DNA of 64,000 nt from Paracoccus saliphilus (GTDB lineage: Bacteria; Pseudomonadota; Alphaproteobacteria; Rhodobacterales; Rhodobacteraceae): NCBI RefSeq assembly GCF_028553805.1, contig NZ_CP067140.1, forward strand, positions 1,736,001 through 1,800,000. The letters are read 5' to 3'. A program made the translations under genes and the position numbers. Under the pieces are notes generated by a model. That model searched no databases, was not told the origin of the DNA, and saw nothing but the letters and a program-made list of their open reading frames with translations. This document shows, one piece after another, positions 1 through 64,000 of this stretch (position 1 is the first letter of the stretch; every line of letters starts with the position of its first letter).

Positions 1-525
1 CCTGCCCGCGTCGAGCAGGTCACGTTCGGCGCTGTCCTGCAGCTCTTTCAGTTGCCGCAGCAGTTTGCGCAGGCGGATGTTTTCCTGCCGCAGACCTTCC
101 CCGATCCGCAGGTTTCGCGCACCGATCAGCAAGCGCGCCTGCAATTCCGGTCCTTTCACCGGCGTGGTCAGGAAATCGTTCATTCCCGCGTCGAGACCGG
201 TCGCGATTTCCACCGCACCCTCCTGATGGTGGGTCAAGAGGATGACATGGCCATGGCCGCCTTGATCAATGCTGCGAAACGCGCGGCAGAACTCGACGCC
301 CGACATGTCGGGCATCGACCAGTCGGCAATAATGAAATCCGGTTTCCGCACCTGGCAGATGGCGAGGGCTTTGACGGCTGAATCGGTCGCCTCGACATCA
401 TAACCCGCCCGTGCCAGTTCCCGGCACTGTTCGGCCAGATCGCTGATAACCAGCACCCGCCACGCCCGCCGCCTGAAACGGCGGTCTGTCGGGGCGGATG
501 GCAGGGATCGGTCGGCACGGTTCAT
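1..525 (-). CDS. Response regulator, N-terminal receiver domain (partial, runs off the window)
   Basis: This reading frame has no stop before the window edge, so 175 residues of a longer protein are visible. It starts at the ATG at 525. Residues 22-140 form a CheY-like receiver domain: the phosphoacceptor is Asp68 in IIADWSMPDMSG and the conserved Thr is Thr98 in ILLTHH. The usual invariant Lys of the DFLTKPV loop is Thr121 here (DFLTTPV), which is unusual for an active receiver. After the receiver comes a charged helix (residues 145-172) that looks like a linker to an output domain, for example a PP2C/RsbU-type phosphatase or a GGDEF domain; that domain lies outside the window, so the output is unknown. 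The gene lies 97 bp downstream of ilvA on the same strand. Confidence 0.8.
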   Translation of the reverse strand, partial: MNRADRSLPSAPTDRRFRRRAWRVLVISDLAEQCRELARAGYDVEATDSAVKALAICQVRKPDFIIADWSMPDMSGVEFCRAFRSIDQGGHGHVILLTHHQEGAVEIATGLDAGMNDFLTTPVKGPELQARLLIGARNLRIGEGLRQENIRLRKLLRQLKELQDSAERDLLDAGR

Positions 526-594
526 GACAGGGGTCTAATCCCGTCCGCGTAAACAGGCGATGAACCCAAAGCACCAGAATCGTTATAGTTTTAC

Positions 595-612
595 GGGTTC
601 CGCAACGAACCC
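595..612 (-). terminator. Short hairpin 3' of ilvA
   Basis: GGGTTC and GAACCC form a 6-bp stem around a 6-nt loop just past the ilvA stop. There is no T-run, so it is only a weak terminator candidate between ilvA and the response regulator gene. Confidence 0.3.
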
Positions 613-621
613 TGCAGACCC

Positions 622-1869
622 CTACACGAGAAGCTCGGACAGTATCTCATCGCCGGTAATATCGCGATAGGCAAAGCCGGACTGGTCCAGCCGCTCGGCA
701 AGCCGGGTCAGGCTGGCAGGGTCCGTCGTTTCGATCCCGATCAGGACCGAGCCGAAATTCCGCGCCGATTTTTTGAGGTATTCAAAGCGCGAGATATCGT
801 CCTCCGGGCCCAGAAGCTGCAGGAAATCGCGCAGGGCCCCGGGGCGCTGCGGCATCCTGAGAACGAAATATTTCTTCACCCCGGCAAAGCGCTGCGCGCG
901 TTCCTTGACTTCCGGAAGACGCTCGAAATCGAAATTTCCACCCGAACAGACACAGACCACCGTCTTGCCGGTCAGATCGCCAAGATCGTCCAGCACATCG
1001 ATCGCCAGCGCCCCCGCGGGTTCCAGTACGATACCCTCGGTGTTCAGCATCTCCAGCATGGTGCGGCAGATGCGGTCCTCCGGGGCGATATGTACATCCT
1101 CCGGGGTGAAACGTGACAATGTCTCGAAAGGAAGCCCGCCGATGCGCGCAACCGCCGCGCCATCGACAAAGGTATTGATCGCGGGCAGGGCGACCGGTGC
1201 GCCGGCCTGCAATGCGGCTTGCAGGCAGGCGCCACCCAACGGCTCGGCAAATGCGATCCCGGTTTGGGGTGCAGCCTCGCCCAGATAGCGCGTGACGCCC
1301 GATGACATGCCGCCGCCACCGACCGGCAAGACAACCAGATCGGGCGCGCGCCCCAGTTGTTCGAGGAATTCAAGCCCGAGGGTTGCCTGTCCCTCGATCA
1401 CGTCCGGCGCGTCGAAGGGCGACAGGAACTGCGCGTCATGTTCCTTCGCAAACGCCTGCGACGTCGAAAGGGTCTGATCGAAATAATCCCCGGTCAGGAC
1501 GATCTCGACGGCATCGCCTCCGAAAATCTGGGTCTTGTCGATCTTTTGCCTGGGCGTCGTGACCGGCATGAAGATCGTCCCCCGCGCGCCGAAATGACGG
1601 CAGGCGAATGCGACTCCCTGGGCGTGGTTACCGGCGCTGGCGCAAACGACATGCGCATTGCTGCCCGCACCGCCCGCGATAAGCTTGCGCATGGCGTTAT
1701 AGGCGCCGCGAAGCTTGTAGCTGCGGACAGGGGTCAGGTCTTCACGCTTGAGCCAGATATCGGCGCCGTATTTCGCCGACAGATGGTCGTTGCGTTGCAG
1801 CGGTGTAGGCTCGAACAGGTCGCGAAGCGCGGCCTCGGCCTGACGGACGGAGGCGACAAAATTTTCCAT
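622..1869 (-). CDS. ilvA: Threonine ammonia-lyase (threonine dehydratase), PLP-dependent, with C-terminal ACT-like domain
   Basis: Converts threonine to 2-oxobutanoate and ammonia, the first committed step of isoleucine synthesis, in the cytoplasm. The 415-residue product matches the single-ACT form of IlvA. The PLP lysine is Lys52 in RSYKLRGAYNAM, and the phosphate-binding glycine loop is seen as PVGGGGMSSG. Residues from about 335 form the ACT-like regulatory domain ([16 protein letters not shown]), which in this family senses isoleucine or valine. The frame is open upstream to 2082, but that part overlaps the preceding gene and does not look like IlvA; the family-typical start MENF at 1869 was chosen. 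It follows the membrane-protein gene by 38 bp, so the two may be co-transcribed. Confidence 0.93.
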   Translation of the reverse strand: MENFVASVRQAEAALRDLFEPTPLQRNDHLSAKYGADIWLKREDLTPVRSYKLRGAYNAMRKLIAGGAGSNAHVVCASAGNHAQGVAFACRHFGARGTIFMPVTTPRQKIDKTQIFGGDAVEIVLTGDYFDQTLSTSQAFAKEHDAQFLSPFDAPDVIEGQATLGLEFLEQLGRAPDLVVLPVGGGGMSSGVTRYLGEAAPQTGIAFAEPLGGACLQAALQAGAPVALPAINTFVDGAAVARIGGLPFETLSRFTPEDVHIAPEDRICRTMLEMLNTEGIVLEPAGALAIDVLDDLGDLTGKTVVCVCSGGNFDFERLPEVKERAQRFAGVKKYFVLRMPQRPGALRDFLQLLGPEDDISRFEYLKKSARNFGSVLIGIETTDPASLTRLAERLDQSGFAYRDITGDEILSELLV

Positions 1870-1907
1870 GTTCGCCCCATGCCGCGAAAGAGCGGATTTG
1901 GCAAGGG

Positions 1908-2684
1908 TCAGCGCACCGGCCTGCGCCCCGAGTAGTGGCCATAGATCGTCGTGAGAAGGGATATACCGAAAACCGCCGATAGCACGGCAACAACCAACTG
2001 ATAGACAAAAACAGCTCCGACGGCGAATGGTGACGGCGATGTCTGATTGCCCATCGGCGACAGGTTTCCATGGATCATCCACAGCTCAACGAAACTCCAG
2101 GCGACCTGCAAGAGGGTCAGCAGGACCGTGACAAGAAAGATGTCGAGCAAGACATTATGGCCGTTCCGGAACGAGAAGGCGTAACTTTCACCGATGGCCT
2201 CGGCTGGCAACGCCGCATAAAACCTCAGGCCGATGGTGCCGAGCAGCACGGAGTAGATGGCCCCAATCAGTATTGGGCCAGCGATGCCATCGCCATGCAT
2301 TACAAGTCGCATGACAAATCCGCTCGTCGCCATGGTGAGGAGGAAACCGATGATCGCGAGCAGGATCACCATGGGGATCATCAGCATCAGATAACGCAGC
2401 ATTTCCATCCAATGCGGCCTTGGCAGCCAGCCGAACTTTTCGTCCAGAAGGATGTGGCGATGAAAATTCACCGTCGCCCAAAGCGCAAGACAACCAAGTA
2501 CCACGATCGTCAGCGCAAGAAAGTATCCTTGCCTGATCAGCATTGGGCTTGATTGAGCGACGTAGAAAAGCGTGGCGAAATAGGCGGCGGCCAATATGAT
2601 GGGCAGGCCAAAAATTCTAAGTGTTTGCGGGAAATCCACAAAAATGTTCATGAAGGCAGTTTTGACGATACGGAAAGCGATCAT
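1908..2684 (-). CDS. Six-helix integral membrane protein of unknown function
   Basis: The 258-residue product has about six hydrophobic segments, roughly at residues 20-45, 52-72, 95-118, 135-158, 180-205 and 222-248, with short polar loops. I see no catalytic or transporter motif and do not recognise a named family. A GAGG ribosome-binding site precedes the ATG at 2684. The gene ends 38 bp before ilvA on the same strand and is divergent from argG across 107 bp, so it probably heads a two-gene unit with ilvA. A function in isoleucine metabolism cannot be claimed from position alone. Confidence 0.75.
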
Positions 2685-2791
2685 GCTGGTTACCTCAACT
2701 TGCGATTGTCAAACGCTATCTGCCGCTTCCCCTTGTGACAATCGCCAAAGGGGCTTATTCCCTGCGCAAAATTGCTAAAAGGTTAAGCCGC

Positions 2792-4017
<1,226 letters not shown>

Positions 4018-4021
<4 letters not shown>

Positions 4022-4560
4022 GTGAACAGCGCCTGACCGCCCGCATCGCCATCGTCACCGTCAGCGACCGGGCGTCGCGCGGGGAATACGAGGACAAGGG
4101 CGGTCCGGGCGCCGAGGAATGGCTGCGTGGGGTCGTGACCTCGCCGGTTCAGATCGACCGGCACATCGTCCCGGATGGCCGCGACACCGTGGCCACCAAG
4201 CTGCGGGAGTTGGCCGATGGCGGCGCCGACCTGATCCTGGTGACCGGCGGCACCGGTCCCGCGCCGCGCGATCTGACGCCCGAGGCGGTGTTCGACGTGG
4301 CCGAAAGGGAGTTGCCGGGCTTCGGCGAGGAAATGCGCCGCGCCTCGCTGGCCGAAGTTCCCACCGCGATTCTCTCGCGCCAGACGGCGGTGACCCGTGG
4401 TGCCTCGCTGATCATCACGATTCCCGGCAAGCCTGCCGCTATCGCAACCTGCCTCGATGCAGTTTTTGCCGCAGTGCCCTATTGTCTGGATCTGATGGGG
4501 GCCGCCCGGATCGAGACAGACCCGGCACGGATCAAGGCGTTTCGCCCCAAGGGCAAGTGA
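4018..4560 (+). CDS. Molybdenum cofactor biosynthesis protein, MogA/MoaB family
   Basis: A 180-residue MoCF-domain protein. Members adenylylate molybdopterin (MogA) or are the related MoaB. The substrate-binding signatures are visible as [19 protein letters not shown] and, near the C-terminus, ITIPGKPAA. The N-terminus ([21 protein letters not shown]) is typical of MogA/MoaB. The start overlaps the argG stop by 4 nt. There is no other molybdenum cofactor gene in the window, so I cannot decide between MogA and MoaB, and the pairing with argG is probably just operon packing. Confidence 0.88.
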
Positions 4561-4584
4561 ACCGCCTGGCGGGATCTGCCGACT

Positions 4585-4637
4585 GGATATTTATATGAAG
4601 AAGAAAGGGTAAGCGGCTCTTCTTCACTTAAATATCC
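4585..4637. terminator. Long imperfect inverted repeat between convergent genes
   Basis: Arms at 4585-4604 and 4618-4637 match at 18 of 20 positions around a 13-nt spacer. The element lies between the mogA-like gene and the converging lrgB, so it could stop transcription from either side. Each arm carries the GGATATTT...GAAGAAGA tract of the dispersed family described at 11449, 18606, 27759, 39791 and 44045, as if two copies were placed head to head. Confidence 0.6.
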
Positions 4638-4647
4638 AAAATCTGGC

Positions 4648-5367
4648 CTAACCGCCAAACAGGCGCAGCGCCAGCGGTGCGATGACGGCGGTCAAGACGG
4701 CATTCAGTCCCATGCCAATGCCCGAGAAGGCTCCGGCCGTTTCATTGACCTGAAATGCGCGCGCGGTGCCGATGCCATGGGCGGCGACACCGACGGAAAA
4801 ACCGCGTGCGCGCCAATCGCGGATCTTCAGGGCGTTGAGCAAAGGCGTGACGATGATCGCGCCGAAAATGCCGGTCAACAGGACCAATGCGGCGGTGAGG
4901 GTGGGCTGGCCTCCGATGCGCTCGGCAATGCCGATGGCGACCGGGGCGGTGGTGGATTTCGGGGCCAGGGATGCGAGAACCGGGCCGCTGATGCCGAAGG
5001 CGCGGGCGATGAGAAGGGCCGAGACGACGGCAGTGGCCGAACCCGCGACCAGCGCGGCAAGCATTGGCAGGGCGGCTTTCCTGACGCGGGGAAGGTTGTC
5101 GTAAAGCGGCAAGGCCAGCGCGACGGTTGCCGGACCGAGCATGAAATGGACGAATTGGGCGCCCTCGAAATAGGTCGTGTAATCGGTGCCTGTCAGCCAC
5201 AGCAACAGGGCCAGCAGGATCACCGCGATCAGCACCGGATTTGCCCAGCTTTGCCGCCCGACAGCGCGGAAACAGGCGTCCCCCGCCAGGTAGGTGACGA
5301 GAGTAGCAGTTAGCCACAAGAGCGGCCCCTGCGCCAGGTAGGACCATATCAGCAGCGGATCACGCAT
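4648..5367 (-). CDS. lrgB: LrgB/CidB family membrane protein
   Basis: A 239-residue, highly hydrophobic protein of the LrgB family (originally murein hydrolase/holin-antiholin related; other members move glycolate or pyruvate across the inner membrane). The core SLAPKSTTAPVAIGIAE and the downstream VAAHGIGTARAFQVNE are hallmark LrgB sequences. The chosen ATG at 5367 overlaps the end of the lrgA-type gene by 8 nt, which fits a coupled pair. An in-frame start 21 nt further upstream is possible. Which substrate it transports, or whether it affects lysis, cannot be told from sequence. Confidence 0.88.
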   Translation of the reverse strand: MRDPLLIWSYLAQGPLLWLTATLVTYLAGDACFRAVGRQSWANPVLIAVILLALLLWLTGTDYTTYFEGAQFVHFMLGPATVALALPLYDNLPRVRKAALPMLAALVAGSATAVVSALLIARAFGISGPVLASLAPKSTTAPVAIGIAERIGGQPTLTAALVLLTGIFGAIIVTPLLNALKIRDWRARGFSVGVAAHGIGTARAFQVNETAGAFSGIGMGLNAVLTAVIAPLALRLFGG

Positions 5368-5740
5368 CGCCCTGATCTTTCCGGGCATCCGGGTCGGTCG
5401 ATCCGGTCCAGCGCGCCACTGCCGCGAAGACCCATGCTCCGACCGCGATTGCCAGCGCCGTCGATCCCATCAGCGCAAGGGCCAGACCTGCCCCATGTTC
5501 GCGCAACAGCTCCCAATGCGCGACGATGCCCACCCCGGCGGGGACGAAGAACAGCGACAAATGCTGCAGTAGCCCGAGCGCCGTGCTCCGGATCAGGGCC
5601 GCGACGGATGGGCGCAGGATACAGGTCAGAAGCAGCAGGATCAGCCCGACGACCGGCCCCGGCAAGGGCAGGGCCAGGGCGCGTGAGATAACCTCGCCGG
5701 CCAGTTGGAACGACAGGATGATGGCCAATGTGCTTATCAT
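5360..5740 (-). CDS. lrgA: CidA/LrgA family holin-like membrane protein
   Basis: A 126-residue protein with four hydrophobic helices. The N-terminal FQLAGEVISRALALPLPGPVVGLILL is close to the CidA/LrgA consensus, and PAGVGIVAHW is the second conserved stretch. It is the upstream partner of lrgB, overlapping it by 8 nt, and the two presumably form one inner-membrane complex. It is divergent from smc across 200 bp. Confidence 0.85.
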   Translation of the reverse strand: MISTLAIILSFQLAGEVISRALALPLPGPVVGLILLLLTCILRPSVAALIRSTALGLLQHLSLFFVPAGVGIVAHWELLREHGAGLALALMGSTALAIAVGAWVFAAVARWTGSTDPDARKDQGDA

Positions 5741-5940
5741 GACAGGCAGGCTAGCCGAGCGATGCGGACTGTGCCAGACGGCTTTGCATCACATCCGAAT
5801 ATGCCGTTTCATGCCGGGGCAGCCTGTGCGCATCTTGTGGATAACTTGATTGAATCATCCATATCTTGGGGTTCAGGTTGACTTGTTGCGGTCTCGCGGC
5901 AACAATCCCCAATAGATCTGATTCTGGAAAGGGCTCGCCC

Positions 5941-8900
5941 TTGCGCTTCGACCGCCTTCGTCTCAACGGCTTCAAGAGCTTCGTGGATCCGACCGACCTG
6001 GTCATCCGCGAGGGGCTGACCGGTGTCGTCGGTCCCAATGGCTGCGGCAAGTCTAACCTGCTCGAGGCGATGCGTTGGGTCATGGGCGAGAACCGCCCCA
6101 CCGCCATGCGGGGCGACGGGATGGAAGACGTGATCTTTGCCGGCACTTCGCGCCGCTCGGCCAAGGGACATGCCGAGGTCACGCTGACCATGGACAACCG
6201 TGACCGGCTGGCGCCTGCCGGTTTCAATGACGAGGATCATTTCGACATCGTGCGCCGGATCACCCGCGACGCCGGTTCTGCCTACAAGATCGCGGGCAAG
6301 GATGTGCGGGCGCGCGACGTGCAGATGCTGTTCGCAGATGCTTCGACGGGGGCGCATTCCCCGGCGCTTGTGCGGCAGGGGCAGATCAGCGAATTGATCA
6401 ATGCCAAGCCGAAAAGCCGCCGCCGGATCCTTGAGGAGGCGGCGGGGATCTCGGGGCTTTATCAACGCCGGCACGAGGCCGAGTTGAAGCTGAACGGGGC
6501 CGAGAACAACCTGACCCGCGTGGACGATACGCTGGATCAGCTTTCCACGCAGGCGGCGAGCCTTGCCCGCCAGGCGCGGGCGGCGGCAAAATATCGCGAG
6601 ATCGGGGCGGCCTTGCGGCTGGCCGAGGGCTTGCTGCTCTATCGCCGTTGGTCCGAGGCCGAAGAGGCGCGGCAGGCGGCGACCGAGGCTTTGACGGCGG
6701 CAGTCAGGGCGGCGGCTGAGGCCGAGGCGACGTCGCGCTTGGCGGCCGAGCGACGCGAGGCGGCGGATGAGGCGTTGCCCCCCCTGCGCGAGGAGGAGCA
6801 GGTGGCGGCGGCGATCCTGTCACGCCTGACCGTGGAGCGCGAGGCGCTGGACGAGGCCGAGGCGCGAGCCGCCGAGCAGGTTTCGGCTCTGGTCGCCCGG
6901 ATCGCGCAGCTTGACCGGGATATCGAACGCGAGGAAGCGCTGAACCGCGATGCGGGCGAAGTGGTCGAGCGGCTCGATTGGGAGCGGACCGAGCTAGAGA
7001 AATCCGGGCAGGGCCATGACGCACGCGTGGATGCAGCCGCCGCTGCTGCGGATGAGGCTGCCGAGGCACTGCGCGAAGTTGAAGGGCGGTTGGCCGAACT
7101 GACCGACGAGGCTGCGCGGCTTGCCGCCCGCCATCAATCCGCAGAGCGGCTGGCCTCGGATCTGCGTGACATGTTGGAGCGCGCGGAACGCGCCGCCGCC
7201 GAGGCCGACGAAAACGCCAAGCGCGCTGCCGAGGTCGGGAGTGCTGCCGAGGAGGCATTGCGGGACGCTGAAGAGGCGCAAGAGGCCGCGCGCGACCGGG
7301 CCGAGGCCGCCGAGGAAGCTTTGGGCGGCGCGGAAGCCGCCCGCACCGAAGCCGAAGCCGCCGAAGTCTCTGCCCGCGCCGCCCGATCCGAGGCCGAGGG
7401 CGAGGCGGGAGCATTGGCCGCAGAGATGGCGGCGCTCAAGCGGCTGGTCGAGCGAGGGCAGTCGGATGGCAAGGCGATCCTCGACCGGGTGCAGGTGGCC
7501 AAGGGATACGAGGTCGCCTTCGGTGCCGCCCTGGGCGACGATTTGCGGGCCGGGCTGGCCGAGGACGGGGAAACCGGGTGGCATGGCCTGCCCGGTTGGG
7601 ATTCGCCACAGCCCTTGCCCGAAGGGGCGCGGGCGCTGGCGCAGCATGTCACCGGACCCGAGGCCTTGGCGCGACGGCTCTCGCAGGTCGGGTTGATCAC
7701 GGATGCGGCAACCGGGGCCGAGCTGCAGGCAGACTTGTTGCCCGGTCAGCGGTTGGTGACCCTCGAGGGCGATCTGTTCCGCTGGGACGGGATGCGGGTG
7801 ATGGCTGGCGAGGCGTCTTCCTCGGCCGCGCTGCATCTGCAGAAAGTAAATCAACTCAACGAGATCAGCGCACAAGTTGAGGAAGCACAAGAACGTGCGG
7901 ATGCGGCGGTTGACGCCCATGACGAGGCCAAGGCGCGCCTGAACGACGCCTCGATGCACGAGAAATCCGCCCGCGACGGACGGCGCGAGGCAGAGCGGCT
8001 TCTCTCGGATGCGGCGCGGGCCTCGACCCGGGCGGAATCCGATCTGGCGATGGCGAATAGCCGGGTGGAATCGGCGCGGGGCGAGGTGACCCGGCACCGG
8101 GCGGATGCCTCGGATGCGCAGACCCGGCTGACTCAGGCCGAACGGGCGCTGGCCGAACTGCCGGATCGCGGCGATGCTGCGCAGGCCGTCGAGAATGCCC
8201 GGACAGGGGTCGAGGCGGCGCGGATCGCGACCATGACCCGTCGCACCGCGCTGGATGAATTGCGTCGCGAAGGGAATGCCCGGCAGAAGCGTTTGCAGGA
8301 AATCGCCAAGGAGGAATCGGGCTGGAAACTGCGCCTGCAACAGGCGGGCACGCGGGCCTCGGAATTGGCGAGCCGCCGCGAAGCCGCCGCCGATGAACTG
8401 GAACAGGCCGAGGAGCAACCCGCTGTTCTGGCTGAGAAACGTGACAGCCTCAGCGAACGTGAGGCGCAGGCCGAGGAACGGCTGACGCGTGCGCGCGAGG
8501 CTTTGTCGGTCGCCGATGATGCGGCCCGTAGCGCCGCCCATGCAGAGCGTGATGCCGAGCGCATTGCTTCGGAGGCGCGTGAAACCCGGGCCGCACGCGA
8601 GGCGCGGGCCGAGGCGGCGCGGGACAGCGAGGCGGTTGCTCGGGCACGGATTTTCGAGGAAACCGAGTCGACGCCGCAGGCGCTGCGCGACAGCTTGGAG
8701 GATGCCGATACCGAGACGCCCGCCGCTGCGCTGGAGGATCGGATCGCGCGGTTGCGGACGCAGCGGGATGCCCTGGGCGCGGTCAATCTGCGCGCCGACG
8801 AGGACAAGCGCGAACTGGAAGAAGAGCGCGACCAACTGGCCGGCGAAAAGGCGGATTTGGAAGAGGCGATCCGCAAGCTGCGCGCCGGGATCGGCAGTCT

Positions 8901-9393
8901 CAACCGCGAAGGGCGCGAGCGGCTGTTGACGGCATTCGACACGGTGAACGGCAATTTCTCGACGCTTTTCAGAACCTTGTTCGGGGGCGGCGAGGCGCGG
9001 CTGGTGCTGGTCGAATCCGATGATCCGCTGGAGGCCGGGCTGGAGATCATGTGCCAGCCGCCGGGCAAGAAACTGTCCACGCTCAGCCTGCTATCCGGTG
9101 GCGAGCAGACCCTGACCGCCCTGGCGCTGATCTTCGCGGTCTTCCTGGCCAACCCCGCACCGATCTGCGTGCTGGACGAGGTGGACGCGCCGCTGGATGA
9201 CGCCAATGTCAACCGTTTCTGCGATCTGCTGGACGAGATGACCCAGCGCACCGACACGCGCTTCTTGATCATCACCCACCATGCGGTGACCATGGGGCGG
9301 ATGGATCGTTTGTTCGGCGTGACAATGGTCGAGCAGGGGGTCAGCCAGCTGGTCAGCGTCGATCTGAAACGCGCCGAAGCGCTGGTCGCCTGA
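5941..9393 (+). CDS. smc: Chromosome segregation protein SMC
   Basis: A cytoplasmic ATPase that with ScpA/ScpB compacts and segregates the chromosome. It has 1150 residues, usual for the family. The Walker A GPNGCGKS is at residues 31-38, the ABC signature LLSGGEQTL is at about 1052 and the Walker B with D-loop DEVDAPLDDANV is at about 1078. Between them are two long Ala/Glu/Arg-rich coiled coils separated by a hinge at roughly residues 505-640. The start is taken as TTG because it is preceded at 7 nt by GGAAAGGG and gives the canonical N-terminus LRFDRLRLNGFKSF. No ATG fits; an upstream open frame to 5866 is not SMC-like. Confidence 0.96.
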   Translation: MRFDRLRLNGFKSFVDPTDLVIREGLTGVVGPNGCGKSNLLEAMRWVMGENRPTAMRGDGMEDVIFAGTSRRSAKGHAEVTLTMDNRDRLAPAGFNDEDHFDIVRRITRDAGSAYKIAGKDVRARDVQMLFADASTGAHSPALVRQGQISELINAKPKSRRRILEEAAGISGLYQRRHEAELKLNGAENNLTRVDDTLDQLSTQAASLARQARAAAKYREIGAALRLAEGLLLYRRWSEAEEARQAATEALTAAVRAAAEAEATSRLAAERREAADEALPPLREEEQVAAAILSRLTVEREALDEAEARAAEQVSALVARIAQLDRDIEREEALNRDAGEVVERLDWERTELEKSGQGHDARVDAAAAAADEAAEALREVEGRLAELTDEAARLAARHQSAERLASDLRDMLERAERAAAEADENAKRAAEVGSAAEEALRDAEEAQEAARDRAEAAEEALGGAEAARTEAEAAEVSARAARSEAEGEAGALAAEMAALKRLVERGQSDGKAILDRVQVAKGYEVAFGAALGDDLRAGLAEDGETGWHGLPGWDSPQPLPEGARALAQHVTGPEALARRLSQVGLITDAATGAELQADLLPGQRLVTLEGDLFRWDGMRVMAGEASSSAALHLQKVNQLNEISAQVEEAQERADAAVDAHDEAKARLNDASMHEKSARDGRREAERLLSDAARASTRAESDLAMANSRVESARGEVTRHRADASDAQTRLTQAERALAELPDRGDAAQAVENARTGVEAARIATMTRRTALDELRREGNARQKRLQEIAKEESGWKLRLQQAGTRASELASRREAAADELEQAEEQPAVLAEKRDSLSEREAQAEERLTRAREALSVADDAARSAAHAERDAERIASEARETRAAREARAEAARDSEAVARARIFEETESTPQALRDSLEDADTETPAAALEDRIARLRTQRDALGAVNLRADEDKRELEEERDQLAGEKADLEEAIRKLRAGIGSLNREGRERLLTAFDTVNGNFSTLFRTLFGGGEARLVLVESDDPLEAGLEIMCQPPGKKLSTLSLLSGGEQTLTALALIFAVFLANPAPICVLDEVDAPLDDANVNRFCDLLDEMTQRTDTRFLIITHHAVTMGRMDRLFGVTMVEQGVSQLVSVDLKRAEALVA

Positions 9394-9398
9394 GGCCC

Positions 9399-9532
9399 GC
9401 GCAACGGCACCGTGCGTTGCATCTGTCGCCATGCGCAACAGGGACGCGATTTCATCCAGCAAATGCTGGGAATCCGGCTGCACAACCCGTACACCGCGCG
9501 TACACAGGATGTACACAACCTGTACACCGCTT
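9399..9532 (+). repeat. Composite 3' element, copy A (hairpin - dyad - four phased GTACAC boxes)
   Basis: Begins 6 bp after the smc stop and reads in the same direction. In order: GCAACG at 9401-9406 pairing with CGTTGC at 9415-9420; the dyad CCAGCAAATGCTGG at 9456-9469; 19 nt; then GTACAC at 9489, 9500, 9511 and 9522, an exact 11-bp period. Related copies lie at 18771-18905 (minus) and 36003-36142 (plus). All three follow a co-oriented gene. I do not recognise this as a named element; function unknown. Confidence 0.8.
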
Positions 9533-9651
9533 GCGTGCGTCCAGCGGCAAAATTTGGGCATGGGTTGAAAATCACCGGCAGGCAGGTCCGGGCGTTTCAT
9601 TCGCTTTCAATCCGCATTAGGTTGGGCCCTGAACACTGCATGAGGAGACGG

Positions 9652-10104
9652 ATGCGACGACTGACCGCCAGCCTGTGTCTCGCCTTGATGCCGATGAATG
9701 TTGCGGCGCAGGTGACAGGCGATCCCGAGGTGATCGAAATCTTGATGCAGGATGCCGGATTTCCGGTCTACCGCGATACCGACAGCTATGGTGACCCGCG
9801 GATCCGCAGCGTCGTCGACGACACCCTGTTCAGCGTCTATTTCTACGATTGCGGCGACGGTCCATGCCGGGCATTGCAACTCAAATCGGTTTTTGACGGT
9901 GCGCAGCCGCGCGGCCTGGCTCTGGTAAATGCCTGGAACCGGGAATATCGTTTCGGCAGTGCCTTTCTGGATGCCGAGGGCGATCCGGTGATCGAGTTGG
10001 ATATCAACCTGGCCGAGGACGGGGTTGGACGGCGCAATTTCAATGAAGTACTGGATGGCTGGACAGTCCTGCTGTCCGATTTTCGCAATCATATCAACTG
10101 GTGA
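9652..10104 (+). CDS. Secreted YbjN-domain protein
   Basis: A 150-residue protein with an N-terminal signal peptide (about residues 1-20, ending AAQ) followed by a YbjN-type domain: ILMQDAGFPVYRDTDSYGDPRI, a central VYFYDCGD and a late LVNAWNREYRF. YbjN domains are type III secretion chaperone-like folds of unclear role. Two ATGs compete (9640 and 9652); AGGAG at 9643-9647 favours 9652. It lies 5' of the RidA gene with a 7-bp gap and may share its transcript. Confidence 0.8.
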   Translation: MRRLTASLCLALMPMNVAAQVTGDPEVIEILMQDAGFPVYRDTDSYGDPRIRSVVDDTLFSVYFYDCGDGPCRALQLKSVFDGAQPRGLALVNAWNREYRFGSAFLDAEGDPVIELDINLAEDGVGRRNFNEVLDGWTVLLSDFRNHINW

Positions 10105-10111
10105 GGAACCT

Positions 10112-10567
10112 ATGAGCTTTGAAAAGACACTGGCCGACAATGGCATCACCCTGCCGGACGCCCCCGCCCCGGCGGCGAATTACGTGCCCTTTGCCCGCTC
10201 GGGCAACCTGATCTTCGTCTCGGGCCAGATCAGCGCCGACGAGAACGGGCTGATCAAGGGTAAGCTGGGCGAAAGCCTGGATGTCGAGGCGGGCGCTGCC
10301 GCCGCCCGGCGCTGCGGTCTTGCCCTGATCGCGCAATTGCGGGCGGCGACCGGGTCGCTGGACAAGGTCAAACGGGTGGTCAAGCTGACCGGCTTCGTGA
10401 ACTCGACCCCCGATTTCACCGATCAGCCCAAGGTGATCAATGGTTGTTCGGACCTGATGGTCGAGGTCTTTGGCGATGCAGGCCGCCATGCCCGCGCCGC
10501 GGTTTCGGCCGCCGCACTGCCCCTGGGCGTCGCGGTCGAGATCGAAGCGATCTTCGAGGTGGAGTGA
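10112..10567 (+). CDS. RidA/YjgF family enamine/imine deaminase-like protein
   Basis: A 151-residue RidA-family protein. Members hydrolyse reactive 2-aminoacrylate or other enamines released by PLP enzymes, as trimers in the cytoplasm. The family core is visible: RSGNLIFVSGQIS, LKLTGFVNS-like VKLTGFVNSTPDF, and GRHARAAVSAAALPLGVAVEIEAI. The Arg of HARAAV corresponds to the ligand-binding arginine of RidA. The subgroup (about 150 residues with an N-terminal extension) differs from classical RidA of about 128 residues, so the substrate is uncertain. Its stop overlaps the start of the next gene (TGATG). Confidence 0.88.
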   Translation: MSFEKTLADNGITLPDAPAPAANYVPFARSGNLIFVSGQISADENGLIKGKLGESLDVEAGAAAARRCGLALIAQLRAATGSLDKVKRVVKLTGFVNSTPDFTDQPKVINGCSDLMVEVFGDAGRHARAAVSAAALPLGVAVEIEAIFEVE

Positions 10568-11322
10568 TGCGCAAGCTGCCGCCAGAATTCAGCCGCATTC
10601 CCATGTCCCATCGCGGGCTGCATGGGCAGGGGGTGCCGGAGAACTCCCTGGCGGCGGCGAGTGCGGCCATCGCGGCGGGTTACGGTATCGAGATGGATAT
10701 CCAGCCCGCCGCCGATGGCGTGCCGATGGTGTTTCACGATGACGATCTTGAACGGCTGACGGGGGAGAAGGGTCCCATTTCTGGCTATACCGCCGCTTTC
10801 CTGGCCGACAAGCGCCTGCAGGGCAGCGATGAGCCGATCCCGACGCTCGCGCAGATGCTGGAACTGGTGGCGGGGCAGGTGCCGCTATTGATCGAGATCA
10901 AGGATCAGGATGGCCGGCTTGGCCCGCAGATCGGCGAGCTGCATCAAAGGGTGGCCGAGGTTTTGGAAGGTTACGAGGGGCCGGTCGCAATAATGTCCTT
11001 CAATCCGCATATCGTGAAGGCGTTTCACGAGGCGAGCCCCGATATACCCGTAGGGATAACGAGCTGCGGCTTTCCGGCGCAGGACTGGCCCATGCTGACC
11101 GAGGAAACCCGTAGTCACCTGGCCTCGATCATGGATTTCGACCAGGTGGGCGCCTGTTTCATCTCGCATCACAAGGGCAATCTGGACAATCTTCGCGTCG
11201 ATGCGCTCAAATCGCAGGGCGTGCCGATCCTGTGCTGGACCGTCCGTTCGGCCGAGGAAGAGGAGGCGGCGCGGGGTATCGCCGACAATATCACCTTTGA
11301 AGGCTACCGACCGCCAGTCTAG
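10567..11322 (+). CDS. Glycerophosphodiester phosphodiesterase family protein
   Basis: A 251-residue TIM-barrel GDPD enzyme, expected to split glycerophosphodiesters to glycerol 3-phosphate and an alcohol. Active-site landmarks are SHRGLHG (catalytic His and Arg), PENS, the metal ligands in IEMDIQP, the second His in VFHDD and LLIEIKD; the barrel closes with CWTVRS. There is no signal peptide, so it acts in the cytoplasm. It is coupled to the RidA gene by a TGATG overlap. Confidence 0.87.
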   Translation: MRKLPPEFSRIPMSHRGLHGQGVPENSLAAASAAIAAGYGIEMDIQPAADGVPMVFHDDDLERLTGEKGPISGYTAAFLADKRLQGSDEPIPTLAQMLELVAGQVPLLIEIKDQDGRLGPQIGELHQRVAEVLEGYEGPVAIMSFNPHIVKAFHEASPDIPVGITSCGFPAQDWPMLTEETRSHLASIMDFDQVGACFISHHKGNLDNLRVDALKSQGVPILCWTVRSAEEEEAARGIADNITFEGYRPPV

Positions 11323-11448
11323 AGCGAAGATGACTGATCATATCCGGTGCCGGAACCGGGATCGGTCCCCGTCGCGGACAGCAGAGCCCGTTTCCCGGTT
11401 CGGTGCCGTGCTGGCCGATCAGGTGGTGACGGTGGAGATCGAGGGGCA

Positions 11449-11515
11449 GGGGGCGCTGCCCCCATCCGGCCCATCCGGACCGGATTCCCCCGGGATATTT
11501 GCATGAAGAAGAAGG
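11449..11515 (+). repeat. Dispersed hairpin/GATATTT/GAAGAAG element (copy 2)
   Basis: Lies 126 bp after the GDPD gene and reads in the same direction. GGGGGC (11449-11454) pairs with GCCCCC (11458-11463), and after a short gap comes CCCCCGGGATATTTGC followed by ATGAAGAAGAAGG. It belongs to the same family as 18606, 27759, 39791 (minus) and 44045 (minus). Confidence 0.7.
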
Positions 11516-11565
11516 GGCGGATCGTGGCAGCAATCGTTCTGCGCGATCCGAGGCGCCATGGGAAA

Positions 11566-11588
11566 GGGGCCGGAACTGGTCCGGCCCC
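11566..11588 (-). terminator. Intrinsic terminator of the OmpA-like gene
   Basis: A perfect 9-bp stem GGGGCCGGA / TCCGGCCCC with a 5-nt loop lies 22 nt past the OmpA-family stop. On the minus strand it is followed by TTTCCC, so it can stop that gene; it also faces the incoming plus-strand transcripts. Confidence 0.65.
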
Positions 11589-11609
11589 CTGAGTCGATTT
11601 CGTTTGGCT

Positions 11610-12269
11610 TTACTGCGTCGGGCGGATGATGATCTCGACCCGGCGGTTCTGGGCGCGGCCCTCGACCGTGCCGTTCGAGGCGACGGGCTGCGACTCGCCG
11701 CGGCCCACGGCGACGACGCGACCCGAAGAGACGCCGCCCGCGGTCAGGATACCGGCGACCGATTGCGCGCGGCGCTGCGACAGGTCCTGGTTGTAGGCGG
11801 CGCTGCCGGTATTGTCGGTATGGCCAATCACTTCGACGCGGCTGTTCGGGTATTGGTTCAGGTTGCGCGCAACGGCGTAGAGATCGTTCTGCGCCGGGCC
11901 CGACACGGCTGCCGAATCGGTGGCGAAGAGGATGCCCTCGGGCAGGATGACCTGCAGGTAGGAGCCGTGATTGACGATCTGCACATTGGGATTGGTGATC
12001 GCCTGATCCAGCGCCGCGGCCTGACGGTCGAGGATATTGCCGGCAATCGCGCCCGCGGCGGCGCCGAGGATCGCGCCCCTGGCGGCATCGCGGCCCTGGT
12101 TGTTCTTGTCATCGTCGCGGGTGCCGCCCAGCACGGCGCCGACGGCGGCCCCGGCCAGCGCGCCCTGTTGGGTGCGGTTCATGCCGGTTCCGGTTCCGGT
12201 GGTATCGGTGCAGGCGCCGAGGGCGACCAGGCTTGACGCGGCGAGAATGGTAGTCATGCGGAGGTTCAT
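11610..12269 (-). CDS. OmpA-family lipoprotein with glycine-zipper region
   Basis: A 219-residue outer-membrane lipoprotein. The lipobox LGAC puts the lipidated Cys at residue 20. Residues 30-85 hold glycine-zipper repeats (GALAGAAVGAVLGG, ARGAILGAAAGAIAG), which can insert in membranes. The C-terminal 110 residues are an OmpA peptidoglycan-binding domain with EVIGHTDNTGSAAYN and the arginine motif QNRRVEIII. The likely job is to tie the outer membrane to the cell wall. The ATG at 12269 follows GGGAGA; an open frame upstream to 12347 is not protein-like. Confidence 0.9.
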   Translation of the reverse strand: MNLRMTTILAASSLVALGACTDTTGTGTGMNRTQQGALAGAAVGAVLGGTRDDDKNNQGRDAARGAILGAAAGAIAGNILDRQAAALDQAITNPNVQIVNHGSYLQVILPEGILFATDSAAVSGPAQNDLYAVARNLNQYPNSRVEVIGHTDNTGSAAYNQDLSQRRAQSVAGILTAGGVSSGRVVAVGRGESQPVASNGTVEGRAQNRRVEIIIRPTQ

Positions 12270-12602
12270 CTGTCTCCCTTTCCTGTCTTGTATGCGGCAG
12301 AGGCTGTGCCGCGCATATGCTTGATGGACCCGTTCCCGAGTGACCATGATAACGCCTTGCAGGCTGGCTTAGTTCCGCGCGAAAGGAAAGGGAATTGTCC
12401 GGGAAAGTCCTGACAAGGCGTCACAATCCGGCGACGATCCGTGATTCGCTCACAGGCCTGGTCCTTCCGCCGGCTCGCGCGGCGCAGGCCGTGGGGACGA
12501 CGGTTCTGCCGCCTTTCGGACGCGGCCCGGAGATTTGCGGATTCCACCTGCTTGAGGCCGAGACTGCAAGCCGCTAACAAGGCGCAATTGCAGGGGAATG
12601 CC
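12270..12602. other. Divergent intergenic region (OmpA-like gene / hisD)
   Basis: This 333-bp gap between divergent genes must hold both promoters. I could not pick a convincing -35/-10 pair and see no repeat or operator. Confidence 0.5.
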
Positions 12603-13916
12603 ATGCCGGTCACATTGAACACATCCGATGCCGATTTCGAGGCCCGCTTTGCCGCGATGCTGTCGGCCAAGCGCGAGGATTCCCCCGATGTGAACGATGT
12701 CGTGTCCGGGATCATCGCCGATTTGCGCACGCGCGGCGATGCGGTGCTGTGCGAATTGACGACGAAATTCGACCGGCTGGACCTGACGCCGGACCGGCTG
12801 CGCTTTTCCGCCAAGGAGATCACGGCCGAGGTGGCCAAGGTCTCGCCCGAGGATCGGGCCGCGCTGGCGCTCGCGTCAGAGCGTATCCGCGCCTATCACG
12901 CAAGGCAGATGCCGGAGAATGTGAGCTGGACCGATCCCGAGGGCGCGACCCTGGGATGGCGCTGGACGCCGGTATCGGCTGCCGGGCTCTATGTGCCGGG
13001 GGGGCAGGCGGCCTATCCGTCCTCGGTCCTGATGAACGCAATTCCGGCGCGGGTGGCCGGGGTCGAGCGGCTGGTGGTCTGCGTGCCGACGCCGGACGGG
13101 GTGATAAATCCGCTGGTCCTGCTGGCGGCGCAGCTATCGGGCGTGGACGAGATCTATCGCATCGGCGGTGCGCAGGCGATCGCCGCGCTGGCCTATGGGA
13201 CCGAGACCATCCCGCCGGTCGACAAGATCACCGGACCGGGCAATGCCTATGTCGCGGCGGCCAAGCGGCAGGTCTTTGGGCGCGTGGGCATCGACATGAT
13301 CGCCGGTCCCTCCGAGGTGCTGATCATCGCAGAGGGAGAGCAGGACCCCGACTGGCTGGCGCTGGACCTGCTGGCCCAGGCCGAGCATGACGCCGATGCG
13401 CAGTCGATCCTGATCACCACCGATCAGGCGCTTGGCCATGCCGTTGCCGGGGCGGTGGACCGGATCCTGCCGACACTTCCGCGCGCCGGGATCGCCGGGG
13501 CGAGCTGGCGTGATTACGGCACTATCATCATCGCCCGCGATCTGAACGAGGCGGCGGCCCTGTCCGATCGCATCGCGCCCGAGCATCTGGAACTATGCGT
13601 GGACGACCCCGAGGCGCTGGCCGGGAAATGCCGTCATGCCGGGGCGATCTTTCTCGGACCCTATACGCCCGAGGCGGTGGGCGATTATGTGAGCGGTCCG
13701 AATCATGTTCTGCCGACGGCGCGCTCGGCGCGGTTTTCCTCGGGCCTGTCGGTGATGGATTTCCTCAAGCGCACGACCATGGCCCGGTTGACACCCGGTG
13801 CCCTGGCCGCCATCGGTCCCGCCGCCACGCGACTGGCCGCCTCGGAAGGATTGCAGGCGCATGGTGCCTCGGTCGAGGCGCGTCTGAAGGCGCTGAACGA
13901 AAGGAAGGCGGAATGA
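12603..13916 (+). CDS. hisD: Histidinol dehydrogenase
   Basis: Performs the last two steps of histidine synthesis, oxidising L-histidinol to histidine with NAD and zinc. It has 437 residues, normal for HisD. Recognisable blocks are LYVPGGQAAYPSSVLMN, ITGPGNAYVAAAKR, GPSEVLIIA, the zinc/catalytic AQAEHDADAQ, the histidine pair in IAPEHLEL and SGPNHVLPT. MPVTL at 12603 is chosen, with GGGGAA just upstream; a frame open to 12441 lacks homology. The end overlaps the UPF0262 start by 4 nt. Confidence 0.96.
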   Translation: MPVTLNTSDADFEARFAAMLSAKREDSPDVNDVVSGIIADLRTRGDAVLCELTTKFDRLDLTPDRLRFSAKEITAEVAKVSPEDRAALALASERIRAYHARQMPENVSWTDPEGATLGWRWTPVSAAGLYVPGGQAAYPSSVLMNAIPARVAGVERLVVCVPTPDGVINPLVLLAAQLSGVDEIYRIGGAQAIAALAYGTETIPPVDKITGPGNAYVAAAKRQVFGRVGIDMIAGPSEVLIIAEGEQDPDWLALDLLAQAEHDADAQSILITTDQALGHAVAGAVDRILPTLPRAGIAGASWRDYGTIIIARDLNEAAALSDRIAPEHLELCVDDPEALAGKCRHAGAIFLGPYTPEAVGDYVSGPNHVLPTARSARFSSGLSVMDFLKRTTMARLTPGALAAIGPAATRLAASEGLQAHGASVEARLKALNERKAE

Positions 13917-14392
13917 CCAGGATCACCCGCATAGAGATCGACGATTCCGCGATCGCGCCCGCCACGCCGGAGATGGAGCAGGAGCGGAAGGTGGCGATCT
14001 TCGACCTGATCGAGGATAACAGCTTTGCCATTCCGGGGCGCGAGGGGCAGCCTGCCCCGGATGGGCCTTTCGTCCTGTCGCTTGATATTCGCGAGGGACG
14101 GCTGGTTTTCGACATCACCGGCGAGAGTGCCGAGAAAGTGGCCGAGTTTCACCTGTCACTCGGGCCGTTCCGGCAGGTCGTGAAGGATTATTTCCAGATC
14201 TGCCAAAGCTATTTCGATGCCGTGAAACGCCTGCCACCCGCGCAGATAGAAGCCATCGACATGGCGCGGCGGGGGATTCACAACGAGGGTGCCCGGACCC
14301 TGAAAGAACGGCTGGAAGGCAAGGCCGAGTTGGATATCGACACGGCAAGGCGCCTCTTCACTCTGATCTGCGCGCTGATTCCACAGGGCTGA
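13913..14392 (+). CDS. UPF0262 family protein
   Basis: A 159-residue protein of the alphaproteobacterial UPF0262 family, recognised by the N-terminal RITRIEIDD, LIEDNSF and the C-terminal HNEGARTLKERLEGKAELDIDTARRLFTLI. Its function is unknown. It overlaps hisD by 4 nt and is followed 4 bp later by the phosphatase-like gene; this three-gene order recurs in related genomes, as far as I recall. Confidence 0.87.
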   Translation: MTRITRIEIDDSAIAPATPEMEQERKVAIFDLIEDNSFAIPGREGQPAPDGPFVLSLDIREGRLVFDITGESAEKVAEFHLSLGPFRQVVKDYFQICQSYFDAVKRLPPAQIEAIDMARRGIHNEGARTLKERLEGKAELDIDTARRLFTLICALIPQG

Positions 14393-14396
14393 TCGC

Positions 14397-14861
14397 ATGG
14401 CGCAGGATAAGATACCCGCTTCGGTTCTGTTCTGCTGCGATCACAATGCGGTCCGGTCGCCGATGGCCGAAGGGATGATGAAGCAATTCTATGGCCGTGC
14501 CGCCTATGTTCAGTCGGCGGGGGTCAAGAATGACCTGGAGATCGACGGTTTCGCCATCGCGGTCTGCGAGGAGATCGGGATCGAATTGTCCAGCCACCGC
14601 AGCCGGAGCTTCGAGGAGATGCAAGATTGGGGAGACGATCTTGGCGGTTTCGATATGATCGTCGCCCTGTCGCCCGCAAGCCAGCGTCTTGCGTTGGAGA
14701 TGACACGCCTGTTTCACCTTGAGGTTGAATATTGGCCGATCATGGATCCGACCGGCCTGGCCGAGGGGCGCGAGGCCAAGCTGGCTGCCTATCGCCAGAC
14801 ACGGGACCAGATTCGAACGCGAATGCTTGAGCGCTTTGGTCCGCCATTGAATGGCGTTTAA
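14397..14861 (+). CDS. Low-molecular-weight protein-tyrosine-phosphatase-like protein
   Basis: A 154-residue cytoplasmic protein with the low-molecular-weight PTP/arsenate reductase fold. The CX5R phosphate loop is CDHNAVRS near residue 14. The late YWPIMDPTG carries the Asp-Pro pair that includes the general acid of this family. Whether the substrate is phosphotyrosine, phosphoarginine or arsenate is not clear. It is the third gene of the hisD unit. In related genomes infA often follows; it does not here. Confidence 0.85.
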   Translation: MAQDKIPASVLFCCDHNAVRSPMAEGMMKQFYGRAAYVQSAGVKNDLEIDGFAIAVCEEIGIELSSHRSRSFEEMQDWGDDLGGFDMIVALSPASQRLALEMTRLFHLEVEYWPIMDPTGLAEGREAKLAAYRQTRDQIRTRMLERFGPPLNGV

Positions 14862-15249
14862 CATATCTATTTTTTGTCAGCAGGATATCTGGGGTTTCCT
14901 TGCCCCGGAGAGCATGATTCCTGCTTTGATCTGAGTACACCAACATTGCATCACACGGAATCGATTCCGGCCGGAAAGAGATAATTCTTTCGATCCGCGT
15001 GCCGTGGTTAACCGTTTATTCATGCCTTGAAGCGCAATCAGGGGTTGATTTGCGGTTAAGGTGAATCATCAGGTTATGAATCTTTGCATATCGGCAGGCC
15101 CTGTCCTCTCGGGGCGGTCGCCCCGACTTCGGTCGACTACCGTCACCTGAATGATCCCGACCCGTCCAAAGGGCGAGATTCCCGCCCGCTTCACCCCTGC
15201 GGTGTCGCGGTCCGACCTCGTCATGTCTGTTGCAGGAAGGATCATTCGC
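14862..15249. other. Intergenic region upstream of the RTX glycoside hydrolase
   Basis: A 388-bp AT-richer gap. It contains one compact hairpin, CGGGGCG/CGCCCCG at 15110-15125, and a good ribosome-binding site (AGGAAGG at 15234-15240) for the next gene. No terminator with a T-run and no clear promoter was found. Confidence 0.5.
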
Positions 15250-17244
15250 ATGGCAAATGCCGGTGCTCATCTGAACATCATCAATATCCAGGTCCGGGCA
15301 GAGGATAAGTTGGCGCAGGACAAGGCTTCCGGGGTTTTCGTTCAGAACCGCGAAGCTTTCGACAAACATTACCTCGCGTTCGGCGATCACCAGGTCCAGC
15401 CATTGGGCTATACGCCTGCGATGGTGGAGAGATTGGCGGCCGCATTACCCGCGGTGAACACGTTCCGGATCGGCTTCAACGAGAACGCCTTTGACGGAAA
15501 TGGCAATCTGCATGCCGACTACGAGGCCTTCCTTCAGGACTCTCTCGATAACGGCAAGAATCTGATCTTCACCTATGCCGGCTATGGTGCCGCCTATCTT
15601 GGTGAAGAAAAGGGAATGACAGCCGGACGGCTCGAAAAGGCGCTGGATGGGGAATACTTGGACCGGCTGCAGACCGGCTGGACCCGATTTGGCGATTGGC
15701 TGGAGCGCAATCCCGAGATGAAGCCGGCGATCGTCGGGCTCGAGATCATGAATGAACCGGCCAGCTACGCGGCGGCCGCCGATCTCGCCAAGGCCGAGGG
15801 GGGACCTGGCCTTGCGCATTATACCGGCCTCTACGCCGAGCATATGAGCGAAACCGCCGCGATCATCGATGGCTTTTACGACGGCGATATCTATGTCGGG
15901 GCATGGGGGTGGAGTGCGCAGTTCGAACCGCTTGCCGAGACCGGTGAAAACGGTGTCTCGGTCATCGACAGGCTGCGAGCGGATATTGGCGAGGACCTCG
16001 TCTGGTCGGTGCATCACTATCCGGGTTGGGGCAATATCGGTGGGAGCAGCAGCGCCGAGCGCGAGCAGGACTGGGCCGAGTTCATCTCGGTCGTCGATGG
16101 CGATCCGATCGTGCTGACCGAGACGAACAGCTTCGGGGAAACCACGAATCATCCGGATTCGGATCACGCCCCCGATTTCCAGTATTCGCGGATGCTGGGC
16201 TGGTTTGCCGAGAACGACATCGCTGTCGCATGGTTTCCCGGCGCCAATACCGGCGGCTCGGGCCTGGCCTATATCGGTGAAAAGGGCGAGATCGAGATTC
16301 GGCATCAGGACAGCTATGCCGCCGCGATGAACGCCTTCACTGCGGATTCTGACCTGGAGGGTGATGGCGAGGTACAGGTCATCGATGCAAGGCTGCGGAA
16401 CGAGAAAACCGCGAGCGATCACGATCCCGAGTCGCGCTTTGACCCGGTGGAAAAGCTAGGCCTGGGATTGGGCAGCGACGGAGATGACAGGATCATCGGA
16501 ACGAAAGGCGCCAATAATTTCCTTTACGGGCAGGATGGCGACGATGTTCTGATCGGCGCGGATCACGATGACTATCTGTACGGGCAGGGTGGCGATGACA
16601 GGCTTATCGCGACGGGCGCGATCTCGGTCCTTGATGGGGGCGGCGGCGGTGACGTCCTGAAATTGGGCGGAGAAGAGGTCATCGCCACTGGTTCGGCAGG
16701 CAATGACAGCTTCGTACTGGATGGAGCCCAGAGGATCACAATTGCAGATTTCGAGATCGACAGGGATGTTCTGAGCGTTGGTGATCTCTTCGCCGATCTG
16801 CAGGAGTTCGAATCCGCGCTAGAGGTCGTGCCCGGCGAGACCGACGATCATCCGGGCGATCTCCTCATCACGGCACCCGACGGCACGATCATTACCATAC
16901 TGATGGGGGGGAATCTGGCAATCGATCCATCGCAATGGGTCAAGGAGTTCCTGGCCGAAGACGGCGAACCCGATTCGGGGCAAGACGATGGTTCCGAGGC
17001 GGATGACGGAAAAACGCCTGACCCCCGCGTTTCTGCGAAATCTGTACAAGACGTCACTCCCGAAGACGAAGAGGAACTTCCCTTGTCGTTGGCTCCGGCA
17101 GAAATGCGGGATGAATCCGGCGGGGAAAACGGTGACGGGGAGGATGACTCGGACGATTCTTCGGGCGGTATGGGGGGCGCACTCGCCGGGTTGGGATTGG
17201 CGGGTGCGCTTCTGGTCGCTGCTCTGTCGGGCGGGATGTCCTAG
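15250..17244 (+). CDS. Putative secreted GH5-like glycoside hydrolase with C-terminal RTX calcium-binding repeats
   Basis: A 664-residue protein. Residues 1-360 look like a (beta/alpha)8 glycoside hydrolase of the GH5/clan A type: the NEP motif gives a candidate acid/base Glu169 (LEIMNEPAS), VHHYPGW supplies conserved aromatics and Glu291 in VLTETNS is the candidate nucleophile. Residues 408-475 carry nonapeptide RTX repeats (YGQDGDDVLIG, YGQGGDDRLIA), typical of type I secretion; no N-terminal signal peptide is present, which agrees. After an acidic Ser/Asp/Glu linker the protein ends in a hydrophobic Gly/Ala/Leu tail (about 640-664), which is unusual for an RTX protein. The start at 15250 follows AGGAAGG. 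The polysaccharide substrate is unknown. Confidence 0.78.
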   Translation: MANAGAHLNIINIQVRAEDKLAQDKASGVFVQNREAFDKHYLAFGDHQVQPLGYTPAMVERLAAALPAVNTFRIGFNENAFDGNGNLHADYEAFLQDSLDNGKNLIFTYAGYGAAYLGEEKGMTAGRLEKALDGEYLDRLQTGWTRFGDWLERNPEMKPAIVGLEIMNEPASYAAAADLAKAEGGPGLAHYTGLYAEHMSETAAIIDGFYDGDIYVGAWGWSAQFEPLAETGENGVSVIDRLRADIGEDLVWSVHHYPGWGNIGGSSSAEREQDWAEFISVVDGDPIVLTETNSFGETTNHPDSDHAPDFQYSRMLGWFAENDIAVAWFPGANTGGSGLAYIGEKGEIEIRHQDSYAAAMNAFTADSDLEGDGEVQVIDARLRNEKTASDHDPESRFDPVEKLGLGLGSDGDDRIIGTKGANNFLYGQDGDDVLIGADHDDYLYGQGGDDRLIATGAISVLDGGGGGDVLKLGGEEVIATGSAGNDSFVLDGAQRITIADFEIDRDVLSVGDLFADLQEFESALEVVPGETDDHPGDLLITAPDGTIITILMGGNLAIDPSQWVKEFLAEDGEPDSGQDDGSEADDGKTPDPRVSAKSVQDVTPEDEEELPLSLAPAEMRDESGGENGDGEDDSDDSSGGMGGALAGLGLAGALLVAALSGGMS

Positions 17245-17259
17245 AACTCCTCACTCGGC

Positions 17260-17307
17260 GTGCAGGCCCTGCAAATCCATTTCGATCGAATAGGGCAGGG
17301 CCTGCAC
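17260..17307. terminator. Perfect 12-bp inverted repeat between convergent genes
   Basis: GTGCAGGCCCTG at 17260-17271 pairs perfectly with CAGGGCCTGCAC at 17296-17307 across a 24-nt loop. It lies between the RTX hydrolase and the DUF1127 gene, which converge, so a shared bidirectional terminator is likely, though there is no T-run. Confidence 0.55.
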
Positions 17308-17313
17308 ATAGGC

Positions 17314-17544
17314 TTAGCGGTGGCGCCAATGCGGGGGGACATCCCAGATGGGGCGGGCCAGTTCGGCCGCGACATCGTCGCGGGTCAGGCCGACATCGCG
17401 CAATTGCTCGTCGGTCAGGTTCGACAGGTCGATGCGCGTCTTGCGGACATCGAACATGGTCAGGATACGCTCAATCCAACCGGGGCGCGGGACGATGCCT
17501 TGCCCGGTCACGACGCGTAGCATTGCTGCGGATTTCTGTGCCAT
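17314..17544 (-). CDS. DUF1127 small protein
   Basis: A 76-residue protein whose C-terminal half (LSNLTDEQLRDVGLTRDDVAAEL) is the DUF1127 (YjiS-like) Arg/Leu-rich motif. Small DUF1127 proteins in alphaproteobacteria have been linked to RNA turnover and phosphate or stress responses; the role here is unknown. A strong GGAGGTGA precedes the ATG. It is divergent from the LysR gene across 137 bp, which suggests the regulator may control it. Confidence 0.85.
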   Translation of the reverse strand: MAQKSAAMLRVVTGQGIVPRPGWIERILTMFDVRKTRIDLSNLTDEQLRDVGLTRDDVAAELARPIWDVPPHWRHR

Positions 17545-17681
17545 TCTTCACCTCCGGTGATCTATTGCATCAAGAAGGATGATAATATTGATACTTACCA
17601 TCCGATGGGTTGATATTTACGCCTTCCGGATGTATTCGTAAAACGAATGATTTTGATGGTTGGCATCAGGAGGATTGAAGG

Positions 17682-18557
17682 ATGCGGAATCTCGATATCG
17701 CCACGCTGCGCTCGCTGCAGGCGGTGGCCGAATATGGCGCGGTGACCCGCGCGGCAGAGTCGCTGAACATGACGCAAAGCGCCCTGTCGATGCAGATGAA
17801 ACGGCTGGAAGAGATCTTCGGTCAGCCGATGCTGATGAAACAGGGGCGCGGGGTCGTGCTGTCGGACATGGCCTCGGAACTTCTGGTCGAGGCGCGCAAG
17901 CTCGTGGCGATGAATGACAGGATCATGTCACGCTTCACCGGGGAACGGCCCGAGGGACGGTTGCGGGTCGGGCTTACCTCTGACTGGCTGCTGGACAAGG
18001 TCGCGCAGGCAGTGCGGGCATTCCGGGAGCATAATCCCCGGGTCGAACTGATCATCAACGACGGCAATACCGTGGATCTGCGCAAGCAGATGAAGAACGG
18101 CGATCACGATGTGATCCTGACGACGGAATTCGAGGCGCCGCCGGGTGCGATCCATCTTGCCAAGCTCGACCTGATCTGGGTCGGGGCGATCGGCGGCACG
18201 GCCTGGCGGCAGCGGCCGCTACCGCTCGCGAATTCGCCACGTTGCGCCTATTACCCGGTCGGCATCGCTGCGCTCGAACAGGCCGGGATCGAATGGAGCC
18301 AGTCGGTCGGCGATGGTGGCTGCGAGGCGTGGCGGATGCTGGCGGCGGCGGATCTAGGGGTCAATCTGCAGGTCGCGGGAATTGCTTTGACAGGGCTTGA
18401 GACAATCGATCACGGCGGGGCGTTGCCGCCACTGCCGCCGACATGGCTGAACGCCTATGTCACGGATGGACCGGCCCGCTGCCTGGCTTCGGATTTCGCC
18501 TGCTACCTGCGTCGCGCGGTGAACGAGGTGGCAGAGGTGGCCGCGGCCGCGGCCTGA
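17682..18557 (+). CDS. LysR-family transcriptional regulator
   Basis: A 291-residue LysR protein. The N-terminal winged helix-turn-helix is clear: DIATLRSLQAVAEYGAVTRAAESLNMTQSALSMQMKRLEE, followed by the linker helix and an effector-binding domain from about residue 95 (LRVGLTSDWLLDKVAQAV). AGGAGG lies just upstream of the ATG. It is transcribed away from the DUF1127 gene; the inducer and targets are unknown. Confidence 0.92.
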   Translation: MRNLDIATLRSLQAVAEYGAVTRAAESLNMTQSALSMQMKRLEEIFGQPMLMKQGRGVVLSDMASELLVEARKLVAMNDRIMSRFTGERPEGRLRVGLTSDWLLDKVAQAVRAFREHNPRVELIINDGNTVDLRKQMKNGDHDVILTTEFEAPPGAIHLAKLDLIWVGAIGGTAWRQRPLPLANSPRCAYYPVGIAALEQAGIEWSQSVGDGGCEAWRMLAAADLGVNLQVAGIALTGLETIDHGGALPPLPPTWLNAYVTDGPARCLASDFACYLRRAVNEVAEVAAAAA

Positions 18558-18605
18558 GCGGTTTCGGTTCCGGTTGAGTTTACCGGTTGCGCCGGGTGAT
18601 GGCTT

Positions 18606-18676
18606 ATTGCGTCCCGCGATGGCCGGGGGTTTCACACCCCCGGACCCCCGTGGGATATTTCCATGAAGAAGAAGGG
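18606..18676 (+). repeat. Dispersed hairpin/GATATTT/GAAGAAG element (copy 3)
   Basis: Begins 48 bp after the LysR stop, in the same direction. TTGCGTCCCGCGATGG leads into a 7-bp stem CCGGGGG (18623-18629) / CCCCCGG (18637-18643), then ACCCCCGTGGGATATTT and CCATGAAGAAGAAGG. The TTGCGTCCCGCGA lead is shared with the copy at 27759 and, with one change, with the copy at 44045. Confidence 0.75.
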
Positions 18677-18770
18677 AGGGGCGATCTCTGGCGGGTGAAA
18701 CCGCTCTGGCGCGGCCACACCACCGCAGCCTGCACGGAAATGTGAATGCAGGCGGGAGCGTACGCTGCCT

Positions 18771-18905
18771 GTGTACGCCCTGTGTACAGGCTGTGTACGG
18801 GTTGTGTACGCGCTGTGCGGCCAAAAACCCGGCAATTGTTGGTCAAGCGCGTTGTCTTGCGTTGCGCAACACCAAAGCGCAACGCGCGCTGGTGTTGCGG
18901 GGCCG
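18771..18905 (-). repeat. Composite 3' element, copy C (phased GTACAC boxes, dyad, GC repeats)
   Basis: Lies immediately 3' of edd and reads in the edd direction. On the plus strand GTGTAC occurs at 18771, 18782, 18793 and 18804 (11-bp period), then 19 nt, then the dyad-like CCGGCAATTGTTGG at 18829-18842, then GCGCAAC/GTTGCGC repeats up to the gene end. Layout and spacing are the same as in copies A (9399) and B (36003), although the dyad sequence differs. Confidence 0.75.
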
Positions 18906-18907
18906 CG

Positions 18908-20710
18908 TCAGACCACCACGCCGGCCCCTTCGGTCGCGGGACCGGCGACAGCGCGGAAGGCGGCGAACATCTCGCGCCCCATGCCCTCGCTGCTCGGCGC
19001 GGGGTCGAAGGCGGCGGGCTTGCGATCATCGAAATCCTCGGCAAGGCAGTCGATCGTGCCCATGGTCGCATCCATCCGGATCATGTCGCCGTCATGCACC
19101 CGCGCAAGCGGCCCGCCGACCGAAGCCTCGGGCGAAATATGGATCGCTGCGGGCACCTTGCCCGACGCCCCCGACATCCGCCCATCGGTCACCAGAGCGA
19201 CCTTGAGTCCCCGATCCTGCAGCACCGCGAGGGTCGGGGTCAGGGAATGCAGCTCGGGCATGCCATTCGCGCGAGGTCCTTGAAAACGCACGACAACAAT
19301 GGTGTCCTCGGTGAATTCTCCAGCCCTGAATGCGGCTTTCACCTGTTCCTGATCGCTGAACACGCGGGCTTTCGCCTCGATCACGTGACGTTCTTCGGCC
19401 ACCGCGCTGATCTTGATGACACCCCGGCCGAGATTGCCTTCAAGCTGTTTCAGGCCGCCGGTTTTTGCGAAAGGATCATGGGCCGGGCGAAGGATCTTGT
19501 CGTTCAGCGATTCCCTCGCGCCAGCTTCCCACCGGACGCGCTCGCCTTCCAGCTTGGGCTCGGCGGTGTAGCCGTCCAGCCCGGTGCCGTTGATCGTCTT
19601 GACATCGGGATGCAACAGCCCGGCATCCAGCAATTGCCCGATCATGTAACCGATTCCGCCCGCCGCGTGGAAATGGTTTACATCGGCCAGCCCGTTCGGA
19701 TAGACCCGCGCCATCAGCGGCACGGCCTCGGAGATGTCGTGGAAGTCCTCGATATCCAGCCGCACGCCCGCAGCCCGAGCCATCGCCGGTAAGTGCATGA
19801 CAAGATTGGTGGATCCCCCTGTCGCCATGAGCCCGACCATGCCGTTGACGAAGGCGCGTTCGTCCAGAACATCGCCCGCAGGCAGGTAGTCATTACCCAA
19901 GCGAGTGATCGCGGCGGCGCGTTCGACCCCGGCCACGGTCAGCGCCTCGCGCAGCGGTGTGTTGGGATTGACGAAGCTCGATCCCGGCAGGTGCAAGCCC
20001 ATGAATTCCATCAGCATCTGGTTGCTGTTGGCGGTGCCGTAGAAGGTGCAGGTGCCGGGCCCGTGATACGAGGCCATTTCGGCTGCCATCAACTCATCGC
20101 GCCCGATCTCACCCGTGGCGAATTGCTGGCGGACCTTTGACTTCTCGTCATTCGGCAGGCCCGAGGGCATTGGACCTGCGGGAATGAACACGGCGGGAAT
20201 ATGGCCGAAAGTCGCCGCGCCGATCACCAGCCCCGGCACGATCTTGTCGCAAACGCCCATGTAAAGCGCCGCGTCGAAACAATCATGCGACAGGGCCACC
20301 CCGGCCGCCAGCGCGATCACGTCGCGCGAGAAAAGTGACAGCTCCATCCCGGCGCGGCCCTGTGTGACGCCGTCGCACATGGCGGGCACGCCGCCCGCGA
20401 CCTGCACCGTGGCGCCAGCCGCATGGCCCGCGCGGCGGATAATGTCGGGATAACGCTCATAGGGCTGATGCGCCGAGAGCATGTCATTATAGGCAGTGAC
20501 GATGCCGATATTCGGCTTGCGCGTCGTCGCCATGTCTTCCTTGTCATCCATCGCGGCATAGGCATGTGCCTGGTTGCCGCAGGAAAGATGCGCGCGGCGG
20601 GGACCGTCCTCTGCCGCCTTGGCGATCTTTTTCAGATATTTGCCGCGGCTGTCTTGCGAGCGTTCGCGGATCCGGTCGGTGACGCGGTCGATGGTGGCGT
20701 GAAGGGTCAT
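18908..20710 (-). CDS. edd: 6-phosphogluconate dehydratase (Entner-Doudoroff)
   Basis: Dehydrates 6-phosphogluconate to KDPG, the first specific step of the Entner-Doudoroff pathway, using an iron-sulfur cluster in the cytoplasm. The 600-residue length fits Edd rather than IlvD. Landmarks are [63 protein letters not shown] and the C-terminal [23 protein letters not shown] precedes the ATG at 20710; the frame stays open to 20761 but that part runs through the operator. No eda is adjacent. The LacI-type operator at 20747-20760 implies sugar-responsive repression. Confidence 0.95.
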
Positions 20711-20746
20711 CTTGCGGCCTCCTCTGGCTTTGGGACGACTATATTC

Positions 20747-20760
20747 TGTTAGCGATAACA
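20747..20760. promoter_or_regulatory. Palindromic LacI/GntR-type operator upstream of edd
   Basis: TGTTAGCGATAACA is a near-perfect palindrome with the central CG and TGTTA/TAACA arms typical of LacI-family operators. It sits 37 bp before the edd start, where it would overlap the promoter. No LacI-family gene is in the window. Confidence 0.55.
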
Positions 20761-20803
20761 AAGCAAGTATTGCACGGCACTCCGGTGAAGGCCCGGCCTG
20801 CTC

Positions 20804-21616
20804 TTACTTGTCGGCTTTCTCCACGATCTTCGCCTGGTTCCAGAGCTGATCCATCTCGGCCAGGTCGCTGTCTTCCGGGCGACGGCTCTCGGCGGCCAGC
20901 GCGGCTTCGATCGACTGGAAGCGGCGGGTGAACTTGGTGTTGGCCCGGCGCAAGGCTTCTTCCGGGTCGATCTTCAGATGCCGCGCCAGATTGGCCATCA
21001 CGAACATCAGATCGCCGAATTCTTCCTCGAGCTCATCGGGTCCAAGCTCATCGCGCGCCTCGACCAGTTCGGCGGTTTCCTCGGAGATCTTGTCCAGAAC
21101 GTCTTCGGCGCCGGGCCAGTCGAAGCCCACCCGTGCGGCGCGATTTTGCAGCTTGATCGCCCGGGTCAGGGCGGGCAGGCCCAGGGCCACACCGTCCAGC
21201 GTCCCACGTTCGGCCTTGCCGGCACGTTCGGCGGCCTTGATAGCCTCCCAATCCTTGACCTGCTGTTCGGCGGATTTATCGCGGCTCTCATCGCCGAAGA
21301 CATGTGGATGGCGGAAGATCAGCTTGTCGGAAATCGCCGCCGCGCAATCGGCGAAATCGAACATCCCCTTTTCACGCGCCATCTGCGCATGAAAGACCAC
21401 CTGTAGCAGCAGATCGCCCAGTTCTCCGGGCAATTCGTCCCATGCCTTTCGGTCGATGGCGTCGGCGACCTCATGCGCCTCTTCGATCGTATAGGGCGCG
21501 ATAGAGGTGAAATCCTGCTCGATATCCCATGGACAACCGGTTTCAGGATCCCGCAACTTGTCCATGATATCGATCAGGCGGGCGATCTCGGTTCCCGCAT
21601 CCATGCTGTCTGCCAT
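20804..21616 (-). CDS. mazG: Nucleoside triphosphate pyrophosphohydrolase MazG
   Basis: Hydrolyses non-canonical or excess (d)NTPs to monophosphates and pyrophosphate, a housekeeping or stress role in the cytoplasm. The 270-residue protein has two tandem MazG domains, each with an EExxE-type metal motif: EEAHEVADAI in the first and EETAELVEARDE with EEEFGDLMFV in the second. RDPETGCPWDIEQDF is the family N-terminus. The ATG at 21616 is chosen; an in-frame ATG at 21604 is the alternative. It ends 93 bp before edd on the same strand. Confidence 0.93.
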   Translation of the reverse strand: MADSMDAGTEIARLIDIMDKLRDPETGCPWDIEQDFTSIAPYTIEEAHEVADAIDRKAWDELPGELGDLLLQVVFHAQMAREKGMFDFADCAAAISDKLIFRHPHVFGDESRDKSAEQQVKDWEAIKAAERAGKAERGTLDGVALGLPALTRAIKLQNRAARVGFDWPGAEDVLDKISEETAELVEARDELGPDELEEEFGDLMFVMANLARHLKIDPEEALRRANTKFTRRFQSIEAALAAESRRPEDSDLAEMDQLWNQAKIVEKADK

Positions 21617-21678
21617 TGCAATCCATCCCGTCCTCGGCTCCGATGGATCGATTGCCACAGCCCGGAAGGTGAGTCCAC

Positions 21679-22842
21679 ATGCCAGTCCTGAACCGTATCG
21701 CCGATTATACCGACGAGATGACCGCGTGGAGGCGACACCTGCACCAGCATCCCGAACTGGGCTTCGACTGTCACGAGACGGCGGCTTTCGTCGCCGCCCG
21801 GCTGCGCGAATTCGGTGTGGATGAAATTCACGAGGGAATCGGCCAGACCGGAATCGTCGCCATCGTGAAGGGGCGGGGCGAGGGGGCGACAATCGGTCTG
21901 CGGGCCGATATGGATGCCTTGCCGATGGAAGAGACCACCGGCGCGGAATGGGCCTCGAAAGTGCCGGGACGGATGCATGCCTGTGGACATGACGGACATA
22001 CGACGATGCTGTTGGGGGCCGCCAAATACCTGGCCGAAACGCGGAATTTTGCCGGCCGTGCGGCGCTGATCTTCCAACCCGCCGAAGAGAATGGCGGCGG
22101 TGGCGACGCGATGGTGCGCGAGGGCATGATGGAGCGTTTTGGTATCAACCGGGTCTTCGCGATGCATAACAGCCCGAACCATCGGGCGGGCAGCATTTAT
22201 ACCACGCCCGGACCGATCATGGCGGCGGTGGACAGTTTCGAGATCGACGTGAAGGGGCGTGGCGGGCATGGCGCCATGCCGCATCTGACCGCCGATCCCG
22301 TCGTCGCGGCGGTGGCCATCGTGAACGCGATCCAGACGATTTCCAGCCGCAATCACTATGCACTGGACGATCTGGTCATCTCGGTGACCCAGATCCATAC
22401 AGGCAGCGCCGACAATATCGTGCCCGACGATGCCTGGATCTGCGGGACGGTGCGGACATTCGACCCCCAGGTCCGCGAGATGGTCCAACGCCGCCTCTCC
22501 GAGATTTGCGTGGGGCAGGGCGCGGCCTATGATGTCAGTGCCGAGTTGACCTATATCGAAGGCTATCCGGCCACGGTGAACGATCCCGATCAGGCCAGTT
22601 TTGCGGCCGAAATCGCCCGCGAGGTGGCGGGAGATGCCAATGTCGAGGATTCGATCGGCCGCGAGATGGGAGCGGAAGATTTCAGCTATATGCTGAATGT
22701 GCGTCCGGGCTGTTACCTGTTCCTCGGGCAGGGCGAGGGGCCCGGAGTTCACAATCCCGGTTATGATTTCAACGACGAGATCGCTCCGCTCGGCGCAAGC
22801 TTTTTCGCGCGGCTGGTCGAACGCGGGCAGCCGGCATCGTAA
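21679..22842 (+). CDS. M20-family amidohydrolase (hippurate hydrolase-like)
   Basis: A 387-residue M20D peptidase/amidohydrolase. The di-metal site residues are visible in RADMDALPM, MHACGHDGHT and FQPAEENGGG. The dimerisation domain contains GRGGHGAMPH, with the conserved GHGA. Enzymes of this type cleave N-acyl amino acids such as hippurate or N-acetyl and indole-acetyl conjugates; the actual substrate cannot be fixed. GGAAGGTGAG precedes the ATG. It is divergent from mazG. Confidence 0.9.
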   Translation: MPVLNRIADYTDEMTAWRRHLHQHPELGFDCHETAAFVAARLREFGVDEIHEGIGQTGIVAIVKGRGEGATIGLRADMDALPMEETTGAEWASKVPGRMHACGHDGHTTMLLGAAKYLAETRNFAGRAALIFQPAEENGGGGDAMVREGMMERFGINRVFAMHNSPNHRAGSIYTTPGPIMAAVDSFEIDVKGRGGHGAMPHLTADPVVAAVAIVNAIQTISSRNHYALDDLVISVTQIHTGSADNIVPDDAWICGTVRTFDPQVREMVQRRLSEICVGQGAAYDVSAELTYIEGYPATVNDPDQASFAAEIAREVAGDANVEDSIGREMGAEDFSYMLNVRPGCYLFLGQGEGPGVHNPGYDFNDEIAPLGASFFARLVERGQPAS

Positions 22843-22863
22843 ATGACATGATATTCTGAAAAG

Positions 22864-22888
22864 GGGGTTGGGCGGTCGGTTCAACCCC
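22864..22888 (+). terminator. Hairpin 3' of the amidohydrolase gene
   Basis: GGGGTTG (22864-22870) and CAACCCC (22882-22888) form a 7-bp stem with an 11-nt loop, 21 nt past the stop and between converging genes. No T-run follows. Confidence 0.4.
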
Positions 22889-22927
22889 TGTACAGGCGGC
22901 GCAAACAGATCAATCCGTGGTACAGGC

Positions 22928-23515
22928 TCAAAACCTGAATGAGGCGCGAAACTGTGTCAGCGCGGCATTCACGTCGGTTTCGGGATATCCGCTGAAATCG
23001 TCGAAGCCCTGTTTCGTATGTTCGATTCCAAGCGTCAGATGATCCGTAACCTGCATATTCGCGCCCAATCCGTAAACCAGCCCGGAAGACGGGTTCAGAT
23101 CCGGGCTGTCAGGGATGAAATATGCGGTTCCGAAAACTCCGTAGGGTGCAAATCTGCCAAGATCGACACCGAAAACGGTTTTGAATCGCAGCAGTTTATG
23201 CCGACCCTCGTCGGCGTCGCGCCGGATCATGGCTGCATCGACTTCGGCCCCGGCGAGAAAGCGTCCGTGATCGACAAGACGGCCGAAATGAAGCCCGTAG
23301 CCGGTGAAATCGCCCAGGTCTTCGATGCCATTTTCGTCAGTCAGGGATGCGTTGCCCGAGCCGGATTGCAATCCGGCATAAAAGCCCTTCCAGTCGCCTC
23401 CGATGCTCCGGTCGCCGATTTCGATCGCCGAGGAAAGCGTGGTGGAGGGGGAATCTTTCGCGAAAGCGGCGGATGACAGCATGACGACAGCTGCCATGAT
23501 GGGGATGCATTTCAT
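22928..23515 (-). CDS. Small outer-membrane beta-barrel protein
   Basis: A 195-residue protein with a signal peptide (residues 1-19, ending AFA) and then alternating short strands ending in the aromatic FRASFRF typical of outer-membrane barrels. GDWKGFYAGLQSGSGNASL resembles the start of Omp25/OmpA-like 8-strand barrels. GGAGTG precedes the ATG. The role is unknown. It converges with the amidohydrolase gene. Confidence 0.75.
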   Translation of the reverse strand: MKCIPIMAAVVMLSSAAFAKDSPSTTLSSAIEIGDRSIGGDWKGFYAGLQSGSGNASLTDENGIEDLGDFTGYGLHFGRLVDHGRFLAGAEVDAAMIRRDADEGRHKLLRFKTVFGVDLGRFAPYGVFGTAYFIPDSPDLNPSSGLVYGLGANMQVTDHLTLGIEHTKQGFDDFSGYPETDVNAALTQFRASFRF

Positions 23516-23763
23516 ATTCCACTCCGGCTTGGTTGGGGCGTTTGGCGCGATTCGGATGCCGGGTATCCTTGCCGCTCTACTGTTAATAACCCCTTAAGAT
23601 CGGGGATTTTCATCCGGATCACGGCAATTTCGGCAGCTTCGTTTACCGATACTCGATCCTGTGTCGTGCAGTTTCTTGCCAATGCCCGGCCGCGCAGATA
23701 GGTTGCGCGCCAACTCGAATTGGTCGGCCTCAAGGTCCGGCCTGACAGCCGAAAGGAAACCGC

Positions 23764-24093
23764 ATGTTTGCTACCCCTGCCTTTGCTCAGGCCGCCGGAG
23801 GTTCCGGTGGCGCAGCCTTTGCGCAGTTCATCCCGCTGATCCTGATCTTCGCGATCATGTATTTCCTGATGATCCGGCCACAGCAAAAGCGGGCCAAGCA
23901 GCATCGCGAAATGGTTGCGGCGCTGAAAAAGGGCGACCAGGTCGTCACCCAGGGTGGGCTGATCGGCAAGGTCGCGAGCGCCCGCGACGACGAACTGGAA
24001 GTCGAGGTCGCGCAGGGCGTCAAGGTCCGCGTGGTCCGTTCGACGATTGCCCAGGTCATCACCGCGACCACCCCGGCCGCCGCCAATAACTGA
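23764..24093 (+). CDS. yajC: Sec translocase accessory subunit YajC
   Basis: A 109-residue single-span membrane protein that joins SecDF-YidC to the SecYEG channel. The family core FAIMYFLMIRPQQKRAKQHREMV is clear, followed by a small soluble domain (QVVTQGGLIGKV). The ATG follows AAAGGAAAC. It heads yajC-secD-secF, 14 bp before secD. Confidence 0.95.
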   Translation: MFATPAFAQAAGGSGGAAFAQFIPLILIFAIMYFLMIRPQQKRAKQHREMVAALKKGDQVVTQGGLIGKVASARDDELEVEVAQGVKVRVVRSTIAQVITATTPAAANN

Positions 24094-24107
24094 GGGCTCG
24101 ACGCCAA

Positions 24108-25772
24108 ATGCTTCAGATCGACCGCTGGAAACGCATCCTGATCATCGGGATCTGCGTGCTGGGGCTGGCCTATGCCATGCCCAACCTGTTCTACGAACGG
24201 GTCGAGGCGCATAATGATGCCGTGGCCACGGTCGAGAAGACCGGCGTCAGCACTCCGGAGCTGGAGGCGGCGGAAGCGGGTTGGCCGGGCTGGTTGCCGA
24301 ACGGGCTGGTCAATCTGGGGCTCGACCTGCGTGGCGGTGCGCATCTTCTGGCCGAGGTGCGGGTGAGCGAGGTCTACAAGTCGCGCATGGACGCGCTCTG
24401 GCCCGATCTGCGCCGTGCATTGGCCGATGAGCGCGCCACGATCGGTACGATCCGCCGGGTGCAGTCTTCGGAAGGCACATTGAAGATCGAGATCGGCAAC
24501 CCCGACCAGATGGCGCGGGCGGTCGAGATCGCGCGCGGCTTTTCCGATCCCGTTGCCAGCCTGACCGGGGCAGGGCAGTCCAGCCTGGACATCAATGCCG
24601 ATGGCAACGCGATGACGATCCAGTTGTCAGAGGCCGAAAAGGTCGCAACCGATGACCGGACCATCCAGCAAAGCCTCGAGATCATCCGTCGGCGCGTGGA
24701 CGAGGTCGGCACCCGTGAACCCACCATCATGCGGCAGGGCACCGACCGGATCCTGATCCAGGTGCCGGGCATCGGTTCGGCCGAGGAACTCAAGGCGCTG
24801 ATCGGCACGACCGCCAAACTGACCTTCAACCCCGTCGCGGGCACCGGCTCGGATCCGGATGCACCGGTCGATGTGGGGCAGGTGGTGCTGCCCGATGCCG
24901 AGCAGGAGGGGGTTTACTACACGATCGAGGAAACTCCCGTCGTCTCCGGCGAAGAGCTGAACGACGCGTTGCCCTCGACCGATCAGAACGGGCAGCCTTC
25001 GGTCGATTTCCGTTTCAACCCGACTGGCGCGCGGAAATTCGGTGCCTACACATCGGCCAATGTCGGCCAGCCCTTCGCCATCGTTCTGGACGATCAGGTG
25101 ATCTCGGCCCCGGTGATCCGGCAGGCCATCACCACCGGATCGGGGCAGATTTCGGGCTCCATGACATTCGATGAGGCCAACCAACTGGCCATCCTGCTTC
25201 GTGCCGGTGCATTGCCCGCCGAGCTGACCTTCCTCGAAGAGCGGACGGTCGGACCGGAACTGGGGCAGGACAGTATCGATGCGGGCAAGATTGCCTCGAT
25301 GGTGGGTTTCGTGGCCGTGATCGTGCTGATGGTCCTGTCCTACGGAAAATTCGGGGTATTCGCCTCGATCGCGCTGGCCATCAATATGGGACTGATCTTT
25401 GGTGTGCTCTCGATGATCGGTGCTACACTGACCTTGCCCGGCATCGCGGGGATCGTGCTGACCATCGGCATGGCGGTCGATGCCAATGTGCTGGTCTTCG
25501 AGCGTATTCGAGAAGAGTTGAGGACCGCCCGCGGTCCGGCCCGCGCGATAGAGTTGGGTTATGAAAAGGCGATGTCGGCGATCGTGGATGCCAATATCAC
25601 CACGCTGATCATCGCCGCGATCCTGTTCGCTCTGGGCTCGGGTCCGGTCAAGGGCTTTGCGGTGACGCTGAGCATCGGCATCGTCACTTCGGTCTTTACG
25701 GCACTGTGGGTGACGCGACTGATGACCGTCACATGGTTCGAACGCGCCCGCCCGCGCCAGATCGAGGTGTAA
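24108..25772 (+). CDS. secD: Protein translocase subunit SecD
   Basis: With SecF it uses the proton motive force to pull exported proteins through SecYEG. The 554-residue protein has one N-terminal helix, a large periplasmic P1 domain beginning LGLDLRGGAHLL, the conserved P1-P4 base (RRRVDEVGTREP), and from about residue 390 five more helices with MAVDANVLVFERIREE. It is followed after 1 bp by secF. Confidence 0.97.
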   Translation: MLQIDRWKRILIIGICVLGLAYAMPNLFYERVEAHNDAVATVEKTGVSTPELEAAEAGWPGWLPNGLVNLGLDLRGGAHLLAEVRVSEVYKSRMDALWPDLRRALADERATIGTIRRVQSSEGTLKIEIGNPDQMARAVEIARGFSDPVASLTGAGQSSLDINADGNAMTIQLSEAEKVATDDRTIQQSLEIIRRRVDEVGTREPTIMRQGTDRILIQVPGIGSAEELKALIGTTAKLTFNPVAGTGSDPDAPVDVGQVVLPDAEQEGVYYTIEETPVVSGEELNDALPSTDQNGQPSVDFRFNPTGARKFGAYTSANVGQPFAIVLDDQVISAPVIRQAITTGSGQISGSMTFDEANQLAILLRAGALPAELTFLEERTVGPELGQDSIDAGKIASMVGFVAVIVLMVLSYGKFGVFASIALAINMGLIFGVLSMIGATLTLPGIAGIVLTIGMAVDANVLVFERIREELRTARGPARAIELGYEKAMSAIVDANITTLIIAAILFALGSGPVKGFAVTLSIGIVTSVFTALWVTRLMTVTWFERARPRQIEV

Positions 25773-25773
25773 C

Positions 25774-26748
25774 ATGGCTTTCCGTCTGAAACTGGTTCCC
25801 CAGGACACCAAGATCGACTTCTTTCGCTGGCAGTTCCTGACCTTCGGGATCTCTTCTGCCATGATCGTGCTGTCGGTCGTGTTCCTGGTGATGTTCGGTC
25901 TGAATTTCGGCATCGATTTCAAGGGCGGCACGACGATCCGGACCGAATCCACGCAAGAGGTGGATGTCGGCGCCTATCGCGAGGCATTGCAGCCTCTTGG
26001 TCTGGGCGACGTGGCGATTTCGCAGGTGTTCGACCCGACATTCGGCCCCGATCAGAATGTCGCCCAGGTCCGTATCAGCGCGCAGGATGGTGTCGAATCC
26101 GTGACCCCGGAAACCATCAATGCCGTCGAGGCGGCTTTGAAAGAGGTCGATTCCTCGATCACCTTCCCATCGGTCGAATCGGTCGGTCCCAAGGTGTCGG
26201 GGGAACTGATCAATACCGCGATCTATGCCGTTCTCGCGTCGCTGGCGGCGATCTCGGTCTATATCTGGCTGCGCTTCGAATGGCAGTTCTCGATCGGGGC
26301 CATCGTCTCGCTGGTTCATGACGTGGTTATCACCATGGGTGTCTTCGCGCTGTTCCAGATCAAGTTCGACCTTGCGACCGTGGCGGCATTGCTTACCATC
26401 GTGGGTTATTCGATCAACGATACGGTTGTCGTGTTCGACCGGCTGCGCGAGAACCTGATGAAATACAAGAAGCGTGCCCTGCGTGACGTGATGAACCTGT
26501 CGGTGAACGAGACCCTCAGCCGCACGGTGATGACCTCGGGCACGACGCTCGTGGCACTGATCGCGCTCTTGGTGCTGGGCGGCGACGTGATCCGTGGCTT
26601 TGTCTTCGCGATCACCTTCGGGATCGTGATCGGCACCTATTCCTCGATCTATGTGGCCAAGAACGTGGTTCTGTGGCTTGGCGTCAAGCGCGACTGGTCG
26701 AAAAAAGATCCCAAGGAAGCGGCATTTCCGGGAGCCGAGGCCCCCTGA
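25774..26748 (+). CDS. secF: Protein translocase subunit SecF
   Basis: The 324-residue partner of SecD. It shows the SecF head NFGIDFKGGTTIRTE, the periplasmic segment and the signature GYSINDTVVVFDRLRENL in the membrane domain. Its stop overlaps the next start (TGATG-type), coupling it to the Mth938-type gene. Confidence 0.97.
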   Translation: MAFRLKLVPQDTKIDFFRWQFLTFGISSAMIVLSVVFLVMFGLNFGIDFKGGTTIRTESTQEVDVGAYREALQPLGLGDVAISQVFDPTFGPDQNVAQVRISAQDGVESVTPETINAVEAALKEVDSSITFPSVESVGPKVSGELINTAIYAVLASLAAISVYIWLRFEWQFSIGAIVSLVHDVVITMGVFALFQIKFDLATVAALLTIVGYSINDTVVVFDRLRENLMKYKKRALRDVMNLSVNETLSRTVMTSGTTLVALIALLVLGGDVIRGFVFAITFGIVIGTYSSIYVAKNVVLWLGVKRDWSKKDPKEAAFPGAEAP

Positions 26749-27101
26749 TGGCGATGAAGCCCACAGATTTCGACGGAGCGGTGCCGGTTGACGGCTACGG
26801 CCCCGGTTTCTTCCGCGTGGGCGGAGAGGTCATCCAGGGCCCGGTCCTCGTCGAACAGGGGGGAGCGCAGCCTTGGGAAGGGCTGGAGGATCGCGCAGCG
26901 CTTTTGGCTTTGGTCGGTCGTATTGACGTATTGTTCCTGGGAATGGGGGAAGAGATCGCCCATCCGCCGGGTGATCTGGTCGATGCGCTGGAAGAGGTCG
27001 GGGTGATGGTCGAGGCGATGGCCTCTCCCACGGCGGCCCGCACCTATAACGTGACCTTGTCCGAAGGCCGTCGCGTCGCCTGCGCGCTTTTACCCCTGTG
27101 A
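26748..27101 (+). CDS. Mth938/NDUFAF3-like domain protein (DUF498)
   Basis: A 117-residue protein with the Mth938 fold, recognised from [31 protein letters not shown] and [23 protein letters not shown]. The eukaryotic relative NDUFAF3 helps assemble complex I; the bacterial role is not settled. It overlaps secF by 1 nt and ccmA by 4 nt (GTGA), joining the sec and ccm genes into one probable transcript. Confidence 0.88.
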
Positions 27102-27727
27102 CTCTGCTTGCCGTCCATGACCTTGCCGCCGCCCGCGGCGGGATCAGGGCGGTGGAAGGTGTGTCCTTTACCCTGGATCCCGGAGAGGCGCTAATCCTGC
27201 GCGGCCCGAACGGCATCGGCAAGACGACGCTTCTGCGCTGCGTGGCGGGGTTGCAACCGGCGGCCGGCGGGCGGATCGAGATGACCGAGGACTCGGTTGC
27301 CTATGCAGCCCATGCGGATGGCTTGAAAGCCGCGCTGACAGTGACCGAGAACCTGCGCTTCTGGGCGCGGATATTCGGTGGCGAAAGCGTCGATCAGGCT
27401 TTGGCCGCGATGGATCTGACTGCGCTGGCCGATCGTCCAGCAGCGGCACTGTCCGCCGGACAGAAGCGGCGATTGGGGCTTGCACGACTGATGGTCACGG
27501 GACGCCCGCTTTGGGTTCTGGACGAGCCGACCGTGTCGCTTGATGCCGTCTCGGTCCAGCGCTTCGCAGAGGCGGTCCGGACGCATTTGGCCCAAGGAAG
27601 TGCGGCACTGATGGCGACGCATATCGACCTTGGGCTGGAAGAGGCGCGAGTGCTGGACCTGACCCCCTATCGCGCCAGGCCGGGACGATCCGGGAGGCCT
27701 GCAGGCTTCAACGAGGCTTTCGCATGA
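27098..27727 (+). CDS. ccmA: Cytochrome c biogenesis ABC ATPase CcmA
   Basis: ATPase of the CcmABCD heme-handling complex of system I cytochrome c maturation. The 209-residue product has Walker [10 protein letters not shown], signature [14 protein letters not shown] and Walker [13 protein letters not shown]. The start is GTG at 27098, overlapping the previous stop. A dispersed hairpin element separates it from ccmB, which is unusual in an otherwise tight operon. Confidence 0.93.
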
Positions 27728-27758
27728 GCCGATCCGTGTCAGACCTGCCCTACAAGGA

Positions 27759-27830
27759 TTGCGTCCCGCGACAGCCGGGGGGCGCTTCGCCTCCCCGGAC
27801 CCCCCCGAAGATATTTTTGCAAAGAAGAAA
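27759..27830 (+). repeat. Dispersed hairpin/GATATTT/GAAGAAG element (copy 4), between ccmA and ccmB
   Basis: TTGCGTCCCGCGACAG leads to a long hairpin: CCGGGG at 27775-27780 pairs with CCCCGG at 27793-27798, and inside it GGCG/CGCC around a CTT loop. Then come ACCCCCCGAAGATATTTTTGC and AAAGAAGAAAG. It fills most of the 175-bp gap inside the ccm operon and could attenuate ccmB-G. Confidence 0.75.
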
Positions 27831-27902
27831 GCGGGCGAGTGCGGGTTCGTCTCGCGCCGGAATCGGCGGTCCCGCAGATCGTAACCGGGGGGAGGGCCAC
27901 AG

Positions 27903-28559
27903 ATGCTGGCCCTGCTGAAGCGCGATCTTGCCCTTGCCACCCGCGCGGGCGGCGGTTTCGGCCTTGCGGTCGCGTTTTTCCTGATCCTCTGCGCATTGGT
28001 GCCCTTTGGCGTCGGTCCCGAGACCAGCGCACTGCGTCCCATCGCGCCGGGAATCCTCTGGGTCGGGGCACTGCTTTCCTGCCTGTTGTCGCTGGATCGC
28101 ATCTTTGCGCTGGATTACGAGGATGGCAGTCTTGATCTGCTGGCCACCGCGCCGATCCCGTTGGAGGCGGTCACTGCCCTCAAGGCATTGGCGCATTGGA
28201 TCACCACCGGATTGCCGCTGATTGCCACCGCGCCGGTTTTCGGCATCCTGCTGCATTTGCCGGGGCAGGCCACCGGCTGGCTGATCGTCTCGCTGCTGAT
28301 CGGCACACCGGCGCTGTCGATGCTTGGCGCATTCGGAGCGGCGATCACCGTGGGGCTGCGCCGGGGTGGGCTACTTTTGTCGCTCTTGGTTCTGCCGCTC
28401 TATATCCCCACGCTGATCTTCGGTACCGAGATCATCCGGCGCGGCGCGGAGGGGGGCGATCCCACCACGCCGATCCTGTTCCTTGCCGGAATCACCGCCG
28501 GGGTCATGGCTCTGGTGCCGTTCGCCGCCGCCGCCGCCCTGCGGGTCAATCTGCGGTGA
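27903..28559 (+). CDS. ccmB: Heme exporter membrane subunit CcmB
   Basis: The 218-residue, six-helix permease-like partner of CcmA. The start MLALLKRDLALATR and FALDYEDGSLDLLATAPIPLE are typical CcmB sequences. GGGAGG precedes the ATG. It is separated from ccmA by the repeat at 27759 and from ccmC by 41 bp. Confidence 0.93.
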   Translation: MLALLKRDLALATRAGGGFGLAVAFFLILCALVPFGVGPETSALRPIAPGILWVGALLSCLLSLDRIFALDYEDGSLDLLATAPIPLEAVTALKALAHWITTGLPLIATAPVFGILLHLPGQATGWLIVSLLIGTPALSMLGAFGAAITVGLRRGGLLLSLLVLPLYIPTLIFGTEIIRRGAEGGDPTTPILFLAGITAGVMALVPFAAAAALRVNLR

Positions 28560-28600
28560 GAGGGCTTGAGGGGCGCGCGCGCCGAGGATAGGGGAGACAT

Positions 28601-29326
28601 ATGTCGATCTGGGAATACGCAAACCCCGTGAAGTTCATGCGCGTCTCTGGCGCCGTCCTGCCATGGCTGGCCATCGCCGCGGCGGTCTGCACCATCGGCG
28701 GCGTCGCATGGGGATTTCTGACGCCCGAGGATTACAAGCAGGGCTCGACCGTCAAGATCGTCTTCCTGCATGTGCCCGCCGCGATGATGGCGATCAATAT
28801 CTGGGTGATGATGCTGATCGCCTCGCTGATCTGGCTGATCCGGCGTCATCATGTCAGCGCATTGGCCGCCAAGGCCGCGGCGCCGGTGGGGGCGGTGATG
28901 ACGCTGATCGCGCTGGCCACCGGGGCGATCTGGGGGCAGCCGATGTGGGGAACATGGTGGGAATGGGACCCGCGCTTGACCTCATTCCTGATCCTGCTGC
29001 TGTTCTATATCGGCTATATCGCGCTCTGGTCCGCCATCGAGGACCCGGATAGCGCCGCCGACCTGACCGGGGTGCTGTGCCTTGTCGGCTCGGTCTTTGC
29101 TTTGCTGTCGCGCTACGCGGTGCTGTTCTGGAACCAGGGGTTGCATCAGGGGGCCTCGCTGTCCGTTGCGCCGGGCGAACGTATGAGCGAGATCTATCGC
29201 TATCCGCTTTACCTTTCGATGTTCGGGTTCCTGCTGCTGTTTCTGGTGTTGGTTCTGGTCCGCACCCGCACAGAAATCCGCAGGCGGCGTCTTGCCGCAT
29301 TGCAGGCACGGGAGATGCGCGCATGA
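28601..29326 (+). CDS. ccmC: Heme-handling protein CcmC
   Basis: A 241-residue membrane protein of the HemeHandling superfamily that loads heme onto CcmE. The tryptophan-rich heme motif is PMWGTWWEWDPRLTS, and external histidines lie in the loops (LHVPAAMM, NQGLHQGAS). It overlaps ccmD by 4 nt (ATGA). Confidence 0.96.
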   Translation: MSIWEYANPVKFMRVSGAVLPWLAIAAAVCTIGGVAWGFLTPEDYKQGSTVKIVFLHVPAAMMAINIWVMMLIASLIWLIRRHHVSALAAKAAAPVGAVMTLIALATGAIWGQPMWGTWWEWDPRLTSFLILLLFYIGYIALWSAIEDPDSAADLTGVLCLVGSVFALLSRYAVLFWNQGLHQGASLSVAPGERMSEIYRYPLYLSMFGFLLLFLVLVLVRTRTEIRRRRLAALQAREMRA

Positions 29327-29466
29327 TGGATCTTGGGAAATATGCCGGCACGGTGCTGGCCGCCTACGGGGTCTCGTTGCTGCTGTTGACCGGGATTATC
29401 TGGCAAAGCTGGGCAGCAAATGTACGCGCCCGCCGTGAATTGGAGAAATACGAGAAGAATGGCTAG
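29323..29466 (+). CDS. ccmD: Heme exporter small subunit CcmD
   Basis: A 47-residue, single-helix protein (MMDLGKYAGTVLAAYGVS... then a basic tail ARRELEKYEK). Size, topology and position between ccmC and ccmG identify it. It helps release holo-CcmE from the CcmABC complex. It overlaps ccmC by 4 nt and ccmG by 8 nt. Confidence 0.9.
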   Translation: MMDLGKYAGTVLAAYGVSLLLLTGIIWQSWAANVRARRELEKYEKNG

Positions 29467-30001
29467 GATTTCGCCCCTTGTCGCGCTGCCGCCGCTGGCC
29501 TTTGCCGCTCTGGCGGGGATGTTCCTCTGGGGCATGGGGCGCGACGATCCAGACGCGCTGCCCTCGACCATGGTCGGGCGCGAGGCGCCTGCCGTGCCGC
29601 AGACCACGCTGCCGGGCAAGACGCAACTGACCGACGCGATGCTGCGCGAGCCCGGCGTGAAGCTGGTGAATTTCTGGGCAAGTTGGTGCCCGCCTTGCCG
29701 GGCAGAGCATCCGACCTTGATGGAATTGTCCGAACGCCTTCCGGTTTATGGCGTCGATCTGAAGGACCCGGAGGCCAATGCGCTGGAATTCCTGGAGGAG
29801 GACGGCGATCCGTTCCATGCCATGGCGACCGATCCCAAGGGGCGGGGGGCCATCGATTGGGGGGTGACCGCCCCGCCCGAGACTTTCATCGTCAATGGCG
29901 AGGGCGAGATCCTTTATCGCTTTGCCGGGCCGATGGTCCGCGAGGATTACACCAACCGCTTTGTCCCCGAGCTGGAAAAGGCGCTGGCCGCCGAGCAGTG
30001 A
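29459..30001 (+). CDS. ccmG: Periplasmic thiol:disulfide oxidoreductase CcmG/DsbE
   Basis: A membrane-anchored thioredoxin that reduces apocytochrome c cysteines before heme attachment. The 180-residue protein has an N-terminal anchor (about 5-25) and the active site WCPPC with Cys77 and Cys80; GVTAPPETF is the family cis-Pro loop. The probable electron donor is CcdA at 43265. The gene overlaps ccmD by 8 nt and ends the ccm operon; ccmE, F and H are not in the window. Confidence 0.95.
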   Translation: MARISPLVALPPLAFAALAGMFLWGMGRDDPDALPSTMVGREAPAVPQTTLPGKTQLTDAMLREPGVKLVNFWASWCPPCRAEHPTLMELSERLPVYGVDLKDPEANALEFLEEDGDPFHAMATDPKGRGAIDWGVTAPPETFIVNGEGEILYRFAGPMVREDYTNRFVPELEKALAAEQ

Positions 30002-30076
30002 TCTGACGGGTTGCGCCTTGTGCAACTGCGCGACAGAGTGACCTCATCCATTTGTGAGAACGGGGAGAGGTCAGCC

Positions 30077-31891
30077 ATGACAAGGGTGAGTCTAGTGACG
30101 GCGCTGCTGATGGGCGGCGTTTGGGCAATGCCTGCGATAGCGCAGCAGGCGACGGATGCGGTTGCGCCGGAGGCAGGGAGCCCCGAGACCGAAAGCGCCG
30201 ATGTCTTCGCCGGTCTGGGCGAGGCTGCCGGCGCCGCATTGGCCAGCAAAGAAGAAGGCAAGCCGGTCACCGCGCAGAACTGGATGGTGGCGGCGGCAAA
30301 TCCACTGGCCGTTGAGGCCGGAGCCAAGGTGTTGGAGCGCGGCGGATCGGCTGCCGATGCGATGGTGGCCGTCCAGACCGTGTTGGGGCTGGTCGAGCCG
30401 CAAAGCTCGGGTTTGGGCGGGGGCGCCTTCCTTGTCTGGTATGATGCCGAAAGCGGCGAGTTGACCACGCTGGACGGCCGCGAGACCGCGCCCCTTGCCG
30501 CGACTCCGACCTATTTCCAGGATGAGAATGGCGAGCCGCTGGAATTCTATGACGCGGTGGTCGGCGGCCGTTCGGTCGGCACGCCGGGCACGCCCGCGCT
30601 GCTCGAGGAAGCGCATCGCCGTTGGGGCAAGGTGAACTGGGGCAGCCTGTTCGATGATGCCATCACCTTGGCAGATGAGGGCTTTACCGTCTCGCCGCGC
30701 TTGGCCGCGCTGGTGGCCGACGACAGCGAGCGCTTGGGCCGTTTCCCCGCCACCAAGGCCTATTTCTTCCCTGATGGTCAGGCCATTGCGGCGGGTGACA
30801 TGTTGGAAAACCCCGAATACGCCCATGTTCTGCGGCGGTTGGCGGCAGAGGGCAGTCGCGCTTTCTATAGCGGAGAAATCGCTGAAGGTATCGCCGATAC
30901 TGTTCGGAATGCAGAGGGAAATCCTGGATTGCTCTCGGTTGATGACCTGGCGGCTTACAAGGTCAAGGAGCGCCCGGCGGTCTGCGCAGAATATCGCGAT
31001 CACGAGGTGTGCGGCATGGGGCCTCCGTCCTCGGGCGGGCTGACCGTGGGGCAAATCCTCGGGATGCTGGGGGGCTATGATCTGGCCGCGCTTGGGGCCG
31101 AAAACCCGGAAAGCTGGCGGCTGATCGGCGATGCGTCACGCCTCGCCTTCGCGGATCGGGGCCGCTACATGGCCGACAGCGATTTCGTGCCGGTCCCGAG
31201 CGAGGGCCTGATCGCGCCCGATTACCTTGCCGAGCGCGGCGAGTTGCTGGGCGGAGATGACAGCCTGCCCGAGGTCAGCGCCGGTTCGCCGGGCTGGTCG
31301 CACGCGATGAACTGGGGGCAGGACAGCTCGCTGGAACTGCCCTCGACCTCGCATATCTCGATCGTCGATGCGGATGGCAATGCGCTCTCCATGACCACCA
31401 CCATCGAGAACGGTTTCGGCTCGCGCCTGTTCACCCAGGGTTTCCTGTTGAATAATGAGCTGACCGATTTCTCTTTCGAGACGCATGACGAGGCGGGCTA
31501 TCCCATCGCCAACCGGCTGGAGCCGGGCAAGCGTCCGCGTTCCTCGATGGCGCCGAGCATCGTGATGAAGGATGGCAAGCCGGTGCTGGTGATCGGTTCG
31601 CCGGGCGGTAGCCGGATCATCGGTTATGTCGCCAAGGCGATCATCGGTTACATCGATTGGGGCATGGATGTGCAGCAGGCGGTGGCCCTTCCCAATATCG
31701 TCAATCGGTTCGGGACGATGGATGTCGAGGCGGGAACACCGGCGACTGACCTGACCCAAGCGCTGACCGATATCGGCTTCGAGGTCGAGGAAGCCGACCT
31801 GAATTCCGGTTTGCACGGCATCGCGATCACGCCTGATGGCTTGTCGGGTGGGGCTGATCCGCGCCGTGAAGGTGTCGCGATAGGCGATTGA
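30077..31891 (+). CDS. ggt: Gamma-glutamyltransferase
   Basis: A periplasmic Ntn-hydrolase that removes or transfers the gamma-glutamyl group of glutathione and analogues. The 604-residue precursor has a signal peptide (about 1-22, MPAIAQ) and matures by cleavage before the catalytic Thr424 in ELPSTSHISIVDADGN. Other signatures are SGLGGGAFLVWYD, TLDGRETAP and GSPGGSRIIGYV. The ATG follows GGGGAGAGG. A strong shared terminator follows. Confidence 0.94.
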   Translation: MTRVSLVTALLMGGVWAMPAIAQQATDAVAPEAGSPETESADVFAGLGEAAGAALASKEEGKPVTAQNWMVAAANPLAVEAGAKVLERGGSAADAMVAVQTVLGLVEPQSSGLGGGAFLVWYDAESGELTTLDGRETAPLAATPTYFQDENGEPLEFYDAVVGGRSVGTPGTPALLEEAHRRWGKVNWGSLFDDAITLADEGFTVSPRLAALVADDSERLGRFPATKAYFFPDGQAIAAGDMLENPEYAHVLRRLAAEGSRAFYSGEIAEGIADTVRNAEGNPGLLSVDDLAAYKVKERPAVCAEYRDHEVCGMGPPSSGGLTVGQILGMLGGYDLAALGAENPESWRLIGDASRLAFADRGRYMADSDFVPVPSEGLIAPDYLAERGELLGGDDSLPEVSAGSPGWSHAMNWGQDSSLELPSTSHISIVDADGNALSMTTTIENGFGSRLFTQGFLLNNELTDFSFETHDEAGYPIANRLEPGKRPRSSMAPSIVMKDGKPVLVIGSPGGSRIIGYVAKAIIGYIDWGMDVQQAVALPNIVNRFGTMDVEAGTPATDLTQALTDIGFEVEEADLNSGLHGIAITPDGLSGGADPRREGVAIGD

Positions 31892-31900
31892 TGTAAAAGA

Positions 31901-31928
31901 AAACCCCCGGCGCAATGGCCGGGGGTTT
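31901..31928. terminator. Bidirectional intrinsic terminator (ggt / acnA)
   Basis: AAACCCCCGGC pairs perfectly with GCCGGGGGTTT around a 6-nt loop. A-rich DNA on the left and T-rich DNA on the right let it serve both converging genes. Confidence 0.85.
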
Positions 31929-31949
31929 CCGTTTGTCTTCAGCGCCCGA

Positions 31950-34721
<2,772 letters not shown>

Positions 34722-35032
34722 CAGGGCCTCCCTGTCTGCGAAATGGATGGGTCGGGCATGCGGTATCCCTGCTTTGCCTGATGGAGAAAGGTTCTGCAAG
34801 GGCATCGCAGAGAGTTTGTATGCAATCGCATACCAGACTTTCCGCTGTTGCTCAAGAGGCACGATGCTTTGCTCTCGGCAGACTAACAAAGCCTTGATTT
34901 GTCTTGAGGCCCTGCTACCCGCTATGCAAGAGATCGACATTCAATGAATTGGGCTGGATGATGCATAGCATTTCAGGCAGGGCGCAACCGGGCGTTCTGA
35001 CGCACAGCCGGAGTGATCTGGTCAAGGGGAAG
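34722..35032. other. Divergent intergenic region (acnA / DUF1223 gene)
   Basis: A 311-bp gap that should contain both promoters. I see no repeat, hairpin or operator that I can support. Confidence 0.5.
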
Positions 35033-35953
35033 ATGACGGCATTGTCGAGGGCAAAAGCATGTTTGGGGGCGATTGCCGTTGCGCTGACCGCAGCACTGCC
35101 CGTTGCCGCACAAGATGCCCTCGGGGTGGGTGCGGATGCGCCGATCATTGCCGCTCCGGCCGATCCTGGCCGTTCCGCGCCCTCGGTGACGAGTCCATAC
35201 AGCGCCCCTGAGATCGGCGGGTTCAACAGCTTTGCCGCCAGTGACATGGCGCCACCGTCGCTGGACAATTTCACACCGCCCACACTGCCCGTGGTGGTCG
35301 AGCTGTTCACTTCGCAGGGCTGTTCCTCCTGTCCGCCTGCCGATGCGATGCTGGAAACGCTGGCGGATGATCCGGGAATCCTGCCCTTGTCGCTGCATGT
35401 CGATTACTGGGATTACCTGGGATGGGCGGACAGTTTCGCCAACCCGCAATTTACCGCCAGGCAAGAGGCTTATGCCCGCGCCGCAGGCGAAAGATCGGTC
35501 TATACCCCGCAACTCATCATCGATGGGCAGGACACGGCCGTGGCGCCGGGACCGGTCCAGTTGATGGGGCTGATCGATGCGCATCGCGCCTCGCCCGCGG
35601 TGGTGAGCCTGAATCGCGAGCAGACGGCTGAAGGCGACCGGATAGAGATCGTGCCGCTGTCAGAACTTGCGATGCCGATCGACGTGATCCTGGTCCGCTA
35701 TGCCCCGCAGCGCACGGTCGAGATCAAGGCCGGGGAAAATCGTGGCCGTGAAATGACTTATGTCAATGTCGTGCTGTCGCTTGAAAAGCTGGCCGATTGG
35801 GATGGCCAGGCCCCGTTGCGCCTGACCGTGCGGCAGGAGGGGCTGCCCGATGACAGTTTCCCTGCCGATACCCGCCACGTGATCCTGGTGCAGGAGGATC
35901 TGAGCGGCAAGGAAATGCCCGGACCGATCCTTGCCGCGATCGGGCTCGATTGA
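35033..35953 (+). CDS. Secreted DUF1223 (thioredoxin-fold) protein
   Basis: A 306-residue protein with a signal peptide (about 1-26, ending AAQ). The DUF1223 core starts at about residue 88 with VVELFTSQGCSSCPPADAML, where Cys97 and Cys100 form a CxxC; HVDYWDYLGWADSFANPQFTARQ and VYTPQLIIDGQ are family blocks. A periplasmic redox role is possible but unproved. The start at 35033 follows AAGGGGAAG; upstream in-frame ATGs lack a signal peptide. The composite element copy B follows. Confidence 0.88.
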   Translation: MTALSRAKACLGAIAVALTAALPVAAQDALGVGADAPIIAAPADPGRSAPSVTSPYSAPEIGGFNSFAASDMAPPSLDNFTPPTLPVVVELFTSQGCSSCPPADAMLETLADDPGILPLSLHVDYWDYLGWADSFANPQFTARQEAYARAAGERSVYTPQLIIDGQDTAVAPGPVQLMGLIDAHRASPAVVSLNREQTAEGDRIEIVPLSELAMPIDVILVRYAPQRTVEIKAGENRGREMTYVNVVLSLEKLADWDGQAPLRLTVRQEGLPDDSFPADTRHVILVQEDLSGKEMPGPILAAIGLD

Positions 35954-36002
35954 ACCGCTCCGGTCCGGCCGTCCCTTTTACCGCAATCACGGCTTTTCCA
36001 AC

Positions 36003-36142
36003 GCAACGCGCGCACGGCAACAGCACCGTGCGTTGCATCTGACTTCCCGCGCAACAGATGCCGGATTCACCCAGCAAATGCTGGGAATCCGGCTGTGACA
36101 TCCGTACACGGCATGTGCACAGGACGTACACAGCCCGTACAC
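36003..36142 (+). repeat. Composite 3' element, copy B (hairpin - dyad - four phased GTACAC boxes)
   Basis: Lies 50 bp after the DUF1223 gene, same direction. A GCAACG...CGCACGG / CCGTGCGTTGC hairpin region at 36003-36035, the dyad CCAGCAAATGCTGG at 36071-36084 (identical to copy A), 19 nt, then GTACAC at 36104, GTGCAC at 36115, GTACAC at 36126 and 36137, again every 11 bp. Confidence 0.8.
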
Positions 36143-36275
36143 AGGCGGCGAGCGTTGCGCGACCGGCGATCAGCTTTTCTTTCGTAAACTGCAGGTTTGG
36201 AATCAGGCCACCTGATGAGCTTGACCGGATATTTCGAGCGGCGGACAATATCGGGCGGGTGGATCAGGAGGAGAG

Positions 36276-36665
36276 ATGCTGGATCATATCTGTATCGGGG
36301 TTGCCGATCTTGCGCGCAGCAAGCGCTTTTATGCTGCCGCATTGGCGCCCCTGGGCTATCGGATCACGGTCGAGGAGATAGATGCCGTCGGTTTCGGCGT
36401 GGCCGAGGGCAACCGCAGATCGCTTGATCCGGGAGGGGAGTTCTGGATCGCGTCGGGCGCGCCGGTGCCACCTCTGGCCCATCTCGCCTTCAACGCGGGG
36501 ACACGGCAAGAGGTCGATGCGTTTTTCCGGGCCGCGACAGGGGCAGGGGGCGGAGACAATGGCGAACCCGGACTGCGCCCACGCTATCACGAGAATTACT
36601 ATGCCTGTTTCATCATCGATCCGGACGGCTACAACATAGAGGCGGTTTGTCACGAGGGGACTTGA
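36276..36665 (+). CDS. VOC-family (glyoxalase/bleomycin resistance fold) protein
   Basis: A 129-residue single vicinal-oxygen-chelate domain. Possible metal ligands are His4 (MLDHICIGV), the His of LAHLAFNAG and the Glu of GYNIEAVCH near the C-terminus; YYACFIIDPDGYNIE is the standard VOC ending. AGGAGGAG precedes the ATG. The substrate is unknown. Confidence 0.87.
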   Translation: MLDHICIGVADLARSKRFYAAALAPLGYRITVEEIDAVGFGVAEGNRRSLDPGGEFWIASGAPVPPLAHLAFNAGTRQEVDAFFRAATGAGGGDNGEPGLRPRYHENYYACFIIDPDGYNIEAVCHEGT

Positions 36666-36706
36666 GGCAGGAGGGGGAGGAGAACCAATTCCGTAATAGA
36701 TTCCTG

Positions 36707-36934
36707 TCAGTGATGAGGTTCGTCAGGAACGTTTAGCCGATGTGCAAGCTTTGGCTTGACCATATTTGCAAGCAAAATGACTGCGATGCAGATAGCGACG
36801 AAACCAATAGCCCAATAAAGATTGTGAAGTGCCAGCAAGAAGCCGATCGGGAAGATGGCTGCGGCAGGGATATAGATAAACAGGATTGCAAAAAGATGCA
36901 GGATGCTGGTGCCTGTAAAGTTCCGAGAGGTCAT
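36707..36934 (-). CDS. Small two-helix membrane protein
   Basis: A 75-residue protein starting MTSRNFTGTSILHLF, with two hydrophobic helices at about residues 8-32 and 36-58 and a polar His-ended tail. The frame is open upstream to 37132, but that part is low-quality; the ATG at 36934 gives a sensible membrane protein. No family recognised. Moderately AT-richer than its neighbours. Confidence 0.5.
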   Translation of the reverse strand: MTSRNFTGTSILHLFAILFIYIPAAAIFPIGFLLALHNLYWAIGFVAICIAVILLANMVKPKLAHRLNVPDEPHH

Positions 36935-37138
36935 TTGGGATATCTGCGCGTGTTGATTTGATCCGTACGGGGGCGTGACGTCTGAAACGGTTTTGGGTGG
37001 CCGGGGCCATATTGGGATCATGCATCGGTTGCAAAGGCGACAACAAGGAACGCTAACACCCGGAAAAGTACTTCTGTCCTTGATTATCATGTGAGCAACG
37101 CCCTTGCACATCCTGCAAAACCCGGCCATCACCCGATC

Positions 37139-38038
37139 ATGAGCGAGTGGATCATCCAGATCGCGGGCACGTCCGAGGGCGCGCGATTGGCATCAATCCT
37201 CGCGCTGAGCGCGGCGTTCCTGCACGCGGTGTTCGGAGCGTTGCAGAAGGGCCGGCACGATCCGTGGGTCAGCCGGGCGGCAATAGACCTGAGCTATGGG
37301 CTGATCGCCCTGCCGGTGGCGCTGTTCGTGGTGCCTTGGCCCTCGGCACAGTTGTGGCCCGTGTTGTTCGGGGCGATGGCCATTCATATCGTCTACAAGA
37401 TTGCACAGGCACAGACCTATCAGCGAGGTGCCTATACCGTCGTCTATCCTGTCGTGCGCGGCAGCGGGCCGCTTTTCACCGTGATTGCCGCCGGAGTGGT
37501 GTTCCGCGAGCATTTCAACCTGGTGCAATGGCTGGGTGTGCTGCTGCTGGTGGGCGGAATCTTCGGATTGGCAATCTTTAACCGGCTTCGCCTGACCATC
37601 GGGCGCGACACATTGGGACCGGCCCTGGCATGGGCCTTGGTGACGGGCGGGCTGGTGGCGCTTTATACCACCTATGATGCCTGGGGCATCCGGCTGGCGG
37701 CGGATCCGTACACATTTCTGGCATGGTTTTTCCTGCTGGATTCCATTTTCATGCCGATCTGGAACCGGCGCCGCCTTGCGGCCCTGCCGAAATCCGAGAT
37801 CGGGCCGCTGGCATTGCGTGGAATTGCCGGGGCTTTGGTCGCGCTGGCGAGCTTTGGATCGATCATGCTGGCCACGAGGATCGACGATGTCGGACGGGCG
37901 GCGGTGCTGCGCGAGACCTCGACTGTCTTCGCGGCCCTTGTCGGCTGGATGATCCTGGGCGAAAAGGTGGGGCCGGTTCGCGCGGTCCTGATGGCAGTGA
38001 TCGCCGCGGGCGCGGTGATAGTCGAGTTGGGTGCCTGA
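37139..38038 (+). CDS. DMT-superfamily (EamA) transporter
   Basis: A 299-residue inner-membrane protein with about ten helices and the two EamA repeats; VVYPVVRGSGPLFTVIAAGVVFREH is the conserved first-repeat end and LRETSTVFAALVGWMILGEKVGP the second. The substrate is unknown. A GTG at 37091 would add 16 residues; ATG at 37139 is preferred. Followed 20 bp later by the septation protein gene. Confidence 0.88.
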   Translation: MSEWIIQIAGTSEGARLASILALSAAFLHAVFGALQKGRHDPWVSRAAIDLSYGLIALPVALFVVPWPSAQLWPVLFGAMAIHIVYKIAQAQTYQRGAYTVVYPVVRGSGPLFTVIAAGVVFREHFNLVQWLGVLLLVGGIFGLAIFNRLRLTIGRDTLGPALAWALVTGGLVALYTTYDAWGIRLAADPYTFLAWFFLLDSIFMPIWNRRRLAALPKSEIGPLALRGIAGALVALASFGSIMLATRIDDVGRAAVLRETSTVFAALVGWMILGEKVGPVRAVLMAVIAAGAVIVELGA

Positions 38039-38058
38039 CCGGGCCAAGGAAGGATGCG

Positions 38059-38667
38059 ATGAAAGAGACGAAACCCTGGGTCAAACCGGTGCTGGAACTT
38101 GGACCGGTGCTGCTGTTCTTCGCGGTCTTCATGCTGTTCCGCGGCGAGGAGGTGACTCTCTTCGGGCGCGATTACAGCGCCTTCATCCTCGCCACGCTGA
38201 TCTTCGTGCCGGTGCTGGCGCTGGCGACGCTGATCCAGTGGCGGCTATCCGGCAAGCTGTCGCCGATGCAGGTCGCGACACTGGTGCTGGTGGTGGTGTT
38301 CGGCGGGCTGTCGGTCTGGCTGAACGATCCGCGCTTCTTCAAGATGAAGCCGACGCTGATCTATCTGCTCTTCGCGATCATCCTGGGGGTCAGCCTGATC
38401 GCGCGCAAGAATTGGTTGCAGATGGTGCTGTCCGAAGCGCTGCCGATGGATGCCGAGGGTTGGCGCAAGCTGACCCTGCGCATGGCGCTGGTCTTCCTGG
38501 CGCTGGCCGTGGCGAACGAGATTGTCTGGCGGACAATGTCCGAGACGGCATGGGTCTATTTCAAGACCTTCGGTCTGCCGCTGATCCTGTTCGTTTTCCT
38601 GATCGCAAATTCGGGGCTGTTCCGGGATCACGCGCTGGACAAGGATTCGGACGAGACGGACAGCTGA
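38059..38667 (+). CDS. yciB: Inner membrane-spanning protein YciB / septation protein A
   Basis: A 202-residue, five- to six-helix membrane protein of the IspZ/YciB family, which affects envelope synthesis and septation. KPVLELGPVLLFF, TLIQWRLSGKLSPMQVATLVLVVVFGGLSVWL, KMKPTLIYLLFA and ANEIVWRTMSETAWVYFKTFGLP are the diagnostic segments. GGAAGG precedes the ATG. It probably shares a transcript with the upstream transporter and converges on the hydrolase gene with 4 bp between stops. Confidence 0.94.
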   Translation: MKETKPWVKPVLELGPVLLFFAVFMLFRGEEVTLFGRDYSAFILATLIFVPVLALATLIQWRLSGKLSPMQVATLVLVVVFGGLSVWLNDPRFFKMKPTLIYLLFAIILGVSLIARKNWLQMVLSEALPMDAEGWRKLTLRMALVFLALAVANEIVWRTMSETAWVYFKTFGLPLILFVFLIANSGLFRDHALDKDSDETDS

Positions 38668-38671
38668 TCCT

Positions 38672-39568
38672 TCAGGCTCCGAGGCCGCCGAGGGGGGCAG
38701 GGGGCGCCAGCAGGCGCGACCAGCGCGGCTCGATCCGGCCGGGAAGGCGGGCGCGCAGCATCGGCATGGGCAGCGCCCAGGGCTGGGCAAGCGCGGTGCG
38801 GTAGAAATCGAACAATCCCTGCCGCAGATAGGGCGTCCAATGCGACAGGCGCAGCGGCGTGCGGTCCACCGGGAAGCCGAGGTTCCAAAGGGCGTCCAGC
38901 GTGCCGCGATGGTCGATCTGCATGTCGAACCAGTTGCGCAGGGGCTCGTCCAGCCCGAAGCCGAGTGCCTGCCTGCGGCCCTTGCCCAGCCACATCTCTA
39001 TGGCGAAGTCGAACAGGTCGTTCTCGCGCGAGGTGATGTTCAGCACTTCTGCCCGTCGTCCTGCCGGGCTGTCGATCGCCGCGGCAGCCTCGTCGCGGAA
39101 TTCGGCCCCGGTCAGCAGGATCATGCGCCCGATGCTGCCGGGATCGGCGCGATGCAGCACCTGCAAGGCGACGCGCGCGCCCAGCGAATGCCCGATCAGG
39201 GCCACGGGCCGTCCGGCCCTTTCGGCCAGGTCCGAGACAGTCCGGGCAAGCGATGCCCCTGCCTCTCCGGCTTGCCGATAGGCGCGGCCAAGGCGGCCCC
39301 GCGCCTCCCATCCGAAAGCCAGCGCCAGCCCCTCTTCGGGGCGGCCGGTGCCGAAGCCGAGCGCACGCGGCCATGACAGCGCCCGATGCGCGCCAAGCTG
39401 CGGGTCGAGCGAAAGGATATGGCGATGCGGATCATTGGCGGATTGCGAGGGCGAATAGCGATAGCCATGGATCATGGCGATGATCGGCGCCCCCTCGGGC
39501 AGGCTGTCGGCCAGTTGCCACAATTCGGGTGGCGGCGTGCTATCGGCGTTGAGCTTGACGACCGGCAT
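38672..39568 (-). CDS. Alpha/beta hydrolase
   Basis: A 298-residue protein with the alpha/beta hydrolase nucleophile elbow GHSLGAR; the oxyanion region is AMIHGYRYSP near residue 35. Probably a lipase- or esterase-like enzyme, with no signal peptide. An in-frame ATG at 39577 is the alternative start. The substrate is unknown. It is divergent from rne across a long region that holds a dispersed repeat. Confidence 0.82.
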   Translation of the reverse strand: MPVVKLNADSTPPPELWQLADSLPEGAPIIAMIHGYRYSPSQSANDPHRHILSLDPQLGAHRALSWPRALGFGTGRPEEGLALAFGWEARGRLGRAYRQAGEAGASLARTVSDLAERAGRPVALIGHSLGARVALQVLHRADPGSIGRMILLTGAEFRDEAAAAIDSPAGRRAEVLNITSRENDLFDFAIEMWLGKGRRQALGFGLDEPLRNWFDMQIDHRGTLDALWNLGFPVDRTPLRLSHWTPYLRQGLFDFYRTALAQPWALPMPMLRARLPGRIEPRWSRLLAPPAPLGGLGA

Positions 39569-39790
39569 CCATCGCATCCTGTCCCGTCCAGACAGGGATT
39601 GGATAGGGCAATGCTGCAACAGCAGCATGACTGGAACGTAACGACCGCGTGACGCCCCACCCTCGCAGATGGCAGAGGCAATGTCGTTTTCGATCAGGTC
39701 GTTGGAGGGATAATATCGGAAAACCTGGTGAGGGCCTCCAAGGCTTGTGGTAATGCCGGTCGATCTGCCGGCAATCCCGAAACCTGGCCT

Positions 39791-39890
39791 CTTCTTCGTT
39801 GTCTCAATACTTCGGGGTCGCCGGCGGGTCGCGGCACTGGTTCGAGGGATCTTCCGGCGACGGGGCAGCGCCCCGGCCAATGTGGGGCGA
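39791..39890 (-). repeat. Dispersed hairpin/GATATTT/GAAGAAG element, long variant (copy 5)
   Basis: Read on the minus strand: GGCCGGGGCGCTGCCCC hairpin, then CGCCGGAAGATCCCTCG and AACCAGTG, a GCGAC-rich part, and finally CCCCGAAGTATTGAG with ACGAAGAAG. The CGCCGG-AGATC-CTCGAACCAGTG block is shared only with the copy at 44045. Unlike most copies it is not 3' of a gene but between two divergent genes. Confidence 0.65.
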
Positions 39891-40358
39891 AGTAGGCCGC
39901 CATCTTGAAAAAATGGCCCCGACCCGGCGGAATCCGTCCACACCTGTAGCGGGAATCCTTTTCACCATTGAATTTCCCCCACCACCACCTCTATGTTGTG
40001 GATATGCGCCGAAGTCACGCTATCGCGGGCCGAGCGGCGCCAACAGTTTCGCAGCGCGGCACCTCTGCTCCAAGTTCTGGACGGCATGTGCCTCGCGGAA
40101 AACCCCGTCTCAGGCGCGATCAACCGCACCGGGATGACGACAAGCACTGGCCCGAACCGTCCGACGGTCCCGGGTCCCACAAAGGAACAGACGCGATGAC
40201 GCGCGCAACGAATGGATGGAGAGGGAGAGGGCAGGCAGATCGCCTCGCCATCCCCATCACCATCTCAGCAGCCGCGCCCGCGCCCCAATCATGCCGCAGC
40301 CCTTCCCGGACGATGCCATTGGCACCGCCCGGTTTCGGTCTGTGCGAAAGACATAACA
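39891..40358 (+). other. Long leader region upstream of rne
   Basis: About 470 bp without a supported gene. RNase E mRNAs often have long 5' leaders that mediate autoregulation, and this gap would fit. TTGAAT near 39967 with TATGTT 18 nt later is a weak promoter candidate. No conserved structure could be confirmed. Confidence 0.4.
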
Positions 40359-43106
40359 ATGGCAAAAAAAATGCTGATCGATGCCACCCACGCCGAGGAA
40401 ACTCGGGTGGTCGTGGTCGACGGAACCAAGGTCGAAGAATTTGATTTCGAGACTGTAAACAAGAGGCAAATCTCCGGGAATATCTATTTGGCCAAGGTGA
40501 CGCGGGTCGAACCCTCGTTGCAGGCGGCCTTCGTGGATTACGGCGGAAACCGTCACGGCTTCCTCGCCTTCGCCGAGATTCATCCGGATTACTACCAGAT
40601 CCCCGCGGCTGATCGCGATGCGCTCATCGCCGAGGAACAGGCCTATGCCGAGGCGCAGGAGGCCGAGGAATCCAGCAGAGGCAGCAAGCGGCGCAGGTCG
40701 TCGTCCAAGGCGGCAAAGGCGCAGACCGACGACGAGACCGTCAGCGCCGATGCGCAGGCCGATGACGCCGGAGAGGATAAATCCGCCGGGAACAATCAGG
40801 CGTACGATAACGGGGCCGAGGAAACGGACGCCACCGACAAGGATGAAAGCATCGAGTCGGTCGCCGACGAGGACGTGACCGAGGAAATCCGCGTCACGAA
40901 AAAGCCGCGCCCGCGCCGATACAAGATCCAGGAGGTCGTCAAGGTCCGCCAGATCATGCTGGTGCAGGTGGTCAAGGAAGAACGCGGCAACAAGGGTGCC
41001 GCGCTGACGACCTATCTGTCGCTGGCGGGCCGGTACTGCGTGCTGATGCCCAATACCGCCCGTGGCGGCGGGATCAGCCGCAAGATCACCAATGCCGCCG
41101 ACCGCAAGAAGCTGAAGGATATCGCCGGAGAGCTCTCGGTGCCCAAGGGCGCCGGGCTGATCATCCGCACTGCCGGCAGCCAGCGCACCCGGACCGAGAT
41201 CAAGCGCGACTATGAATACCTCCTGCGCCTGTGGGAGCAGATCCGCGAGGTGACCTTCAAATCCGTCGCCCCCGCGCCAATCTATGAGGAAGGCGATCTG
41301 ATCAAGCGCTCGATCCGCGATCTCTACAGCAAGGAGATCGACGAGGTGCTGGTCGAGGGCGAGCGTGGCTATCGCGTGGCCAAGGACTTCATGAAGATGA
41401 TCATGCCGTCCCATGCCCGCAACGTGAAGCATTACGCGGATTCCATGCCGCTTTACGCCCGCTACCAGGTGGAAAGCTATCTCGGCGGCATGTTCAACCC
41501 GGTCGTACAGCTCAAATCCGGCGGCTATATCGTCATCGGCGTGACCGAGGCGCTGGTCGCCATCGATGTGAACTCGGGCCGGGCGACGAAGGAAGGCTCG
41601 ATCGAGGACACGGCACTCAAGACCAATCTCGAAGCCGCCGACGAGGTGGCGCGGCAGTTGCGCCTGCGCGACCTTGCCGGGCTGATCGTGATCGACTTCA
41701 TCGACATGGACGAGCGCAAGAACAACTCGGCCGTCGAGAAGCGTCTGAAGGACAAGCTGAAATCCGACCGGGCACGAATCCAGGTGGGCCGCATCTCGGG
41801 CTTTGGCCTGATGGAGATGAGCCGTCAGCGCCTGCGCCCCGGGATGCTGGAATCGACCACACAGCCTTGTGCACATTGCCACGGCACCGGGTTGATCCGT
41901 TCGGATGACAGCCTTGCGCTGACCATCCTGCGCGCCATCGAGGAAGAGGGCACGCGCAAGCGCTCACGCGAGGTGCTGGTGAAGGCGCCGGTCTCGGTGG
42001 CGAATTTCCTGATGAATATCAAGCGCGAGCATATCGCCGGGATCGAGGTGCGTTACGGGCTGTCGGTCCGGGTCGAGGCCGATCCGGCGCTGATCTCGCC
42101 CGATTACGCGATCGAGAAGTTCAAGACCGCCACCCGGCTGATTGCCGAAGCTCCCCACGCCGCCCTGTCGGTCGATGCCGAGCTGATGGCCAGCATCGAT
42201 GACGAGGATGAGGGTGAGGTCGAGGATCGGGCAAAACCCGAAGATCATCTGGACAAAGCCGAAGACAAGGACAGATCCGAGGAACGTAGCGGCACCCGCT
42301 CGTCTGCCGAGGACGAGTCTGGCGAGGGTGGCCGCTCGCGCCGCCGCCGCCGCCGCCGCCGCCGGAAAAGCGGCGATGGCGCGGACAGCAATGGGCAGGA
42401 CATGCCGATGGACGATGTTTCGTCATCCGGTGAGGCCCAGTCCGAACCGGCGCAGGCCAAACCGGCCGAGGGCGAAGCCGATCAAGTCGTGGCCGAGGCC
42501 TCTGCCGATGCCGAACGTGAAGCGACCGGCCCTGATGCGGAAGCCGCCGAGGAAAAACCCGCCCGGCGGACCCGTTCGCGTTCGCGGAGCCGCAAAAAGA
42601 GCGATGAGGTGACGGCGCCCACGTCCGAGCCCTTGCCAGAGGTAGTCGATTTACGCGATCAGCCCGAGGATTCGCGCGCCGAGGAATTCCCCGAGGCAAC
42701 GGTTCGTCGCAGAAGCCGGTCACGGAAATCGGCGGAACCGGCAGCCGCTACTGCAGAGGGAACCGCAACCGATCCGGCACTGGCAGCCGAGGCCGAGTCC
42801 CCCCCCCAGGCCGAAGAGCTGCAAGAGGCTGTCGCAACGGCAGAACCCGTGGCTGACGCCGTGGTGGCGGTCGAGGAGGACAACCGGAAACCTGCCCCAG
42901 AGGCTTCGGAGGCCGAAGCTGAATCCGTCACCCCGGAGCCGGAACCCGTGACCCCGACCGCCGAAACACCTGCCGCTGCGGAAGAGCCCGAGAAGACTCC
43001 GGCGGAACCGGTCGCCGAGACCCCGTCGCAAGAGACCGAACTGGCCGAGACCGCCGAGGAACCCGCCCGGCCCAAGCGGCGCGGCTGGTGGTCTTTCGGC
43101 AGCTAA
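40359..43106 (+). CDS. rne: Ribonuclease E
   Basis: Endoribonuclease that initiates mRNA decay and matures rRNA and tRNA, the scaffold of the degradosome. The 915-residue protein begins MAKKMLIDATHAEETRVV. Its S1 domain is interrupted at about residues 95-190 by an acidic, low-complexity insert, as in other alphaproteobacteria. The catalytic core has AIDVNSGRATKEG and DFIDMDERKN; the zinc-link is CAHCHGTG. From about residue 620 the tail is disordered, with acidic stretches alternating with Arg-rich blocks (RSRRRRRRRRR-type), and it ends RRGWWSFGS, a likely membrane- or partner-binding tail. Confidence 0.96.
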   Translation: MAKKMLIDATHAEETRVVVVDGTKVEEFDFETVNKRQISGNIYLAKVTRVEPSLQAAFVDYGGNRHGFLAFAEIHPDYYQIPAADRDALIAEEQAYAEAQEAEESSRGSKRRRSSSKAAKAQTDDETVSADAQADDAGEDKSAGNNQAYDNGAEETDATDKDESIESVADEDVTEEIRVTKKPRPRRYKIQEVVKVRQIMLVQVVKEERGNKGAALTTYLSLAGRYCVLMPNTARGGGISRKITNAADRKKLKDIAGELSVPKGAGLIIRTAGSQRTRTEIKRDYEYLLRLWEQIREVTFKSVAPAPIYEEGDLIKRSIRDLYSKEIDEVLVEGERGYRVAKDFMKMIMPSHARNVKHYADSMPLYARYQVESYLGGMFNPVVQLKSGGYIVIGVTEALVAIDVNSGRATKEGSIEDTALKTNLEAADEVARQLRLRDLAGLIVIDFIDMDERKNNSAVEKRLKDKLKSDRARIQVGRISGFGLMEMSRQRLRPGMLESTTQPCAHCHGTGLIRSDDSLALTILRAIEEEGTRKRSREVLVKAPVSVANFLMNIKREHIAGIEVRYGLSVRVEADPALISPDYAIEKFKTATRLIAEAPHAALSVDAELMASIDDEDEGEVEDRAKPEDHLDKAEDKDRSEERSGTRSSAEDESGEGGRSRRRRRRRRRKSGDGADSNGQDMPMDDVSSSGEAQSEPAQAKPAEGEADQVVAEASADAEREATGPDAEAAEEKPARRTRSRSRSRKKSDEVTAPTSEPLPEVVDLRDQPEDSRAEEFPEATVRRRSRSRKSAEPAAATAEGTATDPALAAEAESPPQAEELQEAVATAEPVADAVVAVEEDNRKPAPEASEAEAESVTPEPEPVTPTAETPAAAEEPEKTPAEPVAETPSQETELAETAEEPARPKRRGWWSFGS

Positions 43107-43117
43107 GACTGTCTATC

Positions 43118-43150
43118 CCGGGCGCCGGATAAATCCGGCGCCCGGATTCT
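43118..43150 (+). terminator. Intrinsic terminator of rne
   Basis: A perfect 12-bp stem, CCGGGCGCCGGA (43118-43129) with TCCGGCGCCCGG (43134-43145), has a TAAA loop and is followed by ATTCTCTTT. Confidence 0.85.
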
Positions 43151-43264
43151 CTTTGCACCGGTCCGCATCGCAGGAATGCTTATCCGCCGTTTTCGTCGCC
43201 ATTGCACGAAGCTGTGACGAATTGACGGCTTTCGCCGGGCGCAGCATCGTTTAAGGTGCCCGGC

Positions 43265-44008
43265 ATGTTTGGGATCGAACTCGCCACCGCCGCCTTCCTG
43301 CCCGCCGCCTTTGTCGCGTTGCTGGCGGGTTTCCTGTCCTTTCTCTCGCCCTGCGTTCTGCCGATCGTCCCGCCCTATCTGGCCTATATGACCGGGGTAA
43401 ATGTGAACGGATTGAAAACGGGCGAACGCAGCGCCGCGTTGCCGGCACTGTTCTTCGTTCTCGGGCTGTCCACCGTCTTCCTTGTCATGGGCTTCGCGGC
43501 ATCGGCCTTTGGGCGGGCCTTCCTGCAATACCAGGATGTTCTGGCCAAGGCGGCGGGTGTCACGGTGATCGTGATGGGCCTGCATTTCCTGCATGTCTTC
43601 CGCATCCCTATCCTCGATCAGGAAGCCAGGATCGAGGCGGGCAAGCAGGGTGGCGGTGCCTTTGGCGCCTATCTGTTGGGGCTGGCCTTTGCCTTTGGCT
43701 GGACGCCCTGCATCGGGCCACAGCTTGGGATGATCCTGTCGCTCGCCGCGGCGGGGGGCGAGATGTCCCGGGGCACCGGCCTGCTTGCCGTCTATGCGCT
43801 CGGATTGGGTATCCCGTTCCTGCTCGCGGCGATCTTCATCAACCGGGCCATTGGCGTGATGAACCGGATCAAGCCCCATCTGAAGCTGATCGAGCGGGTC
43901 ATGGGCGTGCTGCTGCTGATCGTCGGCACAATGCTTTTGACCGGGGCGTTCTCGGCATTCTCCTACTGGCTTCTGGAAACCTTCCCCGGCCTCGCGCAAT
44001 TGGGCTGA
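43265..44008 (+). CDS. ccdA: Cytochrome c biogenesis protein CcdA (DsbD-like thiol transporter)
   Basis: A 247-residue, six-helix protein that moves reducing equivalents from cytoplasmic thioredoxin to periplasmic CcmG. The two redox cysteines lie in FLSPCVLPIVPPYLAYM and WTPCIGPQLG. It supports the ccm operon at 27 kb. AAGG lies 8 nt before the ATG; a GTG at 43256 is the alternative. Confidence 0.94.
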   Translation: MFGIELATAAFLPAAFVALLAGFLSFLSPCVLPIVPPYLAYMTGVNVNGLKTGERSAALPALFFVLGLSTVFLVMGFAASAFGRAFLQYQDVLAKAAGVTVIVMGLHFLHVFRIPILDQEARIEAGKQGGGAFGAYLLGLAFAFGWTPCIGPQLGMILSLAAAGGEMSRGTGLLAVYALGLGIPFLLAAIFINRAIGVMNRIKPHLKLIERVMGVLLLIVGTMLLTGAFSAFSYWLLETFPGLAQLG

Positions 44009-44044
44009 CGGCTTCGGCGGTCGCGCAGAATCAAAGCCGCAGGT

Positions 44045-44156
44045 TCTTCTTCTTCATGAAAATATCCCGCGGGGGTCGCTGGCTGGAGCGCCACTGGTTC
44101 GAGAGATCTGCCGGCGACGGGGGCGCGCAGCTCCCCGGCCATCGCGGGATGCAACA
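44045..44156 (-). repeat. Dispersed hairpin/GATATTT/GAAGAAG element, long variant (copy 6)
   Basis: On the minus strand it begins 19 bp after the stop of the DMT transporter gene: TTGCATCCCGCGATGG, hairpin CCGGGGAGC...GCCCCCG, the CGCCGG-AGATC-CTCGAACCAGTG block, then ACCCCCGCGGGATATTTTC and ATGAAGAAGAAG. Head and tail match the copies at 18606 and 27759; the middle matches 39791. Confidence 0.75.
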
Positions 44157-44174
44157 AACCCTGCGGCCTCTGTC

Positions 44175-45053
44175 TTATCCCGCGGCCACGACCAGTAGCC
44201 AACCGACACCGATCACGATCAGCGCCATCCCGGCCAATTGCAGCCGTCCGGTCGTCTGGCGCAATATCCGACCCGAGACGATCTGCGCGAAGACTACCTC
44301 GATGAGTGCCAGGGTACGGACATTGGCGGCCGGGGTCAGCGCGAATCCGATGAACCAGAACAGCGAGGCAAAGGCCCCAAGCGCCCCTGCGGCCATCGAG
44401 ACACGCCATTCCCCCATGATCCCGCGCAGGGCGGGCCGGTCGGCGGCAAGCATCCAGATCAGCATAACCGCCGATTGGATCGTCAATGTCAGGACAAGCA
44501 CCGTCAAGGCGTGGATGAAATAGCCGCCCTCGGGCAAGGCGAGCAGGGCCCCGCGAAAACCGATGGCCGAGAGCCCGAACAACGCCCCGGCGGCGATACC
44601 GTTCGCGATCGGCACCAGTCCCGCCCGCGACCATTTCGCGCCCGAGCTCAGCACCACGCCAAGGGTCGCAAGGCCGATGGCACCCAATCGTCCGGCGCCG
44701 AGCGGTTCGGACAGGATCACCGCGCCGATCAGCGCCAGCGTGACCGGTTCGGTCTTCATCAGCGCGGTGGCAACGCCAAAGCTCTGCCCGCGCATGGTCA
44801 GCAGCATGAAGGCGGTGGCGGCGATCTGTGCCCCGGCTCCCATGGCCGTAAACCCGAGAACGGCCGCATTCGGGCAGGGAATCTCGGTGAATGGCGAGAG
44901 TAGCAACAGGAACAGTGCCGCGAAGGGTAGGCCGAAGATGAAACGCACCGAGGTCGCGCCGATGGTTCCGACACGTGCGCCCAGCCCGGCCTGCGCCGCA
45001 TTGCGCCCGGTCTGGGCGACGGCCGCGATCAGCGTGGCCGCGACCCAGATCAT
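44175..45053 (-). CDS. DMT-superfamily (EamA) transporter
   Basis: A 292-residue, ten-helix transporter with two EamA repeats ([25 protein letters not shown] and [21 protein letters not shown]). Substrate unknown. Its start overlaps the hemE stop by 4 nt, so it is the second gene of a hemE unit. It is distinct from the transporter at 37139. Confidence 0.87.
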
Positions 45054-46078
45054 GCGCTGCGCACCGCCTCGATCATTCGGGCGACATTGTCGGGATCGGC
45101 ATCGGGCGTGATGCCGTGGCCCAGGTTGAACACATGCGGCCCGCCCCGCAGGGCGCGGGTGATGCGCCGGGCCTCTGCCTCCAGTTCCGGGCCGCCCGTG
45201 ACCATATGCCGCGGGTCCAGGTTACCCTGCACGCAGACTTCGGTCTGCACATGCTTGGCTGCCCATTCGGCATTGACCGAATTGTCCAGGGCCACGCAAT
45301 CCGCCCCGGTTGCCTGAGCATAGCCAATATAGCGGTCCCCGGCTTCGCGCGGGAAGGCGATGACGGGAATGCCCGGATGACGCTCTTTCAACGCCGAGAT
45401 GATCCGGCGCGCGGGGGCAATCGCGAAATCGTCGAAATCGGCTCCCTCAAGGCTGCCAGCCCAACTGTCGAACAGCTTGACCACCTCGGCCCCGGCTTCG
45501 ATCTGTGCCGACAGATACAGGATGGTCGCCTCGGTGATACGGTCGACCAGCGCCGAAAAAGCCGCCCGATCCGCCGCCTTGAAGGCATGGGCCGGGCCCT
45601 GGTCCGGCGTGCCGCGCCCGGCGATCATGTAGGTTGCCACGGTCCATGGCGCCCCGGCGAAACCGATCAGCGTGATGTCTCGCGGCAACTCGCCCGCCAG
45701 GATGCGGATGGTCTCATAGATCGGAGAGAGCCGCTCATGGATCGCGTCAGCAGGTTTCAGCGCCTCGACCTCGGCCCGTGTCGTGATGGTGGACAGCCGC
45801 GGTCCCTCGCCGGTGACGAACCACAGATCGGCACCCAGGGCCTGCGGCACCAGAAGGATGTCGGCAAACAGGATCGACGCATCGAAGCCAAAGCGCCGAA
45901 TCGGCTGCAGGGTCACCTCTGCCGCCAGTTCGGGGGAATAGCAGAGTGACAGGAAATCGCCCGCCTTTTCGCGGGTGGCCCGGTATTCGGGCAGGTACCG
46001 TCCGGCCTGACGCATCATCCAGATCGGTGGGGTCGGTAAGGTCTCGCCCGCAAGCGCGCGCAGCAAAAGTTTGGTCAT
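45050..46078 (-). CDS. hemE: Uroporphyrinogen decarboxylase
   Basis: Removes four carboxyl groups from uroporphyrinogen III to give coproporphyrinogen III in heme synthesis. It has 342 residues. The N-terminal signature [19 protein letters not shown] is present, as are [37 protein letters not shown] and [18 protein letters not shown] precedes the ATG at 46078. It is divergent from hemC with only 72 bp between, so both heme genes may share control. Confidence 0.97.
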
Positions 46079-46150
46079 GAAGCCTCCTGTGCCCTTCATG
46101 GCCAGCAGGCGGGCGTTGTCAAGCGGCCCGCTGCCGGGTAAGCGGGACGC

Positions 46151-47095
46151 ATGATTGAATTGCCCAACCCAACCTCTCCGCTGAAGATCGGCACCCGCGG
46201 CTCGAAACTGGCGCTTGCGCAGGCGCATGAGGCGCGGGCGCGCCTGATGGCTGCGCATGACTTGCCCGTCGACGCCTTCGAGATCGTGGTGATCCGCACC
46301 ACCGGGGATCGCGTGACCGACCGCCCGCTGAAAGAGATCGGCGGCAAGGGGCTGTTCACGAAAGAGATCGAGGATGCGCTGGCGGATGGCGGTATCGACA
46401 TCGCGGTGCATTCGATGAAGGATATGCCGACCGTCCAGCCCGAGGGGATGATTATAGATTGCCTCTTGCCGCGCGAGGATGCGCGCGACGCTTTCGTCAG
46501 CCCGCATGTCTCTTCGATCTCCGAACTGCCCGAGGGGGCGGTGGTCGGCTCGTCCAGCTTGCGGCGGCGCGCGCAACTGGCGCATCGGCGACCCGATCTG
46601 CGGCTGGTCGAGTTCCGGGGAAATGTCCAGACGAGGCTGAAAAAGCTGGAAGACGGCGTGGCCATGGCCAGTTTCCTGGCGATGGCGGGATTGCATCGAC
46701 TGGATATGGTCCATGTCGCCCGCGGCCCCATCGATCCCGCCGAGATGCTGCCTGCCGTCGCGCAGGGCGCCATCGGGATCGAGCGGCGGCTGGATGACGA
46801 GAATGTCGCGGCGATGCTTCGCCCGATCAATGATGTCGAAACAGGGCAGCGGGTCGCGGCGGAACGGGCTTTCCTGGCCCGGCTGGACGGTTCTTGCCAG
46901 ACACCGATCGCGGGTTACGCGGAATTACAGGATGCCCGGCTGTTCCTGCGCGGTGAAATCCTGCGCCCGGATGGCTCGATCGCCCTGTCCGGTTCGCGCG
47001 AGGGTGAGATCGCCGACGGTCCGGCGATGGGCAAGGACCTGGCCGAGGAGCTTTTGACCGATGCGGGGCAGGGGTTCTTTGACCACCTGCCGTAA
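46151..47095 (+). CDS. hemC: Porphobilinogen deaminase (hydroxymethylbilane synthase)
   Basis: Polymerises four porphobilinogens to hydroxymethylbilane. The 314-residue product shows [43 protein letters not shown] and the dipyrromethane cofactor cysteine Cys249 in [13 protein letters not shown]. It is followed by a hairpin and then by the leader of the betaine operon. Confidence 0.97.
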
Positions 47096-47096
47096 A

Positions 47097-47142
47097 CCCG
47101 GCTGACGATTCCCTGAAGCGGATTCATCGAGGGTCAGCCGGG
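47097..47142 (+). terminator. 10-bp hairpin 3' of hemC
   Basis: CCCGGCTGAC (47097-47106) pairs with GTCAGCCGGG (47133-47142) across a 26-nt loop, starting 2 nt after the hemC stop. It has no T-run but is well placed to end hemC transcription. Confidence 0.45.
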
Positions 47143-47375
47143 CAGCGAATCGGCTGTTCGGCCTTGGGGCGTCGAATTTTGCCGGACGTTCCCCGATTAA
47201 TTATGCCAGTTCCGGCCCTGTTCCACACAAACCCGCTTTCAAAGCCGAGTTTCGGCGAAAATCGACCTGTTCGGCCTAACCCTGCCCTGAACGCTCAATT
47301 GTTATGCAAAACGGATTTATTAGGGGGGCGAAATACATAGTTTTTATGAAATTCGCTCACAAGCCTTGAGGTGCA

Positions 47376-47495
47376 GCGCTTTCTTCATGTAGGCATCTCC
47401 TACACGAGAGCGCCCGACAGTGTGGTGCTTAGTTGTCCAAAGTATGTGGTGGTCGCGTCGTGCGCCCTTTGCAGCACAGACCAGACGACCACCGC
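47376..47495 (+). promoter_or_regulatory. Structured leader upstream of the glycine betaine operon (possible cis-acting RNA)
   Basis: Two hairpins precede the methyltransferase start by 87-206 nt. The first nests GTAGG/CCTAC (47389-47403, loop CATCT) inside GCGCT/AGCGC (47376-47380 with 47409-47413). The second is a 10-bp stem, 47446-47455 with 47486-47495 (one G-T pair), with an inner GTGC/GCAC. The sequence does not match a SAM, SAH or glycine riboswitch that I know. The rest of the 486-bp gap shows nothing clear. Confidence 0.45.
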
Positions 47496-47581
47496 TGATC
47501 AGAAACAGTGAGCCTGTACTCGCCGCAAGCCGGGCGAAACGATTCCGGTATGCGGTCACAGCAACGAAGAGAGGAGACGTT

Positions 47582-49270
47582 ATGTCCGATTCGAGTGCGA
47601 TGAACGCGGAGCTTACCCTGACAGATCAGGTATATAGCGGCGATCCGCTGCAGGATCGTGAAACGGATCAGTATCGCAACGAGTATGTGACAACGTTTGT
47701 CGAAAAATGGGACGAGCTGATCGACTGGCGTGCCCGTGCCGAAAGCGAGGGTCAGTTCTTCATCGATGTGCTGCGTGCCCGCGGCAAGGATACCGTCCTC
47801 GATGTGGCGGCCGGAACCGGTTTCCATTCGGTGCGCCTGACCGAGGCCGGATTCAACGTGACATCCGCCGACGGTTCGGCGGCAATGCTCGCCAAGGCCT
47901 TTGACAACGGTCAGGCGCGCGGCCTGATCCTCAAGACCGTGCAGGCCGATTGGCGTTGGCTCAACCGTGACATCCAGGGCAAATACGATGCCATCATCTG
48001 CCTGGGGAACTCCTTTACCCACCTGTATGAAGAACAGGACCGCCGCCGGGCGCTGGCCGAATTCTATGCCGCGCTGAAGCATGACGGCGTCCTGATCATC
48101 GATCAGCGCAATTACGATACCATGCTGGACGAAGGGTTCTCGACCAAGCACAAGTATTATTATTGCGGAGATCAGGTCACGGCGGAGCCGTCGCATATCG
48201 ACGAAGGCCTTGTGCGGATGGTCTACAGCTTCCCCGATGGGGCGGAATACACGCTGAACATGTGTCCGATCCGCAAGAACTATGTCCGTCGCCTGCTGTC
48301 CGAGGCCGGGTTCCAGCGCGTGCGGACCTATGGCGATTTCCAGGAAACCTATGCCGAGAACGATCCGGACTTCTTCGTTCATGTCGCGGAAAAATCGGCG
48401 ATGCACCTGGTGCGCTGGAGCGGTGGCTCATACCAGCCGGGCGAGACCGATGTTCGGGAGATCGCCGAGGACTATTATGACAGCAGCGATGCCGACGCCT
48501 TCTATTCCAATATCTGGGGTGGCGAGGACCTGCATATCGGGCTCTATGACAACACCAAGGACATTCGCACTGCGAGCGACAAGACCATCGACCGCATGGC
48601 GGAGTTGCTCCCCGATCTCGACCAGTCGAGCCGCATTCTCGATATCGGCGCTGGTTACGGCGGTGCGATGCGCAGGGTCAGCAAGGCATATGGCTGCTCG
48701 GCGACCTGCCTGAATATCTCTGAAACGCAGAACGACTATAACCGCTCCAAGACGCGCAATGCAGGTCTCGCCGACAAGATCAATGTCGTGCATGGGGTCT
48801 TCGAGGATATTCCCGAGGAAGGCGCCAGCTTCGACGTGGTCTGGAGCCAGGACGCGATCCTGCATTCGGATCAGCGCGCCAAGGTGTTCGACGAGGTCTG
48901 GCGGGTGCTGAAGCCCGGCGGTTACTTCATCTTCACCGATCCGTGCCAGGCAGACGATGTGCCCCATGGGGTGCTGCAGCCCGTCTATGACCGGCTTCAG
49001 CTCAACAGCCTCGGCTCCTTCCGCTTCTATCGCGAGGTGGCAGAGGTGCGCGGGTTCGAGACGCTGCGTCAGGATGATATGGCTCATCACCTGCGGACCC
49101 ACTACGCCCGGGTGCGCGAGGATCTGATCGCCAATTACGACAAGCTTCGTGAAAACGGCGCTTCGGCCGAATATCTCGACAAGATGGCGGTCGGATTGGA
49201 AAACTGGGTCAAAGCCGCGGATGACGGTCATCTTGCCTGGGGAATCCAGCTGTTCCGCAAGCCTGAGTGA
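47582..49270 (+). CDS. Bifunctional glycine/sarcosine and sarcosine/dimethylglycine N-methyltransferase (fusion)
   Basis: Makes the osmolyte glycine betaine by three SAM-dependent methylations of glycine. The 562-residue protein fuses two class I methyltransferases that are separate genes in Ectothiorhodospira. The N-terminal half resembles GSMT: motif I VLDVAAGTG at 72-80, then QADWRWLNRD and ICLGNSFTHLYEE. The C-terminal half resembles SDMT: motif I ILDIGAGYG at 352-360, then WSQDAILHSD and ADDVPHGVLQPVYDRL. The linker is at about 272-300. GAGAGGAGAC precedes the ATG; an upstream open frame to 47420 runs through the structured leader. It is the first gene of a methyl-cycle operon that regenerates its SAM. 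Confidence 0.93.
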   Translation: MSDSSAMNAELTLTDQVYSGDPLQDRETDQYRNEYVTTFVEKWDELIDWRARAESEGQFFIDVLRARGKDTVLDVAAGTGFHSVRLTEAGFNVTSADGSAAMLAKAFDNGQARGLILKTVQADWRWLNRDIQGKYDAIICLGNSFTHLYEEQDRRRALAEFYAALKHDGVLIIDQRNYDTMLDEGFSTKHKYYYCGDQVTAEPSHIDEGLVRMVYSFPDGAEYTLNMCPIRKNYVRRLLSEAGFQRVRTYGDFQETYAENDPDFFVHVAEKSAMHLVRWSGGSYQPGETDVREIAEDYYDSSDADAFYSNIWGGEDLHIGLYDNTKDIRTASDKTIDRMAELLPDLDQSSRILDIGAGYGGAMRRVSKAYGCSATCLNISETQNDYNRSKTRNAGLADKINVVHGVFEDIPEEGASFDVVWSQDAILHSDQRAKVFDEVWRVLKPGGYFIFTDPCQADDVPHGVLQPVYDRLQLNSLGSFRFYREVAEVRGFETLRQDDMAHHLRTHYARVREDLIANYDKLRENGASAEYLDKMAVGLENWVKAADDGHLAWGIQLFRKPE

Positions 49271-49346
49271 TCGGAAGGGCCGGGCGCGGCCATGCGCCCG
49301 GCCTGATCACCCGTCAGAATTCGCATCAAAACATGGAGCCATTCAT

Positions 49347-50225
49347 ATGGGCGGGCTTGTTCCCGAATATCCCCTGGACGTCTCGTTCGAGCTGTTTCCG
49401 CCGAAGACAGAGCGAGGCATCGAGAATCTCGACCGCACCGTCACCCAGCTTGCCAGTGCCGGTCCTGGCTATTTTTCCGTAACCTATGGCGCGGGCGGCA
49501 CGACTCGTGACCGCACCAGGCATATCGTCGATATGGTGCATCGGCGGACCCGCTTGCCGGTTGCGCATCACCTGACCTGCATCGGGGCCAGCCGTGCCGA
49601 ACTGGATGAGCAGGCGCGGGAGCTGTGGGAGTCGGGAATCCGCAAGATCGTGGCCCTGCGCGGCGACCTGCCGGAAGGTCAGACCCTATCGGAAGACGGC
49701 TACCGCAACGCGGCCGAACTGGTCGAGGGATTGCGTCGCGTGGCGGATTTCGACATCTCCGTCGCCGCCTATCCCGAGGTGCATCCCGAAGCGGCCAGCG
49801 TCGAAAGCGATCTCGATCACCTCAAGCGCAAGATCGATGCGGGCGCGGCTCGGGCGATCACGCAGTATGTTTTTGATACCGACAAGATCCTGCGCTTCGC
49901 TGATCGCGCACGTGCAGCCGGCATCGAGGCGCCGATCGTGGCGGGCATCATGCCGGTGGCCAATTTCGCCAGCATCAAGCGGTTCTCGGAAGGTTGCGGC
50001 GCGTCGATCCCGGAGTGGATGGAGACAATGTTCGCCGGGCTGGACGATGCACCCGACATGCGCGCGATGGTCGCGGCGAGCCTGGCCCACGAGCAGTGCC
50101 GCCGTCTCGCTGCCGAAGGCATCACCGAGTTTCATTTCTATACCCTGAACAAGCCCGATGTGACCCTGTCCATCTGCCGGGCATTAGGGCTGTCCGGGCA
50201 AAGCAGCGCCGATCGGGCTGCGTGA
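49347..50225 (+). CDS. metF: 5,10-methylenetetrahydrofolate reductase
   Basis: A flavoenzyme that makes 5-methyl-THF for methionine synthase. The 292-residue product has the catalytic Glu15 in [29 protein letters not shown], the flavin-site Asp of LRGDLPEG and [10 protein letters not shown] near the end. GGAG lies 8 nt before the chosen ATG; the open frame upstream overlaps the previous gene and is not MetF-like. Within the operon it supplies the methyl groups that end up on betaine. Confidence 0.96.
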
Positions 50226-50238
50226 AAGGAAGAACAAG

Positions 50239-51315
50239 ATGACAGCTGACATCGAGAAACATGCCGCCGAGCGGATACTCGTGCTTGATGGTGCGATGGG
50301 CACGATGATCCAGCAGCAGAAACCGGATGAAGCCGTCTATCGCGGCGAGCGGTTCAAGGATTTTCGTTCCGATATCGCCGGGAACAACGAGCTTCTCAGC
50401 CTGACCGCGCCCGACATGATCCGCGGCATCCATGCCGATTTTCTCGAGGCCGGCGCGGATATCCTCTGCACCAATACCTTCGGAGCCAACGCCATCAGCC
50501 AGGCGGATTACTCCATGCAGGATCTGGCCGTCGAGATGAACATGGAAAGCGTGCGGCTCGCGCGTGAGGCGGCGGATGCCGTGGCGACTGCCGACCGGCC
50601 GCGTTGGGTCGCCGGGGGGATCGGGCCGACGAACCAGACCGCTTCGATCAGTCCCGATGTGAATGATCCGGGCTATCGCGCGGTGACCTTCGATGTCCTT
50701 GCAGCAGCCTATGGCGAGGCGGCGCGGGCGCTGATCGAGGCCGGGGTCGATCTGATCCTGATTGAGACCATCTTCGACACGCTGAACGCCAAGGCCGCGA
50801 TCTATGCCATCGAATCGTTGCGGGACAATGGAGTCGCGGTGCCGCCCCTGATGATTTCCGGCACGATCACGGACCGTTCGGGACGGACCCTGACCGGCCA
50901 GACGCCCGAAGCGTTCTGGGCCTCGATGAGCCATGCGCGCCCGTTCTCCATCGGACTCAACTGTGCCCTGGGCGCGGGCGAGATGCGGCAGCATGTCCGC
51001 ACCCTGTCGCAGGAGGCCGATACCCGCGTCAGCGCCTATCCCAACGCGGGTCTGCCCAACGAGATGGGCGGCTATGACGAAACGCCCGAAGATACCGCAG
51101 AGCATCTTGGCGAATGGGCCGATGCCGGCATCGTGAACATCGTTGGCGGCTGCTGCGGCACCACGCCCGCGCATATCGCGGCCATCGCCCGGGCCGTGGA
51201 GGGCAAGGCGCCGCGCAGGGTTCCCGCCAAGGTCAAGCGGATGCGGCTCAGCGGGCTGGAACTGTTCGAGGCCATGGGGGCCGAGGACCGGCAGACGGAG
51301 GGGAGCGCAGCATGA
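50239..51315 (+). CDS. metH: Homocysteine S-methyltransferase module of methionine synthase (MetH N-terminal part)
   Basis: A 358-residue homocysteine-binding barrel corresponding to domain 1 of MetH. The start resembles [13 protein letters not shown], and the three zinc cysteines are in GLNCALG and GGCCGTTP. It has to work with the separate C-terminal protein encoded next, because it lacks folate and cobalamin domains. The stop overlaps the next start by 4 nt (ATGA), which argues for a genuine split and not a sequencing frameshift; split metH genes are known in other alphaproteobacteria. Confidence 0.92.
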
Positions 51316-53987
51316 GTGGGATCGCGAATTTCATAAATATCGGCGAGCGCACCAACATTACCGGGTCGGCGAAGTTCAAGAAGCTGATCATGGAAGGCGA
51401 CTATGCCACGGCGCTGGATGTCGCACGTCAGCAGGTCGAGAACGGTGCGCAGATCATCGACGTGAACATGGATGAGGGCCTGCTGGATTCGGCCGAGGCG
51501 ATGACCACCTTCCTCAACCTAATCGCGTCGGAACCCGACATTTCCCGCGTGCCGGTCATGATCGACAGCTCCAAGTTCGAGGTGATCGAGGCCGGGCTCA
51601 AATGCGTTCAGGGTCGCTCGGTCGTGAACTCTATCTCGCTGAAAGAGGGCGAAGAGGCGTTTCTCGAACAGGCCCGGACCGTTCGCCGCTATGGCGCGGC
51701 GGTGGTCGTCATGGCCTTCGACGAGAACGGACAGGCCGAGACCGCCCAGCACAAGTTCGATATCTGCAAGCGCTCTTTCGATCTGCTGACCGAGCAGGCC
51801 GGTTTCGATCCGTGGGACATCATCTTCGACCCCAATATCTTTGCGGTCGCGACAGGGATCGAGGACCACAACAACTATGCCGTCGCGTTCTTCGAGGCGA
51901 CCCGCATGATCAAGGAGGCGATGCCGCATTGCCACGTGTCCGGCGGGTTGTCGAACGCCTCGTTCAGTTTCCGCGGCAACAATGCGGTGCGCGAGGCGAT
52001 GCATTCCGCCTTCCTGTATCACGCCATCCCCCTCGGGTTGGACATGGCCATCGTGAATGCCGGCCAGATCACCGTTTATGACGATATCCCGGACGAGCTG
52101 CGTGATCGGGTCGAGGATGTGCTGTTGAATCGCCGCGACGATGCGACGGAGCGGCTGTTGGAAGTCGCCGACAAGTACAAGGGCAGCGGCGAGGCGACCA
52201 AGAAGGAAGATCCGAAATGGCGCGAACTGGAGGTCGAGAAGCGGCTCGAGCACGCGCTTGTTCACGGCATTACCGATTTCGTCATCGATGACACCGAGGA
52301 ATGCCGCCACAAGGCCGACAAGCCGCTGGACGTGATCGAGGGGCCGCTCATGGACGGCATGAATGTCGTCGGCGATCTTTTCGGGGCGGGCAAGATGTTC
52401 CTGCCGCAGGTGGTGAAATCCGCGCGGGTCATGAAGACCGCCGTGGGTCATCTGCTGCCTTACATGGAAGAGGAAAAGAGACGCACGGGCGATACCTCGG
52501 CCAAGGGCAAGGTGCTGATGGCCACCGTCAAGGGCGACGTGCACGATATCGGCAAGAACATCGTCGGCGTCGTCCTGCAATGCAACAATTACGATGTCGT
52601 AGATCTGGGCGTCATGGTTCCGACCGAAGACATACTGACCAAGGCGCGTGAGGAGAAGGCGGATATCATCGGGCTTTCGGGCCTGATCACGCCTTCGCTC
52701 GATCGCATGGTCGAAGTCGCATCCGAGATGAAGCGGCAGGATTTCGATTTACCGTTGCTGATCGGCGGTGCTACCACCTCCAAGAAGCACACGGCACTGA
52801 AGGTCGCGCCGGAATATGAGCATGGCGTTATCCATGTCGACGATGCGTCGAAAGCGGTCGGCGTGGTCTCGAAACTGTTGTCCAAAACGGCCCGGACGAG
52901 CTACCTGGACGAGATCCTCGCCACGCAGGAACAGATGCGCGCGACATCGGATCGCGGCGGCGACCGCCCGACACTTCCATTCGCCGAGGCGCGCGCGAAT
53001 GCCTTCGATGGTGGATGGGACAGCTATAGCCCACCGGCGCCGCAATCGCCCGGCCTGCATGTGATCGATGATATGCCGGTTGAAACCCTTGCGGAATATA
53101 TCGACTGGACGCCGTTCTTCGCCACTTGGGAGATGCGCGGAAAATATCCGGCCATTCTCGACGATCCCGACAAGGGGGCTGTTGCCCGAGAGCTTTACGA
53201 CAATGCCAAGGCGATGCTTGGACGGATCATCTCGGAGGGTTGGTTCACACCCCGCGCCGTGGTCGGGCTCTGGCCCGCGAATAGCGATGGCGACGACCTG
53301 ATTGTCTGGACGGATGAGGACCGCAAGACCGAAGCGGCCCGGCTGCCGCAGCTTCGCCAGCAGAGCCGCAAGTCGAAGGACCGGCCCAACATGTCCCTGG
53401 CGGATCTCGTGGCACCGAAAGGGATCGACGACTGGATCGGCGGCTTTGCCGTGACCGCGGGGCCCGAGGCGCATGACCTCGCAGAGCAGTACAAGGCTGA
53501 CGGCAATGACTATGATTCGATCATGGTCCAGGCGCTTGGGGATCGGATCGCCGAAGCCTTTGCCGAGGCGCTGCATGCCCGCGTGCGCCGCTCGCTTTGG
53601 GGATATGCGCCGGATGAGAGGCTGGATAACGAGGCTCTGGTTGCCGAGCAATATCGCGGTATCCGTCCCGCGCCCGGCTATCCTGCCTGCCCGGATCATA
53701 CCGACAAGGACAGTCTTTTCGCATTGCTGGACGCGCCCCGTCATACCGGGATCGAGCTGACCGAAAGCTATGCGATGTGGCCGGCTGCGGCCGTGTCCGG
53801 CTTCTATTTTTCCCATCCCGGTGCCCGTTACTTCGGCATCGGCCGGATCGGCCCGGATCAGGTGGCCGACTATGCCCGCAGGAAGGGCATGGATCTGGCC
53901 GAGGCCGAACGTTGGCTGGCACCCAGCCTCGCTTACGCTCCCAACCGCAATGCCGGGCGGGACGAAACCGAGCGCAAGATCGCCTGA
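51312..53987 (+). CDS. metH: Cobalamin-dependent methionine synthase, folate/B12/reactivation part (MetH C-terminal part)
   Basis: An 891-residue protein with three MetH modules in order: pterin-binding barrel (about 1-310, [27 protein letters not shown]), cobalamin-binding unit (about 320-560) with the DxHxxG loop DVHDIGKN and lower-ligand His411, and the SAM-binding reactivation domain (about 590-891, [16 protein letters not shown], the [12 protein letters not shown] block). It transfers methyl from 5-methyl-THF to homocysteine bound by the partner encoded upstream. It lacks the homocysteine domain itself. Confidence 0.95.
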
Positions 53988-54027
53988 TTGCGATCAATCT
54001 ACTCCACCGCAGAAAGAGAGGAACGAG

Positions 54028-55212
54028 ATGACCGACAGAACCTGGCTATTCACCAGCGAATCCGTGTCCGAGGGACATCCAGACAAGGTTTGCGACAGAA
54101 TCTCGGACGCTGTGCTGGATGCCTATCTGGCCGCTGATCCGAACAGCCGCGTCGCCTGTGAAACGCTTGCCACCACCGATCACGTGACCATCGCCGGTGA
54201 AGTTCGCGGCCCTGATGACGTGCGTCAGCATGTCGAGGAGATCGCGCGTCAGGCCATCAAGGATATCGGTTACGAGCAGAAAGGTTTTTCCTGGAAGACC
54301 TGCGCCGTCAACAACCTGCTGCATGAGCAATCCGCCGATATCGCCATGGGCGTCGACGAAGGCAGTAAGGGCGAGGAAGGTGCCGGCGATCAGGGCATCA
54401 TGTTCGGCTATGCCTGCAACGAGACCGACGAGCTGATGCCGGCGCCGATCCAGTTCTCGCACCGCATCCTGCGGATGATGGCCGAGGATCGGAAATCGGG
54501 CAAACAGCCGAAATTCGGTCCCGACGCCAAGAGCCAGGTCACGCTGGAATACCGCAATGGCAAACCTGTCGGGCTCGACACGGTGGTCGTCTCGACCCAG
54601 CATATGGAGGGGTTGAGCCAGGACGAGGTGCGCGAACTCGTGAAGCCTTATATCACCGCCGTCTTCCCGAACGACTGGAGCTTGCCCGATGACCGGCTGA
54701 TCGTGAACCCGACCGGCAATTTCGTGATCGGCGGGCCGGATGGCGATGCCGGGCTGACCGGACGCAAGATCATCGTGGATACCTATGGCGGCGCGGCGCC
54801 TCATGGCGGCGGGGCGTTCTCGGGCAAGGATCCCACCAAGGTGGACCGCTCGGCAGCTTATGCCGCCCGCTACCTTGCCAAGAACGTGGTTGCCGCGGGT
54901 CTTGCCGAGAAATGCCAGATCCAGCTTGCCTATGCCATCGGCGTTCCCGAGCCGGTCGCGCTTTATGTCGAGACGCTCGGAACCGGGCGCGTGGATACAG
55001 ACAAGCTTGCAGCGAAGCTGCGCGAGATGATGCGCCTGACTCCGCGCGGCATCCGTGAGCACCTGGACCTGCTCAAGCCCATCTATGCCCGCACATCGGC
55101 CTATGGCCATTTCGGGCGCGAGCCGGATGCCGATGGCGGCTTCTCATGGGAAAAGACCGATCTCGCCGACGAACTGGCCCGCAGCTTTGGTGCGACCCAA
55201 GCGGCCGAGTAA
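54028..55212 (+). CDS. metK: S-adenosylmethionine synthetase
   Basis: Makes SAM from methionine and ATP. The 394-residue enzyme has [16 protein letters not shown], the ATP motif [12 protein letters not shown] and the phosphate motif [23 protein letters not shown] precedes the ATG. In this operon it restores the SAM used three times per betaine made. Confidence 0.97.
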
Positions 55213-55240
55213 TCGAACAAAACGAAAAGGCAAAAGACAC

Positions 55241-56653
55241 ATGAATAAACCGGAAAGAATCACCCCTGAAGATTGCGTAATCCGCGACATTTCGCTTGCC
55301 GATTACGGCCGCCGCGAACTTGACATCGCCGAGACGGAGATGCCGGGCCTGATGGCGCTTCGTGCGGAATATGGCGCGGCGCAGCCGCTGAAGGGCGCGC
55401 GGATCGCGGGTTCGTTGCACATGACGATCCAGACGGCGGTGCTGATCGAGACGCTGGTCGCGCTCGGTGCCGAGGTGCGGTGGGCGTCGTGCAACATCTT
55501 CTCGACCCAGGACCACGCCGCGGCCGCGATCGCCGCCGGGGGCACCCCGGTCTTCGCCATCAAGGGCGAAACGCTGGAGGAATACTGGGATTACTGCGAC
55601 CGCATCTTCCTGTTCGAGGAGGGCGCCAACCTGATCCTCGACGATGGCGGCGACGCGACGCTCTACATCCTCCTGGGCGCGCGGGTGGAGGCCGGCGAGA
55701 CCGACCTGATCGAAACGCCGACCAGCGAAGAGGAAGAGGCGCTGTTTGCCCAGATCAAGAAGCGGATGGCGGCAAGCCCCGGCTGGTTCACCAGGCAGCG
55801 CGACCAGCTGCAAGGCGTCAGTGAAGAAACCACGACCGGCGTGCACCGCCTCTATGACCTGCACAAGAAAGGGCTGCTGCCCTTCCCGGCGATCAACGTC
55901 AATGACAGCGTCACCAAGTCGAAATTCGACAATAAATACGGCTGCAAGGAATCGCTGGTCGACGGCATCCGCCGCGCCACCGACACGATGATGGCCGGCA
56001 AGACCGCCCTGGTCTGCGGCTATGGCGATGTCGGCAAGGGTTCGGCGGCAAGCCTGCGCGGCGCCGGTGCGCGGGTGAAGGTGACCGAAGTCGATCCGAT
56101 CTGCGCGCTACAGGCGGCGATGGACGGGTTCGAGGTGGTGACGCTGGAAGACGTGGTGGCCTCTGCCGATATCTTCATTACCACCACCGGCAATCGCGAC
56201 GTGATCCGCATCGAGCATATGCGCGAGATGAAGGACATGGCGATCGTCGGCAATATCGGCCATTTCGACAACGAGATCCAGGTCGCGGCGCTGAAGAACC
56301 ACAAATGGACCAATATCAAGGATCAGGTGGACATGATCGAGATGCCTTCGGGCAGCCGGATCATCCTGCTCTCCGAGGGGCGTCTGCTGAACCTCGGCAA
56401 CGCGACCGGGCATCCGTCCTTCGTGATGTCGGCCAGCTTCACCAACCAGGTGCTCGCCCAGATCGAGCTGTGGACCAAGGGCGATGAATACCGGCCCGGT
56501 GTCTACATCCTGCCGAAAGCACTGGATGAAAAAGTCGCGAGGCTGCATCTGGACAAGATCGGGGTGAGGCTCTCCAAGCTCGATCCCGAACAGGCAGATT
56601 ATATCGGTGTTTCGGTCGATGGTCCCTTCAAATCAGATCATTACCGGTATTGA
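55241..56653 (+). CDS. ahcY: Adenosylhomocysteinase
   Basis: Splits S-adenosylhomocysteine to adenosine and homocysteine with bound NAD. The 470-residue protein shows [29 protein letters not shown], the NAD loop [11 protein letters not shown], and the C-terminal [34 protein letters not shown] tail. It removes the product that inhibits methyltransferases. Codon third positions are even richer in G/C than in the neighbours. Confidence 0.97.
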
Positions 56654-56663
56654 GGAGACATCC

Positions 56664-57656
56664 ATGAGCGAGACGAAGCCACATATCGTGGGAATCGGAA
56701 ATGCTCTGGTGGATGTTGTCGCTCCGGTCGGTCACGATGTGATCGACCGGCACGGCCTCACCCCCGGGGGAATGCATCTGGTAGAAGCCGAAGCGGCAAA
56801 GGCGCTTTTCGCCGAAGTCGCGCCGGGCTATCGCCAATCGGGCGGATCGGTTGCCAATTCCATCGCCCATATGACCGGGAACGAGTTGCGCGCGACCTAT
56901 CTGGGCAAGATTGCCGCTGACGATCTTGGCGGCACCTTCCGCGAGGAAATGGACGGCATGGGCATTGCCGCGCCGGTGAAGGACGGCCCGGAGGACGGGA
57001 TCGGCACGGGGCATTGCGTCGTGCTGGTGACCCCCGACGGCGAGCGCACGATGAGCACCCATCTGGGCGCCGCGGTCACGCTTTCCCCGTCCGATATCGC
57101 GGCCGAGCATTTCGAAGGCTGTGATATCCTCTTTATCGAGGGGTATCTCTGGGATGCGCCGCATGGTCCGGCGGTCATCGAAACCGCAGCCGGATACGCA
57201 AAATCGGCCGGGGCGCGCGTTGCGCTGACACCCTCCGATCCCGGCTGTGTAGAGCGCAACCGCGACGGCATGCTGGGTTTCATCGCCGATCATGCCGATA
57301 TCCTGATCGGCAACCATGTCGAGATCGGGGCATTGGCCGAGCAGGATGATACTGCTGCCGCCTTGCAATGGGCGCTTGACCGCGTCTCGGTTGCAGCCGT
57401 GACCGAAGGTGAAAACGGCTCGCTTGTCTCCGATGGCGGAGAGCCCGTTCGCATCGATGCGGCCCTGGTAACCGAAATCGTCGATTCGACAGGGGCGGGC
57501 GATGCCTATGCCAGCGGCTTCCTGAGCGGGTTGGCGCGGGGTCTGGATGTCGCTGAATCCGGCCGGATCGGCGCAGGGCTCGCGGCCCGTGTCCTGGGGC
57601 ATTTCGGTGCTCGTGAAGGCGCTGCCGCGCGAGCGATCAAGCTTTCTGCGGCTTGA
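56664..57656 (+). CDS. PfkB-family adenosine kinase
   Basis: A 330-residue ribokinase-fold sugar/nucleoside kinase. The PfkB signatures are SGGSVANSIAHM near the N-terminus and the anion-hole/catalytic Asp motif DSTGAGDAYASGFLSG near the C-terminus. After ahcY the expected substrate is adenosine, giving AMP; the assignment to adenosine rests on the operon context and family resemblance. GAGGAG precedes the ATG, 10 bp after ahcY. It is the last gene of the operon. Confidence 0.88.
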   Translation: MSETKPHIVGIGNALVDVVAPVGHDVIDRHGLTPGGMHLVEAEAAKALFAEVAPGYRQSGGSVANSIAHMTGNELRATYLGKIAADDLGGTFREEMDGMGIAAPVKDGPEDGIGTGHCVVLVTPDGERTMSTHLGAAVTLSPSDIAAEHFEGCDILFIEGYLWDAPHGPAVIETAAGYAKSAGARVALTPSDPGCVERNRDGMLGFIADHADILIGNHVEIGALAEQDDTAAALQWALDRVSVAAVTEGENGSLVSDGGEPVRIDAALVTEIVDSTGAGDAYASGFLSGLARGLDVAESGRIGAGLAARVLGHFGAREGAAARAIKLSAA

Positions 57657-57662
57657 AGGGCG

Positions 57663-57696
57663 GGGTGGGCGGCCCTGATCTCCGCCCATCCTTTCT
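57663..57696 (+). terminator. Intrinsic terminator of the betaine/methyl-cycle operon
   Basis: GGGTGGGCGG (57663-57672) pairs with CCGCCCATCC (57682-57691), ten pairs with one G-T, and TTTCTCTCTTTT follows directly. It starts 7 nt after the last stop. Confidence 0.75.
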
Positions 57697-57942
57697 CTCT
57701 TTTCGAAAGTAGCTTGCAGCACTGACGAAAGAAGAAGAAATGAAAGCAAAGCGTCGTGAACCGGGAATGTCTTGCAAACACTGCACCTCGTTTTCGGAGA
57801 TGTGTGGGGCTGTAGAGATTGCTTCTATGACAAACATATCGGCGATTTCTTGCTTTCTTTGGCAATGGCCCTGACGGGCCGATATACAGTTCGGAACGGC
57901 TTGCCCTATACTGGGACCGTGAAAATGTAAGGGAGCATAATG

Positions 57943-58146
57943 ATGATCAAATTCACGACTTTGACCGCCGCACTCGGTTTGGCAGCTTCCTCGGCACTCG
58001 CGGGTGGCTATGTCGCACCCGTTGTCGAGCCGGAGCCGGTGATCGTTGAGGAGGAACCAGCAAGCTCGAATGCCGGGCTGGTTGTTCCTGCCCTGCTGTT
58101 GCTGGGCGTCATTGCTGCGGTCGCGTCGGACGACGACGACACCTGA
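57943..58146 (+). CDS. Small exported single-helix protein
   Basis: A 67-residue protein. It has a signal peptide (about 1-20, ALAGGY), a short Pro/Glu/Val segment (EPEPVIVEEEP), a C-terminal hydrophobic helix (LVVPALLLLGVIAAVA) and an acidic DDDDT end. Similar small proteins are common in Rhodobacteraceae, as far as I recall, without known function. GGGAG lies 7 nt before the ATG at 57943; an ATG at 57940 is the alternative. It has its own strong terminator. Confidence 0.7.
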   Translation: MIKFTTLTAALGLAASSALAGGYVAPVVEPEPVIVEEEPASSNAGLVVPALLLLGVIAAVASDDDDT

Positions 58147-58248
58147 AGCGACATCCGTGGGATATCTCTCGTAATTATCTGATCCGCTATCGTATTGGAT
58201 ATGAGAATATCTCCACAAGGTCATGCTCTGAATTGTCGAAAGACAATT

Positions 58249-58274
58249 GCCCGCCATTCGTGGCGGGCTTTTTT
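58249..58274 (+). terminator. Intrinsic terminator with TTCG tetraloop
   Basis: GCCCGCCA-TTCG-TGGCGGGC is followed by six T residues: a textbook rho-independent terminator, 103 bp after the small exported protein gene. Confidence 0.92.
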
Positions 58275-58844
58275 ACTTTTATCGATCTGTGTGCTGGCGC
58301 GGGACCATGGGGGAAATCTACAGCTCGAGCGCCAATGTGGCATAGGTGCTTGGGCCCGGAAAATATGCGTATAAGGCAGGGTTATGCATGGTGAAGAGTG
58401 AACCCTGCACCCTGCAGATGTTTTGCAATCTCCCAACGGTGACCGACGGATTGTTCACCGAGGGGCAAAGTCGCATTCGGTCGGCAAGGTGCCGCTCTTG
58501 AGTGATCGTCACCGTGCGCCACAACTATCATTAAAGATAGTGGCCCTCCGGAGGCGGGGCCAATAGGGAAGCTGGTACGATGCCAATAGGGAAGCTGGTA
58601 CGATGCCGATGACTTCAAATTCCGCCTGCTCCCATCACTGTAGGCGGTGAGCAGAGACGATTTCGAACCACTCAAGGCGCAGGGTTTCGGGAAGCTCTCG
58701 CAGAGGCGGTAAGCGGGGAGATTGCCGCCTGACAACCTGGCCAGTGGTCAATCCGGGTCAAGTGTGCCGGTAACAGGCTACCGGCCCCATTGCTTTTGAC
58801 CTCTCGGAGACATGCCTGATCAAATCGCGACGAGGAGATATGCC
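58275..58844. other. Gene-poor region with a 23-bp tandem duplication
   Basis: About 570 bp with no supported gene. The one clear structure is a perfect 23-bp tandem duplication at 58560-58582 and 58583-58605 (unit beginning CCAATAGGGAAGCTGG). Short open frames on both strands show no recognisable protein. A GAGGAG for the next gene is at 58832-58837. Confidence 0.55.
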
Positions 58845-60182
58845 ATGCTCAGTACAACACAGACCCCCGGGGATGAGCGCATTCACCCCAATGTACCCAC
58901 GGTGGACCAGTCGGATCGGATCGTTCCGATCAACCTGCGCCAGTCCGGGCCGACGCCGGTCCAGATGCTCATTTCGACCCGCGTGCGAAAATCGCCCTTC
59001 TGGCATCTGTCCATAGAGGCAGGCGCATGGCGCGCCACGGTCTACAATCGCATGTATCACCCGCGCGGCTATGTCCGGCCCGAAGACGGTGGCGCGATGG
59101 CCGAATATGATGCCCTGATCAACCGTGTGACACTCTGGAACGTGGCGGTCGAACGACAGATCCGGATCAAGGGGCCGGATGCCGAAGCCTTCGTCGATTT
59201 CGTGATCACCCGCGATGCCACCCGGATCAGGCCCATGCATGGCAAGTACTGCATCCTGTGCAATGACAGGGGCGGTATCCTGAACGACCCGGTGCTGCTC
59301 AGGTTGGCAGAGGACGAGTTCTGGTTTTCGATCTCGGATTCCGACCTCATGCTCTGGTTGCAGGGCGTCAATGTCGCGCGCCGCTTCGATGTGGAGATCG
59401 ACGAGATCGATGTCTCGCCGCTGCAGATCCAGGGACCGCTGTCGGAGGATCTCATGGCCGATCTTGTCGGCGAGGAGGTGCGGGCCATTCCCTATTACGG
59501 CCTGATGGAGACCGAGATCGGCGGCTGTCCTGTCGTCATCAGCCAGACGGGTTTCACCGGCGAAAAAGGATACGAGGTCTATGTCCGTGACGCCACGGAG
59601 AATGCCGAAGAGATCTGGTACGCGATCCGGGGGCAGGGTGCGCGCTTCGGTCTGCGCGTCATCGCACCGGCTCATCACCGTCGTATCGCGGCCGGAATCC
59701 TGTCCTGGGGTCAGGATCTGGACGCTGAAACCTCGCCCTTCCAGGTCAATCTCGCCTACCAGGTGCCGCGCAAGAAGGCGGGCGACTATATCGGCAGGGC
59801 CGAGTTGGAGCGCCAGCGCGCCATTATCGACGAGGGCGGCTACCCGTTCCGGCAAAAGCTGGTCGGCATGAAGCTGGGCGGCCATCCGATCACCGATTAT
59901 GCGCCGGATTTCTGGCTGGTAACCGATCCCGAAGGCAACCGCATGGGTTATCTGACCTCGCCCTGGTGGTCGCCGGAACTGGAAACGAACATCGCCCTTG
60001 GTTACGTGCCGTGGGAAATGTCTGCGCGCGGCACCGCGTTGAAGGTCGAACTGCCCGAGGCCTACTCTGAAACTTCCGGTCAGTCCGTCGATGCGGTGGT
60101 CTGCGAGGTGCCTTTCAGACCCTCGGTCAACCCGAGCGCGCGTGAACGTGCGATCGCCGCCGGGCGCGATTCGGCCGACTGA
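58845..60182 (+). CDS. GcvT-family THF-dependent methyltransferase, DmdA-like
   Basis: A 445-residue protein of the GcvT/DmdA fold. ISTRVRKSPFWHLSIEAGA, TVYNRMY, LWNVAVERQIRIKGPDA, GGILNDPVLLRLAEDEFWFSISDSD and DVSPLQIQGP parallel the DMSP demethylase DmdA more than glycine-cleavage T protein. It is about 75 residues longer than DmdA. Such enzymes move a methyl group from a substrate (DMSP, methylated amines, aryl methyl ethers) to tetrahydrofolate. The substrate here is unknown; the MetF-like gene follows after 113 bp. GAGGAG sits 7 nt before the chosen ATG; an ATG at 58812 is the alternative. Confidence 0.75.
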   Translation: MLSTTQTPGDERIHPNVPTVDQSDRIVPINLRQSGPTPVQMLISTRVRKSPFWHLSIEAGAWRATVYNRMYHPRGYVRPEDGGAMAEYDALINRVTLWNVAVERQIRIKGPDAEAFVDFVITRDATRIRPMHGKYCILCNDRGGILNDPVLLRLAEDEFWFSISDSDLMLWLQGVNVARRFDVEIDEIDVSPLQIQGPLSEDLMADLVGEEVRAIPYYGLMETEIGGCPVVISQTGFTGEKGYEVYVRDATENAEEIWYAIRGQGARFGLRVIAPAHHRRIAAGILSWGQDLDAETSPFQVNLAYQVPRKKAGDYIGRAELERQRAIIDEGGYPFRQKLVGMKLGGHPITDYAPDFWLVTDPEGNRMGYLTSPWWSPELETNIALGYVPWEMSARGTALKVELPEAYSETSGQSVDAVVCEVPFRPSVNPSARERAIAAGRDSAD

Positions 60183-60295
60183 GCCGGGTTCTTTGGGTCG
60201 GACCCGCCTGAGGGACTGTCCGGGGCCTGCTTGCCAGAGCGTTCAGCAACCGCATGTTCCGGACGATCCATACGATATTGAAGAAAGAAGGGCCG

Positions 60296-61156
60296 ATGAC
60301 GGATCTCACCCTGGCTGGAAACGCTTCGACAACGCCAAACCTTCTCGATGCCGACATATCGATCGAATTGTCACCCGAAACTGTCGACGAGTTCGATCCC
60401 GATCCCGAAATTCTTTCAAAGGGATCGAAAGTCTTTCTCACACATATCGCCGGCAAAGATATTCAAACCCAGATCTATGCCGCGAAGCGTCTTCTGTCGA
60501 TTGGGTACGTTCCTGTCGTACATATGGGCGCGCGCAACTTCGAAACGGAAGACGAATATGTCAGGCTCGTGCAGGCACATAGCCAGAATGGCGTTACTCA
60601 CGGATTGTTCCTGGGAGGAAATCCCCGAAAGCACAACGGTCCGCTTCATGAGGCACTCGATCTCTTGAATCATGGTGTGTTGCGTGACGCAAATTTCTTG
60701 CATGCATTCATTGGCGGTTATCCCGAGGGTCATCCGGATATAGGCCCTAACGCGTTGGAGAGCGCCAGGCAGCACAAGCTCGAAGCTTGCCGCACGCATG
60801 GAATGACCCCCGAAATCATCTCGCAATTCGCTTTCGACGGGGATGCGATAGCGGCCTGGGCAAACAGGATCGCGACAGAAGAGCCGAACTTGCCAATTCG
60901 TTTGGGCCTCGCCGGCGTCACCTCGCTCCCCACGTTGATCAGGTTCGCAGTCATATGCGGTGTCGGACCTTCCATGGCTGTCTTGAAGAAAAACGCAGGG
61001 GGGCTCATGAAAATCATGAGTGATCGTGATCCCGGCGATATCATCGAAGGAATTGAAGCCGGTTTTTTCGGGGCAAGCACCCTGAACCTGCATTTCTTTC
61101 CGTTCGGCGGCTGGAAAAAGACACTGACCTGGATAGCCGACCAACGAAGGTCCTGA
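60296..61156 (+). CDS. Divergent methylenetetrahydrofolate reductase-like protein
   Basis: A 286-residue MetF-family barrel. The catalytic Glu is probably Glu24 in ISIELSPETV. The usual GDLP flavin-site motif is GGNP here (FLGGNPRKH), and the C-terminal FHFYTLN is absent, so it differs clearly from the MetF at 49347. Together with the preceding GcvT-like gene it probably acts on methyl-THF from a demethylation reaction. AAGAAGG precedes the ATG. Confidence 0.72.
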   Translation: MTDLTLAGNASTTPNLLDADISIELSPETVDEFDPDPEILSKGSKVFLTHIAGKDIQTQIYAAKRLLSIGYVPVVHMGARNFETEDEYVRLVQAHSQNGVTHGLFLGGNPRKHNGPLHEALDLLNHGVLRDANFLHAFIGGYPEGHPDIGPNALESARQHKLEACRTHGMTPEIISQFAFDGDAIAAWANRIATEEPNLPIRLGLAGVTSLPTLIRFAVICGVGPSMAVLKKNAGGLMKIMSDRDPGDIIEGIEAGFFGASTLNLHFFPFGGWKKTLTWIADQRRS

Positions 61157-61214
61157 CGGTTTGTCATCGGTAGCACCTGCCCCAATCTTTCCAACTGCCA
61201 AGGGCCGGTCCCGC

Positions 61215-61293
61215 AATGATGGCCAAGATTGGCCAGCTTCTCGGTCACTCGAACACATCAATCACTGAAAGTGATATATGCAGCTTCTCTGTA
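61215..61293 (+). pseudogene. C-terminal scrap of a tyrosine recombinase
   Basis: The frame encodes AKIGQLLGHSNTSITE, the block of phage-type integrases just before the catalytic Tyr. A one-base shift after ACTGAA restores a YMQLL-like sequence where the nucleophile Tyr would lie. No upstream catalytic parts are present. A decayed remnant. Confidence 0.5.
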
Positions 61294-61433
61294 CCGTATC
61301 ATCGGATGGAAGCAGCCAATGTGCTGGATTTTCCCCGCATTCGACCTGCGACTTAGGTTCGCTGAACCCGCGCACATTTCGGGAAACGTAACATAATTAC
61401 TTGTAGTTATGTGAATTTGTTGAGGTTTTTTGA

Positions 61434-61458
61434 TGGGCGGTGAGGGATTCGAATTCTC
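61434..61458 (-). other. tRNA-3'-end-like remnant, possible attachment site
   Basis: The minus strand reads GAGAATTCGAATCCCTC then ACCGCCCA, like the T-arm and 3' acceptor of a tRNA (tRNA-Ser-like) but with two stem mismatches and no encoded CCA. It lies where core DNA gives way to accessory genes, as expected of an att remnant. Confidence 0.3.
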
Positions 61459-61538
61459 GATCACTTCAATAATATCAATAACTTACAGCGATGTTTGTAA
61501 CGTTTGTGCAGCCTGAAAAATGACCGGATGACGTGGCG

Positions 61539-62534
61539 TCATTTATCTTTTTCCGGTGTTGAGGGAGGCATTTCAGATTCGACAATAGAGCCATTGATTC
61601 TTGCAAAGATGCGGCTGGGAACAGATGCTCCGCCAGTTGGAGGAAATTTTTGAACAACAAGTGTTTCGACCCCATTTTCCAACAAATATTCTGCCGCTGA
61701 CCTCCAGTTGAACGACGGATCGATGGTCGTTACCAAGTCTTTTCCTGCTCTCGAAAGTATCGCAACATTTACTGTTGCGTTCCTTCGCTCTGTGACAGAA
61801 AACGTAGATATTTTCTTATTTCTCATTATGAATCCGGAAACGTCTATTCTTTCCGATTCTCTTTTTTGAAATGTTATCATTCTTCCGGTGCTCCAAAAAC
61901 CGGCTTGCTCAAGAGATACCTTCTCAACTTCTGAAATCTTTTCTGGCATAAACCCCAAATAGCAATTTCCGTTATCATCGCAGTATGGCAAGTATCTATT
62001 GATCAAGTCTGCCGTATGCTTATCTAGCATTGCCGTGAAATGCATTGTAAACGGAGATATACTTCCGGGCTTCCTAACCTCACCGGCCAGTATCTTACCG
62101 AACAGCGTGCGCAGATCATCGCTAGAAGCGTCCTCTGCGTATCTTTCAAACTTATTCATGAAATCATCTGATGGGCCTTCGGATTCAGGCGGAGGTGGGG
62201 TTTCTATCAGCTCCCCTACCGCTATCCTTGCCACGGCTTCTTTGTTAACTTGGGTCCTGTAGGATTTATTAATTAAGCTATTTTTTGCCCTCTCAATTAT
62301 CTGCTCATCAGAAGCCGACACTTGGGCGACAGAATCAACAATGGCATTATTAACATTGCGTTTTGCATTTGCTTCATCGTGTATCGCTTGTGCTTTTACT
62401 TCAAGCCATGCAGCAGGTATGTCAACTGCCGCTCCAATCAAGCGACTAATGGCCTTTCCTGCCGGTCCCGCTATAATCTGTGGCAATCCACCTGATGCGA
62501 TATTTGAGAGCCAATTTTCTGATTCGTCAGACAT
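61539..62534 (-). CDS. DUF2806 domain protein
   Basis: A 331-residue protein. The N-terminal SGGLPQIIAGPAGKAISRLIG, central SSDDLRTLFGKILAGEVRKPGSISPFTM and YLPYCDD-type segments fit DUF2806. No catalytic motif or membrane segment beyond a weak N-terminal hydrophobic stretch. It is noticeably AT-richer than the rest of the window, which implies transfer. Proteins of this family are often found in accessory regions; a defence role is only a guess. Confidence 0.72.
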   Translation of the reverse strand: MSDESENWLSNIASGGLPQIIAGPAGKAISRLIGAAVDIPAAWLEVKAQAIHDEANAKRNVNNAIVDSVAQVSASDEQIIERAKNSLINKSYRTQVNKEAVARIAVGELIETPPPPESEGPSDDFMNKFERYAEDASSDDLRTLFGKILAGEVRKPGSISPFTMHFTAMLDKHTADLINRYLPYCDDNGNCYLGFMPEKISEVEKVSLEQAGFWSTGRMITFQKRESERIDVSGFIMRNKKISTFSVTERRNATVNVAILSRAGKDLVTTIDPSFNWRSAAEYLLENGVETLVVQKFPPTGGASVPSRIFARINGSIVESEMPPSTPEKDK

Positions 62535-62808
62535 TCTTCCACCCCTGTTCCGCGATTAGAGTGACGGGACAGCAGGCACATTGACAAGTGCTTCGATTAA
62601 TGGAACCGGAAAATGATCCGAAATAGGCACGTAACACCGTGGCAACGGCGTGCATCAGTCGGCATCGCGCCCCCGAGAAAAGGGGCCATGCCGTGACGGG
62701 GTTTTCGCTATGCCAGCGCGCACTCGCCGTCTGATCGCAATGCCGTTCGCCCGCTGTTTGACATTCGGGCAGGGTCGGCATCGAACCCTATTCTTGACGA
62801 TCCGCCGG
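62535..62808. other. Intergenic region in the accessory segment
   Basis: A 274-bp gap between the DUF2806 gene and the integrase on the same strand. Apart from a short GCCCC/GGGGC hairpin near 62670 I see nothing that I can support. Confidence 0.45.
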
Positions 62809-64000
62809 TCAGGCGGTGTCTGTGTCGATGCTGATGTTGATGACGTTCTTGACCGGCTCAGGCAGCGTGACGCCTAGATCGGCCATCGTGACCGTGGGGT
62901 GATCCTTGGCGAGTGCCTCCAAGCGCAAGCCCGCAGCCATACTCTCGCGACAGGATTCAGGCATCACGCCCATTTCGGCCATTTGCTCGTTGGCCATTTC
63001 GCGGGCGACCTCGGTAAGCTGGTCGCCGTCGATCAGCGCGGCTGCCTGTTTAAGCAGGATTGACCTCGCCAGATTGTCGCGCAGGTTGAACCCTTCCGCA
63101 ACAACTTGTCGGTGCAGTGGCACATCGCGCCACTGACCAGTTTTAGTGCTACCAGCGTCAGGGCTAATTCGGATCACCCACCTGTCGCCTTCCTTGCGAA
63201 TGTCCTCTTTTCGAAGCTGGGTAATCTCGCTGACCCGTGCTCCGGTATGAGCGCATAGCAAAGGCACCCATTGCTTCGCTGCAACCGAATGTGGCGTTTC
63301 GCGAACGTATCCGAATTCATCGGCCTTGGCTTGATATGAGCGCGATGCTTTCAGGACAGTGACAGCCTCTGCATCGGTATAGCCCGCCTCGCGCGTTCGC
63401 TGCACCCGGCGCGGCTTGGCTTGCTTGACGGTCGCAGCGACATTCTCCGCCAGCAATTCATTCTCACATGCCCAACCGAGCAAAGACCGGATGGTCGATA
63501 GATAAATCCCGCTGACAGTTCTGGCAGACAGCTTGTCTACACTCATCAGGTGATCGCGCCACGCCAGCAGGTCTTTTCGCGTGATGCGTCGGGCGTCATT
63601 GTGCTTTAGGAATTTGCGCAAGCTGTCGATGACCGGGCGCTGACGCCTACCGCCATCCTTCATGAAGCCTGCCGTTGTGCGGGCCTTGATATAGTCATTC
63701 CACAGCTTGGACAGGCTAACCGGATCAGGTTCGTCCTCTGGCGGCTGTGCGTTCGCGATCAATGGATGTTCTGGCTTGCCAGTGAAGTCTCCCTCGTCAC
63801 GCTCTGCAACTCTGGCGAGGGCTTCAAGCTCACCGACGGCCAACTTTCGGGCGATAGTGCGCCATTCGTCGCTGCCCGGCTCGGCGGTATGGTTGCCTAG
63901 ATAGCGGAACCGCTCAATATGCTCACCCATCAGCGCCTGCAATTCGGGATCGCTCAACTTGCCTGCGATAGCGTTCCGAAGGTCGGCGACGTAGATTTCA
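62809..64000 (-). CDS. Tyrosine recombinase/integrase, 5' end outside the window, apparently lacking the C-terminal catalytic residues
   Basis: 396 residues are visible and the frame runs off the window edge, so the true start is not seen. The core-binding domain (SLSKLWNDYIKARTTAG, SARTVSGIYLSTIRSLLGWA) and box I with the first catalytic Arg (LCAHTGARVSEITQLRKEDI) are clear, followed by the Lys hairpin (GSTKTGQWRDVPLH). After that the sequence departs from integrases: no HxxR, no LLGH and no nucleophile Tyr, but an unrelated acidic tail ending NISIDTDTA. Probably a truncated or recombined, inactive gene at a mobile-element edge. Confidence 0.75.
   Translation of the reverse strand, partial: EIYVADLRNAIAGKLSDPELQALMGEHIERFRYLGNHTAEPGSDEWRTIARKLAVGELEALARVAERDEGDFTGKPEHPLIANAQPPEDEPDPVSLSKLWNDYIKARTTAGFMKDGGRRQRPVIDSLRKFLKHNDARRITRKDLLAWRDHLMSVDKLSARTVSGIYLSTIRSLLGWACENELLAENVAATVKQAKPRRVQRTREAGYTDAEAVTVLKASRSYQAKADEFGYVRETPHSVAAKQWVPLLCAHTGARVSEITQLRKEDIRKEGDRWVIRISPDAGSTKTGQWRDVPLHRQVVAEGFNLRDNLARSILLKQAAALIDGDQLTEVAREMANEQMAEMGVMPESCRESMAAGLRLEALAKDHPTVTMADLGVTLPEPVKNVINISIDTDTA

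Follow-up and report, generated by a model that had tools for sequence, protein, structure and literature searches.

Dispersed arrays of GTRCAC hexads at 11-bp spacing in Paracoccus saliphilus and other Rhodobacteraceae, with a BrnA-domain protein as their candidate binder

The window, a stretch of 64,000 nucleotides of the Paracoccus saliphilus genome (contig NZ_CP067140.1, positions 1,736,001 to 1,800,000), carries three copies of a composite element, each located downstream of a co-oriented gene (Table 1). All three copies described in a sequence-only reading of this DNA were recovered, with 94, 89 and 79 bits in the family model R1, whose source sequences include these copies or sequences like them. 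The neighbouring genes smc, edd and a DUF1223 gene were confirmed by TIGR02168, TIGR01196 and PF06764. Copy 2 is flanked by convergent genes, copies 1 and 3 by tandem genes. All copies had been described as starting within about 50 bp of the stop codon; the measured distances are 7, 10 and 64 nt for copies 1, 2 and 3. Four boxes in 11-bp phase are found in each copy as described; they are not all GTACAC, and because copy 3 combines three GTACAC boxes with one GTGCAC box, the hexad is given as GTRCAC in the following. GTACAC occurs 13 times in the window compared to 4.8 ± 2.1 expected, and a count of at least 13 was reached in none of 100 shuffles.

Table 1. Features of the three element copies, their upstream genes and the BrnA-domain gene (positions in the window, except for the last row).
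Feature	Position	Strand	Evidence
smc, co-oriented gene upstream of copy 1	5941..9393	+	TIGR02168
Copy 1, composite element 3′ of smc	9400..9546	+	nhmmer, 27-copy alignment; R1 89.3 bits
Copy 1, 5′-end inverted repeat GCAAC...GTTGC	9401..9420	+	read from sequence; conserved among copies
Copy 1, dyad CCAGCAAATGCTGG, DNA palindrome without covariation	9456..9469	+	sequence; covariation tests
Copy 1, degenerate phased box CTGCAC	9478..9483	+	read from sequence; unit counts
Copy 1, four GTACAC boxes 11 bp apart, putative BrnA-like protein sites	9489..9527	+	box count
Copy 2, composite element 3′ of edd	18756..18898	-	nhmmer; R1 79.1 bits
Copy 2, four GTACAC boxes 11 bp apart	18771..18809	-	box count
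Copy 2, imperfect dyad CCAACAATTGCCGG	18829..18842	-	read from sequence
edd, co-oriented gene upstream of copy 2	18908..20710	-	TIGR01196
DUF1223 gene, co-oriented, upstream of copy 3	35063..35953	+	PF06764
Copy 3, composite element 3′ of DUF1223 gene	36017..36162	+	nhmmer; R1 94.2 bits
Copy 3, dyad CCAGCAAATGCTGG	36071..36084	+	read from sequence
Copy 3, boxes GTACAC, GTGCAC, GTACAC, GTACAC, 11 bp apart	36104..36142	+	sequence; box count
BrnA-domain (PF14384) protein gene of P. saliphilus	L250:2371-2898; contig C1 about 675,770-676,300	-	Pfam

The element, initially regarded as a three-copy repeat, is present in at least 70 near-full-length copies in the P. saliphilus genome (nhmmer with a 27-copy alignment, 71 rows minus one opposite-strand shadow), all of the located ones on the 4.38-Mb contig, while the 243-kb contig is not proven empty. 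A blastn search yielded at least 40 element places, all scored candidates, and the sequence-only model R1 (104 positions) 65 elements. Four exact boxes in register occur in 56 of the 70 copies. When one mismatch is allowed, 29 copies have five boxes and two have six, the extra phased box usually being CTGCAC and preceding the first box. The repeat unit of the arrays reads GTRCACMRNNY.

The proposed preference for co-oriented 3′ ends is real in P. saliphilus: for 51 of the 70 copies the first upstream gene is co-oriented, with the element at a median of 20 nt past the stop codon and 39 of the 51 within 35 nt. According to codon-score gene calls made in this analysis, 32 copies lie between convergent genes, 19 in tandem sense, 12 in tandem antisense and 7 in divergent context. 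Pairwise identity over all pairs of the 70 copies has a median of 78% (5-95% range 72-84%) and a maximum of 90%, and the copies are old, without a recent burst. In eight comparisons, orthologous copies in distant species were no more alike than paralogues, so that the histories of single copies cannot be traced far; exceptions are the parC site shared with genome G018 (0.93) and one serA site (rank 3 of 70).

The element is not restricted to this strain, and arrays occur in other Paracoccus species as well as in other Rhodobacteraceae. R1 matches (E ≤ 0.01) were obtained in 30 of 61 Paracoccus genomes, with 0 to 65 per genome, and exact three-box arrays in 20 of the 61. G018, at about 90% identity in smc the nearest relative identified, lacks the BrnA-like gene introduced below and contains 7 elements versus 65 in P. 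saliphilus by R1. Of nine comparable sites in 400 kb, chosen partly around known G018 copies, two are kept, two are remnants and five are absent in G018; one kept site is 22 bp shorter and has two boxes fewer, and at the smc site a dyad remnant is left and the boxes are gone.

Outside Paracoccus, arrays occur bare, with lineage-specific spacers. The four-box pattern was found in 12 of 295 genomes of the family, and named records include Pontivivens, Tateyamaria, Yoonia, Palleronia, Planktomarina, Sulfitobacter, Nioella, Leisingera and others. In total, at least 120 four-box stretches were collected, of which 38 belong to Paracoccus, 65 to other Rhodobacteraceae and 17 to other phyla or classes, the latter being left out of the context counts. 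For the 53 of the 65 arrays with both flanks called, the context (30 tandem, 13 convergent, 10 divergent) resembles that of background intergenic gaps (140 tandem, 43 convergent, 60 divergent), and no orientation preference is seen, 17 arrays opposing the direction of their tandem neighbours and 13 sharing it. At four loci from four genera (L065, L114, L126, L132), an array is located between a MAPEG gene and lpd.

A candidate for the binding protein was obtained from the genes adjoining the arrays. A Pfam scan of ten proteins revealed a BrnA domain (PF14384) next to one P. saliphilus array, and the domain recurred in 2 of 92 proteins encoded next to arrays outside Paracoccus. A phmmer search with the P. 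saliphilus protein against 2582 called proteins gave four matches including itself, from four lineages (P. saliphilus, P. albicereus, Rhodobacteraceae 2-1044 and a Rhodobacteraceae MAG), each with an array directly upstream of the start; as the protein set is enriched for array neighbourhoods, this result alone is a lead. PF14384 was above the cut-off in all five scanned proteins. The 75 listed database homologues carry PF14384 under names such as "BrnA antitoxin family protein" or "DUF4415 family", and the organisms named among them are chiefly Paracoccus. The ribbon-helix-helix fold is predicted from the Pfam match, from a pattern of one strand and two helices and from what is known of BrnA, because the AlphaFold monomer is poor (pLDDT 68, pTM 0.34) and Foldseek with this low-confidence model returned no match of note. 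A PDB sequence search gave one chance-level match (E 0.11).

The protein shares its domain with the BrnA antitoxins of type II toxin-antitoxin systems. In the BrnT-BrnA system, brnT is paired with brnA, whereas at 23 loci of the BrnA-like gene the 160 nt upstream contain the array and no called gene of the same strand; this check covers called genes, among which small genes can be missed, and 3 of the 23 loci have no called neighbour within 600 nt. The neighbours differ among the 23 loci, and no called brnT-like gene abuts. The tens of dispersed arrays per genome are a further difference from BrnA antitoxins.

The gene and the elements co-occur. A BrnA-like gene (E < 1e-25) is present in 24 of 61 Paracoccus genomes, in two of them with a broken frame (G353, G369), and was found in 17 of 20 genomes with at least seven elements compared to 7 of 41 with two or fewer (Fisher p = 4e-7, with the seven-element cut set after the counts were seen). 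The form with the strand R-x-T-x-R occurs in 16 of the 20 element-rich and in none of the 41 element-poor genomes (p = 2e-11); these p values, like the one given below for the family, overstate the significance because species are not independent. All seven element-poor genomes with the gene (G013, G020, G063, G343, G347, G350, G359) lack the second strand arginine. Exceptions are G006 (9 elements), G018 (7) and G339 (30, genome 84% complete), which have elements and no gene, and G015, in which 37 elements are accompanied by the unusual strand QHISIRLD and the promoter shows no clear array. A split by exact three-box arrays is weaker (gene in 14 of the 20 genomes that have such an array and in 10 of the 41 that lack one), and G005 and G023 have the gene and 14 and 31 elements, respectively, yet no exact three-box array. 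In the family sample, 93 of 295 genomes have a BrnA-like match at 1e-8. These include 9 of the 12 genomes with four-box arrays (p = 0.002; the match in G317 has internal stops), the other three being G179, G280 and G289.

The promoter of the BrnA-like gene itself frequently carries an array. At 39 of 54 loci an 11-bp array was detected in the 260 bp upstream of the gene at p ≤ 0.01 (200 single-base shuffles), and at 15 it was absent at this threshold. The hexads were typed from adjacent pairs in register in promoters with a countable array, and the hexad follows the residues of the predicted DNA-reading strand. All 20 promoters of R-x-T-x-R proteins read GTRCA(C/G/T), all seven of proteins that have lost the second arginine (A, S, C or G) read ATGCAC, all six with the first arginine changed to lysine (K-x-T-x-any) read GTMTGG, and both with T changed to N read GTCTTC. 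The residues that change with the hexad are strand positions i, i+2 and i+4. The 19 of 54 loci without a countable array were left out of these counts. Among them, the GTRCAC-like units of G001, G005 and G016 are eroded, G063 repeats TTCATGCA-like units, G359 combines an ATGCAC-type strand with the absence of an array, the array of G087 is mixed, and G265, G245, G184 and G306 show no clear array.

This correspondence was read after the fact, except for two checks on dispersed arrays. For the first, genomes with ATGCAC promoter arrays were listed beforehand (G020, G343, G124, G072, G272, G131, G301, G087). Seven of the eight proved to contain dispersed ATGCAC triple arrays, compared to none of 26 other genomes, which comprise four relatives without the second arginine (TTCATGCA-like or no clear arrays), six genomes with GTRCAC, six with other boxes and ten without a strong gene match. 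Positive genomes contain 7 to 38 triples, promoter arrays and overlaps counted, and the reversed-pattern control gave 0 in all genomes. The one miss among the eight is G087, with its mixed array. G359, whose strand is identical to that of G020, has no triple either; if the relatives G013, G063, G350 and G359 are counted as predicted, the result is 7 of 12 versus 0 of 22. For the second, 400 kb each of G215 and G089 were sampled, where GTMTGG triples occur at lag 11 only (5 and 4, respectively, overlaps and promoter counted) and GTRCAC or ATGCAC triples are missing. The dispersed arrays thus match the array in the promoter of the gene, and the DNA-reading residues and the array sequence have most likely changed together across the Rhodobacteraceae.

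An oligomerising DNA-binding protein had been suggested on the grounds that 11-bp phasing places the boxes on one face of the helix, and co-occurrence, promoter arrays and the strand-hexad correlation support this suggestion with the BrnA-like protein as candidate. With a probability of roughly 0.8, the element is a dispersed DNA-binding platform whose GTRCAC core is bound by this self-regulating ribbon-helix-helix protein. A run of hexads one helical turn apart would be its binding array, with one dimer per hexad reading the DNA via the alternating strand residues R-x-T-x-R, and neighbouring dimers on one helix face would bind cooperatively. By binding the array in its own promoter, the protein would also regulate its own synthesis. 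The 5′ GCAAC..GTTGC repeat, the dyad and the downstream modules of the Paracoccus element may be bound by other proteins.

Regarding the role of the protein, a sequence-specific nucleoid-associated function is tentatively favoured over that of a classical promoter regulator, at somewhat less than even odds: it might mark the ends of transcription units and intergenic DNA and thereby help to organise the chromosome or block read-through. The 3′-end placement in P. saliphilus suits a role at the ends of transcription units, and the lack of a placement preference in other genera suits chromosome organisation. Wide regulation is conceivable as well, but an ordinary regulon, in which the BrnA-like protein acts as a classical transcription factor of the flanking genes, is unlikely. 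Arrays do lie between divergent genes for 7 of 70 copies in P. saliphilus and 10 of 53 in other genera, but the P. saliphilus copies prefer 3′ ends and the neighbours examined are mixed housekeeping genes in which no theme was seen.

A miniature transposon of the MITE or REP type without a host function is improbable. The full-length homology of 70 dispersed copies requires a copying step in the past, the alternative downstream modules suggest a mosaic, and matches to a Y1 transposase (PF01797) are present in P. saliphilus and in the copy-rich genome G015. Against this, the pairwise identities (median 0.78, maximum 0.90) leave no room for the near-identical recent copies expected of a MITE, the box type tracks a gene acting in trans, and the same MAPEG-lpd gap is occupied in four genera. 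The element resembles REP/BIME sequences in that numerous palindromic copies lie between genes, close to 3′ ends, and differs from them in its core, which is a direct-repeat array. A REP/RAYT system was rejected, as PF01797 was found in only 5 of 61 genomes (G000, G008, G015, G021, G349) and is missing from six copy-rich ones (G014, G019, G023, G339, G348, G357), though present in G000 and G015. A phage origin was likewise discarded, since 11 IMG/VR stretches with similar arrays look unrelated (GC 0.28-0.56, other spacers). Integron attC sites end in the core GTTRRRY, which the end of the element consensus, GTTGCGC, does not fit.

A 3′-UTR or small-RNA element had been considered equally suitable; its hairpins would terminate or stabilise the transcript or function as an sRNA. 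The position of most copies shortly behind a co-oriented gene would fit, the dyad ends in a T run in some Paracoccus copies, and a terminator-like score was reached by 22 of 46 element-bearing 3′ ends versus 54 of 162 controls. However, no pair of the dyad shows a compensatory change in 27 P. saliphilus copies, and RNAalifold on 31 copies found covariation in 0 of 12 pairs. In 50 copies of other Paracoccus loci, dyad covariation was within the shuffle range (149 of 500 for the score, 392 of 500 for the pairs), one dyad pair is unpaired in 21 copies, and the cells-paired measure was not above shuffles (108 of 500), though higher than with slid partners. Rfam gave no match at the gathering score in the window and four further loci. 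Since the dyad lacks covariation and the bare arrays of other genera show no orientation preference, the element looks like a DNA element, and the probability of an RNA function is low, slightly below that of the transposon. OmpR/PhoB-type response regulators also bind direct repeats 11 bp apart, but this reading, favoured by spacing alone, is highly improbable because each hexad is nearly a palindrome, the 25 of 159 families listed for the 92 array neighbours include no response regulators, and the BrnA-like gene accounts for both phyletic pattern and box type.

The proposed BrnA-like system resembles the ribbon-helix-helix repressors RelB and Arc, which occupy tandem hexads, in having short sites that follow one another along one face at about one helical turn and in its signature of autoregulation; MetJ and ParR are further repressors of this type. 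Such repressors are known to act at one or a few operators, whereas the dispersed arrays or elements found here number from 7 to about 70 and their box changes by lineage. With MatP/matS, Noc/NBS and SlmA/SBS, in which one protein binds many intergenic chromosomal sites, it shares one candidate protein and many intergenic sites over the chromosome; it differs in the fold expected and in having no clear terminus avoidance, as copies lie near the GC-skew switch (largest gap 444 kb, p = 0.04). For RelB, base contacts by strand positions i, i+2 and i+4 are reported (PMC2812701), the positions with which specificity correlates here. Two matches to the PhaR site consensus YGCRNYGCR (PMC12542648) lie near the element ends and are at most a lead; such short matches are often expected by chance, and the spacing of the boxes differs.

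Among the open-access papers listed in literature searches, no description of the element or of dispersed BrnA-family arrays was found. The analysis links an unexplained repeat to a candidate pair of protein and DNA site whose code can be read, three strand positions tracking the hexad. It also suggests that proteins annotated as BrnA antitoxins can act without a partner as global binders of DNA. The lineages form a natural series for asking how a DNA-binding protein and dozens of sites shift specificity jointly. It is conceivable, though rather doubtful, that the Rhodobacteraceae possess an architectural system in which a toxin-free BrnA-type ribbon-helix-helix protein forms polymers on tens of arrays in 11-bp phase and serves to organise the nucleoid or to mark the ends of genes, with the protein, the autoregulatory and the dispersed arrays changing their code together. 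If so, it would represent a natural protein-DNA recognition code and a repeated genome-wide rewiring.

Several further observations were made at the arrays. G353 and G369, both with an interrupted BrnA-like frame, retain 9 and 7 elements, respectively, and in G369 a degraded promoter array lies beside the broken gene. Arrays next to an RluA-like gene at L101 and L103 (G343 and G020) consist of GTGCAT boxes, which correspond to ATGCAC in the opposite orientation and agree with what the altered protein strand of the BrnA-like protein in these genomes would predict. In P. saliphilus, the palindrome CCAGTAYGAAAAACATACTGG follows 16 of the 70 copies at a near-fixed distance (e.g., C1:65998, 208201 and 3569703) and has 17 matches in the sequence searched, one of them away from elements. 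Two other module types, TGACGYYACGTCA and ATTCCATTT...TTCCATAATGGAA, are located downstream of other copies. A dispersed motif, CTTCTTCTTC..AAATA, lies at about 18652-18675 (minus strand) in the window and often downstream of the element, behind 21 of the 70 copies, with a background of 12 matches in 334 kb.

In other genera, GTTAAC flanks the arrays (16 left and 18 right versus about one expected per side; L118, L152, L178, L180, L188, L216 and others). It stands exactly 31 bp before the first box in eight cases and 42 bp in three, forming a second composite architecture, for which the exact pattern at 31 bp has matches in 5 of 295 genomes. Bacteroidota (Prolixibacteraceae, Sphingobacterium, Prevotella) carry other GTACAC-like arrays in 11-bp phase, several of which have mirrored arms, at L128, L141, L144, L185, L193, L194, L200, L203, L205 and L220. 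At L345 (G004:C12:203794-203821), a three-box array apparently lies inside the coding sequence of smc.
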